This document shows positions 1 to 64,000 of a DNA stretch of 64,000 nucleotides, one piece after another (position 1 is the stretch's first letter; each line of letters opens with the position of its first letter). The DNA is from Acidobacteriota bacterium. Its GTDB lineage: Bacteria > Acidobacteriota > Terriglobia > Bryobacterales > Bryobacteraceae. A program made the position numbers and the translations under genes. The notes under the pieces are model-generated. The model was not told the DNA's origin, ran no database searches, and saw nothing but the letters and a program-made list of their open reading frames with translations. Where the stretch lies: the NCBI GenBank assembly GCA_947470805.1, contig CANIVU010000036.1, forward strand, positions 1-64,000. The letters run 5' to 3'.

Positions 1-3000
1 CTCCAGGCCAACCGAACAGCTCTCGGGCTATTCGTAGCGATGGTCGGATCGACCATCCCGGCTTACGCTGTAAACCTCTTGACGGCGACACCTGGCTCCG
101 TCACTCTTACTTGCAGCACGGCCACCGGACCGGGCACGGCTGCGAACGTTATTGTCAAACCGATCACTGCCCTGACCGGTTCCAACACGCTCGTCGTTAC
201 CGCTGTCTCTATCGGCACGGGCCTGGTAGTGACAACGCCTTCTGTCAACACCCTTAGCTCCAGCAACTCGACGGCCGGCATCACCTTTACGGTGCGCGCG
301 GCCAACGGATGCGCGGGCCTCACTTCCGGCGCCAACGCGCCGACGTTCCGCTTCAGCACCGTTTCGAACGGTGTCGACGTGACAGTGACGGCAAACGTCA
401 CGGTTACGGTGGGCGCGAGTTCACCGCTCACAACGCTTCCCAGTTCGATTGCACTCACGTGTACTCGGACCCCTCCGACTCCCACGTATACGCCGGGTCC
501 GGCGCAGACCCTGGCGGTCAAGTCGGCCACGACCAACGGCACCCCATTCACGGTAGAGAACTCTACCTACGCGCTGCCAGCCTGGCTGACAGTATCTCCA
601 CTATCAGGAGGAACAGCGACAGACACAGCGGTCAACTTATCGTTTGTTGCGGCAGCCGGTTGCGGAAGTTTCGCTGCTGGAACGACGAACACCTTCGTCG
701 TGCACCTGGCCAATGCTCCGGCACCTGACAAGTTAGTGACCGTGACGTTGCAGGTTGTTCCCCCAACGACGCTGACCGCCACTCCGAACCCGGCGAGCCT
801 ATCCTACGTGAAGGGCTCTGGCACGGCCGGTAAGGTGGACGTCACGATCGCGTCCGCCTCCAACCCGGCGCCGTTCTTCACGGTCGACGCCACCTCCTTG
901 CCCCCGTGGCTGACGGCGGACTCGCTTTCGGGCACGGTTCCCAAGAGCGTGCGCTTCAGTTCCACGGTCGTCGCCGACACAATGGCACCCGGTAATTACT
1001 CTGCGACGGTGCGCGTGAAGGTCTCCGGACAGGCGGACCTGACGCTGCCGATTACGCTGCAATTGAACAATCCCGCACCGAAGTTGACAGTGTCAGAGGG
1101 CACGACGCGAAACATCAGCTGGACAATCGGTTCGGCAATTCCGTCGCTGTTCGTGACCGTTGTTTCGAGCGACTCTCCCATTCCGTACACGATCGATACG
1201 GCCGGCACGCTGGCTCCGGTAATTCCGGCGGCTAACCTGAAAGGCCTGGCCTACAGCTTCGGCACGCCGATTCCCGTTACGTTCAATCCGAATTTGTTTG
1301 CTTCCGCGCAGCCCGGCACCACGCTGGTTGGCACGGTGGCGATTACGTCGGGCACCCCCTCGACCACGATCACGGTGACCTTTAACGTCAACGTGCAGGC
1401 GCCCGGCGCGGCGATCACGTCGTTGACTCCGGCCAGCCTTCCGACGGCCGCCGCCGGCCAGTCGTTCACGATGGCGATGACCGGCTCTGGCTTTGTCGCC
1501 GGTACCGACCCGGCGCTGCGCACAAAGGTGGGCGTCGTCACCTCCGGCGGCTTCGTGGTGGAACCTTCCATCACGGTCAACGTGGTGAACGTCTCCTCCA
1601 TCGTTCTGACTATTACCGTTCCAACAACGGCATCTGCCAACTTGCCCTTCGGACCGACCGGCCCTGGCGGCACAGTGGTACTCGGCGTCTGCAATCCGAA
1701 CGGAACTTCCTGCTCCACGCCAACGGGTACGGCCACGTTCACGATCGGCTCTAACCCGATCGTCTCGGCGGTCACCAGCGCCTCCAGCTTCCTGCAGGTG
1801 ACGGCGCCCACGATCCAAACGGTCGCCCCCTACGAGATGTTGAGCGTTTTCGGCTCCAACTTCTGCTCGTCGGGTGGTACTGGTTGCGCCAGCACGGATG
1901 TCATTTACGGGATACCCGATGCGGTCACCTTGGCTTATCCGACGTTCGTTAGTCCGGAGGCGGTGAGCGCCACACAGCGCAAATTGACGGTAACGTTCCA
2001 AACGCAGGCGAGCACGCCCGTCGTACTCGGCACGGCACCGATTCTGTTCGCGACCAACGGGCAGATTAACATCATGGCCCCGGCCGCTCTTGCTGCCCAA
2101 TCCGGCAATACCATCAACATGGTGGTCAGCTTCGGCTACGGCTCCGGCACCACGATGAAGACCAGTTCGGTGTTCCCGGTTACGGTGGCAGCCACCAACC
2201 CCGGCATCTTCACAGTTGCGGCCAACGGGCAGGGCGATGGCGCCATCCTGGCGTCCAACTACGCTCCGATCTCCAGCGCTGGATCCGAAGCAGGTATGCG
2301 TTCCAACGCGCCCGACTCCGACACGGTGCAGATTTTCATGACCGGACTGGGCGTTCCCGATAGCGCGGCCGCCAATACAACTGGTGGCGGTTCTATCTGG
2401 TCGACGGACTGCGTCAGCCCGGCCAACTTCCTGACGGCGGTGAATACTGCCGCCAGCAGCTCGCTTACGTCTCTGGATGGTGTCATCACCAGCTCCAGCA
2501 TTCTCACCTCCGGCCGGCTTGCCCCTTGCTTCCGCGCCGCCAGCGACAGCAGCGGTACGCCTCCCACGGTAACCATCGGTGGTGTGGCCGGCACGGTTAC
2601 CTATGCTGGTTGGGTTGCCGATAGCGTGGCTGGCCTCTATCAGGTCAACGTGCGGCTGCCTGGCAGCGCCGCTGGTCCCTTCACGAATGCAGCCGGTGTT
2701 AATATCGGCAACAACATTACAACGCCGGTGCAGTTGCCGGTCGTTGTGACCGCCGGGTCTCGCGCCAGCCAGGCTGGTGTGAACATGTGGGTGGCGCGTC
2801 GCCTGAAAGTTGTTGCTCCGACGGCGCTCTCCGGCACGGTCAACGTCCCCTGGGCTTCGTCCAATAATCTGGTCGTTGCCACCCTGGGCACGACCACCTA
2901 CCGTTACGCGTTGACCTCCGGCGTCCTGCCGACCGGCTTGACGCTGAACGCCACCACTGGCGCCATCAGCGGTACTCCTCTGGCTGGCACGGCTGGCGCC

Positions 3001-3639
3001 TACGCGGTCACCGTGACCGCCACGGACTCCGCCAACTACCCACTGACGGGTAAGGTCTCCTTCACCGTCACCGTGGCTGGCGGCCTGGTGGTTACTACCT
3101 CCACTGCCTCGCCCATCGCAGAAGTCTACGGTACGGCCGACGCGACATCCACCACGATCAGCGCTTCCGGCGGCGTCTATCCGTACACCTTCGCGATTGC
3201 CTCGGCTCCGCTCGGCATGACCATCGATACCAACACTGGTGTGATCGGCGTCAGCGCCCTCACCCCGGCTGGCACCTACAACCTGCAGATCACCGCTACC
3301 GACTCGGCCACTTCGCCGCTCACCGGTACGCTGAACATCTCGATTGTGGTCGGTCTGAAGATGGCCAACACGACACTCGCGACGCTCGTACAGGGTGTCG
3401 GCGGTGCGCTCACGACGGTTTCCGCGACCGGTAACACCGGCGCGGTCTCCTTCGCGCTCGACAACACCACGCCGCCTCCTGCTGGCGTGACCGTCAATGC
3501 CTCCACCGGCGTCGTCAGCGTCAGCAGCGCGGTTGCTTCCGGTACCTATACGGTAATCGTCAACGCAACCGATGCCGGCACAGCAGCCGGCGCCGCGGCG
3601 GTCGCAACCGGAGCAAGGTCGATCACCTTTACCCTGTAA
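1..3639 (+). CDS. Large secreted Ig/IPT/TIGR03437 repeat protein (5' partial)
   Basis: This is a secreted, probably cell-surface protein of unknown ligand. The first ATG is at position 40, but the frame is open to the window edge. The residues before and after that ATG form one hydrophobic signal peptide ending in AYA, so the true start probably lies just outside the window. Counting from the ATG: BACON/Ig-like repeats at about 1-450 (paired Cys and LTC motifs), an IPT/TIG-like domain at about 455-560, a Solibacter-type TIGR03437 region at about 575-915 (SVFGSNF, MAPAALAA), and three putative Ig (He_PIG) repeats at 930-1199 with the YxxTVTATDS pattern. TIGR03437 proteins are greatly expanded in Solibacter relatives. 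A strong terminator follows directly. Adhesion or polymer binding is inference only. Confidence 0.8.
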   Translation, partial: LQANRTALGLFVAMVGSTIPAYAVNLLTATPGSVTLTCSTATGPGTAANVIVKPITALTGSNTLVVTAVSIGTGLVVTTPSVNTLSSSNSTAGITFTVRAANGCAGLTSGANAPTFRFSTVSNGVDVTVTANVTVTVGASSPLTTLPSSIALTCTRTPPTPTYTPGPAQTLAVKSATTNGTPFTVENSTYALPAWLTVSPLSGGTATDTAVNLSFVAAAGCGSFAAGTTNTFVVHLANAPAPDKLVTVTLQVVPPTTLTATPNPASLSYVKGSGTAGKVDVTIASASNPAPFFTVDATSLPPWLTADSLSGTVPKSVRFSSTVVADTMAPGNYSATVRVKVSGQADLTLPITLQLNNPAPKLTVSEGTTRNISWTIGSAIPSLFVTVVSSDSPIPYTIDTAGTLAPVIPAANLKGLAYSFGTPIPVTFNPNLFASAQPGTTLVGTVAITSGTPSTTITVTFNVNVQAPGAAITSLTPASLPTAAAGQSFTMAMTGSGFVAGTDPALRTKVGVVTSGGFVVEPSITVNVVNVSSIVLTITVPTTASANLPFGPTGPGGTVVLGVCNPNGTSCSTPTGTATFTIGSNPIVSAVTSASSFLQVTAPTIQTVAPYEMLSVFGSNFCSSGGTGCASTDVIYGIPDAVTLAYPTFVSPEAVSATQRKLTVTFQTQASTPVVLGTAPILFATNGQINIMAPAALAAQSGNTINMVVSFGYGSGTTMKTSSVFPVTVAATNPGIFTVAANGQGDGAILASNYAPISSAGSEAGMRSNAPDSDTVQIFMTGLGVPDSAAANTTGGGSIWSTDCVSPANFLTAVNTAASSSLTSLDGVITSSSILTSGRLAPCFRAASDSSGTPPTVTIGGVAGTVTYAGWVADSVAGLYQVNVRLPGSAAGPFTNAAGVNIGNNITTPVQLPVVVTAGSRASQAGVNMWVARRLKVVAPTALSGTVNVPWASSNNLVVATLGTTTYRYALTSGVLPTGLTLNATTGAISGTPLAGTAGAYAVTVTATDSANYPLTGKVSFTVTVAGGLVVTTSTASPIAEVYGTADATSTTISASGGVYPYTFAIASAPLGMTIDTNTGVIGVSALTPAGTYNLQITATDSATSPLTGTLNISIVVGLKMANTTLATLVQGVGGALTTVSATGNTGAVSFALDNTTPPPAGVTVNASTGVVSVSSAVASGTYTVIVNATDAGTAAGAAAVATGARSITFTL

Positions 3640-3673
3640 CCCAGCAAACGGCGACCACGCCGCAAGCATAACC

Positions 3674-3718
3674 AATCGGCGGCGGAGCTCACCAGGCTCC
3701 GCCGCCGATTGCCTTTTT
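3674..3718 (+). terminator. Rho-independent terminator
   Basis: A perfect 15-bp inverted repeat (arms 3674-3688 and 3696-3710, 7-nt loop) is followed by a short T run (GCCTTTTT). It sits 35 bp after the stop of the TIGR03437 protein and isolates it from the regulator gene downstream. Confidence 0.9.
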
Positions 3719-3767
3719 ACGCAACAGATGTCGTAGTTCTAACGTTGTTCTCCAAATGGATGTTTTG

Positions 3768-3854
3768 TTAGACCACTGTGGCCGGTCTCTTCCACAGGCG
3801 CCCAATATTCGCGGTATATCAGCGTGGCAATTTTGTAGACTTTCTTTAGACCAC
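3768..3854 (+). promoter_or_regulatory. Possible operator repeats upstream of the MocR-type gene
   Basis: The 9-mer TTAGACCAC occurs at 3768-3776 and again at 3846-3854, just before the start codon. A third TAGAC lies at 3836-3840, 11 bp before the copy at 3847-3851. MocR regulators commonly bind direct repeats near their own promoters, so autoregulation is plausible. The repeats are short, so this is a weak call. Confidence 0.3.
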
Positions 3855-3859
3855 GATTT

Positions 3860-5275
3860 ATGGCGCTCACCGGGCTAGTCCAGGAAACATCGTTACATCA
3901 GCGTGCCTCGGGCAGATCACTACCCGTTCAACTCTATTGGGAGATCCGGACCAACATCCTCTCCGGGAAACTACCGCGCGGCAGCCGCGTTCCCGCCTCT
4001 CGCGATATGGCGAGTCTGTACGGTGTATCCCGCGGTACAGTCGTGACGGCGTATGAGCAATTGATCGCGGAGCGCTACCTGCAAGCCCGCAAGGGAACAG
4101 GAACATTCGTCAGCATTAAACTCCCGGAAACACTGCCGCAGGGGGCCTACAAGAGCCGCGCGCTCCCTCCGCCGCAAAAAGAACACGAACGACCTTTTTG
4201 CTTTCACGAACCAGCACTGCGTTCGTTCCCCATGGATGTCTGGGCGCGGGTGGCCGCGAGCCGTTTGCGCCGAGTTCCTACGGAGATGCTTGCTGGAGGG
4301 GACGCCTTTGGATACGCGCCGCTGCGCGAGGCAGTGGTGGACTATCTACACCGGTCTCGCGGCGTGGTTTGTCGGCCGGAGCAGGTAGTCATCACCTCCG
4401 GCACGAATCAATCACTCGACCTGGTGCTTCGGACGATTCTACGGCCGGAGGAAGCCGTCTGGATGGAGGATCCTGGATACCCTGGCGCTGTGGCTGCCTT
4501 GCGGAACGCTGGTGCTCGCGTGGTACCGGTTCGAGTGGACGAATTGGGGTTGGATCCGCGGCACGGTGTGCGCCAGGACCCGGCGGCAACAGCGGTCTAC
4601 CTGACGCCTGCCCGTCAGTTTCCGCTTGGAATGACGATGCCGTTGGAGCGGCGTCTGGCTGTCATTCAATGGGCCCGTCAGGCTCGCGCCTACATTCTTG
4701 AAGACGACTACGACAGCGAGTTTCGCTACGACGGGAAGCCCGTTCCTGCGATGCAGGGATTGGACCCATCCGGCAGAGTGATCCTCATGGGCAGTTTTAA
4801 TGTGACGCTCTTTCCGGCACTCCGCCTGGCGTACATGGTGATCCCGGAGACACTGATTGACCCTGTCCGAACTACGCGCGCCGCCTTGGACCGGTTCCCC
4901 CCGACGCTGGAACAGGCCGTACTCTGCGACTTCCTCACCGATGGCCATTTCAGCCGGCACCTGCGCCAAATGCGAATGCTCTATGGCGCACGCCTGGAAA
5001 CACTGCGGACTGCTTCCGATAGATATTTGAAGGGCGCCGTTTCCCTTCCGGATATCCATTCCGGCTTACATATCCCCGCCCATCTGACCGGGGTTGCCGA
5101 CGCGCGCGTCGTTGAGGACAGGGCATCGAAACAGGGTCTGGACGTATGCGCACTTCAACGCTTTCAAATTCGGCGCCGAGACATCAACGCGCTCCTCTTA
5201 GGCTTTGCCGCCTTCGAGGAGCGCGTTATTCGAGAGGGAGTGCGGAAATTGGCCGCCGTGATCGAGGGCCGTTAA
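3860..5275 (+). CDS. MocR/PdxR-type GntR regulator with degenerate aminotransferase domain
   Basis: This is a transcriptional regulator of the MocR subfamily: an N-terminal GntR winged helix (about 15-90; PASRDMASLYGVSRGTV) fused to a class I aminotransferase domain (about 110-470). The length (471 aa) is normal. Fold signatures are present: SGTNQSLDLV, DPGYPG, and EDDYDSEFRYDG. The PLP-lysine motif, usually TFSKTLFPALRL, here reads SFNVTLFPALRL, with AAT GTG replacing the Ser-Lys codons. The usual SHQFPTG motif reads ARQFPLG. The protein should therefore be unable to form the internal aldimine with PLP. The frame is otherwise intact, so it looks like a functional regulator with a changed or lost effector. 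Its stop overlaps that of the convergent propeller gene. The target is unknown. Confidence 0.85.
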   Translation: MALTGLVQETSLHQRASGRSLPVQLYWEIRTNILSGKLPRGSRVPASRDMASLYGVSRGTVVTAYEQLIAERYLQARKGTGTFVSIKLPETLPQGAYKSRALPPPQKEHERPFCFHEPALRSFPMDVWARVAASRLRRVPTEMLAGGDAFGYAPLREAVVDYLHRSRGVVCRPEQVVITSGTNQSLDLVLRTILRPEEAVWMEDPGYPGAVAALRNAGARVVPVRVDELGLDPRHGVRQDPAATAVYLTPARQFPLGMTMPLERRLAVIQWARQARAYILEDDYDSEFRYDGKPVPAMQGLDPSGRVILMGSFNVTLFPALRLAYMVIPETLIDPVRTTRAALDRFPPTLEQAVLCDFLTDGHFSRHLRQMRMLYGARLETLRTASDRYLKGAVSLPDIHSGLHIPAHLTGVADARVVEDRASKQGLDVCALQRFQIRRRDINALLLGFAAFEERVIREGVRKLAAVIEGR

Positions 5276-6282
5276 TCAGCGAGCGTAGCGGCAATCCGCT
5301 TGGGGTCGAACCGAGTCAACGTATTCGTTTTCGGATTGGCCAGCCAGACGGAGCCGAGTCCGGAATAGACCATTCCGGCACCCTCGCCCGCGAACTGCTG
5401 CACAACCTTCGCGGTGGTTGGGTTGATGCGGGTGATGGGGAATCCGGGAGCGGATACCCAAACCGAACCATCGCCAAAGGCAATATTGCCAGTGGCATTG
5501 GGGATGTTCAGCTCAATCGTCGCCGTCACTTTGTTCGTTTTGGGATCGATTTGAGCCACCTTTCCTTCCTTCTGGGCGAGTACCCAAATGGAAGCTTCCC
5601 CGAAAGCGATCGCGGACGGCGTTCCAGGAACCTCAATTCGCTTATCCACGAGATTGGTTCGCGGGTCGACGCGAAGCACCTTATCCGCGCCCGGGCATGT
5701 AATCCAGAGCGACGTTTCGGCAAACAGTATGGAGTTGCAACCCGTTGCCAAACGGATCTCGGCGACAACGGCATTATCCTTCGGATCAACGCGCGAAAGC
5801 GTCGATTTGTCATCGGACAGGATCCAGATGCTATCGGTACTGGCGGCGATCGCGGGTGCGGCGGTGCCGGTACCGGTCTCAATTGTCTTCTCGATTTTGG
5901 CCGGTTTCAGACTGACCTTGGCCACCGTCTTCGACCCGCAGTTGACGACCCACAGATTCGCCAACGCATTGATCAATCCGCCACAAGCGTTGTTCAAACC
6001 GGCGATTGCCTCACCGGGCTTGTTGGTTTTCGCATCGATGCGCTGCACTGTATTGCCGGCGGCGACCAATGCTTCCGTTGTGAAAGCGACGCCCGAGGGC
6101 GTCGCTTCCAGTTTGATTTCGGCGTCTGATTTCAGCGACGCGAAGGGGATTTGGATGCCGGGCGTTTGCACGCCCGCCACCGGTTTCTTCGCGTTCTTGT
6201 TCTCTTTAGGAGCCGCGGAGGCGGCCAGCAAGCTGGCCACCGTCGCGGTCCGGAGGATGGAAACGAACTGTTTAGAATTCAT
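5272..6282 (-). CDS. Secreted YVTN/NHL-type beta-propeller protein (propeller A)
   Basis: This 336-aa protein has an N-terminal export signal (about 1-23) followed by about six repeats of roughly 45 residues. The repeats carry the IDPKTNKVTATIEL / SIWVLAQ signature typical of YVTN/virginiamycin-B-lyase-like beta-propellers. It is expected in the periplasm or at the cell surface. Its start codon lies inside the 3' end of the TonB-dependent receptor gene (11-bp overlap), so the two are almost certainly co-transcribed and translationally coupled. A clear paralogue (propeller B) follows the symporter gene in the divergent operon. Catalytic lyase residues cannot be assigned by eye. A substrate-binding or receptor-partner role is inference. 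Confidence 0.8.
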   Translation of the reverse strand: MNSKQFVSILRTATVASLLAASAAPKENKNAKKPVAGVQTPGIQIPFASLKSDAEIKLEATPSGVAFTTEALVAAGNTVQRIDAKTNKPGEAIAGLNNACGGLINALANLWVVNCGSKTVAKVSLKPAKIEKTIETGTGTAAPAIAASTDSIWILSDDKSTLSRVDPKDNAVVAEIRLATGCNSILFAETSLWITCPGADKVLRVDPRTNLVDKRIEVPGTPSAIAFGEASIWVLAQKEGKVAQIDPKTNKVTATIELNIPNATGNIAFGDGSVWVSAPGFPITRINPTTAKVVQQFAGEGAGMVYSGLGSVWLANPKTNTLTRFDPKRIAATLAD

Positions 6283-9200
6283 AACGCAAAGCGAACTGCA
6301 TCACGCGGGGAGCCATGACGCCGGTGAACTGGCCGAAGCTGGAGGGGCTTGCGGCGCTGAGGTTGGCCGTTGTGAAGTTCACGTTGTTGAAGGCGTTGAA
6401 GGCCTCCGCGCGAACCTGAATCCGATGACCTTCGAAGGGCATGGTGAAGAACTTGCCCAGCGAGATATCGAAGTTGCTCATGCTGGCGCCGCGCATGATG
6501 GCGCGCGTGCCGGTACCGCCGGGGTACTGCTGCGTAAACGCGCCAGCGGCGGCGATGGTGGTGCGGAACAGGCTGGGGTTGCCGTTCTGGTTGTAGCCGG
6601 TGCCGTTTTCCGGCATCGAAGAGCCGGGTTTCAGAATGGCTAGCGCGCTGGTCAGGTAGTTGGTGGGATAGGAACCGCCGTAGGAGATGTTCTGCGGCAG
6701 ACCCGAACGGTAGCGCCACAGCATCGTGGTCTGCCAGCCGCCAAGCACCTGATTGACGAACTTGTTCGTCCCATTCAGGAAGTGCTTGCCTTTACCGAAC
6801 GGCAGTTCCACGACCATGTTCGCCGTGATGTTGTGCCGCTGATCGAAGTCCGAAGAGCCGCGGAAGGCGTTGACGTTGAACGTGTCCTGAATCACACCAC
6901 CAGCCGTGCCGGCCCCGGATTCGGCGGTCGAAGCGAGATCGATGGAGTGAGACAGGGTGTAGTTGAAGTCAAAGCCCCAGCCGCTGGTGACGGGCCGGCG
7001 GAGAACCAACTGTCCACCGTGGAAGGAGCTGCGGCCGGCGTTGCTCCAGGCAATGTTGCCGGCATTCTGCAACGCGAAGAACGTGTTGCAGCCGAGGACC
7101 GAGATGCACTTTCCATTGGCCTGACGTTCACGATCCATATCGTTGAGGGCGTCCAGATCGGAGCCGTCATAGGTGTTGTAGGTCACGTCGTAGTAGTTCT
7201 GGGTAGCCGTACCGGGGATGTTGTAGCCGGCGGCTCCGGGGAACATGTTTTCGAAGAACGGGATCGGCGGGATTTCGCTCGCCTTTTTCCCCTGCAGGTT
7301 GTAGTTGCGGAGGATGGAGGCGGCCTGCGCCCACGTCTGACCCGACTTCGGATCCTTGAACTGCGTGAGCGGCTGGAAGACGTCCATCTGCACCAGCTGC
7401 TTGCGGCCCAGACGTCCGACGTAGCCGACTTCCACCGTCATCTTGCCGGGAAGCGGACGGGCGTAGCTCATGTTGAGCAACATCGAATACGGCGCGACCA
7501 AGTCCGGGAAGACGCCGGAGAAGGAGCCGAAACCGCCGACGATGGTGGCCGGGGTATAGGGGAACTTCGCGCCGGCAACGGTGGGAAGCGTCGGGAGCGT
7601 GCTGCCGTTGTAGCGGAAGGAGTCGGTGAAGTTGGTGTTGCGCGGCTGGGTCACCGGAGAAGCCAGACCCGGCGAACCGGCGCGGTCGAAGTTGGTCACC
7701 ATGTCCGAGCCGTAGCGGTCATACAGCATCGAACCGCCAACACGAACCACGGAGCCCTTGCCGAACAGTTTGCCCCAGAAGCCGTCGGCCACCGGCGCGT
7801 AAGCCAGGTTCAGGCGGGGCGCCCAGTTGTTGTTGTCGCGCTGGTACCAGCCCGGGCCATTGTTGGCCGGACCGCCCAGAGCGTAGGTCAACGCGGCGTT
7901 CGGCATGGCGGCGCCGGAAACACCGGTCATCGAAGCCTTCACGCGCTCAGCCAGGTAGACGTCCAGGCCGGTGGTCGAGACCACCTGCACACCGTTCTTT
8001 TCGAAAGGCACCTGGTAGCTGCCGTAGCGGAGACCGTAGGTGACGGTCAAATCGCGGCGGACCTTCCAGACGTCCTGCAGGTAGAACTCATACTCGCGGG
8101 TACCGAAGCTGCGGGCCAGCGGCTGGCCGAAGGGAACCGCGTTGCCATCGCGACCGAAGTTGTAGGTGGCGCTGTAGTTGTTGATCAGGCCGAACAGGTT
8201 GCCCATGGCGCGCTGTGTCGGCTGCGTTTCGGACAACGCCAGAGCGGAGTTGCCGGAGCGCTGTTTGACGTAGGCGTTGACGACATCGGAGATGTCAGCA
8301 CCCAGGCCACGCAGCGTGTTGCGGCTGAAGCTGTAGCTGGGGAAGGAGTTGGCAAACGAGCTGCGGTCATTCTGTACCAGGCGGAAGTTGATGCCCGCCT
8401 GCACGGTGTGAGTACCCTTGGTCCAGGTCAGGTCGTTCACCAGGTTGGTGGTCGGAATGATGCGGCCGAAACCGCGTGCCCCGAAGTTCTGAAGAGTGGA
8501 GAGGCCGTCAAACGCGATAGACGTGCCGGGAACACCGGACTGGGCGATGCCGAGCCGGGTGAAGCCATAGCTGAAAACGTTCACGAGCGAAGGAGTCAGC
8601 ACCGCCGTATAGCGGGCAGCCAAGCCCTTGGAGTTGTCCAGAACCTTGGCGGCCGCGTCCTGGCCCGGGAACTGCGCCAGAATTTCGTTGCGGGAGTTGT
8701 CGGCCAGCGTGCCGCGCAACATCAGCGTGTGCTTGGCGGCCTTGTCGAGATTGAAGTCCATCTTCGAAACGTAGGCGCGGTCGTTGCGGGTCAGCGGAGC
8801 GTTGAAGCGGAAGACACCGAAGTTCAAACCACGATCCGAGCCGGAAGCCAGATCGTTCGCCACCGGATAGGAGCCGAGAATGCTCTTCATCGCCGCGCTA
8901 TAACCAATCTTCAGCGGGTCAAGCGCCGTCACTTCGGCCGGTGTCAACTGGCCGACCGTGCCGTTGTTCAAACGGAACTGCACAATGCCCTGCTTCAACG
9001 TTTCCGTCGGCACATTGCGCGACTGGGCGGAAGCGGAGCGATCCTTGCGGTCTTCCCAATTCACAAAGAAGAAGACGCGATCTTTCACAAAACGGCCACC
9101 CAGCGAGGCGCCGTACTGATTGCGGATCAGCGCTTCGCGAGCGATGCCGGCGCGATTGGAGAACCAATCGTTGGCGGCGGTCTTCACATTGCGGTGGAAC

Positions 9201-9928
9201 TCATACAGCGTGCCGTGAAACTGGTTGGAACCACTCTTGGTGACGAGCGAGACCTGCCCACCAGCCGAGCGGCCCTGATCGGCGCCCTGACCGGCGATGG
9301 TCACGCGGAATTCCTGCACGCTGTCCAGCGGCACCGGGAGCGCCGCGTTCAATCCGGCGGAAGTGGTGTTCGCCATACCGGCGGCCTGATTGTCGTTCAC
9401 GTCCACGCCGTCCAGCGTGACGTTGTTCTGGTCGCGCTTGGCGCCCAGCACTTCACCGGTCGAAGTCACACCGGGCTGAATGCTCAGCAGTTCGACGACG
9501 TTGCGGGTCTGGAGCGGAAGCTGGCGCACCTGCACCTGCGAAAACGCATTGCCGACGGTCGCATTTTGCGTGTTGATCTGCGACATTTCTTCGCTGACGT
9601 TCACTACTTCGGACACCTGTCCGAGTTCCAATTTCACGTCCAGCGTGGAGGGCACATTGATGGCCAGCCGTACGTTCGAATGGTACGTGCGGAACCCAGG
9701 ATGCTGGATTTCCACTTTGTACGTTCCGGGCGGCACCTGCAGGAACGAATACGTTCCGGTTGCGTTGACGATTACCTTCCGAGCGGCGGAAGTATCGGTA
9801 TTGGTAATACTGACGACCGCTTCGGTAATAGCGGCCCCCTGTTGATCGGTGACTACGCCCTGCAGCGAACTGCTTTGAGCGAATAACGACAGTAGACTTG
9901 CCGCGAGAAGCAAGGTAATTCTTTTCAA
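6272..9928 (-). CDS. TonB-dependent receptor with carboxypeptidase-regulatory domain
   Basis: This is an outer-membrane receptor of the Oar-like type abundant in Acidobacteria. The order is: signal peptide (about 1-20), carboxypeptidase-regulatory-like Ig domain (about 22-100; GVVTDQQGAAI, PPGTYKVEI), plug (about 120-230; LSIQPGV, TLDGVDVND), and a long beta-barrel ending in a terminal phenylalanine (ALRYEF), the usual barrel-assembly signal. At 1218 aa the length is typical. The start is TTG, chosen because AAGGGG lies 8 nt upstream and no ATG precedes the signal peptide. It leads an operon with propeller A and is divergent from the symporter/carboxylase operon. That context suggests it imports a ligand related to that pathway, which is inference. 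Confidence 0.9.
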   Translation of the reverse strand: MKRITLLLAASLLSLFAQSSSLQGVVTDQQGAAITEAVVSITNTDTSAARKVIVNATGTYSFLQVPPGTYKVEIQHPGFRTYHSNVRLAINVPSTLDVKLELGQVSEVVNVSEEMSQINTQNATVGNAFSQVQVRQLPLQTRNVVELLSIQPGVTSTGEVLGAKRDQNNVTLDGVDVNDNQAAGMANTTSAGLNAALPVPLDSVQEFRVTIAGQGADQGRSAGGQVSLVTKSGSNQFHGTLYEFHRNVKTAANDWFSNRAGIAREALIRNQYGASLGGRFVKDRVFFFVNWEDRKDRSASAQSRNVPTETLKQGIVQFRLNNGTVGQLTPAEVTALDPLKIGYSAAMKSILGSYPVANDLASGSDRGLNFGVFRFNAPLTRNDRAYVSKMDFNLDKAAKHTLMLRGTLADNSRNEILAQFPGQDAAAKVLDNSKGLAARYTAVLTPSLVNVFSYGFTRLGIAQSGVPGTSIAFDGLSTLQNFGARGFGRIIPTTNLVNDLTWTKGTHTVQAGINFRLVQNDRSSFANSFPSYSFSRNTLRGLGADISDVVNAYVKQRSGNSALALSETQPTQRAMGNLFGLINNYSATYNFGRDGNAVPFGQPLARSFGTREYEFYLQDVWKVRRDLTVTYGLRYGSYQVPFEKNGVQVVSTTGLDVYLAERVKASMTGVSGAAMPNAALTYALGGPANNGPGWYQRDNNNWAPRLNLAYAPVADGFWGKLFGKGSVVRVGGSMLYDRYGSDMVTNFDRAGSPGLASPVTQPRNTNFTDSFRYNGSTLPTLPTVAGAKFPYTPATIVGGFGSFSGVFPDLVAPYSMLLNMSYARPLPGKMTVEVGYVGRLGRKQLVQMDVFQPLTQFKDPKSGQTWAQAASILRNYNLQGKKASEIPPIPFFENMFPGAAGYNIPGTATQNYYDVTYNTYDGSDLDALNDMDRERQANGKCISVLGCNTFFALQNAGNIAWSNAGRSSFHGGQLVLRRPVTSGWGFDFNYTLSHSIDLASTAESGAGTAGGVIQDTFNVNAFRGSSDFDQRHNITANMVVELPFGKGKHFLNGTNKFVNQVLGGWQTTMLWRYRSGLPQNISYGGSYPTNYLTSALAILKPGSSMPENGTGYNQNGNPSLFRTTIAAAGAFTQQYPGGTGTRAIMRGASMSNFDISLGKFFTMPFEGHRIQVRAEAFNAFNNVNFTTANLSAASPSSFGQFTGVMAPRVMQFALRYEF

Positions 9929-10063
9929 GTGTTTTCCCCTTAAGATTCGTTCTGCGCGGACAGGAGCGCACGATTCTCAGACGGTGAGGGGAGCCGCGTC
10001 AAGGCGGATACATCTCTCGTGACTAGACGAAAGCAGTTAAGGGGATCATAAGAGATTTCGATT

Positions 10064-10097
10064 TAAGGAGTCAAATAGAAAAGAGCTATACTCCTTA
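10064..10097. promoter_or_regulatory. Inverted repeat in the divergent promoter region
   Basis: TAAGGAGT (10064-10071) and its complement ACTCCTTA (10090-10097) form 8-bp arms 18 bp apart. They lie between the TonB receptor and the symporter operon, where a shared operator would be expected. No known regulator consensus is recognised. Confidence 0.35.
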
Positions 10098-10103
10098 TTC
10101 ACC

Positions 10104-10118
10104 CCGCAGAGTCTGCGG
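10104..10118. promoter_or_regulatory. 15-bp palindrome in the divergent promoter region
   Basis: CCGCAGAGTCTGCGG is a perfect palindrome around a central G. It is a second operator candidate in the 253-bp intergenic region. As RNA it could form only a short 5-bp hairpin. Confidence 0.35.
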
Positions 10119-10144
10119 TCCGCCCCCGTAGCCCATCCCCGGCC

Positions 10145-10189
10145 CCTGTCATCAGCCGGCTTCATTTCAAGGGGTAGTTCCATGACAGG
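10145..10189 (+). promoter_or_regulatory. Leader hairpin that could mask the symporter start codon
   Basis: CCTGTCAT (10145-10152) pairs perfectly with ATGACAGG (10182-10189), which contains the ATG of the symporter gene. The Shine-Dalgarno-like AAGGGGT lies in the 29-nt loop. A start-codon-sequestering stem is possible, but an 8-bp match could be chance. Confidence 0.3.
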
Positions 10190-11606
10190 CATGCTTTGGC
10201 CGGTCGTGATCTTTATGGCCATCTCGCTGGCCATTGGTCTCTATACCTACACGCAAGTGCAGGGTTCCAGCAAACGATATACCGTTTGCGGCAAATCGAT
10301 GCCGTTTCTTGTCGTTGGAACCGCGTTGGCCGCGCAAGCCATCGACGGCAACGCGACGCTCGGCAACACTTCTCTCACGTTTTCAACAGGCTTCTGGGCC
10401 GGAGCGGCCATCCCAATTGGCCTCTGCGCCAGTCTCCTCATCGTCGGCCGCTTCCTGGCAGGTCCACTCAACAAGATGGATTTGTTAACCCTTCCTGAGT
10501 TCTTCTACCGCCGCTACGGCCGCACCGCGGAGTTACTTGCGTCAATTCTGACCATCCTCTGCTTCATCGTCGTCGTCGCCGGCAACCTCTCCGCCGTCGC
10601 ATGGATTCTCTCCGTCGTCAGCGGCTTGAGCTACGGCCAATGCCTGGCCATCGGCACCACGGTCATCCTGCTCTATACAGTCGCCGGCGGTCTCTACGCC
10701 GCCATTTGGACAGACTTCTTCCAAATCCACGTCGCCATCATCGGCTTCGTCTGCGCGGCGGCCTACGTTTTATATACCCGCGGTTGGGGCCCCATCTCCG
10801 CCGCGCTGCCGCCCACCACGCTGAGCATAACCCAGCTCACCACCCTCGCCGGGGGCGGCCTGTCCAACTGGGCCAACATCATTTCCCTGGCCTTCGGCAA
10901 CGCCATGGCGCTGGACTTCATGGAGCGCGTCTTCTCCGCCAAATCCCCGGAAACCGCCAAAAAGGCCTGCTACTACGCGGCCGGGTGGACCATGGTCATC
11001 GGCCTCTCCGCCTCCCTGCTCGGCATGGCAGCGATCTCCGCCATCGGCAAGGTGGAAGACCCGCGCATGGTGCTCCCGATCTTCGCCAGCACCCATCTGC
11101 CCTACTGGATCGGCGTCATGGTCTTCGTCGGCGTCATGGGCGCATCGATGTCCACCGCCAACGGCGCCATGCTCGTCATCTCCGTCGTCATGGCCCGCAA
11201 CGTGTGGCAGCGCTGGAGCACCAAGAAGGTCACCGACGAAACCATGCTCTTCCTCTCCCGCGCATTGGCGCTGCCGACGGCCATCGCCGCCGCCTGGATC
11301 GCCTACGTCCGTCCGGAACCCGGCATTCTATTGGTCGTCGCCTTCGATATCGTCTTCGCCGGCTGCGTGATTCCGCTGTTCTTTGGCGTCTACTGGGCCC
11401 GCGCCACACAGGCCGGCGCTCTGGCCAGTATTCTCACCGGAACCATCGCCCGCGGCATTTGCTATTTCGTGGTCCCGCCCGAATGGGCCGGGCTCGACAC
11501 CCTACTCCCACCCGTATTGAGCGCTGTTGCCTTCGTTGCCGGCAGCCTGCTGACCGAACCGTCCACGGCAGAAAACAACGAGGAACTCCTATGCGATACG
11601 CCGTAA
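10182..11606 (+). CDS. Sodium:solute symporter family (SSS) transporter
   Basis: This is an inner-membrane Na+-coupled symporter of the SSS family with about 13 hydrophobic segments in 474 aa. Family-like stretches include VGTALAAQAIDGNATLG, PLNKMDLLTLPEFFYRRYGR and VAGGLYAAIWTDFFQ. The ATG is preceded by AAGGGGT at 7 nt. It heads the operon symporter, propeller B, two DUF1989 proteins, carboxylase, allophanate hydrolase. The substrate is therefore probably urea, guanidine or a related nitrogen compound. DUR3 urea transporters also belong to the SSS family but are longer. Related carboxylase clusters often use an ABC transporter instead. The exact substrate cannot be read from sequence. Confidence 0.88.
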   Translation: MTGMLWPVVIFMAISLAIGLYTYTQVQGSSKRYTVCGKSMPFLVVGTALAAQAIDGNATLGNTSLTFSTGFWAGAAIPIGLCASLLIVGRFLAGPLNKMDLLTLPEFFYRRYGRTAELLASILTILCFIVVVAGNLSAVAWILSVVSGLSYGQCLAIGTTVILLYTVAGGLYAAIWTDFFQIHVAIIGFVCAAAYVLYTRGWGPISAALPPTTLSITQLTTLAGGGLSNWANIISLAFGNAMALDFMERVFSAKSPETAKKACYYAAGWTMVIGLSASLLGMAAISAIGKVEDPRMVLPIFASTHLPYWIGVMVFVGVMGASMSTANGAMLVISVVMARNVWQRWSTKKVTDETMLFLSRALALPTAIAAAWIAYVRPEPGILLVVAFDIVFAGCVIPLFFGVYWARATQAGALASILTGTIARGICYFVVPPEWAGLDTLLPPVLSAVAFVAGSLLTEPSTAENNEELLCDTP

Positions 11607-12583
11607 TTCTCATGACGGCCGCCGCGCTCTGCGCCCAGGCCCAAGACGCTCCGAAGAAAAAACGTTCTCCCCGGCCGCCGCTCCCCGGCGTCAAAGAAGT
11701 ACAGAAGCCGATGGACCTCGTGAAGCCGGAATTCGTGTTCCCCGTACCCGGCGTGCCCGATTGGACCATCGCGACCAAAGACGGCATCTGGGTTTCCAAC
11801 AAGCCCAAAGGCACGATCTCCAAGCTGGACGCCAAGACGAACACCGTCACGGCCACCGTCGAAGTCGGCAAGCAGCCCTGCAGCGGGATCGCCTACGGCT
11901 TCGGCAGCCTGTGGGCGCCCACCTGCGGCGACAAGACCGTGGCCCGCGTCGACGAAAAGACCAATAAAGTGGTCGCCACCATTCCCGTAGGCCCTGCCAA
12001 CTCCGAAGGCGGTATCACCACCTCCAAGGACGCCGTCTGGATGGCCTCCGGCGCCGATGGCGACAAAGTGGTCCGCATCGACCCGAAGAAGAATAAGGTT
12101 ATCGCCGAAATCCCCGTCCCCGCCGGGTCGCACACCGTCGACTACGGCGATGGCGCCGTCTGGGTGACCCAGTCCAAGGGCAACCTGCTCACCCGCATCG
12201 ACGCCAAAACGAATAAGGTGACCGACAAGATCGAAGTCGGCCCCGGTCCGCGCTTCCTGACTTACGGCGAAGGCTTCGTCTGGACCCTCAACCAGGGCGA
12301 CGGCACGGTTTCCAAGGTGGACCCGAAAACCAAAAAAGTTGTCGCCACCATCCAGTGCGGCCTGCCCGGCGGCGGTGGCGAAATCTCCGCCGGCGGCGGC
12401 GCGGTGTGGATCACGATGTTCCAGATCCCCATCACCCGAATCGACGCCAAGACCGATAAAGTAACCCATCAATACGCCGGCCCGGGCGGCGACGCCATTC
12501 TCTTTGCCCACGGCTCCGTGTGGCTCTCAAACCTGCGTGAACAGAATATTTGGAGGTTAGACGTAGCGAAGATCGCTCCGTAG
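11591..12583 (+). CDS. Secreted YVTN/NHL-type beta-propeller protein (propeller B)
   Basis: This 330-aa protein has a signal peptide (MRYAVILMTAAALCAQAQ) followed by repeats with the motifs SKLDAKTNTVTATVEVG, GIAYGFGSLW and ITRIDAKTDKVTHQY, forming a six- or seven-bladed propeller. The start is the ATG at 11591, inside the last codons of the symporter gene (16-bp overlap). The same frame is open further upstream, but that part is only a shadow of the symporter. It is a paralogue of propeller A, which is coupled in the same way to the TonB receptor gene. Both are expected outside the cytoplasmic membrane. A role in capturing or handing over the transported compound is inference. Confidence 0.85.
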   Translation: MRYAVILMTAAALCAQAQDAPKKKRSPRPPLPGVKEVQKPMDLVKPEFVFPVPGVPDWTIATKDGIWVSNKPKGTISKLDAKTNTVTATVEVGKQPCSGIAYGFGSLWAPTCGDKTVARVDEKTNKVVATIPVGPANSEGGITTSKDAVWMASGADGDKVVRIDPKKNKVIAEIPVPAGSHTVDYGDGAVWVTQSKGNLLTRIDAKTNKVTDKIEVGPGPRFLTYGEGFVWTLNQGDGTVSKVDPKTKKVVATIQCGLPGGGGEISAGGGAVWITMFQIPITRIDAKTDKVTHQYAGPGGDAILFAHGSVWLSNLREQNIWRLDVAKIAP

Positions 12584-12591
12584 CGAAAGTC

Positions 12592-13305
12592 ATGAGTGAA
12601 ACTATCCTGTGGGAAGACCTGCTGCACGGCGGCCAGACCTGGTCGCACGTTCTTGAACCCGGCATGGCTCTGCGGTTGACGGACACAGAAGGGGGCGCGA
12701 ATGTCAGCGCCCTCTTCTATAACGCCCTCCAACCCGAAGAGCGCTACAACATGCCGGACACGCTGAAGGCGCAGCACATCGCCCGGCTCACCAAGGGCTT
12801 CGTGCTCTACTCCGACATGGGCCGCATTCTGTGCTCGGTGACCGACGATTCCGTCGGCTGGCACGACCCGATTGGCGGCACGCTCACCGCCGCCCAGGTC
12901 GCGTCTAAATACGGCGAAAAGCCCTATCAGCAACATCGCAACGACTGGACGCAAGCTTCCAAAGAAGGTCTGCTGCTGGAACTCGCCAAGTACGGCCTGG
13001 GCCCCCGCGACCTCACCCCGACATTGAATTTGTTCAGCAAAGTGCAAGTGGATGAGACCGGCGCGATGAAGTACATCCCCGGCAATTCCAAAGCCGGCGA
13101 TTTTGTAGAGCTGCGGGCGGAGATGAAGGTTCTGATCCTGTTATCGGCCAATCATCATGCCATGGAGCCCGGCGGCGAGTACGCTCCCAAACCCGTGAAG
13201 ATCACGGTGAAGCGCGTGCCGCCTCCGGGCCCCGACGATATCTGCCGCGTGTCCCGGCCCGAAAACGGCCGTGGCTTTGAACTGACTGCGAGGTGCTGCC
13301 GATGA
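12592..13305 (+). CDS. DUF1989 urea-carboxylase-associated protein 1 (probable carboxyguanidine deiminase subunit)
   Basis: This cytoplasmic protein (237 aa) belongs to the DUF1989/UAAP1 family that accompanies urea carboxylase genes. The start is taken as the ATG at 12592 ([10 protein letters not shown]). An in-frame TTG at 12550 would add 14 residues that overlap the propeller gene and do not look coded. Family-like features are [21 protein letters not shown], the [15 protein letters not shown] stretch, and GWHDPIGG. Homologous pairs have been identified as the two-subunit carboxyguanidine deiminase (CgdAB), which turns carboxyguanidine into allophanate. The stop overlaps the next start (ATGA), indicating coupling with its partner. 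The UAAP1/UAAP2 assignment is confident; the guanidine role here is inferred from the family. Confidence 0.85.
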
Positions 13306-13904
13306 GTACGATTTTGGATGTAACGGTGCTGGCCGGAGACGGTTTCAGCGGTGTTGTGAAGAAGGGCCAGACGATGCGCATGATCGATCTGGAAGGCAAT
13401 CAGGCCGCCGACACGCTTCTCTACAACGCCCACGATTTCACCGATCGCTACTCCGCCGTCGATACCATCACCGCCCAGGGCAACATCTACCTCACCAAGG
13501 GCACCAAGCTGATGTCGCAAAACGGCAACGTGCTGATGACCATCACCGAGGACCTCTGCGGCCGCCACGACACCCTCGGCGGCGCCTGCTCGCAGGAGTC
13601 CAATATGGTCCGCTACGACATCGGCAAGCGCTATATGCACGCCTGCCGCCAGACGTTCCTAAAGTACGGCCTCGCCGCGGGTCTCGATAAACGCGACATC
13701 GCCCACAACATCAACTTCTTCATGAACGTGCCTGTCACCCCCGAAGGCAAGCTGACGTTCGAGGACGGCCTCTCCGCCCCCGGCAAGTATCTGGACCTCT
13801 ACGCCAATATGGACACCCTGGTCCTCATTTCCAACTGTCCCCAGTTGAACAACCCCTGCAACGCTTACAACCCCACCCCGATAAGGCTGGTGGTAACGGA
13901 ATAA
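13302..13904 (+). CDS. DUF1989 urea-carboxylase-associated protein 2 (probable carboxyguanidine deiminase subunit)
   Basis: This is the second DUF1989 protein (200 aa, UAAP2 type), translationally coupled to the first by a 4-bp ATGA overlap and to the carboxylase by TAATG. The ATG at 13302 ([14 protein letters not shown]) is chosen over an upstream CTG in the same frame. Typical stretches are [33 protein letters not shown] and [19 protein letters not shown]. The conserved Cys/His positions are consistent with the metal-binding fold of the family. Together with UAAP1 it probably forms the deiminase that acts between the carboxylase and the allophanate hydrolase. Confidence 0.87.
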
Positions 13905-16900
13905 TGTTTAAGAAAGTCCTCATCGCCAACCGCGGCGCCATTGCCAGCCGCATCATTCGCACCCTGCGCCAGATGGGCGTGGGGAGCGTTGCCATCCACT
14001 CTGAAGTCGACGCCGAATCGCTCTTCGTCCGCCAGGCCGACGAAGCCGTCTCCATCGGCGGCCCGCGCGGATACCTCGATGTCGACGCCGTTCTCGCCGC
14101 CGCCAAACAGTCCGGCGCCGAAGCCATTCACCCCGGCTACGGCTTCCTCAGTGAAAACGCGGCGTTCGCCGAAGCCTGCGAAAAAGCAGGGCTCGCCTTC
14201 ATCGGGCCCACGCCACAACAGATGATCGACTTCGGCCTGAAGCATCGCGCCCGCGAACTCGCCAGCGCCGCCGGCGTCGCCATGCTCCCCGGTACCGGCC
14301 TTCTGGAACATGCCAAAGACGCGGCTGTCGTTGGCTTTCCGCTGATGCTCAAATCGACCGCCGGCGGCGGCGGCATCGGCATGCGCGTCTGTCATTCCCG
14401 CGAGGAGTTGGAGGAGGCTTTCGAAGCCATCCAGCGGCTCAGCCAAACGAACTTCAAACAGACCGGGATCTACGCAGAACGCTTCGTCGAAAAAGCCCGC
14501 CACATCGAAGTGCAGATCTTCGGCGACGGCAATGGCCGCGTCGTCGCGCTCGGTGAGCGCGACTGCTCCGCGCAGCGGCGAAATCAAAAAGTGGTGGAGG
14601 AAACTCCCGCACCCGGCCTCTCCAGTACCGCGCGCCAGGAACTCGCCGCTGCCGCCGTCCGCCTCGGCGAATTGGTCTCCTACCGCAACGCCGGCACCGT
14701 TGAATTCATTTACGACGAAACCCGCGGCGAGTTCTACTTCCTCGAAGTAAACACCCGCCTGCAGGTGGAACACGGCGTCACCGAAGAGGTCACCGGCGTC
14801 GACCTCGTCGAATGGATGGTCCGCCTCGCCGCCGGCGAAAGCCCCATCCGGGAAGTCACTCCTTGTGGCGCGTCGATACAGGTGCGCGTCTACGCCGAAT
14901 CGCCGCTCCACGACTTCCGCCCCTGCGCCGGCCCGCTCAGCCACGTCGAGTTTCCGAAGGAAGCCCGCGTCGAAACCTGGGTCGAATCCGGCACCGAAGT
15001 GTCGACGTTCTACGACCCCTTGGTCGCCAAGATCATCGTCAACGGCGCCAACCGTGCCGAGGCCGTCGCCAAGCTCCGCCAGGCGCTCGCCGAAACCGTC
15101 ATCGCCGGCATAGAAACCAACGTCGATTATCTCCGCGCCGTCGTGGGCAGTGATGCCTTCGCCGCCGGTGCCTTCCCCACTTCCCTCCTCCGCAACTTTG
15201 ATTACCAGACCCGCGCCATCGAGGTCCTGGAACCCGGCACGCAAACCACCGTGCAGGACTTCCCGGGCCGCCTCGGCTACTGGCACATCGGCGTGCCGCC
15301 CTCGGGCCCCATTGACGATAAGGCCTTCCGCATCGCCAATGAAATCGTGGGCAACGCCCCCGATGCCGCCGGCCTGGAAATGTCCCTCATCGGGCCGACG
15401 CTCAAATTCCATCACGACGCCGTCATCGCCGCCTCCGGCGCCGACATGGGCATCCCGCGCTGGCAACCGCTCTTCGTCAAGGCCGGCGAAACCATCCGCT
15501 TCACCCCCGTCAACGGCGCCGGCGCGCGTGGCTATCTCGCCATCCGCGGCGGCATCGATGTCCCGCTCTACCTCGGCAGCCGCGCGACATTCATCCTCGG
15601 CAAATTCGGCGGCCGCCACCTCCGCGCGGGCGACCTGCTCCGCTTCAGTACCACCACCATTGCCGAGCCCGCCCCCTGCCAGAACCCGCCCGAATACGGC
15701 AAGGAATGGCAGATCGGCGTCACCTACGGCCCCCACGGCGCGCCCGATTTCTTCACCGAAGAAGACATCGACATGTTCTTCTCGCACGACTGGCGCGTGC
15801 ACTATAACAGCGATCGCACCGGCATCCGCCTCCTCGGTCCCAAGCCGCAGTGGGCGCGCAAGGATGGCGGCGAAGCCGGCCTCCACCCGTCGAATATCCA
15901 CGACAACGCCTACGCCGTAGGCACCGTCGATTTCACCGGCGACATGCCCATCATCCTCGGCCCCGATGGCCCCAGCTGCGGCGGCTTCGTCTGCCCGGCC
16001 ACCATCGTCAAAGACGAACTCTGGAAGATGGGCCAGCTGAAAGCCGGCGACACCGTCCGCTTCATCCGCATCAATAACGAACCCGCCATTCTCCGCGGCG
16101 AAGCCCCCGGCGTCGTCATCCGCGCCGATGGCGATCAGAACCTCCTCGTTGAATTCGGCGCCAATCAGCTCGATTTCGAACTCTCCTTCGCCGCCCACTC
16201 GCTGCGTCGCCAACTGGAAGGAACGCCCGGCATCATCGACCTCACGCCTGGCATCCGCTCCCTCCAGATCCACTACGACAACACGAAAATCAGCCGCGAC
16301 GAACTCTTCGCCCGCATCGACGAAGCACAGGCCCACCCGCTCACCAGCGTGCCCTCGCGCAAGGTCTATCTGCCGCTCTCCTGGGACGATCCGGCCACCC
16401 GCCTCGCCATCGAAAAGTACATGCAAGGCGTCCGTGCCGACGCGCCCTGGTGCCCCTGGAACATCGAGTTCATCCGCCGCATCAACGGCCTGGAATCGGT
16501 GGACGATGTCTTCCGCACCGTCTTCGAAGCCAGCTGGCTGACGCTCGCCCTGGGCGATGTCTACCTCGGCGCGCCGGTGGCAACGCCCATCGATCCCCGC
16601 CACCGGTTAGTAACCACTAAGTACAACCCGGCCCGCACCTGGACCGCCGAAAACTCGGTCGGCATCGGCGGCGCTTATCTCTGCGTCTACGGCATGGAAG
16701 GTCCCGGGGGCTACCAGTTCGTCGGCCGCACAACGCAGATGTGGAAGACCCACCGCCAGCCCAAGCCCTGGCTGCTGGACTTCTTCGATCGTCTCCAGTT
16801 CTACCCCGTCTCGGCCGAAGAGTTGCTGAAGCTCCGCGCCGATCCGAACTTCACCCCGCGCATCGAAGAAGGCGTCTTCAACCTCGCCGAACACCAGGCG

Positions 16901-17260
16901 TTTTTGAAGTCCATCGAAGCCGAAACCATCGCCTTCCAAACAGCGCGCGATCAAGCCTTCCGCGAAGAGCGCGACCGCTGGGGCGAGTACATCGCGCCCG
17001 CGCTCGACGATCTTCCGCCGCCCCCCGAGGACGCCCTGCCTGAGGGCGCCACGGCGGTCCGCTCGCCCATCGCCGCCAGCGTCTGGGCCGTCCCCGGCGA
17101 AACCGGCCAGCACGTCAAAGCCGGCGACAAACTCATCGTACTGGAGGCCATGAAAATGGAGCTCGCCATCACCGCCCCTTCGGCCGGTGAACTCATCGAA
17201 ATGCGCTGCACCCCCGGCGCCATGGTCCAGCCCGGGCAGGTCCTGGCGGTGCTGCGATGA
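13904..17260 (+). CDS. uca: Biotin-dependent urea (or guanidine) carboxylase
   Basis: This is a multidomain ATP- and biotin-dependent carboxylase (1118 aa; usual length about 1200). It has an N-terminal biotin carboxylase (about 1-445; KVLIANRGAIASRI, HPGYGFLSENAAF, STAGGGGIGM, FLEVNTRLQVEHGVTE), a central carboxyltransferase built from KipA- and KipI-like halves (about 450-1000), and a C-terminal biotinyl domain with EAMKME, biotinyl Lys 1084. It makes allophanate from urea, or carboxyguanidine from guanidine. Enzymes encoded next to UAAP1/UAAP2 have in several bacteria proved to prefer guanidine. Substrate preference cannot be decided by eye. The start overlaps the UAAP2 stop (TAATG) and the stop overlaps the hydrolase start (ATGA), so the four genes form one tight unit. 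Confidence 0.93.
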   Translation: MFKKVLIANRGAIASRIIRTLRQMGVGSVAIHSEVDAESLFVRQADEAVSIGGPRGYLDVDAVLAAAKQSGAEAIHPGYGFLSENAAFAEACEKAGLAFIGPTPQQMIDFGLKHRARELASAAGVAMLPGTGLLEHAKDAAVVGFPLMLKSTAGGGGIGMRVCHSREELEEAFEAIQRLSQTNFKQTGIYAERFVEKARHIEVQIFGDGNGRVVALGERDCSAQRRNQKVVEETPAPGLSSTARQELAAAAVRLGELVSYRNAGTVEFIYDETRGEFYFLEVNTRLQVEHGVTEEVTGVDLVEWMVRLAAGESPIREVTPCGASIQVRVYAESPLHDFRPCAGPLSHVEFPKEARVETWVESGTEVSTFYDPLVAKIIVNGANRAEAVAKLRQALAETVIAGIETNVDYLRAVVGSDAFAAGAFPTSLLRNFDYQTRAIEVLEPGTQTTVQDFPGRLGYWHIGVPPSGPIDDKAFRIANEIVGNAPDAAGLEMSLIGPTLKFHHDAVIAASGADMGIPRWQPLFVKAGETIRFTPVNGAGARGYLAIRGGIDVPLYLGSRATFILGKFGGRHLRAGDLLRFSTTTIAEPAPCQNPPEYGKEWQIGVTYGPHGAPDFFTEEDIDMFFSHDWRVHYNSDRTGIRLLGPKPQWARKDGGEAGLHPSNIHDNAYAVGTVDFTGDMPIILGPDGPSCGGFVCPATIVKDELWKMGQLKAGDTVRFIRINNEPAILRGEAPGVVIRADGDQNLLVEFGANQLDFELSFAAHSLRRQLEGTPGIIDLTPGIRSLQIHYDNTKISRDELFARIDEAQAHPLTSVPSRKVYLPLSWDDPATRLAIEKYMQGVRADAPWCPWNIEFIRRINGLESVDDVFRTVFEASWLTLALGDVYLGAPVATPIDPRHRLVTTKYNPARTWTAENSVGIGGAYLCVYGMEGPGGYQFVGRTTQMWKTHRQPKPWLLDFFDRLQFYPVSAEELLKLRADPNFTPRIEEGVFNLAEHQAFLKSIEAETIAFQTARDQAFREERDRWGEYIAPALDDLPPPPEDALPEGATAVRSPIAASVWAVPGETGQHVKAGDKLIVLEAMKMELAITAPSAGELIEMRCTPGAMVQPGQVLAVLR

Positions 17261-18798
17261 AGCCCCCCGTCTGGATCTCCGCGATCCCTGAAAAGCCCGC
17301 GAAACCGGGCCCGTTGAACGGCCTCACCTTCGCCATCAAAGACAACATCGATTACGCCGGCGTGCCCACCACCGCCGGTTGCCCAGCCTACTCCAACACG
17401 CCCGATAAGTCCGCCGCGGTTGTGACGTTGTTCGAAGATGCCGGCGCCCGCGCCATCGGCAAAACGAACCTCGATCAATTCGCCACCGGCCTCGTCGGCG
17501 TGCGCTCGCCCTACGGTGCCTGCGCCAGCGTGTTTAACCCCGAATACATCTCCGGCGGATCATCCTCAGGGTCCGCCGTCGCCGTGGCCAGCGGTCAAGT
17601 GGACTTCTCCCTAGGTACCGACACCGCTGGCTCCGGCCGTGTTCCCGCCGCGTTCAACAACATCTACGGCCTGAAACCAACCAAGGGTGTCCTGTCGAAC
17701 GCGGGCGTTGTCCCCGCCTGCGCCAGCCTCGATTGCGTGTCGATTTTCACCCGCGACGTCCGCACGGTCCAGCGCGTCTACCAGGCGGCCTACCCGCGCA
17801 CCACCACACCCGCCTGGGCCGCGGGCGCCTTCCGCTTCGGCGTTCCGGCCGCCGAGCATCTGCAGTTCTTCGGTGACGATGCCGCCGCCGCGCTCTACGA
17901 ATCGGCGATCAAGAAGTTGGAGGCTGCCGGTGGCCAGAAGGTGGTGATCGATTACGCCCCCTTCCGGGACACCGCGCAATTGCTCTATAGCGGCCCCTGG
18001 GTCGCCGAGCGCTATGTAGCAGTGGGCGGCTTCCTGGAAGGTCATCCCAACGACGCCCACCCAGTGGCCAAGAACATCATCCTCGGGGGCAAGAACTATT
18101 CCGCCGCCGACACGTTCAAGGCCATGTATAAGCTGGAAGAGTACAAGGCCGAAACCCTGAAGACGTGGAAGAGCATCGACGTCATGCTCCTCCCCACCAC
18201 CGGCACGACGTACAAGATCAGCGAAGTGGAAGCCGACCCGGTGAAGCTCAATTCCAACCTCGGCTACTACACCAACTTCGTCAACCTGCTCGATCTCGCC
18301 GCCTTCGCCATACCCGCCGGCTTCCGTCCGAACGGCCTGCCCTTCGGCGTCACGCTCATCGGCCAGGCGCATTCGGACTGGGGGCTGCTCGATCTGGCCG
18401 CCCGTCTGGAGGAGGTGAAGGTCACCGTCGTCGGTGCTCATCTCACCGGCCAGCCGCTCAATAAGCAGCTCACCGAACGCGGCGCGCGGTTGATCAAAAC
18501 CTGTAAAACGGCCAATGATTACCGCCTCTACGCGCTCGCCAACACCACGCCGCCTAAGCCCGGCCTGGTCCGCGAACCCGGCTACGCAGGGCCCGGTATT
18601 GAAGTGGAAGTCTGGGGCATGCCCGCGCAAAATCTTGGCAGCTTCCTGGCGCTCATCCCGTCCCCGCTCGGTCTCGGATCGCTCACGCTTGATGACGGCA
18701 CCACTGCCACGGGCTTCATCTGCGAACCTGCCGGCCTCGCCGGGGCCAAGGAGATCACCCATCTCGGCGGCTGGCGCGCCTACTTGGCGAACAAATAA
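17257..18798 (+). CDS. atzF: Allophanate hydrolase (amidase signature family)
   Basis: This enzyme hydrolyses allophanate to ammonia and CO2 and closes the pathway started by the carboxylase. The amidase domain (about 1-420) has the Ser-cisSer-Lys triad: Lys28 (FAIKDN), the GGSSSGS run at 100-106 for the cis-Ser, and nucleophile Ser126 in DTAGSGRVPA. A shortened C-terminal domain (about 425-513; YALANTTPPKPGLVR, GGWRAYL) matches the allophanate hydrolase C-terminal domain that decarboxylates the N-carboxycarbamate intermediate. At 513 aa it is smaller than the usual roughly 600. The start overlaps the carboxylase stop. The 3' end overlaps the convergent hydrolase gene by 19 bp. Confidence 0.93.
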   Translation: MKPPVWISAIPEKPAKPGPLNGLTFAIKDNIDYAGVPTTAGCPAYSNTPDKSAAVVTLFEDAGARAIGKTNLDQFATGLVGVRSPYGACASVFNPEYISGGSSSGSAVAVASGQVDFSLGTDTAGSGRVPAAFNNIYGLKPTKGVLSNAGVVPACASLDCVSIFTRDVRTVQRVYQAAYPRTTTPAWAAGAFRFGVPAAEHLQFFGDDAAAALYESAIKKLEAAGGQKVVIDYAPFRDTAQLLYSGPWVAERYVAVGGFLEGHPNDAHPVAKNIILGGKNYSAADTFKAMYKLEEYKAETLKTWKSIDVMLLPTTGTTYKISEVEADPVKLNSNLGYYTNFVNLLDLAAFAIPAGFRPNGLPFGVTLIGQAHSDWGLLDLAARLEEVKVTVVGAHLTGQPLNKQLTERGARLIKTCKTANDYRLYALANTTPPKPGLVREPGYAGPGIEVEVWGMPAQNLGSFLALIPSPLGLGSLTLDDGTTATGFICEPAGLAGAKEITHLGGWRAYLANK

Positions 18799-19931
18799 CC
18801 TTCCCACTCCCAGGGCGTGATGGTATTGCCGAAGATCCCTTCGAGCAACGGCCGGAACGCCCTTTCCCCATTCTCACTATTCGTCAGAAGAATCATGCAA
18901 GCCTTCCGCTTTGGAAAGCAAATCATGTAGTTCGTCGCTCCGTCCCCGTGCCCCTCTTTGAAGAACGCCGGCCCAAACCGTGTCTTCGTCAGCAAGCCCC
19001 ACCCCAACCCATACGCCAACCCCACGCGCCCGGCCTCTTCCCCTTCCGCCGCGTCTCCCGGCTTCGGAAACTGATGCACGCTCCGAATCCGAACCGCCGG
19101 CTTCGTCAGCGTCTTCACGACTCGCCCTTCCGTCAACGCCACGGCATACTTCGCCAGGTCCTCCACCGTCGTCGCCATGCTTCCCGCCGCCCGCGCCGGA
19201 AACCGCCGCGTTTGCGCCAGAAACTTCCCATCCGCGCCAAACCGGTCGGCGACATTCTCCCCAAACTCCTCCCGGTAAATCATCCCCGTCCGCGTCATCC
19301 CCAACGGGCCGAAAATCGCCTCCTGCATCAGCACATCGAGTGGCCGCCTGTGCTTCGTTTCCACCAGTAACTGCAGCAGGTTCAACCCCTCCCCGGAATA
19401 CCGATACGCCGCCCCCGGCGCCGCATGCAGCCGCATCTTTTTGTCGGGCTCCAGAAACGCGAAATTGGCCAACCCCGATGTATGAGCCAGCAGCATCCGC
19501 GGCGTCACCAACGGCCATCGCGGGTCCGAAACCAATACGGAGGCTTTCTCCTTGTACTCCGCGAAACTGTTCAACGGCGCCCCCAACTGCCGCGCCGCGG
19601 GCACGTCCAGCGCGACGCCGCTGTGCCCCACCACATAGTCCGCAAAGACGCCCTTCGTAATCGAAGCCGCCCAAATACTGGTGTCCGTCCGCATCGGCAA
19701 TGCCGGCTCCAAGCGCCGCAACCCAAACGCTCGCATCCATACGACGCGCCCGCGGTCGATCACCGCCATCTGTGCGCCCGTCACGCCATTCGCGCGCAGC
19801 ACCTCGGCCGCCAGCCGGTCCGCCTCAACAACAGAAATCGCCGAGCCATCCAGACGCCGAATCTGGAGTGGCTCGGCAAAAGCAAGGCCGCCAACGGATA
19901 AACAAACGGCCAAGCCAATGAGCAGGTTCAT
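18780..19931 (-). CDS. Secreted beta-lactamase-like serine hydrolase (class C fold)
   Basis: This is an exported serine hydrolase of the beta-lactamase/EstB-like family (383 aa) with a signal peptide at about 1-19 (ends LAFA). The active-site motif SxxK is Ser90-Ile-Thr-Lys93. The second motif reads YSG where YxN is usual, as in several esterase-like members. The third motif is GHGDG near the C terminus. Such proteins may be esterases, peptidases or carboxypeptidases; the missing Asn argues against a classical beta-lactamase. Its first 107 bp lie inside the open 3' end of the upstream Crp/Fnr gene on the same strand, so co-transcription is likely. Confidence 0.83.
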   Translation of the reverse strand: MNLLIGLAVCLSVGGLAFAEPLQIRRLDGSAISVVEADRLAAEVLRANGVTGAQMAVIDRGRVVWMRAFGLRRLEPALPMRTDTSIWAASITKGVFADYVVGHSGVALDVPAARQLGAPLNSFAEYKEKASVLVSDPRWPLVTPRMLLAHTSGLANFAFLEPDKKMRLHAAPGAAYRYSGEGLNLLQLLVETKHRRPLDVLMQEAIFGPLGMTRTGMIYREEFGENVADRFGADGKFLAQTRRFPARAAGSMATTVEDLAKYAVALTEGRVVKTLTKPAVRIRSVHQFPKPGDAAEGEEAGRVGLAYGLGWGLLTKTRFGPAFFKEGHGDGATNYMICFPKRKACMILLTNSENGERAFRPLLEGIFGNTITPWEWEGYLFAK

Positions 19932-20688
19932 GCCGGAGACTACGGTACGAACCCCTCAAAGTTCCAACAATTTCTACTGGAATTAGATCGCCGCGCCAAG
20001 AAACTGTTACCTTAAAAGTGGTCTCCGCTTCCGCTGCCAGCCCCTCCCGATTCAAAATCTGCACGTCCTTTCTGTGCAGCCGGATCAACCCCTCACTCTG
20101 AAACCGCCCCAGGTTCCGCGACACCACCTCCCGCACCGTCCCCAACCGGTTCGCCAGATCTTCATGCGTCTCGGCCAACGCAAACGAAGCCCCGTGTGCA
20201 TCCGCCATCTCAACCAGCGCCTGCGCCAGCCGCTGCCGGATACTCCCAAACGTTACGCGTTCCACGAACCCCACCAGGTGACGCAGCCGGGCGCTGAACA
20301 CGTTCAAAATTTTTAACGTCAATTCCGGATTCCGCCGGCAACACGCCAGAAAGTCGTCCTTCCGGATCAACATCGCCTCGCTCGGCTCCTGGGTAATGGC
20401 GGTTGCGGGATACGGGCCGCCATCGAAGACCGGTACCTCGGCCACTGTTGCAGGGGCTTCCTGTACCGCGAGTACAATTTGCCGGCCGCCCGGCGTGAAC
20501 TTGTAGATGCGGATACTCCCGCTGGCAATCACCCAAATCCCTTCGCACGGCTGGCCTTCTTCAAACAATGTTTGCTTCGCCTCGAATCGGCGAATAACGG
20601 CGAGCGTAGCGAACCGTTGGCGCTCGGCCGGAGGAAGCACGGCGAACAAGTCGATGGCGGACAGGGCCTGAAGACTAAGTTGACTCAC
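19825..20688 (-). CDS. Crp/Fnr-family transcriptional regulator with C-terminal extension
   Basis: This cAMP-receptor-type regulator has a cyclic-nucleotide-binding fold (about 15-130; FEEGQPCEGIWVIASGSIRI, GEVPVFDGGPYPAT-like) and a Crp winged helix (about 150-225; TFGSIRQRLAQALVEM, THEDLANRLGTVREVVSR). The start is taken as GTG 20688 (VSQLSLQALSAIDLFAVL), where the family alignment begins. The same frame stays open 87 codons upstream without Crp-like content. The usual protein ends near residue 230, but here about 55 further residues run on into the hydrolase gene in another frame. No Cys cluster for an Fe-S centre is seen, so it is Crp-like rather than FNR. Effector and targets are unknown. 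Confidence 0.82.
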   Translation of the reverse strand: MSQLSLQALSAIDLFAVLPPAERQRFATLAVIRRFEAKQTLFEEGQPCEGIWVIASGSIRIYKFTPGGRQIVLAVQEAPATVAEVPVFDGGPYPATAITQEPSEAMLIRKDDFLACCRRNPELTLKILNVFSARLRHLVGFVERVTFGSIRQRLAQALVEMADAHGASFALAETHEDLANRLGTVREVVSRNLGRFQSEGLIRLHRKDVQILNREGLAAEAETTFKVTVSWRGDLIPVEIVGTLRGSYRSLRHEPAHWLGRLFIRWRPCFCRATPDSASGWLGDFCC

Positions 20689-20730
20689 CGCTCTATTGTG
20701 ACCCTGTTCAGCCGGGCGAAGCGAATGCGC

Positions 20731-20762
20731 GGGGCGACTGCAAGTCGCCCCGGAAATTTTTT
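20731..20762 (+). terminator. GC hairpin with T-run between two minus-strand genes
   Basis: GGGGCGACT (20731-20739) and AGTCGCCCC (20743-20751) form a 9-bp stem with a GCA loop, followed on the plus strand by a run of six T. The flanking genes are on the minus strand, so it would stop antisense transcription. On the minus strand it has no U tract. Confidence 0.5.
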
Positions 20763-20771
20763 GAATATGGA

Positions 20772-23853
<3,082 letters not shown>

Positions 23854-23864
23854 CTACCTGGTTT

Positions 23865-24980
23865 TCAAATGCGCATCGGCATGACAACGTACCGGTAACG
23901 GAGCGGGGAATCGCCCACCGGACGCAACTCACCGGCACTGCCGGCGTCTTTAAACAAAAACGAGACTTCGGCTTCATCCCCGGCCCGCAGGAATTCCAGC
24001 AGGTATTGGGCGTTGAAACCAATGTCAACCTTGGGACCGTTGTAGGTGACGTTGAGGGTTTCCTCGGACTCACCAGTGTCGGAGAGCGAAGAGTGCAACA
24101 TCACCTCGCCATCGATGGCGCGCAGCTTAATCGCCCGCGATCGCTCATCGGCGAACTGCATCACGCGCTCCAAACAAGCCTTCAGCTCATCACGCTGCAT
24201 CGTGATCACATTCGGGTGCTCTTTGGGCAGCACGCGTTCAAAGTCGGGGAAATTGCCGGTCAGCTTGCGGCTCAACAGCAGCCGGTCGCCCAGCTGGAAG
24301 AACAGGTGATTGTCGTCACCGCTGAAAAGGAGCTTCGCATCCGGACCGGCTTCGGAAGAGAGCTTCAGGAGCTCGTTCATGGCCTTGCGGGGCAGGAGGG
24401 CACGGAAGGGTTGCCCGGAGCTCAAATCGATCGCCATAGGCACTTCTACGGTGGCTAAACGGTGGCTGTCGGTGGATACCATGGTCAGCCCATCCGGTTT
24501 CACCAGCAACAGCGCGCCGTTCAGGGTAAAACGGGACTCTTCTGCAGAGATGGCGAATATCGTCCGCTGAATCATCCCCGCCAGCAGTTTCACCGGCAGT
24601 TCCGCCAGCGTGTCGGGCATCTCCGGCAGTTCCGGGAAGCTCTCCCGGCTCATACCGGCGATTCGGGTACGCGCTTTGCCGGCCGTGATCGACGCCCACT
24701 GGTTGTCGCCAAACTTGATGTTGATTTCGCCTTCCGGCAACAAACGGACATAGTCCATCAGCTTCTTCGCCGGAATCGTGCCGCTGCCGGCCTTCTTCAC
24801 TTTCGCCGGGCAGCTGCACCGGATCCCCAACTCGAGATCGGTCGCCGTCAACGTCAGCCGCTCGCCATCCGCCTCGAGGAGGATGTTCGAGAGGATCGGT
24901 ATCGTCGACTTCTTCTCGACAACACCCTGGGACAGGCCCAGTTCACGCACCAGATCGGATCGATTGACTGTGAATTCCAT
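23865..24980 (-). CDS. dnaN: DNA polymerase III beta subunit (sliding clamp)
   Basis: This is the ring-shaped processivity clamp of the replicase. It is 371 aa, the usual length. The N terminus MEFTVNRSDLVRELGLSQGV, the LEADGERLTLTATDLELGI stretch and the C-terminal SPLRYRYVVMPMRI are characteristic. Three beta-clamp domains of about 120 residues each can be followed. The ATG is preceded by AAAGGC. It lies between dnaA (258-bp gap with DnaA-box-like sequences) and gyrB. Confidence 0.97.
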   Translation of the reverse strand: MEFTVNRSDLVRELGLSQGVVEKKSTIPILSNILLEADGERLTLTATDLELGIRCSCPAKVKKAGSGTIPAKKLMDYVRLLPEGEINIKFGDNQWASITAGKARTRIAGMSRESFPELPEMPDTLAELPVKLLAGMIQRTIFAISAEESRFTLNGALLLVKPDGLTMVSTDSHRLATVEVPMAIDLSSGQPFRALLPRKAMNELLKLSSEAGPDAKLLFSGDDNHLFFQLGDRLLLSRKLTGNFPDFERVLPKEHPNVITMQRDELKACLERVMQFADERSRAIKLRAIDGEVMLHSSLSDTGESEETLNVTYNGPKVDIGFNAQYLLEFLRAGDEAEVSFLFKDAGSAGELRPVGDSPLRYRYVVMPMRI

Positions 24981-25070
24981 CGTCGTTGCCTTTGCCGTCC
25001 CCGCTGCCCTTCTCCGCTTCTGTTCTTCTGTGAAAGATGATTACTAAACAGGTATCGGAATAGTAGGGCC

Positions 25071-25079
25071 TGTGGATAT
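25071..25079 (-). promoter_or_regulatory. DnaA box (one mismatch)
   Basis: TGTGGATAT differs from the consensus TGTGGATAA in the last base. It is adjacent to an A+T-rich segment between dnaN and dnaA. Confidence 0.5.
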
Positions 25080-25216
25080 GTTGAATTCTCTCTAAATTGT
25101 ACTAAAACAAAGTGCTTCGCGTCATGTTCCGTTTTGGAATCGCCGGTGGGAATTGGTGGAAGACCCAGGGGGGCGAAATCCCTCCACAGACTTCCTCAGG
25201 CTATTTCCGCCCGTTC

Positions 25217-25225
25217 TGTGGAAAA
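25217..25225 (-). promoter_or_regulatory. DnaA box (one mismatch)
   Basis: TGTGGAAAA has one mismatch to TGTGGATAA. It lies 14 bp from the dnaA stop codon. Confidence 0.4.
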
Positions 25226-25238
25226 CTCCGCAAAACAC

Positions 25239-26558
25239 TCAAAACGCGTCAGTGATGCTGTGGATAATCCTGTTTAAGTCCGCGTCACGTTGCCGCAACT
25301 TGTCGATTTTCTGCACCGAGTGCAAGACCGTCGTGTGATGCTTCCCATTGAAGTGCCGGCCGATTTCCGGGAGGGACGCCGCCGTCAGCTCTTTGCACAG
25401 GTACATGGCGATCTGGCGTGGATAGGCGATCTGCTGGACGTTCGTCTTCTGCTTCAGCTGGGCCGGCTGCAGGTTGAACTTCTCCGCAACCGCCTTGATG
25501 ATCGATTCGACTGTGATCCGCTTGTCACTGCCCGCGGAAAGGTGTTTCAGAACCTGCTGGGCCATCGCCAGCGAGATGGGGGTATCGGTGACGCTGGAAT
25601 AGGCGATCAGCTTCACCAGGGCGCCTTCCAGCTCGCGCACGTTCGATTTGGTCTTGGTGGCGATGTGGATCCGGACGTCTTCGGGCAGATGGACACCCTC
25701 GGCCTCGGCCTTCTTGTCCAGAATGGCCATTTTGGTCTCCAGGTCCGGTGCCTGGACGTCCACCATCAGTCCCCACTCAAACCGGCTGCGCAGACGATCC
25801 ATCAAACCCGAGACTTCCTTGGGAGGACGGTCGGAGGAGATCACAATCTGCTTGCCGTGTTCGTATAACTCGTTGAAAGTATGGAAGAACTCTTCTTGCG
25901 TCCGTTCCCGGTTGGCCAGGATCTGGACGTCATCCACCAGCAGCGCATCGGCGTTCCGGTAGTGCTGATGAAACTGCGACATGCGATCGGTACGAATGCT
26001 GGCGATCATTTCGTTCATGAACCGTTCGCTGGAGGTATAGACGACCTTCATTCCCTCCCGGTGGTTCATCAGCGCCCGTCCGATGGCGTTCATCAGGTGG
26101 GTTTTCCCCATCCCGACTCCGCCGTAGATAAACAACGGGTTATATCGATTGGCGGGATGGTCGGCTACGGCGCGTGCCGCCGCATGGGCGAACTGATTAC
26201 AGGACCCCACCACAAACGTATCGAACGAATATTTCGGATTGAGTTGCGTCGCTGGCGAAGCGAACGTAACTTCGTTCGCCGGACCGGTCTTTTCGCCGGT
26301 CATGGCGGCGAGGGCCGAGGGCCCGGCCGCGACTTCGTAAAGAACGGTACGCACATCCAGTTTCATGGCGCTGATAGCCGCGGCGACTTTGTCGCCGTAT
26401 TCCTGTTCCAGCCACATCTTGGCTGCTTCGCTAGGCACTCTGACGAGGAGAGTGCCGCTGAATTCTTCGCGCTGTTCGGTCGGGGCGAGCCAGTTCTTAA
26501 AACTCTCAGCGCTAATGGTCTGCGAAAGGTGGTGCTTGATGCGATCCCAAGTACTCAT
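25239..26558 (-). CDS. dnaA: Chromosomal replication initiator DnaA
   Basis: This AAA+ initiator (439 aa) melts the origin and loads the replicative helicase. Domain I is at about 1-80 (WDRIKHHLSQTISAESFKNW), then a short linker. The AAA+ domain has Walker A GGVGMGKTHLM and Walker B ALLVDDVQIL with the sensor ISSDRPPKE. Domain IV at about 350-439 has the DNA-binding signature HFNGKHHTTVLHSVQKI. The ATG at 26558 fits the family N terminus. It is the first gene of the dnaA-dnaN-gyrB order on the minus strand. Confidence 0.98.
   Translation of the reverse strand: MSTWDRIKHHLSQTISAESFKNWLAPTEQREEFSGTLLVRVPSEAAKMWLEQEYGDKVAAAISAMKLDVRTVLYEVAAGPSALAAMTGEKTGPANEVTFASPATQLNPKYSFDTFVVGSCNQFAHAAARAVADHPANRYNPLFIYGGVGMGKTHLMNAIGRALMNHREGMKVVYTSSERFMNEMIASIRTDRMSQFHQHYRNADALLVDDVQILANRERTQEEFFHTFNELYEHGKQIVISSDRPPKEVSGLMDRLRSRFEWGLMVDVQAPDLETKMAILDKKAEAEGVHLPEDVRIHIATKTKSNVRELEGALVKLIAYSSVTDTPISLAMAQQVLKHLSAGSDKRITVESIIKAVAEKFNLQPAQLKQKTNVQQIAYPRQIAMYLCKELTAASLPEIGRHFNGKHHTTVLHSVQKIDKLRQRDADLNRIIHSITDAF
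25259..25267 (-). promoter_or_regulatory. DnaA box (perfect), inside dnaA 3' end
   Basis: TGTGGATAA is a perfect DnaA box. It coincides with the Ile-Ile-His-Ser codons near the DnaA C terminus. It may be origin-related or coincidental. Confidence 0.45.
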
Positions 26559-26604
26559 GGTGAAAAAAGTAGAGAAGCCTTACAGGGAAAAAGTTTCCCT
26601 CAGA

Positions 26605-26613
26605 TTATCCACA
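26605..26613 (+). promoter_or_regulatory. DnaA box (perfect)
   Basis: TTATCCACA is the exact consensus and lies 46 bp upstream of the dnaA start codon. Confidence 0.75.
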
Positions 26614-26616
26614 GGC

Positions 26617-26625
26617 TGTGGAAAA
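26617..26625 (-). promoter_or_regulatory. DnaA box (one mismatch)
   Basis: TGTGGAAAA lies 3 bp from the perfect box in the opposite orientation. Confidence 0.5.
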
Positions 26626-26806
26626 CCGGTTGAAAACTGGTGATGTAGTGATTGTGTTCCCGAGGCAGGAATCCCGTTATGACCCGCCAGATGACTGGTC
26701 GGACCCTTAGTCTAGCACAGGACATGGATTAGATTACAAGTGCAAAAAGTTTTACTAAGTCCTTTGTTTTCAATTAGAAAACATTTCGTCTTGAAATTGT
26801 TTCCCT

Positions 26807-27856
26807 ATGATTACAATCGCCCCGGTGACCTTGGTCACAGTGGCTGGAGAGTACTGGGTTTACGCTTTTCCTATGAATGGACACCAGTGGAAAAAGCGGA
26901 TCAGCGCCGACGATTTCCAACGCTCGAGGGGCGTCGTACAGGGTGTTTTCCTACTGTTAAATCTTTGGATTGGGGTCGGATTTGTACTATTCGTTCGGGG
27001 GTTGGAGGGTAGGTGGTTGCCGATCGCCGGATTGATGAATACCCGGTACTTCCTGGAGACCGGGCATATGCCGGTTATACACCCGGCGGCAATGGTGTTA
27101 TTCGTTACGTTTGTATTACTTTCGCTGGTGTTCCGGAAGTCGTTTTGCGGCTGGCTTTGCCCGGTTGGGACAGTGTCGGAATGGCTCTGGAAGACGGGGC
27201 GTGAGGCCTTCGGGAGGAGTTTTCTTACTCCAAAATGGCTCGATTTGGTGCTCAGAATGTGCAAATATGTACTTCTTTCGGCGTTTTTTTACGCCGTTTT
27301 GCGCATGGATGCGGCCTCCATCGAGGGCTTTTTGGGCTCGCCGTACGGTTTGATTGCTGATGTGAAGATGCTGAACTTCTTCCGATTCCTGTCCCCGATG
27401 GCGGCCGGGTTCGTGGGTTTTCTGGTGATCGTATCGCTGTTTGTGCCGAACGCCTGGTGCCGGTACCTGTGCCCGTACGGAGCTCTAATGGGCCTGGCGG
27501 CGCTCGGCAGCCCCACGCGAATTGGCCGGGTGGCGGGTGCTTGTATCGATTGCGGGAAGTGCGCGCGGGCGTGTCCGAGCCGGCTTCCGGTGGACAAGCT
27601 TGTCCAGATTCGCTCGGTGGAGTGCATCGGGTGTATGGAATGCGTCAGCGCCTGCCCGGCGGAAGGGGCATTGTATGTAGGGTTTGCGGGGAGGCGGGGC
27701 GGGATCACCGGTCAGCGTCTGGCGGTGGCGATTAGTGTCGTGTTTGTGGTGGTATATATGGGAGCCCGTTTGACGGGCCACTGGGAATCGGCGATTCCTT
27801 TGGATTTATATAGGGAACTGGTTTCGGTGGCGAGAGAATTGGACCATCCGCGTTAA
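26807..27856 (+). CDS. NapH/MauN-like membrane ferredoxin
   Basis: This is a membrane electron-transfer protein with about five hydrophobic segments. It has two CxxxCP motifs at membrane edges (CGWLCPVG, CRYLCPYG), typical of the NapH/NosR/CcoG superfamily, and two 4Fe-4S ferredoxin clusters near the C terminus (CIDCGKCARACP and CIGCMECVSACP). Such proteins pass electrons from the quinol pool to periplasmic or maturation partners. No partner enzyme is seen nearby. The first ATG is at 26807. An in-frame ATG at 26873 (MNGHQWKKRISADDF) is equally possible and would leave the Crp-like palindrome in the upstream region. The gene faces away from dnaA across the putative origin. Confidence 0.85.
   Translation: MITIAPVTLVTVAGEYWVYAFPMNGHQWKKRISADDFQRSRGVVQGVFLLLNLWIGVGFVLFVRGLEGRWLPIAGLMNTRYFLETGHMPVIHPAAMVLFVTFVLLSLVFRKSFCGWLCPVGTVSEWLWKTGREAFGRSFLTPKWLDLVLRMCKYVLLSAFFYAVLRMDAASIEGFLGSPYGLIADVKMLNFFRFLSPMAAGFVGFLVIVSLFVPNAWCRYLCPYGALMGLAALGSPTRIGRVAGACIDCGKCARACPSRLPVDKLVQIRSVECIGCMECVSACPAEGALYVGFAGRRGGITGQRLAVAISVVFVVVYMGARLTGHWESAIPLDLYRELVSVARELDHPR
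26824..26839. promoter_or_regulatory. Crp-like palindrome at the 5' end of the ferredoxin gene
   Basis: GGTGA-CCTTGG-TCACA matches the Crp core TGTGA-N6-TCACA at 9 of 10 positions and is itself an inverted repeat (GTGACC-TT-GGTCAC, 26825-26838). It would lie upstream of the gene if translation begins at the ATG at 26873. A Crp-type regulator is encoded 6 kb away. Confidence 0.4.
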
Positions 27857-27872
27857 AATGTGCAGGCGGTGA

Positions 27873-27907
27873 GGGGAAATCCCCAGTGAACACGCTTTTG
27901 TAAGCGT
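27873..27907 (+). promoter_or_regulatory. Two small hairpins in the leader of the LysM gene
   Basis: GGGG-AAAT-CCCC (27873-27884) and ACGCTT-TTGT-AAGCGT (27892-27907) lie in tandem in the 58-bp gap before the start codon. They resemble no riboswitch I recognise. They could end transcription weakly or affect translation. Confidence 0.3.
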
Positions 27908-27914
27908 AGGCCCC

Positions 27915-29138
27915 ATGACAGTCAGTATTCGGATCGCAGGAAAACTCGTACACGTCTCCAACACGCCGTCGCGGACTCCGACGGTGGATGTTGGCACGGC
28001 CACTCTGTTACGCCGTGCACGGTTGGACCCGACGGCGATTCAAGCGCTGCGCCACTTACTGGTAATGGAGTTGGGCTCGGTCATGCAGCGGATGGCTGAT
28101 CCGCTGGTCGTTGAAGAGGCCGCCAAACGTGTGGCGGCGGGACGTTGGACGCTGGCCGTCGTGGATCTGCCACAGATGAAGGTGGATGGGAATCTGGGCG
28201 GGTCGCAAGCGAGTGCGAAGAGTTCCGGTAATAAAGATCCGCTCAAGGACTCCAAGAAGACCTGGGTGGAAGTGGAGCTTCTGGACAAGAACAAGCATCC
28301 GGTGAAGGGGTTGGCGATTGAGCTGACGTTGCCGGATGGCAGCATCGAAAAAGGCACGCTATCGGAGAAGGGATCGTTCCGCAAAGACGGAATCGATCCG
28401 GGCACGTGCCGGGTGCGGTTTCCGGATTTGGATGGGCGGGAATGGGCAAAGTCGGGTAGTTTCGCGGAGGGGACGGCGGTGACTTTGTTCAAAGGCACGC
28501 CGAAGATTTCCGCGGGTCCGTATAAAGTGACGCAAGGCGACCATATTGCGAGCATTGCCGCCGATGCGGGGTTCGTGTCGTGGAAGACCATCTGGGACGA
28601 CGGGAAGAATTCCGGGATCAAAGCCAAGCGGAACCCGAATGTGTTGTTCCCGGGCGATGTGTTGGAGATTCCGGCGCGGCAGAAGAAGGAGGAGAGTGTT
28701 CCGACGACGGACTATTCCACCTTTCAACTGGTTGGCGATCCGGTTCAACTGAAGATTGTGGTGCTGGATTGGGCGGGTAATCCGGTGGTCGATACGGAGC
28801 TCGACATTCAACTGGACGGTGGGGAGAAGATCAAGACCGCCGGTGATGGGAGCGTCACGAAGAAGACCTTGGACCCGCTGGGCCAAAAGGTTGGCAAGCT
28901 GACGGTGAAGGGGTTTGAGTTGGGTCTGAAGCTTGGTCATCTGGACCCGGTGGAAGAGATCAGTGGGCAGGTCTGGCGGCTGAACAACCTGGGATACCGG
29001 GCCGGCGAGACCAGCGATGCCAACGACAGTGCTTTTAAGAGCGCGGTGGAAGAATTCCAGTGCGACAACGCGCTGACGGTGGATGGGCTTTGCGGACCGA
29101 ATACGCAAGGTAAGTTGAAGGACGTCCACGGCAGCTAG
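27915..29138 (+). CDS. LysM and peptidoglycan-binding-domain protein with VgrG-tail-like module
   Basis: This 407-aa protein has no evident signal peptide. Residues about 115-190 (KTWVEVELLDKNKHPVKG, LPDGSIEKGTLSEKGSF, IDPGTCRVRFPDLDGREW) match the small beta-domain often found at the ends of VgrG and other type VI secretion-associated proteins. A LysM domain follows at about 195-250 (YKVTQGDHIASIAADAGF, LFPGDVLEIP). A second beta-module is at about 275-340. A C-terminal peptidoglycan-binding domain is at about 345-400 (LNNLGYRAG, AVEEFQCDNALTVDGLCGP). This architecture points to a structural or cargo protein of a contractile or cell-wall-crossing machine. No other such genes are in the window. 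A partner of unknown function follows by 2 bp. Confidence 0.75.
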   Translation: MTVSIRIAGKLVHVSNTPSRTPTVDVGTATLLRRARLDPTAIQALRHLLVMELGSVMQRMADPLVVEEAAKRVAAGRWTLAVVDLPQMKVDGNLGGSQASAKSSGNKDPLKDSKKTWVEVELLDKNKHPVKGLAIELTLPDGSIEKGTLSEKGSFRKDGIDPGTCRVRFPDLDGREWAKSGSFAEGTAVTLFKGTPKISAGPYKVTQGDHIASIAADAGFVSWKTIWDDGKNSGIKAKRNPNVLFPGDVLEIPARQKKEESVPTTDYSTFQLVGDPVQLKIVVLDWAGNPVVDTELDIQLDGGEKIKTAGDGSVTKKTLDPLGQKVGKLTVKGFELGLKLGHLDPVEEISGQVWRLNNLGYRAGETSDANDSAFKSAVEEFQCDNALTVDGLCGPNTQGKLKDVHGS

Positions 29139-29140
29139 GG

Positions 29141-30166
29141 ATGCAGGCACCGACGGCGGCATCGACTACGGTGTTCTATGATGGCCGGTCGGCGGAGATG
29201 ATCTGCGCGTTTGTGGATGGGAATGGCGCGTTGTGCACGTTGGAGTTTCACGAGACGCGGGCTGATACGGGCGAAGTGGAACTGTTCCGTGGCGTGGAGT
29301 GGGACAAGCGGGCGCCGGGGGGGATGGGACTGTTGATTCCTCAGGCGGGGGAATTGCTGGCGAAGCTGGATGAGTTCTGGTGGGTGTGGCGGGAGGGGAG
29401 CCTGTTGTTTGGGCAGGCGGTGCATAGCCAGTTGGTTTTGGCTGTGGCGTTGGAGGGTGGGGAGCGGTTGGTGGAGCGGCCAGTGATCGCGCCGAACGGG
29501 GAGTTGCATGCGTATGCATGGCGGGGTGGACGGTTGATCCGGCATAGATATGTGGCGGGGCGGGACGGGCAGCCGTCGGTTTCTGTTGAGAACGTCTGGG
29601 AGACAGCGGCCGCGCCTTTGCGGAGCGTGTGTACGCCCGTGCCGGGTGAGGACGGGGTCTTAATTGCTTTGGTGGATGAGACCGGGGATGTGCTGACGGC
29701 GCGGGTGTTGTTGGTGCGGGGGACGAAGGTGACGGAGTTGGAGGGGGTTACGGAGGGGCGGTACCGGTTGATGGGGCGGCACCGGATGGGAGTTCACGTG
29801 GGAGTGAAGCGCCGGCCGGCGTTGGGGATGATGGCGGAGAGCCGGGAGGATGGGGCGTATACGTTGTTGGAAGCGCAGTTTGATTTTGCGAAGGGCGAGT
29901 GTGTGTGGCGGCGGACGCGGATGGAGTTTTTGGCGGCGGGGAGTTTGCAGTCGGCTGGGGTGTTTTTCCATAAGTCGCAGAACGCGCCGGAGGCGTTTGT
30001 GTTGGCGGTGGATGGGGTGGGGGATTTGGTTTGGTTGCGCAAGCGGATTGTGGAGTTGGTGCGGGCGGGAGTTGGCGGGGATTACGGGTATCCGATTTTG
30101 ACGACGATGCAGAACCGGTATGAGGCTGTTGGGGTGGGGCGGGAGACGGTGTTGCGGCGGTTTTAG
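29141..30166 (+). CDS. Hypothetical protein paired with the LysM protein
   Basis: This 341-aa protein is not recognised. It has no signal peptide or membrane segment, and it is rich in short beta-strand-like stretches separated by Gly/Asp turns (VFYDGRSAEMICAFVDGNG, GEDGVLIALVDETGDVLTAR, EAFVLAVDGVGDLVWLRK). The regular spacing suggests an all-beta, possibly propeller-like fold. It begins 2 bp after the LysM/PG-binding gene, so the two are surely co-expressed. It could be the cargo or an accessory factor of that protein. The coding strand is very G-rich, like its neighbours. Confidence 0.7.
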   Translation: MQAPTAASTTVFYDGRSAEMICAFVDGNGALCTLEFHETRADTGEVELFRGVEWDKRAPGGMGLLIPQAGELLAKLDEFWWVWREGSLLFGQAVHSQLVLAVALEGGERLVERPVIAPNGELHAYAWRGGRLIRHRYVAGRDGQPSVSVENVWETAAAPLRSVCTPVPGEDGVLIALVDETGDVLTARVLLVRGTKVTELEGVTEGRYRLMGRHRMGVHVGVKRRPALGMMAESREDGAYTLLEAQFDFAKGECVWRRTRMEFLAAGSLQSAGVFFHKSQNAPEAFVLAVDGVGDLVWLRKRIVELVRAGVGGDYGYPILTTMQNRYEAVGVGRETVLRRF

Positions 30167-30167
30167 T

Positions 30168-30188
30168 AATTGTGTGTGACACGGTTTT
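30168..30188 (+). repeat. 21-bp direct repeat, copy 1
   Basis: The 21-bp box containing TGTGTGTGACACGGTTTT occurs here and at 30359-30379 in the same orientation, flanking a pair of palindromes. Confidence 0.75.
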
Positions 30189-30201
30189 CGGGGGGGGAAA
30201 G

Positions 30202-30230
30202 ATTAAATTGGTGCCTGGCACCAATTTAAT
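30202..30230. repeat. REP-like palindrome, copy 1
   Basis: This is a perfect palindrome with 14-bp arms (ATTAAATTGGTGCC and its complement) around a central T. A second copy lies at 30311-30339. It could act as a hairpin after the upstream gene or be a REP-type element mobilised in trans. Confidence 0.8.
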
Positions 30231-30310
30231 GATTCGGGGTGCTTTACGGGTCTTTGGAACAGGAATACTGCGGGTTTCGCAGTGGTTTTGGCTGTTTTGG
30301 GTGGTTGGAG

Positions 30311-30339
30311 ATTAAATTGGTGCTTGGCACCAATTTAAT
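30311..30339. repeat. REP-like palindrome, copy 2
   Basis: Same 29-bp palindrome as at 30202-30230 with one base changed next to the centre (GTGCT for GTGCC). It is followed by the same GATT-x-GGGG context. Confidence 0.8.
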
Positions 30340-30358
30340 GATTGGGGGTGGGGCGGGA

Positions 30359-30379
30359 AATTGTGTGTGACACGGTTTT
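30359..30379 (+). repeat. 21-bp direct repeat, copy 2
   Basis: Second copy of the box at 30168-30188, identical over 21 bp, 18 bp before the GTG start of the methyltransferase gene. Confidence 0.75.
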
Positions 30380-30397
30380 GGGGTTTTACAATGGGCT

Positions 30398-31099
30398 GTG
30401 GATGTAACGGTTATTTTGGTGTCGCCGCGGAACCCGCTCAATATTGGCGCGGCGGCGCGGGCGATGTCGAACTTCGGGTTCTTTGACCTGCGGTTGGTCC
30501 ATGCCTATCGCGTGGCGCTGGATGAGGCTCGGAGTGGGGTCAATGCCGATCGGGTGCTGACGGAGGCTCGGGAGTTTGATTCGGTTGCTGATGCGATTGC
30601 TGATTGCCATTTGGTGGTCGGCACATCCGGGTTGGGTCCGCGGGAGACGCTGCAGCCGTTCTATGGGCTGGAGGCCGGGGGCCGGAAGATCAAACGGGTA
30701 AAGGGTCGTGTGGCGATCCTGTTTGGGAGCGAGAAGTTTGGGTTGTCCAACGATGATATGAGCCATTGCCACTGGCTGCTGCGGATTCCAACCCGGGAAG
30801 AGCACCGGTCGATGAACCTGGGCCAGGCGGTGGCGGTTACCCTATACGAGCTGATTCGGACGGGGCAGGTGGAGTTGCTTTCCGGACCGGTTTCGCGGGC
30901 GGCGTCGGTCGGGGCGCAGGACCGGGTGGGGGATTACCTGTTGGACGTATTGACCGAGAGCGGGTATGTGAAGTCGCCGGTGGATGTATCGACCACGCTG
31001 AAGTTGCGGCGGCTCGTCCGGCGGATGAAGATGTCCGAAAAGGACGCCGGGATGTGGCAAGGGATGCTGCGGCAGATTATCTGGAGGCTGAAGCAATGA
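30398..31099 (+). CDS. TrmJ-like SpoU-family RNA 2'-O-methyltransferase
   Basis: This is an SAM-dependent RNA ribose methyltransferase of the SPOUT class. Its sequence order matches TrmJ, which methylates position 32 of tRNA: N-terminal VILVSPRNPLNIGAAARAM, then VVGTSGLG, the cofactor-knot loops ILFGSEKFGLSNDDM and IPTREEHRSMNLGQAVAV. At 233 aa it is near the TrmJ length. The start is GTG 30398 (MDVTVILVSP); an out-of-frame ATG lies 7 bp upstream. The stop overlaps the ATG of the next gene (ATGA). rRNA or other tRNA positions cannot be excluded. Confidence 0.85.
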   Translation: MDVTVILVSPRNPLNIGAAARAMSNFGFFDLRLVHAYRVALDEARSGVNADRVLTEAREFDSVADAIADCHLVVGTSGLGPRETLQPFYGLEAGGRKIKRVKGRVAILFGSEKFGLSNDDMSHCHWLLRIPTREEHRSMNLGQAVAVTLYELIRTGQVELLSGPVSRAASVGAQDRVGDYLLDVLTESGYVKSPVDVSTTLKLRRLVRRMKMSEKDAGMWQGMLRQIIWRLKQ

Positions 31100-32304
31100 A
31101 GAGGCGGGCGCTTTTGGGCGCTTTGAGTGGTGGATTGTATGGGCAGGCTCCGTTGGATTTGGCTCGGACGTCCGAGGCGGCCGGGGCGGATGCGGCTTCG
31201 TTGTATCCGGACATCATGGGGCTGGCGGGGACGGGCGAGTTTTCGAACTCGTTTTTGCATCCTCGGTTTAAGGATGTGGCGTCTTTTCGCAGCGAAGGTT
31301 TGAAGGTGATGCAGGCTGGGCTGGCGTACCGACCTCCGGCTGTGCCGCCGCGGGCGGAGGTGGTGGACCGGCAGGATCTGGGTGAGTTTATTCGGGAAAA
31401 GGTGGTGTTCTCGACATCGGCGCAGTTTCGGGTACCGGCGTATGTGCACATTCCGAAGAACCGGAAAGGGAGGCTGCCGGCGATTGTTGACCTGCATTCG
31501 CACGGCGGGATGTTCATCTACGGCAAGGAGAAGGTCATCGATTTCGGGGTGAATCATCCGGCGTTGACGCAGTATCACAAGGAGAACTACGAGGGCCGGC
31601 CGACGGCGACGCAAATGGTGCGGCGTGGGTATGTGGTGATCACGATCGACGCGTTCCCGTTTGGGGAGCGGCGGGTGATGCTGGACGAGGATGCGAAGTA
31701 TGGGTGGGAGCGGTCCAAATATTCGGTTGAGGACCTTCGCTATCTGAATGGGAAGTGCCGGGCGAAGGAGTCGACGATAGTGAAATCGTTGGCGTATGCG
31801 GGGGTGACCTGGCCGGGGATTGTGGCTTGGGATGACATGCGGACGGTGGATTATCTGGCGTCGCGGCCGGAGGTGGATGCGAAGCGGATTGGGTGTGTGG
31901 GTGTGTCGCTGGGCGGGTATCGTTCGTTGTTGTTGGCTGGGCTGGATGACCGGATTGCAGCGGGGTGTGTGGTGGGGTTTATGTCCACGGTGCGGCCGAT
32001 GATCCGGAAGCATATGGACACGCATTCGTTTGTCCATTTCATTCCGGGGGTGCATGCGCATTTGGATCTGCCGGACGTGGTGGCGCTGCGGGCGCCGAAG
32101 CCGCTGTTTGTTTTGCAGTGCCGGCGGGATGGGCTGTTCCCTCTATCTGGGATAGAAGAAAGTGTGGCGAAGTTGGGGGCGATTTACAAGAAGGCCGGGG
32201 CGGGGGCGGCGTTTCGATCGAAGTTCTACGATGAGAAACACATCTTCAATATCGCCATGCAGGAGGATGCGTTTGCGTGGTTGGATTCGGTGTTGAAGGG
32301 GTAG
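31096..32304 (+). CDS. Alpha/beta hydrolase (acetyl-xylan-esterase/dienelactone-hydrolase-like)
   Basis: This 402-aa hydrolase starts at the ATG at 31096 (MKRRALLGALSGGLYGQ), which gives a plausible export signal. The frame is open upstream only as a shadow of the methyltransferase gene. The catalytic triad can be placed: nucleophile Ser in GVSLGGYRS, Asp in CRRDGLFP and His in EKHIFN. The oxyanion strand is LPAIVDLHSHGG. Members with an HxHGG segment and this length act on ester-linked plant polysaccharides or are uncharacterised. The neighbour is an RNA methyltransferase, so context gives no substrate. Confidence 0.82.
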   Translation: MKRRALLGALSGGLYGQAPLDLARTSEAAGADAASLYPDIMGLAGTGEFSNSFLHPRFKDVASFRSEGLKVMQAGLAYRPPAVPPRAEVVDRQDLGEFIREKVVFSTSAQFRVPAYVHIPKNRKGRLPAIVDLHSHGGMFIYGKEKVIDFGVNHPALTQYHKENYEGRPTATQMVRRGYVVITIDAFPFGERRVMLDEDAKYGWERSKYSVEDLRYLNGKCRAKESTIVKSLAYAGVTWPGIVAWDDMRTVDYLASRPEVDAKRIGCVGVSLGGYRSLLLAGLDDRIAAGCVVGFMSTVRPMIRKHMDTHSFVHFIPGVHAHLDLPDVVALRAPKPLFVLQCRRDGLFPLSGIEESVAKLGAIYKKAGAGAAFRSKFYDEKHIFNIAMQEDAFAWLDSVLKG

Positions 32305-32333
32305 ATGGGTGGCTGCGGGCGTGTGTGGCCTCT

Positions 32334-32367
32334 GGGGACACCCGGTCTGTGGCCCGCGGGTGTCCCC
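32334..32367. terminator. Hairpin between convergent genes
   Basis: GGGGACACCCG (32334-32344) and CGGGTGTCCCC (32357-32367) form an 11-bp stem with a 12-nt loop between two convergent genes. There is no T run, so Rho-independent termination is uncertain. Confidence 0.45.
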
Positions 32368-32388
32368 GTGGGTAGTTCGCTGCGTGGT

Positions 32389-33243
32389 TTAGATAATGCC
32401 GCGGGATTTGGCGAAGGCGTGGAGGGCGGTTAGGGGTTCGGTAACCGCTTCGTGGCTGGGCACGAAGAGCACCGTCTGTTCGCGGCGGGCGAGGATGGCA
32501 CTGGCGACCAGGGCTCGCATGAGCCAGATGGCTGCATGGACATCGCCGCATTCGAGGCCGAGCCAACCGGGGTAGGCGTGGGCTGTTGGTTGGAGGCCGG
32601 TGGCGGCGCGGATGGCTTCGGGGAGCGTGGGGTTGGAGTGGGCTGGGGGTTGGAGGAGTTCACCTTGTTTTTCGAAGAGTGCGGCGATTTCACGTTGCTG
32701 GGCGGACCACATGTGTTGTTCCCAGTGGTGGAACGTTTTGGCGGTGGAGGTGATGACGTTCTTGACCTCCTTGGCGATGCGGTAGTGGGGGCCGGCGGGG
32801 AGAAATAGATTGGCGCCTTCGGTGCGGGCGGAGACGTTTTCCATGACGATGGCGCGGGTGAGCCAGCCGGCTTCGGCGGTGTTGGCACAGGTGACTTCGA
32901 TCCAACCTGGTTGTTGGGAGGGGCTGGCTTTGAGGGTCGTGACGAGTTGGATTCCGCGGCAGATTTCGGCGGCAACTTCGGTGTATTCGGTTGGGTGGGA
33001 TTCGATTTCGGCGGGAGTGGCGGGAAGGAGAATTGTTCCTTTGTGGGGCGGGCCTCCGGCCATGGCGAGATCGCAGAACGATCCCCAGATTTCGTTCCAG
33101 GCCACCCTTCCATCGGGGCCGTATTTGAGACCTGCGGAGCCCATGGAGACGGGTTGCACCTCTTCGTAGCAGTCCTGGTAGCGCTCCGGGAGAATGGCTT
33201 TGACTCTCTGTTCCAGGAGTTCGATTGTGATGACGGCTTCCAT
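32389..33243 (-). CDS. Conserved hypothetical protein with internal duplication
   Basis: This 284-aa protein has no signal peptide and its family is not identified. The N-terminal part contains VAWNEIWGSFCDLAMAGGPP, a distinctive conserved-looking stretch. The rest holds two related halves: about 115-165 (PGWIEVTCANTAEAGWLTRA, LFLPAG) and about 215-265 (PGWLGLECGDVHAAIWLMRA, LFVPSH). Each pairs a PGW start with a Trp-Leu-x-Arg-Ala helix and an LF-P strand. This indicates a duplicated alpha/beta module. It is a single gene, convergent with the esterase and divergent from the lipoprotein operon. Confidence 0.7.
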   Translation of the reverse strand: MEAVITIELLEQRVKAILPERYQDCYEEVQPVSMGSAGLKYGPDGRVAWNEIWGSFCDLAMAGGPPHKGTILLPATPAEIESHPTEYTEVAAEICRGIQLVTTLKASPSQQPGWIEVTCANTAEAGWLTRAIVMENVSARTEGANLFLPAGPHYRIAKEVKNVITSTAKTFHHWEQHMWSAQQREIAALFEKQGELLQPPAHSNPTLPEAIRAATGLQPTAHAYPGWLGLECGDVHAAIWLMRALVASAILARREQTVLFVPSHEAVTEPLTALHAFAKSRGII

Positions 33244-33281
33244 CCTCTTTAGGGTAGCCGGGATGGTACTAAGCTGGAGGA

Positions 33282-34232
33282 ATGGCGAAATGGTTTGTCC
33301 TATTGGCGGCTGTTCTGGCGGGTTGTGCGAAGGCGCCGGAGGCAGCTGCTCCGGCGGCGGCTGCGGTCGTGACCGACGCCGCGTCGCCGAAGTATGACGG
33401 GGCGTTCTGGAAGACGTGGGGGGACGGGTTTGCCGAGTTGACCAGTTACGACTTGCAGTATCCGCGCTATGGATCGAAGCGGCCGGGGACGGCGGTTTCT
33501 ATCTTCGTGGCGGAGACGTTTTCCAATTCTCTTCGGGTGAAGAGTGACCCGGGGGTGCGGGATAAGAAAGACGAGTTCTCCGTGATGAAGCTGAACCTGG
33601 TGGAGGATTTTCAGACGGGCGTGTATGACTACAACCTGATGCTGCAGACCTTCGTGGCGGTGGACGGTGTGAATGGGCGGCCGGCGGGGGTGACGACGAA
33701 AGTGGCGTGGAGTAGCCAGGAGTGGTGTGGGAATTTGTTTAAGACCGCGCTATTGGACAAAGACGTTTTGCGGGTGACGAGCCATAGTTACTTTGACGGC
33801 GAGGGGGACCAGGCGTTGAGCGAGGCGACGCCGGCGGCGGCGGTGTTGAGTGAAGACGCGTTGATGTTGTGGGCGCGGGGGATGGCGTGGCCGGTGTTGA
33901 AGAGTGGCGAGACGCGCGAGGTGCCGGTGCTGATGTCGATGCAGTCGGCGCGGTTTAAGAAGGGCCCGCGGCAGTGGGGGACGGCGGTGTTGTCGCGGGA
34001 TTCGACGGGGGCGGTGGATGTGTTCCGGGCGAAGTTGAGTGATGGGCGGGAGCGGGTATTTGAGGTGGAAAAGACGGCGCCGTTCCGGGTGGTGAAGTAT
34101 GTGGGAAGTGATGGGCTGGAGGCTACGTTGGTGGCTACGGAACGGATGAAGTATTGGGAGTTGAACAAGGCCGGTGGTGAGGCGGCGTTGGAGAAGTTGA
34201 AGTTGAAAGTGCGCGCTTCGAGGACAATGTAA
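33282..34232 (+). CDS. Lipoprotein of unknown function
   Basis: This is a 316-aa predicted lipoprotein: lipobox LAGC at 13-16 after a short hydrophobic segment (MAKWFVLLAAV). The mature part begins with an Ala/Pro linker and then a conserved-looking domain (FWKTWGDGFAELTSYDLQYP, RYGSKRPGTAVSIFVAETFS) that I do not recognise. A GGAGG lies only 1 nt from the ATG, closer than usual. The gene ends 7 bp before the ECF sigma gene, so lipoprotein, sigma factor and NHL receptor kinase form one operon. A role as an envelope sensor or target of that system is inference. Confidence 0.75.
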   Translation: MAKWFVLLAAVLAGCAKAPEAAAPAAAAVVTDAASPKYDGAFWKTWGDGFAELTSYDLQYPRYGSKRPGTAVSIFVAETFSNSLRVKSDPGVRDKKDEFSVMKLNLVEDFQTGVYDYNLMLQTFVAVDGVNGRPAGVTTKVAWSSQEWCGNLFKTALLDKDVLRVTSHSYFDGEGDQALSEATPAAAVLSEDALMLWARGMAWPVLKSGETREVPVLMSMQSARFKKGPRQWGTAVLSRDSTGAVDVFRAKLSDGRERVFEVEKTAPFRVVKYVGSDGLEATLVATERMKYWELNKAGGEAALEKLKLKVRASRTM

Positions 34233-34239
34233 TTTCGGT

Positions 34240-34725
34240 ATGGCGGACGAGCAGATTGACGTACTGTATCCGCAGTTGCGGAAGATAGCGGCGGGGTTGT
34301 TGCGGCGGGAGCGTCCGGGGCATACCTGGACGCCGACGGTGTTGGTGCATGAAGCGTACATGCGGGCGTTGCGGGCGGCACCGGTGGCGCAGGGGATGAC
34401 GGAGCGGCGTTTGTGTGTACTGGCGGCGAAGGCGATGCGGAATGCGCTGGTGGATTATGCGCGGGCACGGATGGCGCGGAAGCGGGTGCAGGTGGATACG
34501 CCCGAGCCGAATGAGCCGATTCGTTTGGACGAGATGATACACTTACACCTCGCGTTGGATGAGCTATCCGAATTGGACCCGGTTGCGTCCGAAATTGTGC
34601 ACCTGCGGTATTTCCTTGGATACTCGTTAGAAGAAACAGGGGAACTGGTAGGGCGACAGGTGTATGAAGTTCGGAAAGAGTGGGATTCGGCTCGGATTTG
34701 GTTGCTTCGTAAGTTGCGCGGTTAG
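34240..34725 (+). CDS. ECF-type RNA polymerase sigma factor paired with an NHL kinase
   Basis: This is a 161-aa sigma factor of the Acidobacteria/Planctomycetes type (TIGR02999-like). Region 2 covers about 5-75 (YPQLRKIAAGLLRRERPGH, MRNALVDYARARMARKR) and region 4 about 100-160 (LDELSELDPVASEIVHLRYF, GYSLEETGELVG). In region 2.2 the acidic DAED motif of ordinary ECF factors is replaced by TPTVLVHEAYMRAL, which contains threonines. No anti-sigma factor is encoded nearby. The receptor kinase gene starts inside this gene (62-bp overlap), so phosphorylation of the sigma factor by that kinase is a reasonable hypothesis. Confidence 0.85.
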   Translation: MADEQIDVLYPQLRKIAAGLLRRERPGHTWTPTVLVHEAYMRALRAAPVAQGMTERRLCVLAAKAMRNALVDYARARMARKRVQVDTPEPNEPIRLDEMIHLHLALDELSELDPVASEIVHLRYFLGYSLEETGELVGRQVYEVRKEWDSARIWLLRKLRG

Positions 34726-37639
34726 CGGGCTGCTGTTTGGGCAGCCGTATTCGCTGGAACCGGTGACGGCGGAGTGGGTACCGATGGCGGAGGCGTATGC
34801 GGACGCGCGGACGGCGCCGTTGGGAAAGGTGACGGGGATGGCGGCGGGGTTGAATGGGGAGGTTTATTTTTCCTGCCGGGACTTGCGGCGCGTCTTCCGG
34901 TTGACGACGGCTGGGCGGCTGGAAGTGTGGGCAGGTTCTGGGAAGCCGGCGAGTGAACGGTGGGTTTCGGAGCGGGAAGCGCGGAGGGCGGATCTGGGTG
35001 GCGTGGAGGGGTTGGTTGTCGATGGGAAGGGGGATCTGTTTTTTGCCGATTGGGCGGGGATGCGAATGTTTAGAGTCGGGCCAGATGGGCGAATCCGTGG
35101 AGTGGGTGGGACAGGTCGAAACAAGCCGCGGATGGACAACAAACCGCCACTGGAGGTGTCGGTAAATGTTACTGGACAAATGGCGCTGGGGCCGAAGGGA
35201 GAGATTGTTTTTTTCGACCTGTTCGCGAGGGCTATTCGGGAGATCGTGCCGGGAGGATTGCTGCGGACGTTCGTGGGGCAGGAGCCGAAGACATCGCCGC
35301 GGGTGATGAACAGCCGGCTGGATATGGCGACTGGGCGGCTGACGGCGCTGAGTATTGATGCGCAGGGAGTTGCCTGGTTCGCATCGGGTAAAGAACTGCA
35401 ACGGGTGGATTTTGTTACGGCGCACCGATTGAGCGAGGCTCCGTTTGCGGAGGCACCGGGATGCGCGATCAACCATCTGGCGCATTCGAAGAGCGGCGGG
35501 ATTCTGGTGGCGTGCGAGACGGAAGGCGAGTTTCGCGTTTATGCTTCGGCGGGCGCGAAGCCACTGGTGTTGAAACGGCATGTATCCGCGGCGGTGTTTG
35601 ATACCAGTGGTTCCGTGGTTTTTGCGGAAGGGAATCGGATCTACCGGATGGAGGCGGGCCAAGTGCCCGAGCATGTGGCCGGGGTGGACACGCACTATGG
35701 TGATGGAGGGCCGGCCGCGGGCGCATGGTTATCAGGGCCGCACGGCGTGATGGTCGACCGGGGTGGGAACATCCTGATTGCAGACCAGCTGCACCACTTA
35801 GTGCGGAGGTTGCGTCCGGACGGGATGATGGAGACGCTTGCTGGGAATGGGGAGGCAGGCAGCACTGGCGACGGCGGGCCGGGGGAAAAGGCACGGCTGG
35901 GCGAGCCGGTAGCCGTTGCCGCTGGGCGTGCCGGGGAGGTGTTTGTGTTGGGTGGGCTTCCGCCGGCGATACGGCGGGTGGGACCAGATGGGCGGATTGG
36001 GACTGTTTGGCGGAATGGGGATGGTGGTGCGACATTGAGCGCGCCGACTTCGTTGGTGCTGGACCGCGAGGGCCGAATTGTTTTTGCGGATGCGGAGCAG
36101 GGGCGGATATTCCGGCTGGAGTCCGATGGACGCGTGGCGGTTATTGCGGGAACGGGTGATATCAGTAACAGCAGAATGACGGGGCCCGGTCGTACAACGC
36201 CACTGGGCGGGATATCGGGGTTAAGCACGTTGAGCGATGGAGAGATCCTGTTTACGCAGAGTACAGGGAGCAATCTGCTGCGGCGGCTCACTTTGGATGC
36301 GCGGGTTGAAATTCTAGCCGGGAATGATGATGGATATGAGATGCAGAGCGGGGCGCGGCGCGCACTGGAGCTGGGACTTCAGGAGCCGGCGGGCGCGGTA
36401 GAGCTTTCTGGGGAAGGGATTTTGGTTTCCTCGGCGTACCAAATGGTGTTAGTGAAGCCAGATGGGATGGCGGTCCGATATGCGAGTTCAGACCATATGA
36501 ACCAGGCTTATGCGGGTATTGGCGTCGACGAGAACCAGAACGCGTATGTGGCGGATTATGCGTCGGGGGTGTTGCGGATCGTGAGGCGTAAGGGGGGCTT
36601 GGCGGCATCTTCGCATCGGGTTTCGCGGATGCCGCTGCCGTTCAAACCGTTGGGGCGTCCGGTGGGACGGATTCTTGATTACTATCTGCTGTGGATTGGG
36701 TTCGCGCTGGCGCCGTTGCCGTTTGTGGTGCGGCGATGGCGGTACCGGCGACAGAAGGCGCGGCTGTTGCGAGGTGTGGATTCGGACTTGTCGGCGGTGT
36801 TTTCACCTGGTGCGGCTTCGCCGTCGCCGCGGGCTGCTGTGGCGGGGGTATTGGAGGGGCGGTACAGGATTGTGGAGTGCGTGGCTAATGGCGGCAGCGC
36901 GGTGGTGTACCGGGCGGAGGATTTGCGGAACACGGGGCGGATGGTGGCGGTGAAGGTGTTTGATCTGCCGGACGAAGATCCGGTGGCGGTGCAGCGGCGG
37001 TTGCTGCGGGAGTGCGTGGCGAGCAGCCGGGTGCGCCATGCGGCGGTTGCGCCGATGTTGGACGTGGGGATGACAGAGGACGGGCAGCCGTTTTTGGTGA
37101 TGGAATTTGTGGAAGGCGAATCGCTGCGGGCGTTGTTGCGGCGGGGTGTGATGGACCGAGGCGTGGCGGTGCGGCTGTTGGGTGAGCTGGCTGACGCCGT
37201 GGCTGCGACGCATGGGCAGGGGGTTCTGCACCTGGACATTAAGCCCGAGAACCTGATGGTGCGGGCGGAGAACGGGCGGCTGGTGTTGATTGATTTCGGG
37301 TTGGCGGCTGTGGCGGAGGCGGGGGCGTTGGCGACGCATATGAGTTCCGTTGGCGGGACGCTGGACTACATGGCGCCGGAGCAGTTGTTGGGGCATGTGT
37401 CGTCGGGCGCGGACATTTATGCATGCGGGGCGGTGGCGTTGGAGATGCTGGCTGGGAAGCGGGTGGCGGAATTAGAATTGCCACCGAACAACCAAGACCT
37501 GGCGCTGACGGCGGCGCGAGTTCGGGCCGCCGTTACGGGAGTGCCGGAGAAAGCGGTGGTGGTGCTGGCGCGGATGCTATCGCTGCAGCCGGAGGAGCGG
37601 CCGACGGGTTTGGCGGAACTGGTTCGCGCGCTAGATTAG
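34664..37639 (+). CDS. Receptor-like Ser/Thr kinase: exported NHL propeller, TM helix, C-terminal kinase
   Basis: This 991-aa protein has a signal-like N terminus (about 1-28). An NHL-repeat propeller follows at about 45-650, with units like GLVVDGKGDLFFADWAGMRM and VMVDRGGNILIADQLHHLVR. One transmembrane helix lies at about 667-686 (YYLLWIGFALAPLPFVV) with a basic flank. A protein kinase domain fills about 730-990: glycine loop VANGGSAVVYRA, VAVKVF lysine, HLDIKPEN (Arg of HRD replaced by Leu), LIDFGLA, and YMAPEQL. The order sensor-TM-kinase is reversed compared with most bacterial PknB-type kinases. The start at 34664 lies within the sigma factor gene. It probably senses an envelope ligand and acts on the sigma factor. 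Confidence 0.88.
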   Translation: MKFGKSGIRLGFGCFVSCAVSGLLFGQPYSLEPVTAEWVPMAEAYADARTAPLGKVTGMAAGLNGEVYFSCRDLRRVFRLTTAGRLEVWAGSGKPASERWVSEREARRADLGGVEGLVVDGKGDLFFADWAGMRMFRVGPDGRIRGVGGTGRNKPRMDNKPPLEVSVNVTGQMALGPKGEIVFFDLFARAIREIVPGGLLRTFVGQEPKTSPRVMNSRLDMATGRLTALSIDAQGVAWFASGKELQRVDFVTAHRLSEAPFAEAPGCAINHLAHSKSGGILVACETEGEFRVYASAGAKPLVLKRHVSAAVFDTSGSVVFAEGNRIYRMEAGQVPEHVAGVDTHYGDGGPAAGAWLSGPHGVMVDRGGNILIADQLHHLVRRLRPDGMMETLAGNGEAGSTGDGGPGEKARLGEPVAVAAGRAGEVFVLGGLPPAIRRVGPDGRIGTVWRNGDGGATLSAPTSLVLDREGRIVFADAEQGRIFRLESDGRVAVIAGTGDISNSRMTGPGRTTPLGGISGLSTLSDGEILFTQSTGSNLLRRLTLDARVEILAGNDDGYEMQSGARRALELGLQEPAGAVELSGEGILVSSAYQMVLVKPDGMAVRYASSDHMNQAYAGIGVDENQNAYVADYASGVLRIVRRKGGLAASSHRVSRMPLPFKPLGRPVGRILDYYLLWIGFALAPLPFVVRRWRYRRQKARLLRGVDSDLSAVFSPGAASPSPRAAVAGVLEGRYRIVECVANGGSAVVYRAEDLRNTGRMVAVKVFDLPDEDPVAVQRRLLRECVASSRVRHAAVAPMLDVGMTEDGQPFLVMEFVEGESLRALLRRGVMDRGVAVRLLGELADAVAATHGQGVLHLDIKPENLMVRAENGRLVLIDFGLAAVAEAGALATHMSSVGGTLDYMAPEQLLGHVSSGADIYACGAVALEMLAGKRVAELELPPNNQDLALTAARVRAAVTGVPEKAVVVLARMLSLQPEERPTGLAELVRALD

Positions 37640-38409
37640 TATTCGTAGGGCCAGTGGGGCTTGGCGAAGAGGCCGCCATCGACGTAGAGGGTTTGGCCGG
37701 TGACGAAATCCGACAGTTCTCCGCAGAAGAAGACGACGGCGCGGCCAATATCCATGGGAGTTCCGACGCGGCCGAGGGGTGTGACTCCGGCCCAGGTGCC
37801 GGCGTAGTCGCCTGCTTCTTCCTTGGTCCGTTCGATTTCGACGGCGCCGGGGGCGACGCAGTTGACGCGGATGCCGTACTTGCCGAGTTCGACGGCGGAG
37901 ACCTTGGTGAACTGCTCCATGCCGCCCTTCGACGCGGTGTAGTTGACCAGGCGTGGAAAGGCGACTTTGTTGCAGCCGGAGCCGATGTTGATGATGCGGC
38001 CGCCCCCGGAATCTTTCATTAGCCGGGCGGCTTGTTGGGTGCAGAGGAAGCAGCCCTTCAAGTTGGTATCGAGGACGTGGTCCCACTCGGCTTCGGAGAG
38101 TTCGAGCAGGGCTTTCCAGGTTTGGACGCCGGCGTTATTGACGAGGATATCGAGGCGGCCGAACTCCTTGATGACGGTCGCGCACATGGCCTCCACTTCG
38201 GCGGCAACGCTGACGTTGGCCTGGACGACGATGGCGGCGACGCCCATGGCGCGGATTTCGACGGCCGTGGCTTCGGCCCCATTCCGGTCCGAGTTGTAGT
38301 TTACGACGACGTTGGCGCCGTGGCGGGCGAGTTGGAGGGCCACTCCCTTGCCAACACCTTTGCTGGCTCCGGTGACGAGGGCGACTTTGCCGTAGAATTC
38401 CTTGTCCAT
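37636..38409 (-). CDS. SDR-family oxidoreductase
   Basis: This is a 257-aa NAD(P)-dependent short-chain dehydrogenase. The nucleotide-binding motif is TGASKGVGKG (14-23), the structural motif is NNAG, and the catalytic Ser and YxxxK lie in IGSGCNKVAFPRLVNYTASK. The C-terminal DGG motif is present. It lies 10 bp after the RraA-like gene in the MFS-RraA-SDR operon, which suggests oxidation or reduction of a sugar, sugar acid or hydroxy acid. Its stop overlaps that of the kinase gene by 4 bp. Confidence 0.9.
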   Translation of the reverse strand: MDKEFYGKVALVTGASKGVGKGVALQLARHGANVVVNYNSDRNGAEATAVEIRAMGVAAIVVQANVSVAAEVEAMCATVIKEFGRLDILVNNAGVQTWKALLELSEAEWDHVLDTNLKGCFLCTQQAARLMKDSGGGRIINIGSGCNKVAFPRLVNYTASKGGMEQFTKVSAVELGKYGIRVNCVAPGAVEIERTKEEAGDYAGTWAGVTPLGRVGTPMDIGRAVVFFCGELSDFVTGQTLYVDGGLFAKPHWPYEY

Positions 38410-38419
38410 GATGTCCAGT

Positions 38420-39085
38420 TTAATAGGCGCGGGGGATGAGCTTGTCGAGATCGTCGATGGAGAAGTCCGGGGACTTGCAGCAGGCGATCATGGGGCGCTC
38501 TTTCTCTTCGATTTCGAGCGCCCGGGCGTAGACGTGTTCGGCGATTTCCTTGGGGATCAGGGCCGCGCCGTGCTTGTCGCAATGGAGCAGATCGCCGGGG
38601 TGGACGAGGAGGCCGAAGACTTTGACGGGGCGGTTGAACTCTTCGAGGTGGGCGTAGCCGTGGGAGACGTGGAGGCCGCTTGCGAAGAAGTGGAAGCCGA
38701 GGGGTTTGACTTCGTCGATATCGCGGACGGAGCCATTGGTGAGCAGTCCGTGGGAGCCGAGCGCCTTATGGATATTGGCGTTGACCTCGCCCCAGTAGGC
38801 GCCGCCGGAGACGGGGCTGAGGTCCTGGATGACGGTGAGCTTGGGGCCGGGGGCGTCCTTGGTGTATTGCCAGTAGTGCTTGCGGTCCACGTTGCGCGGG
38901 TTGGGCGCGGGCTGGCCGGAGTGGATGGTGGCCGTGCAGGCGTAGCCGACCATGGGGCCGAGATCGGGGAAGACGCAGTGGACGCCGGGCCCGGTGTAGG
39001 TGAACTCGCGAGGCATGACCTCGAAGGTTTCGACGGCGTTGGCTATGGTGCAGGAGTTAAAGCGACGGAGGGTGAGGGGGTCCAT
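38420..39085 (-). CDS. RraA-family protein (possible hydroxy-oxoglutarate aldolase-like enzyme)
   Basis: This is a 221-aa member of the RraA/HMG aldolase superfamily. The characteristic loop is HGLLTNGSVRDIDEVKPLGF (Arg-Asp pair for substrate and metal), followed by VFGLLVHPGDLLHCDKHGAA. Members outside gamma-proteobacteria are mostly aldolases or decarboxylases of oxo-acids rather than RNase E inhibitors. The start overlaps the end of the MFS transporter gene by 43 bp. The operon suggests breakdown of an imported acid. Confidence 0.85.
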   Translation of the reverse strand: MDPLTLRRFNSCTIANAVETFEVMPREFTYTGPGVHCVFPDLGPMVGYACTATIHSGQPAPNPRNVDRKHYWQYTKDAPGPKLTVIQDLSPVSGGAYWGEVNANIHKALGSHGLLTNGSVRDIDEVKPLGFHFFASGLHVSHGYAHLEEFNRPVKVFGLLVHPGDLLHCDKHGAALIPKEIAEHVYARALEIEEKERPMIACCKSPDFSIDDLDKLIPRAY

Positions 39086-40260
39086 TTTTTGGTTCCGATG
39101 TAGAGGAAGATGCCGAAAGCGAGATAGATGACTGACGTGGCGCTGAGGCAGGCGGCCATGCCGTAGGTTTGCGACGCGGCGGCGATGGCGACGGGGGCGA
39201 TGCCGCCGCCGAGCCAGCCGAGAGAGTTCATGGTGCCGACGGCACTGGCGCGGCGTTCGACGGGGACGTAGTCGTAAAGCGTGGCCCAGATGTTGGCGTC
39301 GTAGAGACCTTTACAGAAGCCGAAGCCGACCATGGCGATGATGAGGATGGTGACGTTGATGGTCCATCCGGTGAGGAAAAGGAACGGGACGCCGCCGAGT
39401 AGGCCGATGGATTGGGTGAGGGCGCGGCCGCCGAGTTGTTTTTTGGCGAAGCGATCGGCCAGCCAGCCGCCGAAGAGTACGCCGAGTACGCTGGCGATTT
39501 GGAGGAACGCTGTTGCCGAGAAGCCGGCCATGGTGAGGGAGAGTTTAAAGGTGCGGAAGAGGTACGTGGGCATCCAGGTGAGGAAGATGAGAGCGACGAA
39601 GTTGGCGCCGATGAAGGTGAGCGTCAACACGTAGACCATGGGGTGGGAGAAGATTTCCTTGAACGGGACGGGGGCGGCGGCCTTTTCCTTGGGCGCTTCG
39701 GGTTCACGGAGGAATTTCCAGAGACCGATGCCGAGGAGGACGCCGAGCAGGCCGAACGTATAGAAGCCTGCGCGCCAGCCGTAATATTGACCGAGGTAAC
39801 CGGCGAAGGTGCCGCCGGCGATGGTGCCGGCGTAGACCGAGGATTGATGGAGCGACATGGCGCGTGAGCGGGTGTCGGGCCCGTGGAAGGCGCTGACGAG
39901 GGCCATGGAGGCGGGGAAGTAGAAGGCTTCGCCGAGACCTTCGAGCGCGCGGAAGGTGACGAGGTGGGCGTATTGGGTGGAAAGCGCCGTAGCCACGGTG
40001 ATGAGGGACCAGGCGATGAGGCCGCCGAGGACAACGGTTTTGCGGGAGAGGCGGTCGCCGACCCAGCCGGCGAAGGGGCCGGCGGCGGCGTAGACCCAGG
40101 TGAAGGCGCTGCCGACGATGCCCAATTGGACGTCGGAGAGGTTCATCTCGCGGCCGAGGAGGGGGAAGACTGAGAAGATGGCCTGGCGGTCCGCGTAGTT
40201 GAAGAAGCAGACGAACCAGAGCATGGCGACCAGCCACCATTTGTAGGCGGAGTTTTGCAT
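39043..40260 (-). CDS. MFS transporter (anion:cation symporter type)
   Basis: This 12-helix major facilitator transporter (405 aa) is of the ACS type, which takes up hexuronates, sialic acid and other organic acids. Signatures are NYADRQAIFSVFP after helix 1, GDRLSRK between helices 2 and 3, and RALEGLGEAFYFPA. The start is placed at the ATG at 40260 (MQNSAYKWWLVAML), where the family N terminus begins; the frame is open for 22 further codons. It is first in the MFS-RraA-SDR operon and probably imports the substrate of the two enzymes. Confidence 0.87.
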   Translation of the reverse strand: MQNSAYKWWLVAMLWFVCFFNYADRQAIFSVFPLLGREMNLSDVQLGIVGSAFTWVYAAAGPFAGWVGDRLSRKTVVLGGLIAWSLITVATALSTQYAHLVTFRALEGLGEAFYFPASMALVSAFHGPDTRSRAMSLHQSSVYAGTIAGGTFAGYLGQYYGWRAGFYTFGLLGVLLGIGLWKFLREPEAPKEKAAAPVPFKEIFSHPMVYVLTLTFIGANFVALIFLTWMPTYLFRTFKLSLTMAGFSATAFLQIASVLGVLFGGWLADRFAKKQLGGRALTQSIGLLGGVPFLFLTGWTINVTILIIAMVGFGFCKGLYDANIWATLYDYVPVERRASAVGTMNSLGWLGGGIAPVAIAAASQTYGMAACLSATSVIYLAFGIFLYIGTKKWTPSPSVALTPAP

Positions 40261-40352
40261 GGAATTTTTGATTGTAGTGGGTGTAACGATATTTCGCTTG
40301 CCGGGGGGGCCGGTTTCTGCGCACACTGGAATTTTTCGGAGGCCTCAGTAAG

Positions 40353-42296
40353 TTGAGTTTGAAGATGAGCGATTCCCCACAGAGACTAGAACCGGCAGAT
40401 CGGTGGACGACGACTGAAGCGTCGGAGATGTACGACGTTTCGGCGTGGGGGAAGGGCTATTTCTCCGTAAGCGCCGAGGGGCATGTTTGCGTACACCCCG
40501 GCAAGGACCCGCTGCGGAGCGTGGACTTGAAGAAGCTTGTCGACACGCTGGTGTTGCGCGGGATTAACCCTCCGATTCTGATCCGCTTTGGCGAGATTCT
40601 GCAGAACCGGCTGGCCGAGATGGCCGGGGCGTTTAAGACGGCTATCAACGAGCACAACTACAAGGGCGAGTACCAGTGCGTGTTCCCGATTAAGGTGAAC
40701 CAGCAGCGCCAGGTTGTAGAAGAGGTTTTTGAGTACGGGCGGCCGTTCCACTTTGGGTTGGAAGCCGGGTCGAAGCCGGAGCTGATGGCGGTGATGGCGA
40801 TTGCGGATAACGAAACGCCCATCTTGTGCAACGGCTTCAAGGACGACGAGTACATCGAACTGGCGATGATCGGCCGGAAGATTGGCCGCAACATTACGCC
40901 GGTGGTGGAGAAGTACACCGAGCTGGAATTGATTTTGAAGCACGCCGAGAAGATGGGCGTGAAGCCGTCGATTGGCATCCGGTTGAAGCTGGCGAGCCGG
41001 GGGTCCGGGCGGTGGAAGAGTTCGGGCGGGTATCGTTCGAAGTTTGGTTTGACGGTTACCGAAGCCATGCGGGCGCTGGAGCGTTTGAAGGCGCTGGGCA
41101 TGGGCGATTGCCTGAAGTTGATCCACTTCCACCTGGGCAGCCAGATTACCAACATTCGCCAGATTAAGGGCGCGGTGATCGAGGCGGCGCGGATTTATGT
41201 GGAGTTGAAGCGGGCGGGCGCCGGGTTGGATTACATCGACGTTGGCGGCGGGCTGGGTATCGACTACGATGGTTCCCAGACGGACTTCGAATCGAGCGTG
41301 AACTACACGCTGCAGGAGTACGCCAACGACATCGTTTATCACATTCAGAACGTTTGCGAAGAGGCGGAAGTGCCGACGCCGAACATCATCAGCGAGAGCG
41401 GGCGGGCCGTGGCGGCCTACCATTCGTTGCTGGTGTTTAACGTTTTGGGCGTGAGCGGGTTCGGCGACGAGCAGGTGCCGACGGCGCCGAACGAGGATTG
41501 GGAACAGCCGGTGCTGGATCTTTATCACTCGATGCATTCGGTGTCGCAGAAGAATCTGTTGGAGAGCTATCACGATGCGCAGGGCGCGTTGGATTCGGCT
41601 CTGAACTTGTTCAGCCTGGGATATCTTTCGCTGGAGCAGCGAAGCATTGCGGAGAACATGTATTGGCATGTGTCGCGCAAGGTGCTGAAGATGGCGAAGG
41701 AACTGGATTACTTTCCGGAAGAGTTGGAAGGGTTGGAGAGTATGTTATCCGACACTTACTTCTGCAATTTCTCCTTGTTCCAATCGATGCCCGATAGCTG
41801 GGCGGTGAAGCAGTTATTCCCGGTGATGCCGATTCACCGGTTGGAAGAGCGGCCGACGCAGCATGCGGTGTTGGGTGATATTTCGTGCGACAGCGATGGC
41901 AAGATTGACCGCTTCATCGACCGGCGTGATGTGAAGAACACCCTGGAGTTGCACCGCTTCAATCCTGGCGAGCCGTACTTCCTGGGGGCGTTCCTGGTGG
42001 GTGCGTATCAGGAAATCCTTGGCGATTTGCACAATTTGTTCGGCGATACGAATGCCGTGCACGTGATTCTGGATGCGAATGGCGAAGTTGTTTTGGACCA
42101 CGTGATTCAGGGCGACACGGTGCGGGAAGTGTTGGACTACGTGCAGTTTAATTCGCGTTCGCTGGTGGAAGCGTTCCGTAAGGACGTGGAAGTGGCGGTG
42201 CGTGAGAATAAGTTGGGTTATGAAGAAGCCGGCCGGTTGGTTCGGTTCTACGAAGACGGTATCCACGGTTACACGTATTTGGAATCTGTTGAGTAA
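40353..42296 (+). CDS. speA: Biosynthetic arginine decarboxylase
   Basis: This PLP enzyme converts arginine to agmatine for polyamine synthesis. It is 647 aa, matching SpeA. Key stretches are YQCVFPIKVNQQRQVVEEV (PLP lysine in PIKVNQ), FGLEAGSKPEL, LIHFHLGSQITNI, IDVGGGLGIDYDGS and ISESGRAVAAYHS. The start is taken as TTG 40353 because GGAGG at 40338-40342 is 10 nt upstream; the ATG at 40365 would be 22 nt away. Its stop overlaps the next gene's ATG (TAATG). Confidence 0.95.
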   Translation: MSLKMSDSPQRLEPADRWTTTEASEMYDVSAWGKGYFSVSAEGHVCVHPGKDPLRSVDLKKLVDTLVLRGINPPILIRFGEILQNRLAEMAGAFKTAINEHNYKGEYQCVFPIKVNQQRQVVEEVFEYGRPFHFGLEAGSKPELMAVMAIADNETPILCNGFKDDEYIELAMIGRKIGRNITPVVEKYTELELILKHAEKMGVKPSIGIRLKLASRGSGRWKSSGGYRSKFGLTVTEAMRALERLKALGMGDCLKLIHFHLGSQITNIRQIKGAVIEAARIYVELKRAGAGLDYIDVGGGLGIDYDGSQTDFESSVNYTLQEYANDIVYHIQNVCEEAEVPTPNIISESGRAVAAYHSLLVFNVLGVSGFGDEQVPTAPNEDWEQPVLDLYHSMHSVSQKNLLESYHDAQGALDSALNLFSLGYLSLEQRSIAENMYWHVSRKVLKMAKELDYFPEELEGLESMLSDTYFCNFSLFQSMPDSWAVKQLFPVMPIHRLEERPTQHAVLGDISCDSDGKIDRFIDRRDVKNTLELHRFNPGEPYFLGAFLVGAYQEILGDLHNLFGDTNAVHVILDANGEVVLDHVIQGDTVREVLDYVQFNSRSLVEAFRKDVEVAVRENKLGYEEAGRLVRFYEDGIHGYTYLESVE

Positions 42297-42904
42297 TGCA
42301 GCTGCTGGTTTTTTCAGATATTCATAACGACAAGAAGGCGTTGGAGAAGTTGCTGGCGGTGGACGCGGATATGTACGTGTGTGCCGGTGACTTGGTGACG
42401 TGGGCGCGTGGTTTGGATACGATGGCGGAGCTATTGAAGCCGCGCGCGGACAAGATGTACATGCTGCCGGGGAATCATGAGTCGGAGAACGACATTGCCC
42501 GGGTGTGCGATCAGTTTGGGTATCAAAACCTGCACGGGCGGTCCGTGGAGGTGGCGGGGGTGCATGTGGCCGGGTTGGGGTATTCTAACCCCACGCCGTT
42601 TGATACGCCCGGTGAATATTCGGAAGCGCAGATCGCGGAGCGATTGCGGCCGTTTGCCGCGTTGAAGCCGCTGGTTCTGATTTGCCACTGTCCGCCGAAG
42701 GACACGGATTTGGACGGGGTGAAGCCAGGGGCCCATTTCGGTAGTACGGCAATCGCTGAGTTTATTCACGCCTATGAGCCGGTGCGGTTTTTCTGCGGCC
42801 ACATTCACGAGTGCGAGGGGCGGGATGTAATGGTTGGCCATACGCGCGGGGCGAATGTGGGTAAGCGGGGGTATTTGGTGGATTTGGCTACGCTGGAGGC
42901 GTGA
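42296..42904 (+). CDS. Calcineurin-like metallophosphoesterase
   Basis: This 202-aa enzyme has all metal-binding motifs of the family: FSDIHN (Asp8, His10), CAGDL, PGNHES, ICHCPP and CGHIHE. It resembles the small YfcE/Rv0805-like phosphodiesterases, and the substrate is not predictable. It is translationally coupled to speA by TAATG. The 3' end overlaps the convergent vapC by 17 bp. Confidence 0.87.
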   Translation: MQLLVFSDIHNDKKALEKLLAVDADMYVCAGDLVTWARGLDTMAELLKPRADKMYMLPGNHESENDIARVCDQFGYQNLHGRSVEVAGVHVAGLGYSNPTPFDTPGEYSEAQIAERLRPFAALKPLVLICHCPPKDTDLDGVKPGAHFGSTAIAEFIHAYEPVRFFCGHIHECEGRDVMVGHTRGANVGKRGYLVDLATLEA

Positions 42905-43307
42905 GCGGGGGAAGGTCGGTGAGGGCGAAGTCGATTCCTTTATATAGGAGCGTGGCGCGGGCGAGTTTGGCGGTGGCGTAGGAGTTGCAGTCGCCCATGT
43001 TCAGACCGGCGGGGTGGCGGCCTTTTCCGAACTTTTCGAAGGCGGAGGCGGCCTCCAGGAAATGGGTTCCCGTGAAGGCGATGGTCTCGCAGTTGGTGCG
43101 CTGCAGGAATGACAACAGATCCGACATGGCACGTTCGTGGCCGAGACGATTGGTGAGGACCATGGCGGTTTCGACGAGTGTGGGCGCGCCGACGAGTACC
43201 TGTTCTGCGGCGTTTATAGCGTGGTCGTATATTTCATTTCCGGGTTCCAATGTGAGGATGGCGACGAGAATTGAGGAGTCCAAGACGAGCTGCGAGCGCT
43301 TAGACAT
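42888..43307 (-). CDS. vapC: VapC-type PIN-domain toxin
   Basis: This is a 139-aa PIN-domain ribonuclease of the VapBC type II toxin-antitoxin family. The acidic active-site residues are visible: Asp10 (LVLDSSI), Glu46 (TLVETAMVL), Asp106 (NMGDCNSYATAK) and a later Asp (FALTDLP). It overlaps the antitoxin gene by 8 bp, with the antitoxin first, the standard order. Such toxins cleave tRNA or rRNA; the target here is unknown. Confidence 0.9.
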   Translation of the reverse strand: MSKRSQLVLDSSILVAILTLEPGNEIYDHAINAAEQVLVGAPTLVETAMVLTNRLGHERAMSDLLSFLQRTNCETIAFTGTHFLEAASAFEKFGKGRHPAGLNMGDCNSYATAKLARATLLYKGIDFALTDLPPLTPPA

Positions 43308-43551
43308 CGTTCAGAGCGTCCCAGTCAGCCTTGGTCATTGGCTTGTTTCTAAATTCGGGCTTTACGTGAGGCCAGACATCGCGCGCAAGCCATTCGCGAA
43401 CTCCATCCATTCGATTCGTTTGGTGTGCGGTAAGGTGTTCTTTGCGCTTGAGCAGTGCTTGACGGATCGCCTCGGTCTTCGATTCGCCGGTGATTGCCGC
43501 GACTTCGGCGGCGAGTTTTTCGACTTCTGGATTTTTAATGTTGAGGCCCAT
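43300..43551 (-). CDS. vapB: VapB-type antitoxin
   Basis: This 83-aa antitoxin has an N-terminal ribbon-helix-helix of the Rv0623/PSK type (MGLNIKNPEVEKLAAEVAAI, ESKTEAIRQALLKR) and a longer C-terminal toxin-binding tail (KPMTKADWDALNDV). It should autoregulate the pair by binding its promoter upstream of 43551. The pair sits between the phosphoesterase gene and prfB. Confidence 0.88.
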   Translation of the reverse strand: MGLNIKNPEVEKLAAEVAAITGESKTEAIRQALLKRKEHLTAHQTNRMDGVREWLARDVWPHVKPEFRNKPMTKADWDALNDV

Positions 43552-43614
43552 GGTAGAAAGTGCTCTTTATTCTACCATTCGCGGCTCTGCCTGTTTGGCG
43601 GGTAGAATGGTCTC

Positions 43615-44746
43615 ATGACGTTTGATGAACTCACGCGGGAGTATGAACCGCTCCGCCAGCAGTCTATCGCTGTGCGGAGCTATCTTTGACGCGTCAAAGA
43701 AACGGCTTGAGCTATCCAAAACGGAAGAATTGATCTCTTCCCCGGATTTTTGGAACGATTCCGAGCGCAGCCAGAAGCTGATGCAGGAGCGGAAGCGGTT
43801 GGAGAAGGGCATCGCCGATGACGCCGAAGTGAGCGGCATGACCGAGGATCTGGACACGTTCTTCGAGCTGATGCGCGAGGGCGAGGCAGTGGAGGCGGAG
43901 ATCGTTGGCGGGTTGGCGAAGCTGACGGCGCGGTTGGAAGAGTTGGAAACCGGGATGTTGTTGTCCGGGGAGAACGATTCGAAGTCGGCGATCCTGACGA
44001 TCCACCCGGGTGCCGGCGGGACTGAGAGCCAGGACTGGGCCGAAATGCTGTTGCGGATGTTTTTGCGGTGGTGTGAGCGGAACAACTACCAGGCGGAGAT
44101 CACGGACCGGTTGGAAGGTGATGGCGCCGGGATTAAGTCGGCGACGGTGGAAGTGAACGGCGAGAACGCCTATGGGTTGCTGCAGAGCGAGATCGGCGTG
44201 CACCGTTTGGTGCGGATTTCGCCATTTGACTCGGCCGCGCGGCGGCATACGTCGTTCGCGTCGGTATTCGTGATTCCGATGATTGACGACGATGTGAATA
44301 TCGACATCAAGCCGGACGAATTGAAGATCGACGTTTTCCGGGCGAGCGGCGCCGGCGGGCAGCACGTGAACCGGACGGAATCGGCTGTGCGGTTTACGCA
44401 TCTTCCGACGGGGCTGGTGGTGCAGTGCCAGAGTGAGCGTTCCCAGCACAAGAACCGGGCGACGGCGATGAAGCAGATGCGCGCCAAGCTGTTCGAGTAT
44501 GAGATGAACAAGCGGCGTGCGGCGGAGAAGAAGCTGGAAGACTCGAAGATGGAGATCAACTTCGGCAGCCAGATCCGCAGTTATGTTTTGGCGCCGTACC
44601 GCATGGTGAAAGATCATCGGACCAAGATGTCGATTGGCGATGTGGACCGTGTGTTGGATGGTGATTTGGGCGGGCTGATGCACGCCTTCCTTGTGTTCAA
44701 AAAGACCGGCAAAACGGCCGGTGATGACAAAGACCTTGACGACTAA
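43615..44746 (+). CDS. prfB: Peptide chain release factor 2 (programmed +1 frameshift)
   Basis: RF2 recognises UGA and UAA stop codons. The reading frame begins at the ATG at 43615 (MTFDELTREYEPLRQQSIAV) and reaches CTT TGA after 24 codons. A +1 shift then continues as Asp-Ala-Ser-Lys to the stop at 44746, giving about 376 aa. The catalytic GGQ is at about 247-249 (SGAGGQHVNRTESAVR). Domain 1 is the N-terminal helical bundle. The in-frame ATG near 43622 is only an apparent start of the second frame. RF2 levels are autoregulated through the UGA. The 3' end overlaps the tsaC-like gene by 23 bp. Confidence 0.96.
43677..43690 (+). promoter_or_regulatory. prfB programmed frameshift site
   Basis: The slippery sequence TAT CTT TGA C (43681-43690) is the standard prfB site. 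The internal Shine-Dalgarno element, usually AGGGGG three bases upstream, is here a weaker CGGAGC. Confidence 0.93.
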
Positions 44747-45662
44747 TTTGGATTTGGATCAGGCGGTCATCCTCTTGAAGGCTGGCCGCCTTGTGGGTTT
44801 TCCCACGGAGACTGTTTACGGGTTAGGCGCGAATGCGCTGGACGCCGGGGCAGTTCGTCGTATCTATGAGGCCAAGGGACGGCCGGCTACGAGTCCGTTG
44901 ATTGTGCATGTATCGAGTGTTGCGATGGCAAAGCGGGTGGTGGCGGAGTGGCCGGAGGCGGCGGAGAAGTTGGTAGCGCGGTATTGGCCGGGTCCGTTGA
45001 CTCTGGTTTTGCCGAAGGCGAAACGGGTTCCGAATGAGGTGACGGCGGGATTGGGGACGGTGGGGGTGCGGATGCCCGCGCATCCGTTGGCGCTTGCGTT
45101 GATTCGGAAATCCCGAATGCCGTTGGCTGGGCCGAGTGCGAACCGGTTTACGGAGTTATCGCCGGTGACGGCGGAGCAGGTGCGGAAGGGCTTGGGTACG
45201 GCGGTGGATATGGTGTTGGACGGGGGCCCTTGCCGGGTCGGGATTGAGTCTACGGTGTTGTCATTGGTTGCGGGACGGGCGGTTCTGCTGCGGCCGGGTA
45301 TGGTGAGCCGGGAGCAGATTGAGGCTTTGATTGGACCGGTGGAGTTGGCTGGGCCGGTTTCCGACGGGGAGGCGCATGCGGCGCCGGGCCAGCATTCGAA
45401 GCATTATTCCCCGAAGGCTCGGTTGCGGTTGGGAAGTCCGGAGGAGGCGAAGGGGTCGGCGTATTTGTGGTGGGCGGTAGCGCGGGATGCGGAGTTTTCG
45501 GTTCGCATGCCGAAGGATCCGGACCGGTATGGGGCGATGTTATACGACACGTTGCATCGGGCGGATGCGTTGGGTGTGAAGGAGATTGTGGTGGAGCCGG
45601 TTCCGTTGGGTGGGGATTGGGACGGGATTCGTGATCGGTTGGCACGGGCGGCGGCGGAATAG
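44724..45662 (+). CDS. Sua5/YwlC threonylcarbamoyl-AMP synthase
   Basis: This enzyme makes threonylcarbamoyl-AMP, the first intermediate for t6A37 of tRNAs. The 312-aa form has the N-terminal YrdC domain (KAGRLVGFPTETVYGLGANA, YWPGPLTLVLPKAK, GVRMPAHPLALALI, GPSANRF) and the C-terminal Sua5 domain after the linker with PGQHSKHYSP. The start is taken as the ATG at 44724 (MTKTLTTNLDLDQAV), inside the 3' end of prfB, rather than an upstream in-frame codon. Close coupling to prfB fits a translation-related operon. Confidence 0.92.
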   Translation: MTKTLTTNLDLDQAVILLKAGRLVGFPTETVYGLGANALDAGAVRRIYEAKGRPATSPLIVHVSSVAMAKRVVAEWPEAAEKLVARYWPGPLTLVLPKAKRVPNEVTAGLGTVGVRMPAHPLALALIRKSRMPLAGPSANRFTELSPVTAEQVRKGLGTAVDMVLDGGPCRVGIESTVLSLVAGRAVLLRPGMVSREQIEALIGPVELAGPVSDGEAHAAPGQHSKHYSPKARLRLGSPEEAKGSAYLWWAVARDAEFSVRMPKDPDRYGAMLYDTLHRADALGVKEIVVEPVPLGGDWDGIRDRLARAAAE

Positions 45663-45700
45663 GTTCGACGTTTTTTGTTTTGGCGGTGTCTGGTACTTCG

Positions 45701-46457
45701 ATGAACGGACGCGGTGTTTGGGTGTTTGCTTGGGATAACGGTTGGGGATTCCGCTTGGTGTTTCCGGGCATCGGTGGTTCTTTGGCCGGGGGATGACTTC
45801 GGGTGATACGGAGCACAAGTGGATTGTGGTTGAGGCGTTGTATGTGGCTCAGGGTGACGTTGTGGTTTTCGAACGGGTATTATGACGGGGCTTGCGGCGT
45901 TGGTTTTTGACGATGCCCCGGCTTTGGTGTGGGCGACGCTGCGGGCATGTTTGAAGTTGGCTTGGGGTTTCGGACCCGGCCGGGCCGGGTGTTATTCGGC
46001 GGGGAACGGTCCGGCGATGCGGAGCGCGGTGATCGGGGTTTGGTTTCGGGCGGACCTGGCGTCGATTCAAACGTTTGTACGAAGCTGCGCTCGGTTGACG
46101 CATACTGATCCCAAGGCGGAGTATGGCGCGCTGGCGGTGGCACTGGCGGCGGCGGGGCGGTTGGAGGCTTTCGGGGAGTTGTGCCCGGATCGGGAGTTTG
46201 TGGAACGGGTGCGATTGGCTGGGATGGGAGTGTTTGACCCGGCGCCGGGCGTGAGTGGCTATATATAGGACACGGTGCCAGCGGCGTTGTCGGTTTGTGC
46301 GCGACATGGCGATGATTTCAGGCAGGCGGTGTTGGAGGCGATCGGCTTGGGCGGTGATACGGATACGGTGGCTGCGATTGTGGGTGGGATTATTGGGGCT
46401 CGTGTTGGGGAAGGGGGCATTCCCGCTGAGTGGGCGGATGGTATTTGGGATTGTTGA
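45701..46457 (+). pseudogene. Decayed ADP-ribosylglycohydrolase-family gene
   Basis: Pieces of an ADP-ribosylglycohydrolase (DraG/ARH-like) occur in order but in broken frames. From 45701 one frame reads FAWDNGWGFRLVFPG. A second frame carries GRGMTSGDTEHKW up to a TGA at 45883. The third (from 45882) has ATLRACLKLAWG, AGNGPAMRSAVIG and THTDPKAEYGALAVALAA. That frame is stopped by TAG at 46266-46268 and then continues as DTVPAALS and LGGDTDTVAAIVGGIIGARV to 46457. The TAG stands where the family usually has a Tyr codon. At least two frameshifts and one nonsense change are needed to explain this, so it is a pseudogene unless there are sequencing errors. Confidence 0.82.
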
Positions 46458-46518
46458 TTCGGAATTGGGTGTTCTTTGTGATTGCGCTTTGGCACGCTGT
46501 TGTTGGTATTGTAAGGCG

Positions 46519-48213
46519 ATGACGGCAGCGGGAATCGACGGGCACCTCATTAATTGGTTGGGACATGCGGGTGGGGCGTTGGTTTTTGGGTTGTTTCTTT
46601 TGTTGCTCTTACGGGATCGGAGCTTGGGGCGGAACAAGGCCCTAGGTGCGGCTGGGATTGCGTTTTTGTGGAATGGGGCCGAGTTGGTTGGGTTGTGGAT
46701 GGGCAGTGTGGGCCCGTACTTGGCGGCGTTTGAGAGTACGGCGTTCAGTTTTCTGCCGGCTTTGTTGTTTGATTTGGTGATTGGGGGATCGCCGGTTTGG
46801 GCTGTTCGGGTTGGGTACGGGTTGAGCGCGGTGGCGACGGCGTTGCATTTGGCGGAACTGGTTTCTGACTCCGAGATGCTGCATGGGGCCGGCCTATATA
46901 TGGTTGCGGCGGGATTTGGCGTTTTGGCGGTGTATGCGGCGATTCGGCGCCGCCAGCGGACGTTGCCAGCGTTGGCCCTGCTCCTTTTGTCGCTATCGAT
47001 TTTGCACTTTGCCGAGGATGAGCAGCATACGGCATGGTGGGTGGAGCTGTTGGTGCATCACGCCGGTATCCCGTTGGCGATGTTCGTTTTGCTGCAGGAC
47101 TACCGGTTTGTATTTCTGGATGCGTTGATCCGGTTTTTGGCCAACATCCTGGTGGCGTTGGTTTTTGCGGGTGCGGCCGAGGCGTGGATGTTGAAGTGGC
47201 CATCGTCGGCGTTGGTGGGTGTGGCTGGTTTGTTGATCTTGTACTCGTTCGCCAGGGTACGGGTGCAGACTTTGCTGACCCGATTAGTGTTTCGGCGGGA
47301 GGAGTTATCGGGATTCTTGGATTCTTTGCGGGGGGCGGGGGATGAGGTGGAGTTGTTGGCTCGGGCGGAGGATAGGCTGCGGATGTATTTTGGTGCCGGG
47401 ACGGCGGCAGCCTCTGAGGAGGAGGTTGCCGAGGGGGCGTTTCTGTTGGGTAGTGGGATGGAGGCCGGCCTGGGTGTGCGGATCGGTGGGGGGCAGATTC
47501 GGGTGATGCGGTTTGGCCGTCGTGTGGGCGGGCGGCGGTATTTGAGTGAGGATTTGCAGGCGTTGCGGACGGCGGGGGAGCGGATCCGGGAGGAATTGGA
47601 GTCCTTGCGGGAGGCTGGGATGCAGCGGTTGGTGGCGCAGGCCGAACTGCGGGCGCTGCAGGCGCAGATTCATCCGCACTTTTTGTTCAATGCTTTCAAT
47701 ACGTTGTATGGGATTATTCCGAAGGAGGCGAGCGGGGCGAGGCGGACCGTATGGAATTTGGCGGATATCTTCCGGTATTTCCTGGAGGCAGATCGAACGT
47801 TCGTTTCAGTTGAGGATGAGGTTCGGATTGTCCGGGCGTATTTGGAGATTGAGTCGTTGCGGTTGGGCGGGAAGCTGGTGGCTGAGATCGATGTGGAGCC
47901 GGCGGTGATGTCGGCGCGGGTCCCGTTGTTGTGTTTGGAACCGTTAGTTGAGAATGCGGTGAAGCACGGCGTTTCCGCAAGGGCGGAGGGCGGGACGGTT
48001 CGGCTGCGGGTTTGGCGCGATGGGGAACTCCTACGTGTAGAGGTTGCCGACACCGGACGGGGGTTTGGCGAGGCGGCGGTGAAGGGAGGGGGTGTGGGAC
48101 TGGATAACGTGAGGCAGCGATTGCGATTATGTTATGGACCGGAGGCGGATCTGGTGATTTCCAGTTCAGCGGCCGGGGCAACCGTTTCGTTTGCAGTTCC
48201 CTTCCCCTTATGA
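46519..48213 (+). CDS. LytS/YehU-type sensor histidine kinase
   Basis: This 564-aa membrane sensor kinase has an N-terminal multi-helix membrane region (about 10-275, roughly seven hydrophobic segments). A linker follows at about 280-375. The HisKA-type domain typical of LytS has the phosphoacceptor in IHPHFLFNAFN (His387). The ATPase domain has LEPLVENAVKHG, DTGRGFG and GVGLDNVRQRL. The start is the ATG at 46519 (MTAAGIDGHLINWLGHAGGA). The frame is open upstream, but that part is only a shadow of the glycohydrolase pseudogene. Its stop overlaps the response regulator start (ATGA). The stimulus is unknown. Confidence 0.9.
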   Translation: MTAAGIDGHLINWLGHAGGALVFGLFLLLLLRDRSLGRNKALGAAGIAFLWNGAELVGLWMGSVGPYLAAFESTAFSFLPALLFDLVIGGSPVWAVRVGYGLSAVATALHLAELVSDSEMLHGAGLYMVAAGFGVLAVYAAIRRRQRTLPALALLLLSLSILHFAEDEQHTAWWVELLVHHAGIPLAMFVLLQDYRFVFLDALIRFLANILVALVFAGAAEAWMLKWPSSALVGVAGLLILYSFARVRVQTLLTRLVFRREELSGFLDSLRGAGDEVELLARAEDRLRMYFGAGTAAASEEEVAEGAFLLGSGMEAGLGVRIGGGQIRVMRFGRRVGGRRYLSEDLQALRTAGERIREELESLREAGMQRLVAQAELRALQAQIHPHFLFNAFNTLYGIIPKEASGARRTVWNLADIFRYFLEADRTFVSVEDEVRIVRAYLEIESLRLGGKLVAEIDVEPAVMSARVPLLCLEPLVENAVKHGVSARAEGGTVRLRVWRDGELLRVEVADTGRGFGEAAVKGGGVGLDNVRQRLRLCYGPEADLVISSSAAGATVSFAVPFPL

Positions 48214-48908
48214 GAGTTTTGATTGTCGATGACGAGCCGATAGCGCGGCAGGTGATGCGGGAGTACCTGGAGGATTTCCCGGGTGTCGATATTGTTGGTG
48301 AGGCGGGTACGGGGCGGGATGCGGTGGCGCTGGTGGAGCGCACGAACCCGGATGTCGTTCTTTTGGATTTGCACATGCCGGAGATGGATGGGTTTTCGGT
48401 GGCGCGTAGTTTAGGGGGGCGAAGCGTGCCGGTGATCATCTATGTGACGGCGTTTCAGCAGCACGCTTTGGAGGCGTTTGAAACGGGAGCGGTGGACTAT
48501 TTGCTGAAGCCTGTGCGGGAGGAGCGGTTGGCGGAGGCGTTGGAGAGGGCGCGTACGCGGCTGGCTGGGTTGGCGAGTGAGGTGCGGAAGATTGTGGGGC
48601 GGATGGGGGATCAGGTTCGGCTGTTCGATCCCAGTGAGGTGGTTGGGTTTCAGGCGGATGGGGAGATTGTGTTTATCTTGACTTCCCAGGGGCGTTATTT
48701 TGCAAGTGGGTCTTTGCGGGCGATGGAAGAGCGCCTGGCGGGGGGGCCGTTCCGGAGGGTGCATCGGAAGACTCTGATCAACAGAGATCATATCCGCGCG
48801 ATTTCTCCGCTGAGTAGCAAGCGGTGGCTGTTGAAGATGTCCAATGGGTTGGAGGTGGTGGTTAGTAAGCGTTTAGCGGGGTTGGTGCGGGACGAGACGA
48901 AGGGTTGA
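48210..48908 (+). CDS. LytTR-family response regulator
   Basis: This 232-aa response regulator has an N-terminal receiver domain (MRVLIVDDEPIA; phosphoacceptor Asp53 in VVLLDLHMPEMDG; Lys in LLKPV) and a C-terminal LytTR DNA-binding domain (about 130-230; RRVHRKTLINRDHI). It is the cognate partner of the LytS-type kinase, coupled by a 4-bp overlap. LytTR regulators bind direct repeats upstream of targets; none is obvious in the 104 bp before the following MFS gene. Confidence 0.93.
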   Translation: MRVLIVDDEPIARQVMREYLEDFPGVDIVGEAGTGRDAVALVERTNPDVVLLDLHMPEMDGFSVARSLGGRSVPVIIYVTAFQQHALEAFETGAVDYLLKPVREERLAEALERARTRLAGLASEVRKIVGRMGDQVRLFDPSEVVGFQADGEIVFILTSQGRYFASGSLRAMEERLAGGPFRRVHRKTLINRDHIRAISPLSSKRWLLKMSNGLEVVVSKRLAGLVRDETKG

Positions 48909-49012
48909 TGGGCCTGGGATGATTCTGTAGAGTCGGGAAAATCCTAGGTGGTTTGGGTTGTGTAGCGACGCCCCCCAAAGGAGGGGAGTGCTGATCGCAC
49001 TATAATTGCGGG

Positions 49013-50308
49013 ATGCCCTCCGGCCAGTCCGCTACTCCACAGTCCCGCGTTCGTTGGTGGATTCTTGTCTTGCTGTTTCTTGCGACGACGATCAACTATA
49101 TGGATCGGATCGCTTTTGGCTTCCTCGTTCCGGAGATTCGCAAGGACATGGTGTTGGACGATGCCATGTATGGCCGGATGACGGCGGCGTTTGAAATGGC
49201 CTACACGGTCGGCTTTTTGGCGATGGGGAAGCTGATTGATCGGTACGGGACGAAGATTGGGTATGCGGTGGCCATCGCGTGGTGGTCTGCTGCGGCGTTG
49301 TTCCATGCGCTGGCGCGGACGCCGTTGACGTTGGGGATGAACCGGGCGTTGTTGGGTTTGGGTGAGGCGGGGAATTTCCCAGCGGCGATCAAGAGTGTCG
49401 CGGAGTGGTTTCCGAAGAAAGACCGGGCGTTTGCGACGGGCATATTTAATGCGGGTTCGAATGTCGCCTCCATGGTTGGGCCGCCGCTGTTCACCGTAAT
49501 GGTTATGAATTTTGGTTGGCGCGGTTGCTTCCTGATTACGGGCGGGTTGGGGTTCTTGTGGCTGGTGTTGTGGATGATTACGTACCGGAAACCTGAGGAA
49601 CATCCGGGTGTGAATGAGGCGGAGCGGGAGTACATTCTGTCTGATGAGGATGGGACGAAGGAGCCGGAGATCGGTTGGTTGGCGGCGTTGAAGTATCGGG
49701 AGACCTGGGGATTCGCGGCCGGGAAGTTTTTGACGGATCCGGTTTGGCGATTCTACAGCTATTGGCTTCCGGTTTATTTGTACGACGTTCGTGGTTTTGA
49801 CATGAAAAAGGTTGGCTGGGTGTTGCCGTTCATTTATTTGATGGCTGATTTTGGGAGCGTCGCGGGCGGGTGGCTTTCCGGGTATTTCATTCGGAAGGGG
49901 TTCGACGTTGGGAAGTCTCGGAAAATGGCCATGGGCGTCTGTGCGGCGTGTATGCCGTTGGCGGTGACGGCGGTGTTGTTTGATAGCCCGGTGATTGCGG
50001 TGTTGTTGATGAGTTTGGCGACGGCGGCGCACCAGGGGTGGTCTGCGAATCAGTTCACGACGGTTTCCGATGTGTTCCCGCGGCCGGCGGTGGCTTCGGT
50101 GACGGGGATTGGAGGTTGTGCAGGCGGTTTGGGTGGGGTGATGTTTGCGACCTGGCTGCCGGGTGTTTTAATTCCTGTGATTGGGTACAAACCGATTTTC
50201 TTGACGTTCGGGTTGTTTCATTTGACGGCGCTGCTGTGCGTCCACCTCCTTATGCGGGATCTGAAACCAGTACGTTTACAGGAGTTTCCTGAGGGCCGGC
50301 TCAGCTAA
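49013..50308 (+). CDS. MFS transporter (hexuronate/organic-acid type)
   Basis: This 431-aa transporter has 12 helices and belongs to the ACS family with ExuT/GudP-like signatures: TTINYMDRIAFGFLVPEI after helix 1, GKLIDRYGTKIGY, LLGLGEAGNFPAAIKSVAEW and SNVASMVGPPLF. It should import a sugar acid with a proton or sodium ion. It is the second ACS transporter in the window and has no catabolic partner gene. It could be under control of the LytS/LytTR pair upstream, which is inference. Confidence 0.88.
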   Translation: MPSGQSATPQSRVRWWILVLLFLATTINYMDRIAFGFLVPEIRKDMVLDDAMYGRMTAAFEMAYTVGFLAMGKLIDRYGTKIGYAVAIAWWSAAALFHALARTPLTLGMNRALLGLGEAGNFPAAIKSVAEWFPKKDRAFATGIFNAGSNVASMVGPPLFTVMVMNFGWRGCFLITGGLGFLWLVLWMITYRKPEEHPGVNEAEREYILSDEDGTKEPEIGWLAALKYRETWGFAAGKFLTDPVWRFYSYWLPVYLYDVRGFDMKKVGWVLPFIYLMADFGSVAGGWLSGYFIRKGFDVGKSRKMAMGVCAACMPLAVTAVLFDSPVIAVLLMSLATAAHQGWSANQFTTVSDVFPRPAVASVTGIGGCAGGLGGVMFATWLPGVLIPVIGYKPIFLTFGLFHLTALLCVHLLMRDLKPVRLQEFPEGRLS

Positions 50309-50325
50309 CACTCCGGACAATCCGA

Positions 50326-50372
50326 GGGGACATGCGTGCTGTTCTAGGGCACACTGAGGGCGTTATGTCCCC
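50326..50372. promoter_or_regulatory. Inverted repeat around the RecA-like gene start
   Basis: GGGGACAT (50326-50333) and ATGTCCCC (50365-50372) are complementary. Each contains one of the two candidate ATG start codons (50332 and 50365). This could be an operator or a translation-masking stem; it could also be chance. Confidence 0.25.
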
Positions 50373-51414
50373 CTCCCAGTTGGCGCTTCCTTTGATTCCC
50401 GAAGATCGGCAGGAAACCCGGTTTGATAGCCGGTATGCCGCCGAGTTGGAGAAGACGGTTCGCTTTGGTTTGCGGCGGCGCGACTTGCAGGGGATTTTGC
50501 CGAGCGGGTCGGTCACAGTGGATGCGGCGTTGGGTGTGGGCGGGTTGCCGCGGGGCAGGATTGTCGAGTTGTTTGGGCCACCGGGGGTGGGGAAGACGAC
50601 TTTGGGACTGCAGGCGGTGGCGGCGGTACAACGGGATGGGGAGACGGCGGCGTTCGTTGATGTCGAACGTTCGTTTGATCCGGGGTATGCGGCCCAGATG
50701 GGTGTGGACTTGGATGCGCTGTTGTTGGCTCGGGCTGAGGATGGGCAGCAGGCGTTTCGGATTTTGGAGAAGTTGGCGGGCTGTAAAGCTGTCGATTTGA
50801 TTGTTGTGGACTCCGCGGCGGCGCTGGTTCCGCCGGAGGAGCGCGAGGCTGCCTTGGGAGAGGCGACGCCGTTTGCGCAATGCGAGTTGTTGGCGAGTGG
50901 TTTGCGCCGACTGGCGCGGGCGTTGCAGGGGAGTCCGGCGTGTGTTGTGTTCCTGAATCAGGTGCGTAGCTATCAGGGATTTGGGTATTCGGAGACGAGT
51001 GCTGGCGGGTGGGCGTTGAAGTTGCACGCTTCGGTTCGAGCGGATTTGCGGGAGAGGGCGGAGCTTCGGAGCGGGACGCGTGTCCAGTTGCGGGTGGTTA
51101 AGAACCAATTGGCTCGGCCGCGGCAGACGGAGTTTGATTTTGCCGGCGGAGTGGGTGTGGTGCGGGAGGCGGAACTCCTGGACAGGGGCGTGGAGGCGGG
51201 GGTGATTCAGAGTGGTAAGGGCGGCTTCGTTTATGATGGCCAGGTGATTGGCCGGAATCGGTTTGAGGTTCTGGAGCGTTTGGCGCAGCATGCGACGTTG
51301 GCAGCGCAGATTCATACAGACGTTCGACTGGCCCTTGGGTTGACGCAACGGCGGCCGATGGGTCGCGATGACCGTGCGAAAGAAGCGAAGGCTAGCGGAG
51401 TGTCGAACGGTTAG
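50332..51414 (+). CDS. Divergent RecA-like recombinase
   Basis: This 360-aa RecA-family ATPase keeps the full RecA layout: helix before the core, VDAALGVGGLPRGRIVELFG, Walker A GPPGVGKTT (RecA has GPESSGKTT), the catalytic Glu in FVDVERSFDP, Walker B LIVVDSAAALVP, VVFLNQVR, SAGGWALKLHASVRADLR, and the C-terminal QSGKGGFVYDGQVIGRN. The two DNA-binding loops differ: the L1 stretch reads AALGEATPFAQCELLASGL, and L2 reads FGYSETSAGG instead of FGNPETTTGG. It is therefore a paralogue rather than the housekeeping RecA. The start could be the ATG at 50332 or at 50365. The 3' end overlaps the convergent kinase gene by 4 bp. Confidence 0.85.
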   Translation: MRAVLGHTEGVMSPSQLALPLIPEDRQETRFDSRYAAELEKTVRFGLRRRDLQGILPSGSVTVDAALGVGGLPRGRIVELFGPPGVGKTTLGLQAVAAVQRDGETAAFVDVERSFDPGYAAQMGVDLDALLLARAEDGQQAFRILEKLAGCKAVDLIVVDSAAALVPPEEREAALGEATPFAQCELLASGLRRLARALQGSPACVVFLNQVRSYQGFGYSETSAGGWALKLHASVRADLRERAELRSGTRVQLRVVKNQLARPRQTEFDFAGGVGVVREAELLDRGVEAGVIQSGKGGFVYDGQVIGRNRFEVLERLAQHATLAAQIHTDVRLALGLTQRRPMGRDDRAKEAKASGVSNG

Positions 51415-54215
51415 TAGCCGCCAGCCTGGCGGCATGCGGTGATTTGATCGGCGATGGTTTTCGGCAAGTCGCGGTCTTCGGCAGTGAGTTGGTTCCGATT
51501 GGCGATTTCTGCGAACAGCAGGCGGGCACGTTGGAGTTCGGCCTCAGCCGATTTCCAGGCTGCTGGTTGATTGGCGGCTTTCGCGAGGGTGCGGCCGAAG
51601 ATCCACTGGCTGTATGCGCGGTCTCTCCGGAACAGGGGGTTCTCGGGTTCCTGTTCCAGGAGCGAGTCGATGATTTGGATGGCGGCGCGAGCGCTCTTGA
51701 CTGCAGTTTCGTGATCCTGAACTTCGGCGAGTTTCAGTTGAGCAATGGCGAGGAGTTGAGTTGCGTAGGGGTTGGCGGGGTCGCGTTGAATCCAGTCTCG
51801 GGTGGATTGGAGGAATTCGCGGTAGCTCTTGAGCGCTGCGTCGGTGTTTCGCGCTTTCGTTTGGTTGTTTCCCTGGCGTTGCCAGGCGAGCGCGAGATCG
51901 CGACGCGCGAGAATGTTGGCGGGGTCGAGTGAGATCAGTTGGCGGAAAGATTCGATGGCGTCTTCCGTGGAGTCTTGTTTGAGGAAGGCGTAGGCGAGGT
52001 CCCGGCGGGCCTGTAGATTTTGGGAATCGGTGACGGCGAGTTCCCGGCGCAGTTGGAGGGAGCGATGGTGGAGTGGTGCGGCGGTGGAGAGGTTGCCGTT
52101 TTGAGTTTCCAGCTCGGCGAGATCTTCCAGGGCGAGAGATAGTTCGCGTTTGGGCTGGGGCGCGAGAGGAGTGGCGGCGGCGAGTTGTTCGTAAACTCCG
52201 ATGGCCGTCCGGTAGGAGTCGGCGGCGGCTGGGCGATTTCCGATTTGTTGGAGCACGGTGGCCAATCGCGTGTGGCTGTTGGCGAGTTGCCGCTGGGCAC
52301 CAGGACCGTTGAGGGCCATCGCCATTTGGTGGGCTTTTCGGGAGAGGGTTTCGGCTTCGGCGGTAGCGCTCGTGGCGGAGAGGGCGATGGCGAGTTTGTG
52401 ATACGTCAGAGCTTTTGTTTCCGGGTTCGTGCCGGCGGTTTCACGATGTTGGACGGCGGCGCGGAGGGACTGGATGGCGCCGGTGGTGTCGCCATTGAGT
52501 GTAAGCATGTCGGCGACGGCTTCGTTGGCGGTAGCAAGGTCGTTGGTGATTTGGGTATTCTTCGGTTCGCGCGTGGCTGCGGCCTGGAGTAGATTTTGGG
52601 CGTTACGGTAGCTGTTGAAGGCGCCTGCCGTGTCTCCGAGATTTGGGAAGTTGGGGTTGCCTTGGAGGTTGCCGACACGGATGTATCCGGCGGCGAGATC
52701 GCGTTGCAAGGTCGTGTCGTTGGCGGATTGTTTGGAAAGGGTACTGAGGTAGTCGAGCGCTTTGTTAACGAGGAGGCGGCGGGCTGGTGTGGTGCCGGGC
52801 AGGGGGGCTAGCGCATCTTGGACGTCGAAGAGAACGGCGTTGGACAGTTTGCGGACTTCGGTGAAGCGGGCTTCGGCGCGTTGATGTTCGGCGCGGGCGC
52901 GGTAGGCTTGCCACAGGGCGAATACGGCGATGATGATCAGGAGTGAGAAGGTGGCCGCGGCTGCGAGGGTGGCCGCCATGTTGCGGCGGAGAAAGAGGCG
53001 GACGCGGTAGGCGGTGTTGTCGGGGAGGGCGGAGACGGGTTGGTGATTTAGGTGGTTGCGAAGGTCGTCAGCGAATTGCGCGGTGGATTGGTAGCGGTGC
53101 TTGGGATCGCGGCGGAGCGCGCGGAGGAGAATGGCGTCGAGTTCCCCTTTCAGGTTTTGGGTGAGGAGTCCAGGGTTTCCGTCGCGATTCTGACTCACAA
53201 GGAGGGCATTACGGGTGACCTGGCGGCGGCCGTCGGGGAGTTGGCGTTCTGTGGTCCGGAAAATGGCTTGGCTGGGTGGTTGGGGTTCGCCTTGCGCGAA
53301 GGCGCGAATGGCTTCGAGCGGTGCATCATCGCTTACTTGGTAGGGACGATGGCCAGTTAATAGTTCGTAGAGAACGATTCCCAGCAGATAGACGTCGCTT
53401 GCGGTGGTGATCGGTTCGCCTTTGATTTGTTCAGGACTGGCGTATTGGGGTGTCATCAGGCGCATCGACGTCGCGGTTTTGTCGACGACGGCGGAGCCGG
53501 GTTCCGGGGTCATCAGTTTGGCGATACCGAAATCCAGGAGTTTGACGGTTCCATCGGGACGGACGAGAATGTTGCCGGGTTTGATGTCTCTATGGATAAC
53601 GAGGTTTTGGTGGGCGTAGTGCAGGGCGTCGCAGACTTGGAGGAAGAGTTGGAGCCGTTGGTTGGTTTTTAGTTTCTTTTGGTCGCACCAGGTGTCGATG
53701 CTGACGCCCTCAACGTATTCCATGACGATGTATGGGCGGCCGTCGTCGGTGGCGCCACCGTCGAGGAGGCGTGCGATGTTGGGGTGGTCGAGGGAAGCTA
53801 CGATTTGGCGTTCGCGACGGAAGCGTTGGATGATTCGGTCGGATTCGATGCCCTTGTGGATTACTTTAATCGCTACGAGCTTGTTGTAGGTTTTGTCGGC
53901 GCGTGAGGCGAGATAGACGGCACCCATGCCGCCGCTTCCGAGGAGCTTCTGAATTGCGTAGGGTCCGATTTGCTTTGGCATCGGTTCCTGCATTTCCGCG
54001 GCTGCGTCGGCGAGAACTTTGGACAGCGGTGTGACGGCTGGCTTTTCGAGGAAGTTTTCGGAGGTCGAGTCGGATTGGAGGAGTTCGCGAACCTGGGCGT
54101 AGAGTTGGCGGTCCGCTCCACAGGCGCGCTCGAGAAACGCTGGACGTTGCGGGAGGGGTTGTTCCAGGACAAGTTGGAACAGGCTTTTCACCTGGCTATA
54201 TCGTTCGGGAGTCAC
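51411..54215 (-). CDS. Membrane Ser/Thr kinase with C-terminal TPR repeats
   Basis: This 934-aa kinase has a short N-terminal helical module (1-60; MTPERYSQVKSLFQLVLEQP) common to this family. The PknB-type kinase domain covers about 85-365 (GSGGMGAVYLA, VAIKVIHKG, HRDIKPGNILV, LLDFGIAKL, ASPEQI). One transmembrane helix lies at about 412-434. The external part is a helical region with tetratricopeptide repeats (about 455-930). It is the usual Acidobacteria arrangement of kinase inside and TPR outside. It lies downstream of an ECF sigma gene on the same strand, with only a decayed kinase fragment between. Confidence 0.92.
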   Translation of the reverse strand: MTPERYSQVKSLFQLVLEQPLPQRPAFLERACGADRQLYAQVRELLQSDSTSENFLEKPAVTPLSKVLADAAAEMQEPMPKQIGPYAIQKLLGSGGMGAVYLASRADKTYNKLVAIKVIHKGIESDRIIQRFRRERQIVASLDHPNIARLLDGGATDDGRPYIVMEYVEGVSIDTWCDQKKLKTNQRLQLFLQVCDALHYAHQNLVIHRDIKPGNILVRPDGTVKLLDFGIAKLMTPEPGSAVVDKTATSMRLMTPQYASPEQIKGEPITTASDVYLLGIVLYELLTGHRPYQVSDDAPLEAIRAFAQGEPQPPSQAIFRTTERQLPDGRRQVTRNALLVSQNRDGNPGLLTQNLKGELDAILLRALRRDPKHRYQSTAQFADDLRNHLNHQPVSALPDNTAYRVRLFLRRNMAATLAAAATFSLLIIIAVFALWQAYRARAEHQRAEARFTEVRKLSNAVLFDVQDALAPLPGTTPARRLLVNKALDYLSTLSKQSANDTTLQRDLAAGYIRVGNLQGNPNFPNLGDTAGAFNSYRNAQNLLQAAATREPKNTQITNDLATANEAVADMLTLNGDTTGAIQSLRAAVQHRETAGTNPETKALTYHKLAIALSATSATAEAETLSRKAHQMAMALNGPGAQRQLANSHTRLATVLQQIGNRPAAADSYRTAIGVYEQLAAATPLAPQPKRELSLALEDLAELETQNGNLSTAAPLHHRSLQLRRELAVTDSQNLQARRDLAYAFLKQDSTEDAIESFRQLISLDPANILARRDLALAWQRQGNNQTKARNTDAALKSYREFLQSTRDWIQRDPANPYATQLLAIAQLKLAEVQDHETAVKSARAAIQIIDSLLEQEPENPLFRRDRAYSQWIFGRTLAKAANQPAAWKSAEAELQRARLLFAEIANRNQLTAEDRDLPKTIADQITACRQAGGY

Positions 54216-54245
54216 GTATGGTCCGCGAAGTTAGTATGCCGCAAA

Positions 54246-54485
54246 TTATTGGCGAGTGGCGGTATACGACATTGATACAGTGCGGAGGCGAAACTGTGTG
54301 CCGACTGCCGGGCGATCGAGCGACGTGGCGGGGAGAGCGTCGGTATCAATTAGCGACATGGTTTGTGCGATGAGTTCCGGGTCGGAAGAGAAGTGGGTTC
54401 GCAGGAATGATTCGCGTTGGTCTGGGGGGTATTCCAGGGCGAGCCGGAAAGCGGATTTTACCTGCTGGTAGCGCTCAGGAGTCAC
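54246..54485 (-). pseudogene. Remnant of a second kinase gene (N-terminal module only)
   Basis: This 79-codon frame begins MTPERYQQVKSAFRLALEYP and continues with QRESFL and LDRPAVGTQF. This aligns with the first 60 residues of the neighbouring kinase (MTPERYSQVKSLFQLVLEQP, QRPAFL, LEKPAV). It ends before any kinase domain. It lies 30 bp upstream of the intact kinase gene on the same strand. The simplest reading is a tandem kinase gene deleted down to its first 70 codons. A short functional protein cannot be excluded. Confidence 0.65.
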
Positions 54486-54499
54486 GGGTTTTCCAGGAT

Positions 54500-54527
54500 G
54501 GCGGGGCGGGCGTTTGGTCGCCCCGCC
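54500..54527. terminator. GC-rich hairpin between sigma factor and kinase remnant
   Basis: GGCGGGGCG (54500-54508) and CGCCCCGCC (54519-54527) form a 9-bp stem with a 10-nt loop. There is no T run. It may attenuate transcription from the sigma gene into the kinase. Confidence 0.4.
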
Positions 54528-54601
54528 GCCTCCGATTGTCTGCGGGAACTTTCCTTCAGCTCCTCGTCACTAAGTAGCGCGGATTCCCTGGATAAAAAGC
54601 A

Positions 54602-55186
54602 TCAAGTATTTTTCGGGCGGGTTGCGGTGAGTTGGTGATGCAGCCAGGCACGGGCCATGCGCCATTCCCGTTCGACGGTGGCGGTGGAGATGCCCATAAC
54701 TTCCGCGGCTTCTTCCACGGTGAGGCCGCCGAAGAAACGGAGTTCGACGAGTTTGGCTTGGTCGGGATCGAGAGCTTGGAGGCGGTTTAGTGCTTCGTCC
54801 AATTCGTCAAAGGCTACTTCCGGGATCGACGCGATGCCGATGTTGTCTTCGATCGACAGGACTTGGGCGTTGCCGCCGCGTTTTTGCGCGCCCTGGTTGC
54901 GAGCGTGGTCGACCAGAATGCGTCGCATGAGTTGCGCTGCGACGCCGAAGAAGTGGGCGCGGCTCTGCCAGTTGACGCGGGTTTGATCCACGAGTTGCAT
55001 GTAGGCCTCGTGGACCAGGGCCGTGGCTTGCAACGTGTGGTCGCCGCGTTCACGCCGCATATAATTGGCGGCGGTGCGGCGGAGTTCTGTGTAGACGATC
55101 GAGAATAGCTGATCGTGTGCTCCGGGCGCGCCTTGGCGGGCATCGGAGAGGAGTTGGGTGACTTCGCCGCCGGGTTGTGGGGTCAC
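54602..55186 (-). CDS. ECF-type sigma factor paired with the TPR kinase
   Basis: This 194-aa sigma factor of the TIGR02999-like group has region 2 at about 15-90 (LRRTAANYMRRERGDHTLQA, TALVHEAYMQLV, LMRRILVDHARNQGAQKRGG) and region 4 at about 125-190 (LQALDPDQAKLVELRFF, GGLTVEEAAEVMGISTATVE). The acidic residues of the ECF region 2.2 motif are again replaced by Ala and Thr (LQATALVHEAYM). It is followed on the same strand by the kinase remnant and the TPR kinase, with no anti-sigma gene. Control by phosphorylation is the favoured hypothesis. Confidence 0.9.
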   Translation of the reverse strand: MTPQPGGEVTQLLSDARQGAPGAHDQLFSIVYTELRRTAANYMRRERGDHTLQATALVHEAYMQLVDQTRVNWQSRAHFFGVAAQLMRRILVDHARNQGAQKRGGNAQVLSIEDNIGIASIPEVAFDELDEALNRLQALDPDQAKLVELRFFGGLTVEEAAEVMGISTATVEREWRMARAWLHHQLTATRPKNT

Positions 55187-55208
55187 GTGTTTTTCTTCCA
55201 GGGAGAGG

Positions 55209-55286
55209 TGGTAGGGACGGGCAGAGTCGAACTGCCGACCTGTCGCTTAGGAGGCGACCGCTCTATCCATACTGAGCTACGTCCCC
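55209..55286 (-). tRNA. tRNA-Arg (CCT anticodon)
   Basis: The cloverleaf is complete on the minus strand: acceptor GGGGACG pairing with CGTCCCT (one G-U at the first pair), D arm GCTC/GAGC, anticodon stem GTCGC/GCGAC with loop CTCCTAA (anticodon CCT, reads AGG), T stem GGCAG/CTGCC with TTCGACT, and an encoded CCA end. It lies between the sigma factor and purD genes. Confidence 0.95.
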
Positions 55287-55301
55287 AAAACCTTCCTCAT
55301 T

Positions 55302-56561
55302 CTACCAGCGCTTCAACCCCTTTGTGCCGATGTCTTTTCGGAATTGCATGCCGGCGAAGTGAATGGGGGCGGCTGCTCTGTAAGCGCTTTCAATGGCTTG
55401 GGGTAGCGTGGGCGCGGAGGCGGTGACGGCAAGGACCCGGCCGCCGTTAGACAGGAGTTGGCCGTTTTCGTTGGTCTTTGTGCCGGCGTGGAAGACTTTG
55501 GCGCCGGTGGCTTCAGCGGCTTCGATGCCGGTGATGACGTCGCCGGTGGTGGGTTTGCCGGGGTATCCGGCGGCGGCGAGGACGATGGCGACCGAGGGAT
55601 CGGGGGACCATTCGAGGGTCGAGTTGTGGAGGTTCCCGGTGGCTCCATTGTAGAGGACCTGTGCGAGATCCGACCGGAGGCGGTACATGATTGGCTGCGT
55701 TTCGGGGTCACCCATGCGGACGTTGAATTCGAGGGTTTTGGGGCCGTTGGCCGTCATCATCAATCCGGCGTAGAGGAAGCCGGTGAAAGGGGAACCTTCC
55801 TTGCGCATGCCTTCGATGGCAGGGCGCATGACCGTCTCCATGACCGTCTGGGTTTGTTCGCTGGTGAGGATTCGCTCATCGGCGTAGGCTCCCATGCCGC
55901 CGGTGTTGGGGCCGTGGTCGTTGTCGAAAATGTTTTTGTGGTCCTGGGAGGGCAGGAGCGGGAGGATGGTTGTTCCGTCGGAGAGGGCGATGAAGCTGAC
56001 CTCTTCGCCGACGAGGAATTCTTCAATGACCAGACGCTGGCCGGCGGCGCCGACAAGTTCTCCGGCCATGAACTGTTTTACGGTGGCGCGGGCTTCTTCC
56101 AAGGATTGGGCGATGACGACACCTTTGCCGGCGGCGAGGCCGTCGGCTTTCAGGACGACCGGCGCTTCGAAGTCTTCGAGGGCTTTCAGGGCGTCGGCTT
56201 CATTGGTCGCGGTATGGAAGCGTGCGGTGGGGATGTTGTGACGGGCGAAGAATTTCTTGGAGAAGATCTTGCTGCCCTCGAGTTGAGCGGCGGCTTGGAC
56301 GGGGCCAAAGATGGGGCGGCCGGCTTGGCGGAACTGGTCTACGACGCCATCGATCAGTGGGGCCTCGGGGCCGACGACTGTGAGGTCGATGCCGTGGTCG
56401 GCTGCGAGTTGGAGGTAGTTGTTGCCGGAGAGGCAGGTGGCTAACTGGGCGATACCGGGGTTGCCCGATGCGGCGTAGACCTTTTTCACGGTGGGGCTTT
56501 GGGCGAGGCGCCAGGCGAGGGCGTGTTCACGGCCGCCGGATCCGATGACTAGTACTTTCAA
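55302..56561 (-). CDS. purD: Phosphoribosylamine-glycine ligase
   Basis: This ATP-grasp enzyme makes glycinamide ribonucleotide in purine synthesis. The 419-aa protein has the family N terminus KVLVIGSGGREHALAWRL, VGPEAPLIDGVVDQF, LKADGLAAGKGVVIA, SQDHKNIFDNDHGPNTGGMG and EFNVRMGDPETQPI. The start is TTG 56561, supported by a strong GGAGGAG 9 nt upstream. It is divergent from mnmG with 40 bp between, so promoters overlap. Confidence 0.97.
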   Translation of the reverse strand: MKVLVIGSGGREHALAWRLAQSPTVKKVYAASGNPGIAQLATCLSGNNYLQLAADHGIDLTVVGPEAPLIDGVVDQFRQAGRPIFGPVQAAAQLEGSKIFSKKFFARHNIPTARFHTATNEADALKALEDFEAPVVLKADGLAAGKGVVIAQSLEEARATVKQFMAGELVGAAGQRLVIEEFLVGEEVSFIALSDGTTILPLLPSQDHKNIFDNDHGPNTGGMGAYADERILTSEQTQTVMETVMRPAIEGMRKEGSPFTGFLYAGLMMTANGPKTLEFNVRMGDPETQPIMYRLRSDLAQVLYNGATGNLHNSTLEWSPDPSVAIVLAAAGYPGKPTTGDVITGIEAAEATGAKVFHAGTKTNENGQLLSNGGRVLAVTASAPTLPQAIESAYRAAAPIHFAGMQFRKDIGTKGLKRW

Positions 56562-56601
56562 CGAATAAATCTCCTCCAGTTAGAATAGAACAGGCTCTAT
56601 T

Positions 56602-58470
56602 TTGGCTTTGCAATATGATGTTGTCGTAATTGGCGCCGGTCATGCCGGCTGTGAGGCGGCGCGGGCGTGTGCGCGGTTGGGATTGAAGACGGCGATGATC
56701 ACGATGAATATCGACCTCATCGCGCAGATGTCTTGCAATCCGGCGATCGGCGGGATTGCGAAGGGTCATCTGGTTCGCGAGATTGATGCGCTCGGTGGGG
56801 TGATGGGAGAGGTGGCTGACGCCGTTGGGATTCAGTTTCGATTGCTGAATACCAGTCGCGGACCGGCGGTGTGGTCGCCACGGGCGCAGTGCGACAAGAA
56901 GCAGTATCGGATTCGGATGCGCGAGGTTTTGGAGCGGGAGCCGAATCTGCGGATTCTGCAAGCGGAAGTGGCGGAGTTGGTTATCGATCCTGCCGCAGTT
57001 CCGGGAGGGCGTCGTCGGATTCGGGGCGTGTTGTTGCGGGATGGGCGGCAGGTTTCCTGTGGCGCGGTGGTGATTACGACTGGGACGTTTTTGAACGGAT
57101 TGGCTCATGTGGGGGAGAGCAAGTACAACTGTGGGCGTAATGGGGAGGCTCCGTCGAATTTGCTGGGAAACCAGTTGCGGCAGTTGGATCTGAACTGGAC
57201 ACGGTTGAAGACGGGTACGCCGCCGCGGTTGGATGGACGTTCGTTGGACTGGTCGCGGTTCGAGCCGCAACCAGGGGACGCGGTACCGACTCCGTTTTCG
57301 TTTATGACGGGGAAGATCGACCGGGAGCAGATTAAGTGCTATATAGCATTTACTTCTGAGGAAACACACCGGGTGTTGCGGGAGAACATCGGGCGGTCCC
57401 CATTGTATAGCGGGGATATTGAGGGTATTGGTCCGCGATATTGTCCTTCTATCGAAGACAAGGTTGTGAAGTTCCCGGACAAAACGCGTCACCAGATTTT
57501 CCTCGAGCCCGAGGGGTTGGATACGTACGAGGTGTACGTGAACGGGATGTCGACGAGTATGCCGGTGGATGTGCAGACGGCGATGATCGCGTCGGTGCCC
57601 GGGTTGGAAGACGCGGAGATGATTCGCCCTGGGTATGCGATTGAGTACGATGCGATCGATCCACGGGAGTTGGATCATAGCTTGGAAGTGAAAAAAGTAG
57701 AAGGTCTGTTTTTGGCGGGTCAGATTAACGGAACCTCTGGGTATGAGGAGGCCGGGTGCCAGGGTCTGATTGCGGGACTCAGTGCGGCGTGCAAGGTTGG
57801 TGGGGCGGCTCCGTTCTCGATTCCTAGGTCTGAGGGGTACGCGGGGATTTTGGTTGATGACTTGATTACGAAGGGTGCGGATGAACCATATCGGATGTTC
57901 ACCTCGCGGGCGGAACATCGGTTGCACCTTCGGATTGATAACGCCGACGAACGATTGACGCCACTGGGGCGCAGGTTGGGATTGGTAGCTGCGGATCGAT
58001 GGGCTCGGTATGAGCGGAAGCAGGAGCAGAAGGCTCGGTTGGAGCATTGGCTGGCTGGGACCCGTTTGAATCCTTCTGATTTCCCTGGAGTGGGAATGTC
58101 CGTTGATGATCGGCCATTGTTGTCCGTCTGGCTGCGGCGTCCCGAGGCTCGGTTATCGATGATTCAGTCGCATATGGAAGGCGCAGTTGGTGGCGCGCCG
58201 GAGCGGGGACTTGTTGAGACTGTTGAGACGGCGATCAAGTACGGGGGCTATTTATCCCAGCAGGATCGGCAGATTTCTCGTTTGAAGGAGTCTGAGAGAC
58301 GGGCGCTGCCCGAAACGCTCAGCTATTCCGGGATCCCGGGCCTATCGCGAGAGGTTTCGGAGAAGCTTGCACGGGTTCGCCCTGCTACTCTCGGCCAGGC
58401 CGCCAGGATTCCCGGCATCACCCCTGCGGCAATTGCGATTCTCGATATCTATCTCTCAAAGGGCGATTAG
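56602..58470 (+). CDS. mnmG: tRNA uridine 5-carboxymethylaminomethyl modification enzyme MnmG
   Basis: This FAD-dependent partner of MnmE installs the cmnm5 group on U34 of certain tRNAs. It is 622 aa, the usual length. It has the FAD motif [72 protein letters not shown] and [18 protein letters not shown]. The start is TTG 56602. In many bacteria mnmG lies near oriC next to parAB, as here. Its coding strand is strongly G-rich until about 58.35 kb, where composition turns C-rich. Confidence 0.97.
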
Positions 58471-58471
58471 G

Positions 58472-58487
58472 TGTTCCACGTGGAACA
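58472..58487. promoter_or_regulatory. parS site 1
   Basis: TGTTCCACGTGGAACA is a perfect 16-bp palindrome. It matches the bacterial parS consensus TGTTTCACGTGAAACA except for one symmetrical change in each arm. It starts 2 bp after the mnmG stop. Confidence 0.93.
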
Positions 58488-58523
58488 TCCGGCGCACTTC
58501 GCTCAGGCTTTTGGAACACTGGA

Positions 58524-58539
58524 TGTTCCACGTGGAACA
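58524..58539. promoter_or_regulatory. parS site 2
   Basis: Same 16-bp palindrome as at 58472, 52 bp further on; the symmetry extends by one base on each side. A half-site TGGAACA is at 58512-58518. Confidence 0.93.
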
Positions 58540-58551
58540 TGTTTCGGGAAG

Positions 58552-58567
58552 TGTTCCACGTGGAACA
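58552..58567. promoter_or_regulatory. parS site 3
   Basis: Third identical palindrome, 28 bp after the second and about 60 bp upstream of parA. Three sites within 100 bp form a ParB loading cluster. Confidence 0.93.
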
Positions 58568-58625
58568 TCACATTGGAGCCGGATTCTAAATCTCCCGTGA
58601 TAGCATCGTGAAAGGGATACAACGC

Positions 58626-59420
58626 TTGGCCAAAATCATAGCGATAGCGAATCAAAAGGGCGGCGTAGGGAAAACTACTACCGCCATCAACCTAGCGGCC
58701 TCGCTAGCTGCGAATGAATTCAAAGTGTTACTTGTCGATGCTGACCCCCAGGGGAATTCGACAACTGGTCTGGGCGTCGCCAAGAACCCAGAGAATACAA
58801 GTCTGTATCACGTCCTGACGGGCGAAAAGACGGCGGCCGAGGCTATCGTAAAAACTGAATGTGAGGGCCTGGACCTTCTGCCCGGCGATCGGTCGCTCGT
58901 TGGGATTAACGTAGAACTTATCCAGATGGAGCACCGGGAAGCCAGTTTGAAAACCGGTTTAGCCCCGATCCGCGAACAGTATGGTTACATCCTGATCGAC
59001 TGTCCACCCGCATTGGACCTTCTCACCTTAAACGCGCTTGTTGCCGCGGACTCAGTGCTCATCCCGATCCAGTGCGAGTTCTTCGCCCTGGAAGGCATCT
59101 CGCAGCTCATGGATACCGTCGAACGCATCAAAGAGTCCTTCCAGCACGATCTCAAAACGGAGGGGATCCTGCTGACCATGTTCGACGACAGAACAAATCT
59201 CACCCGCCAGGTGGCACAAGACCTAAAAGAGTTCTTCCAGGACGAAGTCTTCAAAACCGTTATTCCACGCAACGTACGTCTCGCCGAAGCACCGAGCCAC
59301 GGAAAACCTGTGCTGCTTTACGACGTGAAATCAAAGGGAGCCGAATGCTACCTGCAACTCGCCAAGGAGATCATTCAGAATGAGCAACGCGCCAGAGAAT
59401 CCGCGCAAAGCGCTGGGTAA
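58626..59420 (+). CDS. parA: Chromosome partitioning ATPase ParA (Soj)
   Basis: This is a Walker-type ATPase that moves ParB-bound origins. It has the deviant Walker [24 protein letters not shown], the Walker [16 protein letters not shown] and the C-terminal DNA-binding basic region. The start is taken as TTG 58626 ([15 protein letters not shown]), with AAAGGGA 8 nt upstream and a family-like N terminus, giving 264 aa. A GTG at 58608 in the same frame would add six residues. It overlaps parB by 41 bp and follows the parS cluster. Confidence 0.96.
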
Positions 59421-60294
59421 GGGACTCTCCTCTCTTCTCCCTGGCCGCCCTACTACCCCTGCTGTGGCTGCCGCACCTCCGCCGCCGTCCGCTCCGGCGG
59501 TTGAAATGCCGATCAACAAACTGGCAATTCACGCAATCGAGCCGAATCCCACGCAGCCGCGCTCCGTTTTCGATGCGGCGAAACTTGCCGAACTTTCCCA
59601 GTCGATCAAAGCGAATGGCATCATTCAACCGCTGATTGTTCGCAAGATCGGAGAGACGTTCCATCTAATCGCCGGCGAACGGCGTTGGCGCGCCGCGAAG
59701 TTGGCGGGACTGGCTGAAGTTCCCGTAGTTGTCCAGGAACTCTCCGACGCGAAGGTGATGGAAGTCGCGCTGATCGAAAACATCCAGCGCGAAGATCTCA
59801 ACCCGATCGAAATCGCAATCGCCTTCGAAAAACTAGCGGTTGAGCTCGGCCTCAGCCACGAAGAGATTGGGCAGCGAACCGGCAAGGATCGGTCAACCAT
59901 CACGAACATGCTCCGGTTGCTTCGCCTCCCCGGAGATGTGCAGATCATGCTGGCGGAGCGCCGCCTATCCATGGGCCACGCCAAGGCAATCCTGTCCCTC
60001 CCTGAAGACGACCTTCAACGGGAAGTGGCAGAGAAGGCTGCCGCCCAAGGAATGAGCGTTCGCCAAGTCGAACAGCTCGTCCAGAAAATGACGCAGGTCC
60101 GCGATCCGAAAAAGCAGGCCGAACCCGAAGTCGATCCGAACGTCAAAGCCGCAATCCGCGAGCTCGAAAACTCCCTCGGTACAAAAGTCAGAATTATCGA
60201 ACGCGCACCCGGTAAGGGACGGATCGAAATTGACTACTACTCGAATGATGACCTGGATCGAATCTATTCGGTCATCGTGGGCGAGGCACCCTAA
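59380..60294 (+). CDS. parB: Chromosome partitioning protein ParB (Spo0J)
   Basis: This is a CTP-dependent DNA clamp that loads on parS. It is 304 aa with an N-terminal ParA-binding region ([14 protein letters not shown]), the CTP-binding domain ([33 protein letters not shown]), the [14 protein letters not shown] segment, the helix-turn-helix ([20 protein letters not shown]) and a C-terminal dimerisation part. It starts within parA, so the two are coupled. The parS sites lie just upstream of parA. Confidence 0.97.
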
Positions 60295-60304
60295 CGTCTA
60301 AGTT

Positions 60305-60381
60305 TGGTGCCGGCGGTAGGACTCGAACCTACGACCTGCGGATTATGAGACCGCCGCTCTAACCACCTGAGCTACACCGGC
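60305..60381 (-). tRNA. tRNA-Met (CAT anticodon, elongator type)
   Basis: The minus strand gives acceptor GCCGGTG pairing with CGCCGGC, D arm GCTC/GAGC, anticodon loop CTCATAA (CAT), T arm GTAGG/CCTAC with TTCGAGT, and an encoded CCA. The first acceptor pair is G-C, unlike initiator tRNA, and the loop resembles elongator Met. A tRNA-Ile2 with modified C34 is a less likely alternative. Confidence 0.93.
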
Positions 60382-60455
60382 AACAAGTCCAGAATAAACA
60401 ACAACTTGCAATCATGTCAATGCCTGCTGCTATATAGCATTCACTTCTCACTCAC

Positions 60456-61784
60456 TTGCCCACCCCATCCACACCACCGGTTATCCACTTCACGGACGTC
60501 TCCAAGAGCTATCCCATCTACGATGCTCCCAGCGATCGCCTCAAAGAACTGCTAACGCTCAATCGCGTCTCCTACCACCGCGACTTCTGGGCCCTCCGCG
60601 AAGTTTCCTTCGATGTGAAACGCGGCGAAACCTTCTGCATCATCGGTGAAAATGGCTCCGGCAAAAGTACCCTACTTCAAATCGTCGCGGGCATTCTGCA
60701 GCCCACCACAGGTACCGCCCAAACCAATGGCCGCGTCGCCGCACTTCTCGAACTCGGTTCCGGCTTCAACCCCGAATTCACCGGTCGCGAAAACGTCTAT
60801 CTTAACGCCGCCATCCTCGGCCTCACCACCGCCGAAATCGACGCCCGCTACCCGGAAATCGAAGCCTTCGCCGAAATCGGCGACTTCATCAACCAGCCCG
60901 TCAAAACCTATTCGAGCGGCATGACCGTCCGGCTCGCCTTCTCCGTCGCCATCCACGTCGATCCCCAGGTTCTCCTGGTCGACGAAGCGCTCGCAGTCGG
61001 CGACATCTACTTCCGCCAGCGCTGCATGCGAAAGGTGCACGAACTCCGCGCCAAAGGCGTCACGATCCTCTTCGTCTCCCACGCCATCGGCGACGTCAAA
61101 GCCATCGGAGACCGCGCCATGTGGCTCGACAACGGCCGCGTCCGCGAACTCGGCGAAACGGAACTCGTAATCGCCAAGTACCTCGCCTACATGGTCGAAA
61201 AGGACTCCCAGTTCCTCGGCCTCGCCCGCGCCGAAAACTCAACCGCCCAACCCACCGCCGCCACGCAAGCCCCCGAACTCGTCACAGGCATCCCCAACAT
61301 CGATCACCGCTACGGCGACGCCCGCGCCCAAATCATCGGCATCCAGGCCACCGATCCCGACGGCCGTCCGCTGCACCTCCTCGAACCCGCCAGCAAGATC
61401 GTCCTCCGCATCAGCGCCCGCGCCAGCGAACCCATCCTCAACCCCAACATCGGCTTCATGCTCCGCAATCACCTGGGCGTCGATTTCGCCGGCACCAACA
61501 CCCTCCGCGAAGGCCACCAGCTCAGCGAAATGTGGCCCGGCGACACCGTTACCGTCGACTTCCATCTCACGCTCCCCGAACTCTATCCCGCGTCGTTTTC
61601 CTTCTCCCCCGCCATCGCCGACGGCAACCTCACCGAGTATAAAATGTGCGATTGGATCGACAACGCACTCACTCTCCAAATGGGCCACAGCGAGGGCCAG
61701 GTCTACGGCTACCTGCACCTGCCCTGTCGCGTCGAAGTGAACAGCCGCTTGCAAGCCCAACCGGAGGCCGCTCATGAGCTCTGA
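60456..61784 (+). CDS. Wzt-type polysaccharide ABC transporter ATPase with C-terminal glycan-binding domain
   Basis: This is the ATPase of an ABC-2 polysaccharide exporter (442 aa). The N-terminal ATPase covers about 8-250 (Walker A GENGSGKST, VAALLELGSGFNPEFTGREN typical of teichoic/O-antigen exporters, signature YSSGM, Walker B VLLVDEALAVGD, FVSHA). A C-terminal domain of about 165 residues (about 275-440; GIQATDPDGRPLHLLEP, WPGDTVTVDFHLTLPELYP) matches the Wzt carbohydrate-binding domain that recognises the capped glycan end. The start is TTG 60456. The matching permease (Wzm) is not in the window. The next gene, a methyltransferase, overlaps by 11 bp. Confidence 0.9.
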   Translation: MPTPSTPPVIHFTDVSKSYPIYDAPSDRLKELLTLNRVSYHRDFWALREVSFDVKRGETFCIIGENGSGKSTLLQIVAGILQPTTGTAQTNGRVAALLELGSGFNPEFTGRENVYLNAAILGLTTAEIDARYPEIEAFAEIGDFINQPVKTYSSGMTVRLAFSVAIHVDPQVLLVDEALAVGDIYFRQRCMRKVHELRAKGVTILFVSHAIGDVKAIGDRAMWLDNGRVRELGETELVIAKYLAYMVEKDSQFLGLARAENSTAQPTAATQAPELVTGIPNIDHRYGDARAQIIGIQATDPDGRPLHLLEPASKIVLRISARASEPILNPNIGFMLRNHLGVDFAGTNTLREGHQLSEMWPGDTVTVDFHLTLPELYPASFSFSPAIADGNLTEYKMCDWIDNALTLQMGHSEGQVYGYLHLPCRVEVNSRLQAQPEAAHEL

Positions 61785-63027
61785 GTTCACCGGCGAACGC
61801 GTCATCCCCGGCCAGGTCGACATCGACCTCTGGAACGAACATCTCTCCCGCTACGCCTTCGCCGCCCGCCTCGCCCGCCGCAAGCGCGTCCTCGACGTTG
61901 GCTGCGGCGCCGGATACGGCTCCGCCGAACTGTCCAACACCGCCGCCACCGTCACCGGCATCGACATCAGCGCCGATGCCATCGCCTACGCCACCGAGCA
62001 TTACACTCGCCCCAATCTGATATATCAGCAAGCGGGCGCCGCGCAACTTCCCTTCCCCGATGCCAGCTTCGACCTCGTCGTCGCCTTCGAAGTCATCGAG
62101 CACCTCACCGACTGGGAACACCTCATCGCCGAAGCGCGCCGCGTGCTCTCTCCCGGTGGCCAATTCGTCGTCTCCACGCCCAACAAGGCCTACTACGCAG
62201 AAACCCGCCAGCAGTCCGGCCCCAACCCCTATCACGAACACGAGTTCGAATTCGAAGAGTTCAAACAGGCCCTCGAACAGTACTTCCCGCATACCCTTCT
62301 GTTCACCGAAAATCACGCCGACAGCATCGTCTTCCGCCCCATCGCCGATGGCCGCACGCCGTCCGCCGACGTGCGCCTCGATGGCGAAGCCGCCAACGTC
62401 GACGAAGCCCATTTCTTCATCGCCGTCTGCGCCGGACAAATGATGACCGGAGCGCCCGCGTTCCTCTACGTTCCCACCGCGGCTAACGTTCTCCGCGAGC
62501 GCGAAAAACACATTGCCCGCCTCGAAGGCGAACTCGCCACGAAGGACACCTGGCTCCACGAGTCCCAACAAAAACACGCCGAACTCGTCACGCTCCACGA
62601 CCAGCAAACCAACGAACTCAAATCCCGCAACGAATGGGCTCTGCAACTCAACCAACAAGTAAAAGACGCCGGCCTGCGCATCGAGGAACTGCAACAGGAA
62701 ATCGAGTCACAACAGGCCGCCGCCAAAACCGCCGTTGACGGCTACGAAGCCGAACTCGCCCGCCTCGAAACGGAAAAGGACACGGCCATCCAATGGGGGC
62801 AGAAGAAGGAGGTCGAACTCCTCGCACAACTCGAATCGAGCCAAGCCGAATTCACCAAGTGTCTCGCCCTTTTCCGCGAAGCCGAAACGACAATCGAAGA
62901 GCGCACCAAGTGGGCGCAATCGCTCGAAGCCGAAGTCGAAAATCTCAAGCAACAACTGGAATCCATCCGCGGATCGAAATGGATCCGCCTCGGCCGCAGC
63001 ATCGGATTCGGGCCCAAGGTCGATTAG
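61774..63027 (+). CDS. SAM-dependent methyltransferase with long C-terminal coiled coil
   Basis: This 417-aa protein has a class I methyltransferase domain (about 1-230; motif I VLDVGCGAGYGS, GIDISADAIAYA, FEVIEHLTDWEHLI, SPGGQFVVSTPN). It is followed by a coiled coil of about 160 residues (about 235-400) rich in Glu, Gln, Lys and Leu heptads (REREKHIARLEGELATKD, ELQQEIESQQAAAKT). The architecture recalls WbdD-like chain terminators, where a methyltransferase caps an O-antigen and a coiled coil measures its length. It overlaps the Wzt-type gene, whose binding domain could read the cap. The function is inferred from this pairing. Confidence 0.82.
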   Translation: MSSEFTGERVIPGQVDIDLWNEHLSRYAFAARLARRKRVLDVGCGAGYGSAELSNTAATVTGIDISADAIAYATEHYTRPNLIYQQAGAAQLPFPDASFDLVVAFEVIEHLTDWEHLIAEARRVLSPGGQFVVSTPNKAYYAETRQQSGPNPYHEHEFEFEEFKQALEQYFPHTLLFTENHADSIVFRPIADGRTPSADVRLDGEAANVDEAHFFIAVCAGQMMTGAPAFLYVPTAANVLREREKHIARLEGELATKDTWLHESQQKHAELVTLHDQQTNELKSRNEWALQLNQQVKDAGLRIEELQQEIESQQAAAKTAVDGYEAELARLETEKDTAIQWGQKKEVELLAQLESSQAEFTKCLALFREAETTIEERTKWAQSLEAEVENLKQQLESIRGSKWIRLGRSIGFGPKVD

Positions 63028-63030
63028 CGA

Positions 63031-64000
63031 ATGGCGTTGCTCGGGCGCATTCTGCGCAATTTCCCGCTGCTGATTCTCTCGCCGTTCCTCATCGGCGTGC
63101 CGATGCTCGTCATCGCGCTCGCCGACATCGTTCGCCGCCTCACCCCCAAAAAGCCACTCCCGAAAAGCACCCGCCCCAACACCACCGCCGCCAGCATCGT
63201 CATCCCCAACTGGAACGGCCGCGACCTCCTCGAAAAGTACATCCCCTCCATCATCGAAGCGACGAAGAACAACCCAGCCAACGAAATCATCGTCGTCGAT
63301 AACGCCAGCGAAGACGGCAGCGCACAGTTCCTCAAAACCACCCACCCCCAGGTCCGCGTCCTCGCACTCGAAAAAAACTACGGCTTCGGCGGTGGTTCCA
63401 ACCGCGGTTTCGCCGCCGCCAAAAACGACATCGTCGTCCTCCTCAACAGCGACATGCGCGTCGCCCCCGATTTCCTCGCGCCCCTCCTCGAAGGCTTCCA
63501 CGACGAAAACGTCTTCGCCGTCTCCTGCCAGATCTTCTTCTCCGATCCCAACAAACTCCGCGAAGAAACCGGCCTCACCCAGGCCTGGTGGGAAAACGGC
63601 GGTCTCCGCGTCCGCCACCGCATCGATGACAAGGTCCAATCCGCCTTCCCCTGCTTCTACGGTGGCGGCGGCTCCTGCGCCTTCGATCGTCGTAAGTTCG
63701 CCGAACTCGGCGGCTTCGACGAACTCCTCAAGCCCTTCTACCTCGAAGATACCGACCTCGGCTACCTCGCCTGGAAGCGCGGCTGGACGGTCTTCTACGA
63801 GCCCCGCAGCATCGTCTGGCACGAACACCGCGGCACCATCGGCAAGAAGTTCTCGCAGGCCTACATCCAGTCCATCCTCAAGAAGAACTTCCTCCTCTTC
63901 TGCTGGAAGAACATCCACGAATGGCCCCGCCTGGCGTCCCACTTCTTCTTCGCCCTCGCCGGCGCCTGGCTCAGCGTCCTCTTCGGTGACTCGTTCGAAC
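63031..64000 (+). CDS. Family 2 glycosyltransferase (3' partial)
   Basis: The gene starts 3 bp after the methyltransferase stop (MALLGRILRNFPLLILSP) and is cut by the window end after about 323 residues. An N-terminal hydrophobic segment (about 8-35) precedes a GT-A domain: SIVIPNWNGRDLLEKY, IIVVDNASEDGS, LNSDMRVAP (DxD-like), GGFDELLKPFYLEDTDLGY, and a second hydrophobic stretch at the cut end. It resembles rhamnosyltransferase-type GT2 enzymes acting on surface polysaccharide. It belongs with the preceding two genes. Confidence 0.9.
   Translation, partial: MALLGRILRNFPLLILSPFLIGVPMLVIALADIVRRLTPKKPLPKSTRPNTTAASIVIPNWNGRDLLEKYIPSIIEATKNNPANEIIVVDNASEDGSAQFLKTTHPQVRVLALEKNYGFGGGSNRGFAAAKNDIVVLLNSDMRVAPDFLAPLLEGFHDENVFAVSCQIFFSDPNKLREETGLTQAWWENGGLRVRHRIDDKVQSAFPCFYGGGGSCAFDRRKFAELGGFDELLKPFYLEDTDLGYLAWKRGWTVFYEPRSIVWHEHRGTIGKKFSQAYIQSILKKNFLLFCWKNIHEWPRLASHFFFALAGAWLSVLFGDSFE

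What the first reader, a model, noticed from the sequence alone, without database searches (positions are those of the whole stretch)
5272..18798. Divergent locus with two transporter-propeller pairs feeding a urea/guanidine pathway
A TonB receptor is followed by a secreted propeller (11-bp overlap). Divergently, an SSS symporter is followed by a paralogous secreted propeller (16-bp overlap), then UAAP1/UAAP2, carboxylase and allophanate hydrolase. The same [transporter + propeller] unit thus occurs at both membranes. The coupling and paralogy are seen in the sequence; the enzyme roles are family knowledge. That the propellers act as periplasmic substrate carriers or receptor lids for a nitrogen compound is inference. 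I know of no described uptake system of this form.
Basis: partly seen in the sequence, partly recalled or inferred. Interest (0 to 1): 0.75.

Follow-up and report, generated by a model that had tools for sequence, protein, structure and literature searches.

The report
Guanidine-scavenging locus with twin propellers
This stretch of an acidobacterial genome joins the known pathway that turns guanidine into ammonia to an outer-membrane receptor, a sodium-coupled importer and two related secreted propeller proteins; in related genomes these propellers track the genes for breaking down guanidine, which points to an undescribed capture system for this nitrogen source.

Summary
In detail: coordinates, the 11-bp and 16-bp overlaps and the propeller paralogy (34-35% identity). 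The pathway is guanidine, not urea: the carboxylase has Asp at the residue that separates the two (D676). Of 257 genomes of the order, 88 have the propellers and 68 have UAAP1 (a carboxyguanidine deiminase subunit); 66 of the 68 have propellers. Seven more propeller genomes lack UAAP1 but carry guanidinase, the other guanidine route. SSS and a urea/guanidine-type ABC transporter never co-occur; 62 of 68 UAAP1 genomes have exactly one, so SSS is probably the guanidine importer here. The strict 'one propeller per transporter' reading weakens: propB lies beside a diheme PSD1 protein in 37 of 53 cases and beside a TonB receptor in 18; propA is tandem with propB in 22 of 70 and beside SSS in 18. 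I read the set as an extracytoplasmic capture and processing module for guanidine or a larger guanidino compound. Ligand and propeller role are inferred; there is no biochemistry. In 13 propeller genomes no intact guanidine route was found, and no control gene was run.

The parts
5272..6282 (-). propB: secreted 7-bladed YVTN/DUF5074-type propeller
   Evidence: AlphaFold2 model mean pLDDT 89
6272..9928 (-). TonB-dependent (Oar-like) receptor, OMP_b-brl_4 with N-terminal CarboxypepD_reg; 11-bp overlap with propB; 63% identical to a second receptor beside the PSD1 orthologue on contig C181
9929..10181 (.). divergent intergenic region; a block at about 10060-10110 is conserved in most of 12 other loci aligned, with a TATAAT/TATACT-like element ahead of SSS; no riboswitch match
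10182..11606 (+). sodium:solute symporter (SSF); proposed inner-membrane guanidine importer
11591..12583 (+). propA: secreted 7-bladed propeller, paralogue of propB; 16-bp overlap with SSS
   Evidence: AlphaFold2 model mean pLDDT 92
12592..13305 (+). UAAP1 (DUF1989), one subunit of a carboxyguanidine deiminase
13293..13904 (+). UAAP2 (DUF1989), other subunit of a carboxyguanidine deiminase
13904..17260 (+). biotin-dependent guanidine carboxylase; D676 at the position of K. lactis N1330, D885 at that of D1584
17257..18798 (+). allophanate hydrolase

Best explanation
A guanidine-scavenging locus. Shown from sequence: a complete guanidine carboxylase pathway (guanidine -> carboxyguanidine -> allophanate -> ammonia + CO2) in one run with an SSS symporter and a secreted propeller (propA), divergent from a TonB receptor and a paralogous propeller (propB). 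Shown by comparison: across the order the propellers track the genes of guanidine catabolism by either known route, and SSS takes the place of the usual ABC transporter. Inferred: a TonB receptor of this subfamily brings guanidine, or more likely a larger guanidino compound, into the periplasm. PropA and propB act there as soluble extracytoplasmic binding partners, probably together with the diheme PSD1 protein and the apparently Tat-exported DUF1501 protein that often sit beside propB (in this genome the PSD1 orthologue is on contig C181 next to a second receptor of the same subfamily). Guanidine released or handed over is then imported by SSS and degraded to three ammonia. Likelihood by step: guanidine pathway about 0.95; SSS imports guanidine about 0.7; propeller/TonB module serves guanidine or a guanidino compound about 0.7; propellers bind substrate or enzyme rather than act as catalysts about 0.6; periplasmic processing by PSD1/DUF1501 about 0.35.
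For: Carboxylase has D676 and D885, the two residues that PMC11410670 requires for guanidine carboxylase; UAAP1, UAAP2 and AH are above curated cut-offs. In 257 genomes: propellers 88, UAAP1 68, both 66 (Fisher 2.5e-39); by genus 22 of 22 UAAP1 genera have propellers, against 7 of 62 others (1.7e-14). Inside genus g33 (19 genomes) the same 12 have both and 7 have neither; in g1, 11 both, 2 propeller only, 6 neither of 19. 7 of the 8 guanidinase genomes have propellers and none of the 8 has UAAP1; that enzyme's best solved matches are the guanidinases 7ESR/7OI1 and 9FEK. SSS and ABC: 0 genomes with both at my thresholds; of 68 UAAP1 genomes 32 SSS, 30 ABC, 6 neither. The only SSS genome outside the family (G044) has guanidinase instead of UAAP1. 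UAAP1 lies within 25 kb of a propeller in 36 of 66 genomes (lower bound), in several different arrangements. propB has PSD1 within 500 bp in 37 of 53 and TonB in 18 of 53. Both propellers model as confident 7-bladed propellers with BtuG and YncE among the solved matches.
Against: 15 of 88 propeller genomes gave no UAAP1 or guanidinase hit; locus reading shows a carboxylase in 2 of them (G187, G251) and a broken one in G011, leaving 12 with none and 13 without an intact route, some nearly complete (G156, 99%). Three SSS genomes (G001, G012, G112; 92, 58 and 79% complete) have neither UAAP1 nor guanidinase, and 6 UAAP1 genomes have neither importer. Six genus mates carry the guanidine genes on other contigs than the propellers (L086-L089, L094, L095). 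G044, G058, G209 and G246 carry guanidine genes without close propellers. No guanidine riboswitch in window 1-30000 or in 21 relatives' loci. Guanidine is small enough to pass porins (recalled), so TonB uptake of guanidine itself would be odd. PSD1 has many paralogues per genome (173 matching stretches in the window's own), so its neighbourhood says little about substrate. The statistics do not correct for shared ancestry beyond the genus counts, and no control gene of similar prevalence was run.
Confidence: 0.6

Rival explanations
1. Receptor-lid model: propB caps the TonB receptor and hands substrate through it, as BtuG does for BtuB and XusB for XusA; propA does a similar job in front of SSS.
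For: TonB-propB gene overlap of 11 bp in the window; TonB within 500 bp of propB in 18 of 53, upstream on the same strand in 14. Propeller-capped TonB transporters are shown in Bacteroides (passages). BtuG structures are among the first fold matches of propA (ranks 3, 5, 6), and the family profile reaches BtuG chains at E 8e-5 to 3e-4.
Against: Both propellers have plain signal peptides without a lipobox (by eye), whereas BtuG and XusB are lipid-anchored. propB lies close to PSD1 twice as often as to TonB. The best fold match of both propellers is an archaeal surface-layer protein, and many unrelated propellers match as well, so the fold match is weak evidence.
Confidence: 0.2
2. Neighbour by accident: propellers, TonB and PSD1/DUF1501 form a module for some other substrate that merely shares genomic islands or ancestry with guanidine genes in this family.
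For: 12 propeller genomes show no guanidine route at all; in six genus mates the two sets are on different contigs. PSCyt/PSD genes are numerous and of unknown function, with carbohydrate links proposed (passages of PMC5615132).
Against: Presence and absence agree even where the genes are unlinked, within two genera, and for two unrelated guanidine enzymes.
Confidence: 0.15
3. The pathway is for urea (urea carboxylase + allophanate hydrolase), not guanidine.
For: Family names in the databases say urea; the ABC binding protein model is named putative urea ABC transporter.
Against: Asp, not Asn, at the K. lactis 1330 position; the two-subunit DUF1989 pair is present; seven propeller genomes without UAAP1 carry guanidinase, and at least two of those loci also hold urease genes.
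Confidence: 0.04

Closest known systems
Guanidine carboxylase pathway (guanidine carboxylase, carboxyguanidine deiminase CgdAB, allophanate hydrolase)
   Same: All enzymes and both diagnostic Asp residues are present.
   Different: The described systems use an ABC or APC importer and often a guanidine riboswitch (passages); here SSS, no riboswitch found, plus TonB receptor and two secreted propellers.
BtuBG vitamin B12 and XusAB siderophore uptake in Bacteroides (TonB transporter with propeller lid)
   Same: TonB transporter gene coupled to a secreted 7-bladed propeller gene; similar fold.
   Different: Those propellers are surface lipoproteins; here no lipobox by eye, a receptor of the OMP_b-brl_4 kind, a second propeller by the inner-membrane symporter, and a nitrogen pathway.
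E. coli YncE (periplasmic propeller; its neighbour YncD is a TonB receptor; both facts recalled)
   Same: YVTN-type propeller; profile match E 8e-10.
   Different: About 13% identity in the fold alignment; no link to guanidine known to me.
PSCyt/PSD + neighbouring unknown genes of Planctomycetes and Verrucomicrobia (here PSD1 + DUF1501)
   Same: Frequent neighbours of propB are of this kind.
   Different: Function unknown in PMC5615132 (passages read); here a subset lies with propellers and guanidine genes.

Membership tests
Guanidine carboxylase pathway | Asp at K. lactis urea carboxylase position 1330 (Asn in urea carboxylases) and conserved Asp at 1584 | tested here: met
   D676 and D885 in the window protein by alignment to 5i8i; criterion from PMC11410670
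Guanidine carboxylase pathway | Two DUF1989 subunits (CgdA, CgdB) and allophanate hydrolase | tested here: met
   TIGR03425 309.6 bits (cut-off 205.95), TIGR03424 320.7 (284.7), TIGR02713 716.8 (511.05); not placed on a CgdA/CgdB tree, which PMC11410670 used to define them
Guanidine carboxylase pathway | Guanidine riboswitch control (common, not defining) | tested here: not met
   No Rfam match at gathering score in window 1-30000 and no guanidine riboswitch in 21 related loci
BtuG/XusB-type propeller-capped TonB transporter | Seven-bladed propeller encoded with a TonB-dependent transporter | tested here: met
   Models with pLDDT 89 and 92; 11-bp gene overlap
BtuG/XusB-type propeller-capped TonB transporter | Lipoprotein signal for surface anchoring | tested here: not met
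   N-termini read by eye show plain signal peptides without a lipobox; no signal-peptide program was used
BtuG/XusB-type propeller-capped TonB transporter | Propeller sits on the receptor as a lid and binds the ligand | not testable with these tools
   Needs a complex structure or binding assay
SSS guanidine importer (proposed) | SSF family membership | tested here: met
   PF00474 116.1 bits against cut-off 22.8
SSS guanidine importer (proposed) | Transport of guanidine | tested here: inconclusive
   Mutual exclusion with the ABC transporter and co-occurrence with guanidine enzymes, three SSS genomes without either route; no transport data

The most novel reading that the evidence does not exclude
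Bryobacteraceae use a TonB receptor, two paralogous soluble propellers and a diheme PSD1/DUF1501 pair to capture a larger guanidino compound and oxidatively release guanidine in the periplasm. SSS or ABC imports the guanidine to either guanidine carboxylase or guanidinase. This would be the first TonB-linked guanidine acquisition system and a first substrate for a PSD1/DUF1501 pair.
Probability: 0.3. Interest if true: 0.85.

Novelty: new variant of a known kind. Interest (0 to 1): 0.62.

Why it matters
The natural origin of environmental guanidine is called an open question in PMC12186494 (passages read). An outer-membrane receptor tied to guanidine catabolism would suggest that a larger guanidino compound, not free guanidine, is the real substrate, and would make it findable by binding assays. 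It would also give a first testable substrate for the large PSD1/DUF1501 families, whose function is unknown in the passages I read, and add SSS symporters to the candidate guanidine importers.

Tried and rejected
Urea as substrate: rejected on the D676 residue and the guanidinase genomes. Guanidine riboswitch control: none found. The MocR/PdxR-like gene 3860-5275 as regulator: it is convergent with propB and no relative's locus printed showed it, though many are cut short; left out. First impression, that propeller loci in genus mates have no nitrogen genes and the link is a local accident: overturned by the order-wide counts. Vitamin B12 uptake by analogy with BtuBG: no cobalamin riboswitch matched in window 1-30000 and nothing else points to it. 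The conserved Trp of each blade as a ligand site: dropped because I recall that position as structural in YVTN repeats; not tested.

Papers: search listings; passages only of PMC11410670, PMC12186494, PMC13142918, PMC10404256, PMC5615132 and PMC11399263. 'carboxyguanidine' with 'TonB', 'guanidine carboxylase' with 'Acidobacteri', and 'guanidine' with 'outer membrane receptor' and 'urea carboxylase' each gave 0 papers. I made no paper search for SSS symporters with guanidine, nor for DUF1501 or PSD1 with guanidine.

In one search TonB, PSD1 and DUF1501 hits under 38% identity, propeller fragments under 500 bp and duplicates were dropped before counting, and loci cut by contig ends count as lacking a neighbour.
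Full report
What is there. The window lies in an 8.7-Mb genome (G000) whose kin are titled Acidobacteria, Bryobacterales, Bryobacteraceae and the like. It holds exactly the genes described: TonB receptor and propB on the - strand sharing 11 bp; divergently SSS and propA sharing 16 bp, then UAAP1, UAAP2, carboxylase and allophanate hydrolase. propA and propB are each other's only close relatives in the genome, 34-35% identical. Both carry a signal peptide without a lipobox (by eye) and an invariant or nearly invariant Cys pair (propA C97/C112), and both model as 7-bladed propellers with mean pLDDT 89 and 92.

Which substrate. The carboxylase has D676 where K. lactis urea carboxylase has N1330, and D885 at D1584. 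PMC11410670 (passages) uses exactly these two residues to call guanidine carboxylases. With the DUF1989 pair and allophanate hydrolase above curated cut-offs, the pathway is guanidine carboxylation, not urea. In six genus mates, and in a fragment from a seventh, the same VDFTGDMP motif is found, and IDFTGDMP in the class-level relative G058.

First look at relatives. In 61 genomes, several genus mates carry SSS-MBL-propA-MarC at one place and TonB-propB-PSD1-DUF1501 at another, with the guanidine genes on other contigs, mostly between a 650-aa gene that I labelled acs-like by recall and a 261-aa gene. That spoke against a link. Named loci from genome contigs (65 loci) turned it round: L097-L106 and L151 show the divergent TonB/SSS arrangement with the guanidine genes, in several with PSD1 next to propB; L107, L110 and L141 show other arrangements with guanidine genes and propellers.

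Order-wide counts, 257 genomes each. propA query, E <= 1e-40: 88. UAAP1, E <= 1e-50: 68. SSS, E <= 1e-120: 36. ABC binding protein (TIGR03427 type), E <= 1e-60: 40. Guanidinase, E <= 1e-80: 8. UAAP1 and propellers: 66 both, 2 UAAP1 only (G209, G246), 22 propeller only, 167 neither. Genus g33: 12 both, 7 neither of 19; genus g1: 11 both, 2 propeller only, 6 neither of 19. By genus, 22 of 22 UAAP1 genera have propellers and 7 of the other 62 do. Adding guanidinase: 73 both, 3 route only (G044, G209, G246), 15 propeller only, 166 neither. Of those 15, locus reading found a carboxylase in G187 and G251 and a broken one in G011; 12 remain with none (G001, 087, 092, 110, 112, 140, 147, 156, 199, 200, 203, 226), some of them incomplete genomes.

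Two importers, two enzymes, one propeller set. SSS and ABC never occur together in the 257 at these thresholds; among 68 UAAP1 genomes 32 have SSS, 30 ABC and 6 neither. Ten ABC genomes lack UAAP1 and all ten have propellers. In seven of these an arginase-family enzyme lies near the ABC genes; for the one tested (L241) the best solved matches are the guanidinases of Synechocystis (7ESR/7OI1) and N. inopinata (9FEK), and the others are 87-89% identical to it. Urease genes follow in at least two loci (L239, L246). The one SSS genome outside the family, G044, has guanidinase and no UAAP1; three other SSS genomes (G001, G012, G112) have neither route. No genome has both guanidinase and UAAP1. So the propellers follow the compound rather than one enzyme set.

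Neighbours of the propellers. Among 123 non-redundant propellers (70 A, 53 B) in 138 loci: propB has PSD1 within 500 bp in 37 of 53, propA in 22, TonB in 18. propA has propB within 500 bp in 22 of 70, SSS in 18, UAAP1 in 16, PSD1 in 11, MBL in 8. Many of these loci were picked because UAAP1 was near, so the UAAP1 figure is biased; the unpicked figure is 36 of 66 genomes with UAAP1 within 25 kb of a propeller, a lower bound because match lists were cut. The two PSD1 proteins checked carry two CxxCH motifs each, and DUF1501 an N-terminal RR motif of Tat type by eye. The window genome has many PSD1 relatives (173 matching stretches), but one clear orthologue (68%, 1584 bits against 637 for the next), on C181 beside a receptor 63% identical to the window's.

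Mechanism. The safest reading is that receptor, propellers and often PSD1 and DUF1501 are an extracytoplasmic module for guanidine or a guanidino compound, that SSS imports guanidine, and that the pathway yields ammonia. A TonB receptor for free guanidine would be odd, which favours a larger compound that is processed outside the cytoplasm; this step is inference. Whether the propellers cap the receptor (BtuG, XusB: passages), serve the PSD1/DUF1501 pair, or carry substrate cannot be settled from sequence. Fold matches are led by an archaeal surface-layer protein and include BtuG, and for propB YncE, but also many unrelated propellers.

Novelty. Known parts: the pathway and the idea of a propeller-assisted TonB transporter. 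The searches that I made of the held library for TonB or outer-membrane receptors, or Acidobacteria, with this pathway gave no paper, and a listing for guanidine with Bryobacter showed nothing on it by title. I did not search for SSS or for PSD1/DUF1501 with guanidine, and most papers of subscription journals are not in that library.

Noticed in passing
L241:7739-9415(+), L239:4978-6711(-), L240:13635-15422(+): A protein of about 518-631 aa (ORF lengths) follows the guanidinase in all 7 propeller-genome loci read. Three were scanned against Pfam and one against NCBIfam, without a match; by eye its halves recall CbiX-like and DUF362-like proteins (recalled, untested). It could be a metal-loading partner.
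   Followed up: partly
L115:5877-6530(-); cluster c0: A secreted protein of about 205-230 aa with an HExxH motif and no Pfam match (one member scanned) recurs in 22 of 78 loci, often near propA; some of these loci are the same genome twice.
   Followed up: partly
L040:8740-9546(+); L092, L117, L187, L219, L240, L241: A metallo-beta-lactamase-fold protein with an apparent signal peptide recurs beside SSS, the ABC genes, DUF1501 or propA, so it may belong to the same module; three relatives lie elsewhere in the window's genome.
   Followed up: partly
G000 (whole genome), query L206:14503-17775: Very many PSD1-type proteins in one genome: 173 matching stretches, several per gene.
   Followed up: no
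L239:2351-2655(+), L246:17716-18015(-): Rfam 5_ureB_sRNA matches antisense within the urease alpha gene, outside the hosts that I recall for it; possibly a match to conserved coding sequence.
   Followed up: no
window 3860-5275(+): MocR/PdxR-like regulator convergent with propB, ends overlapping by 4 bp; not seen in the relatives' loci printed.
   Followed up: partly
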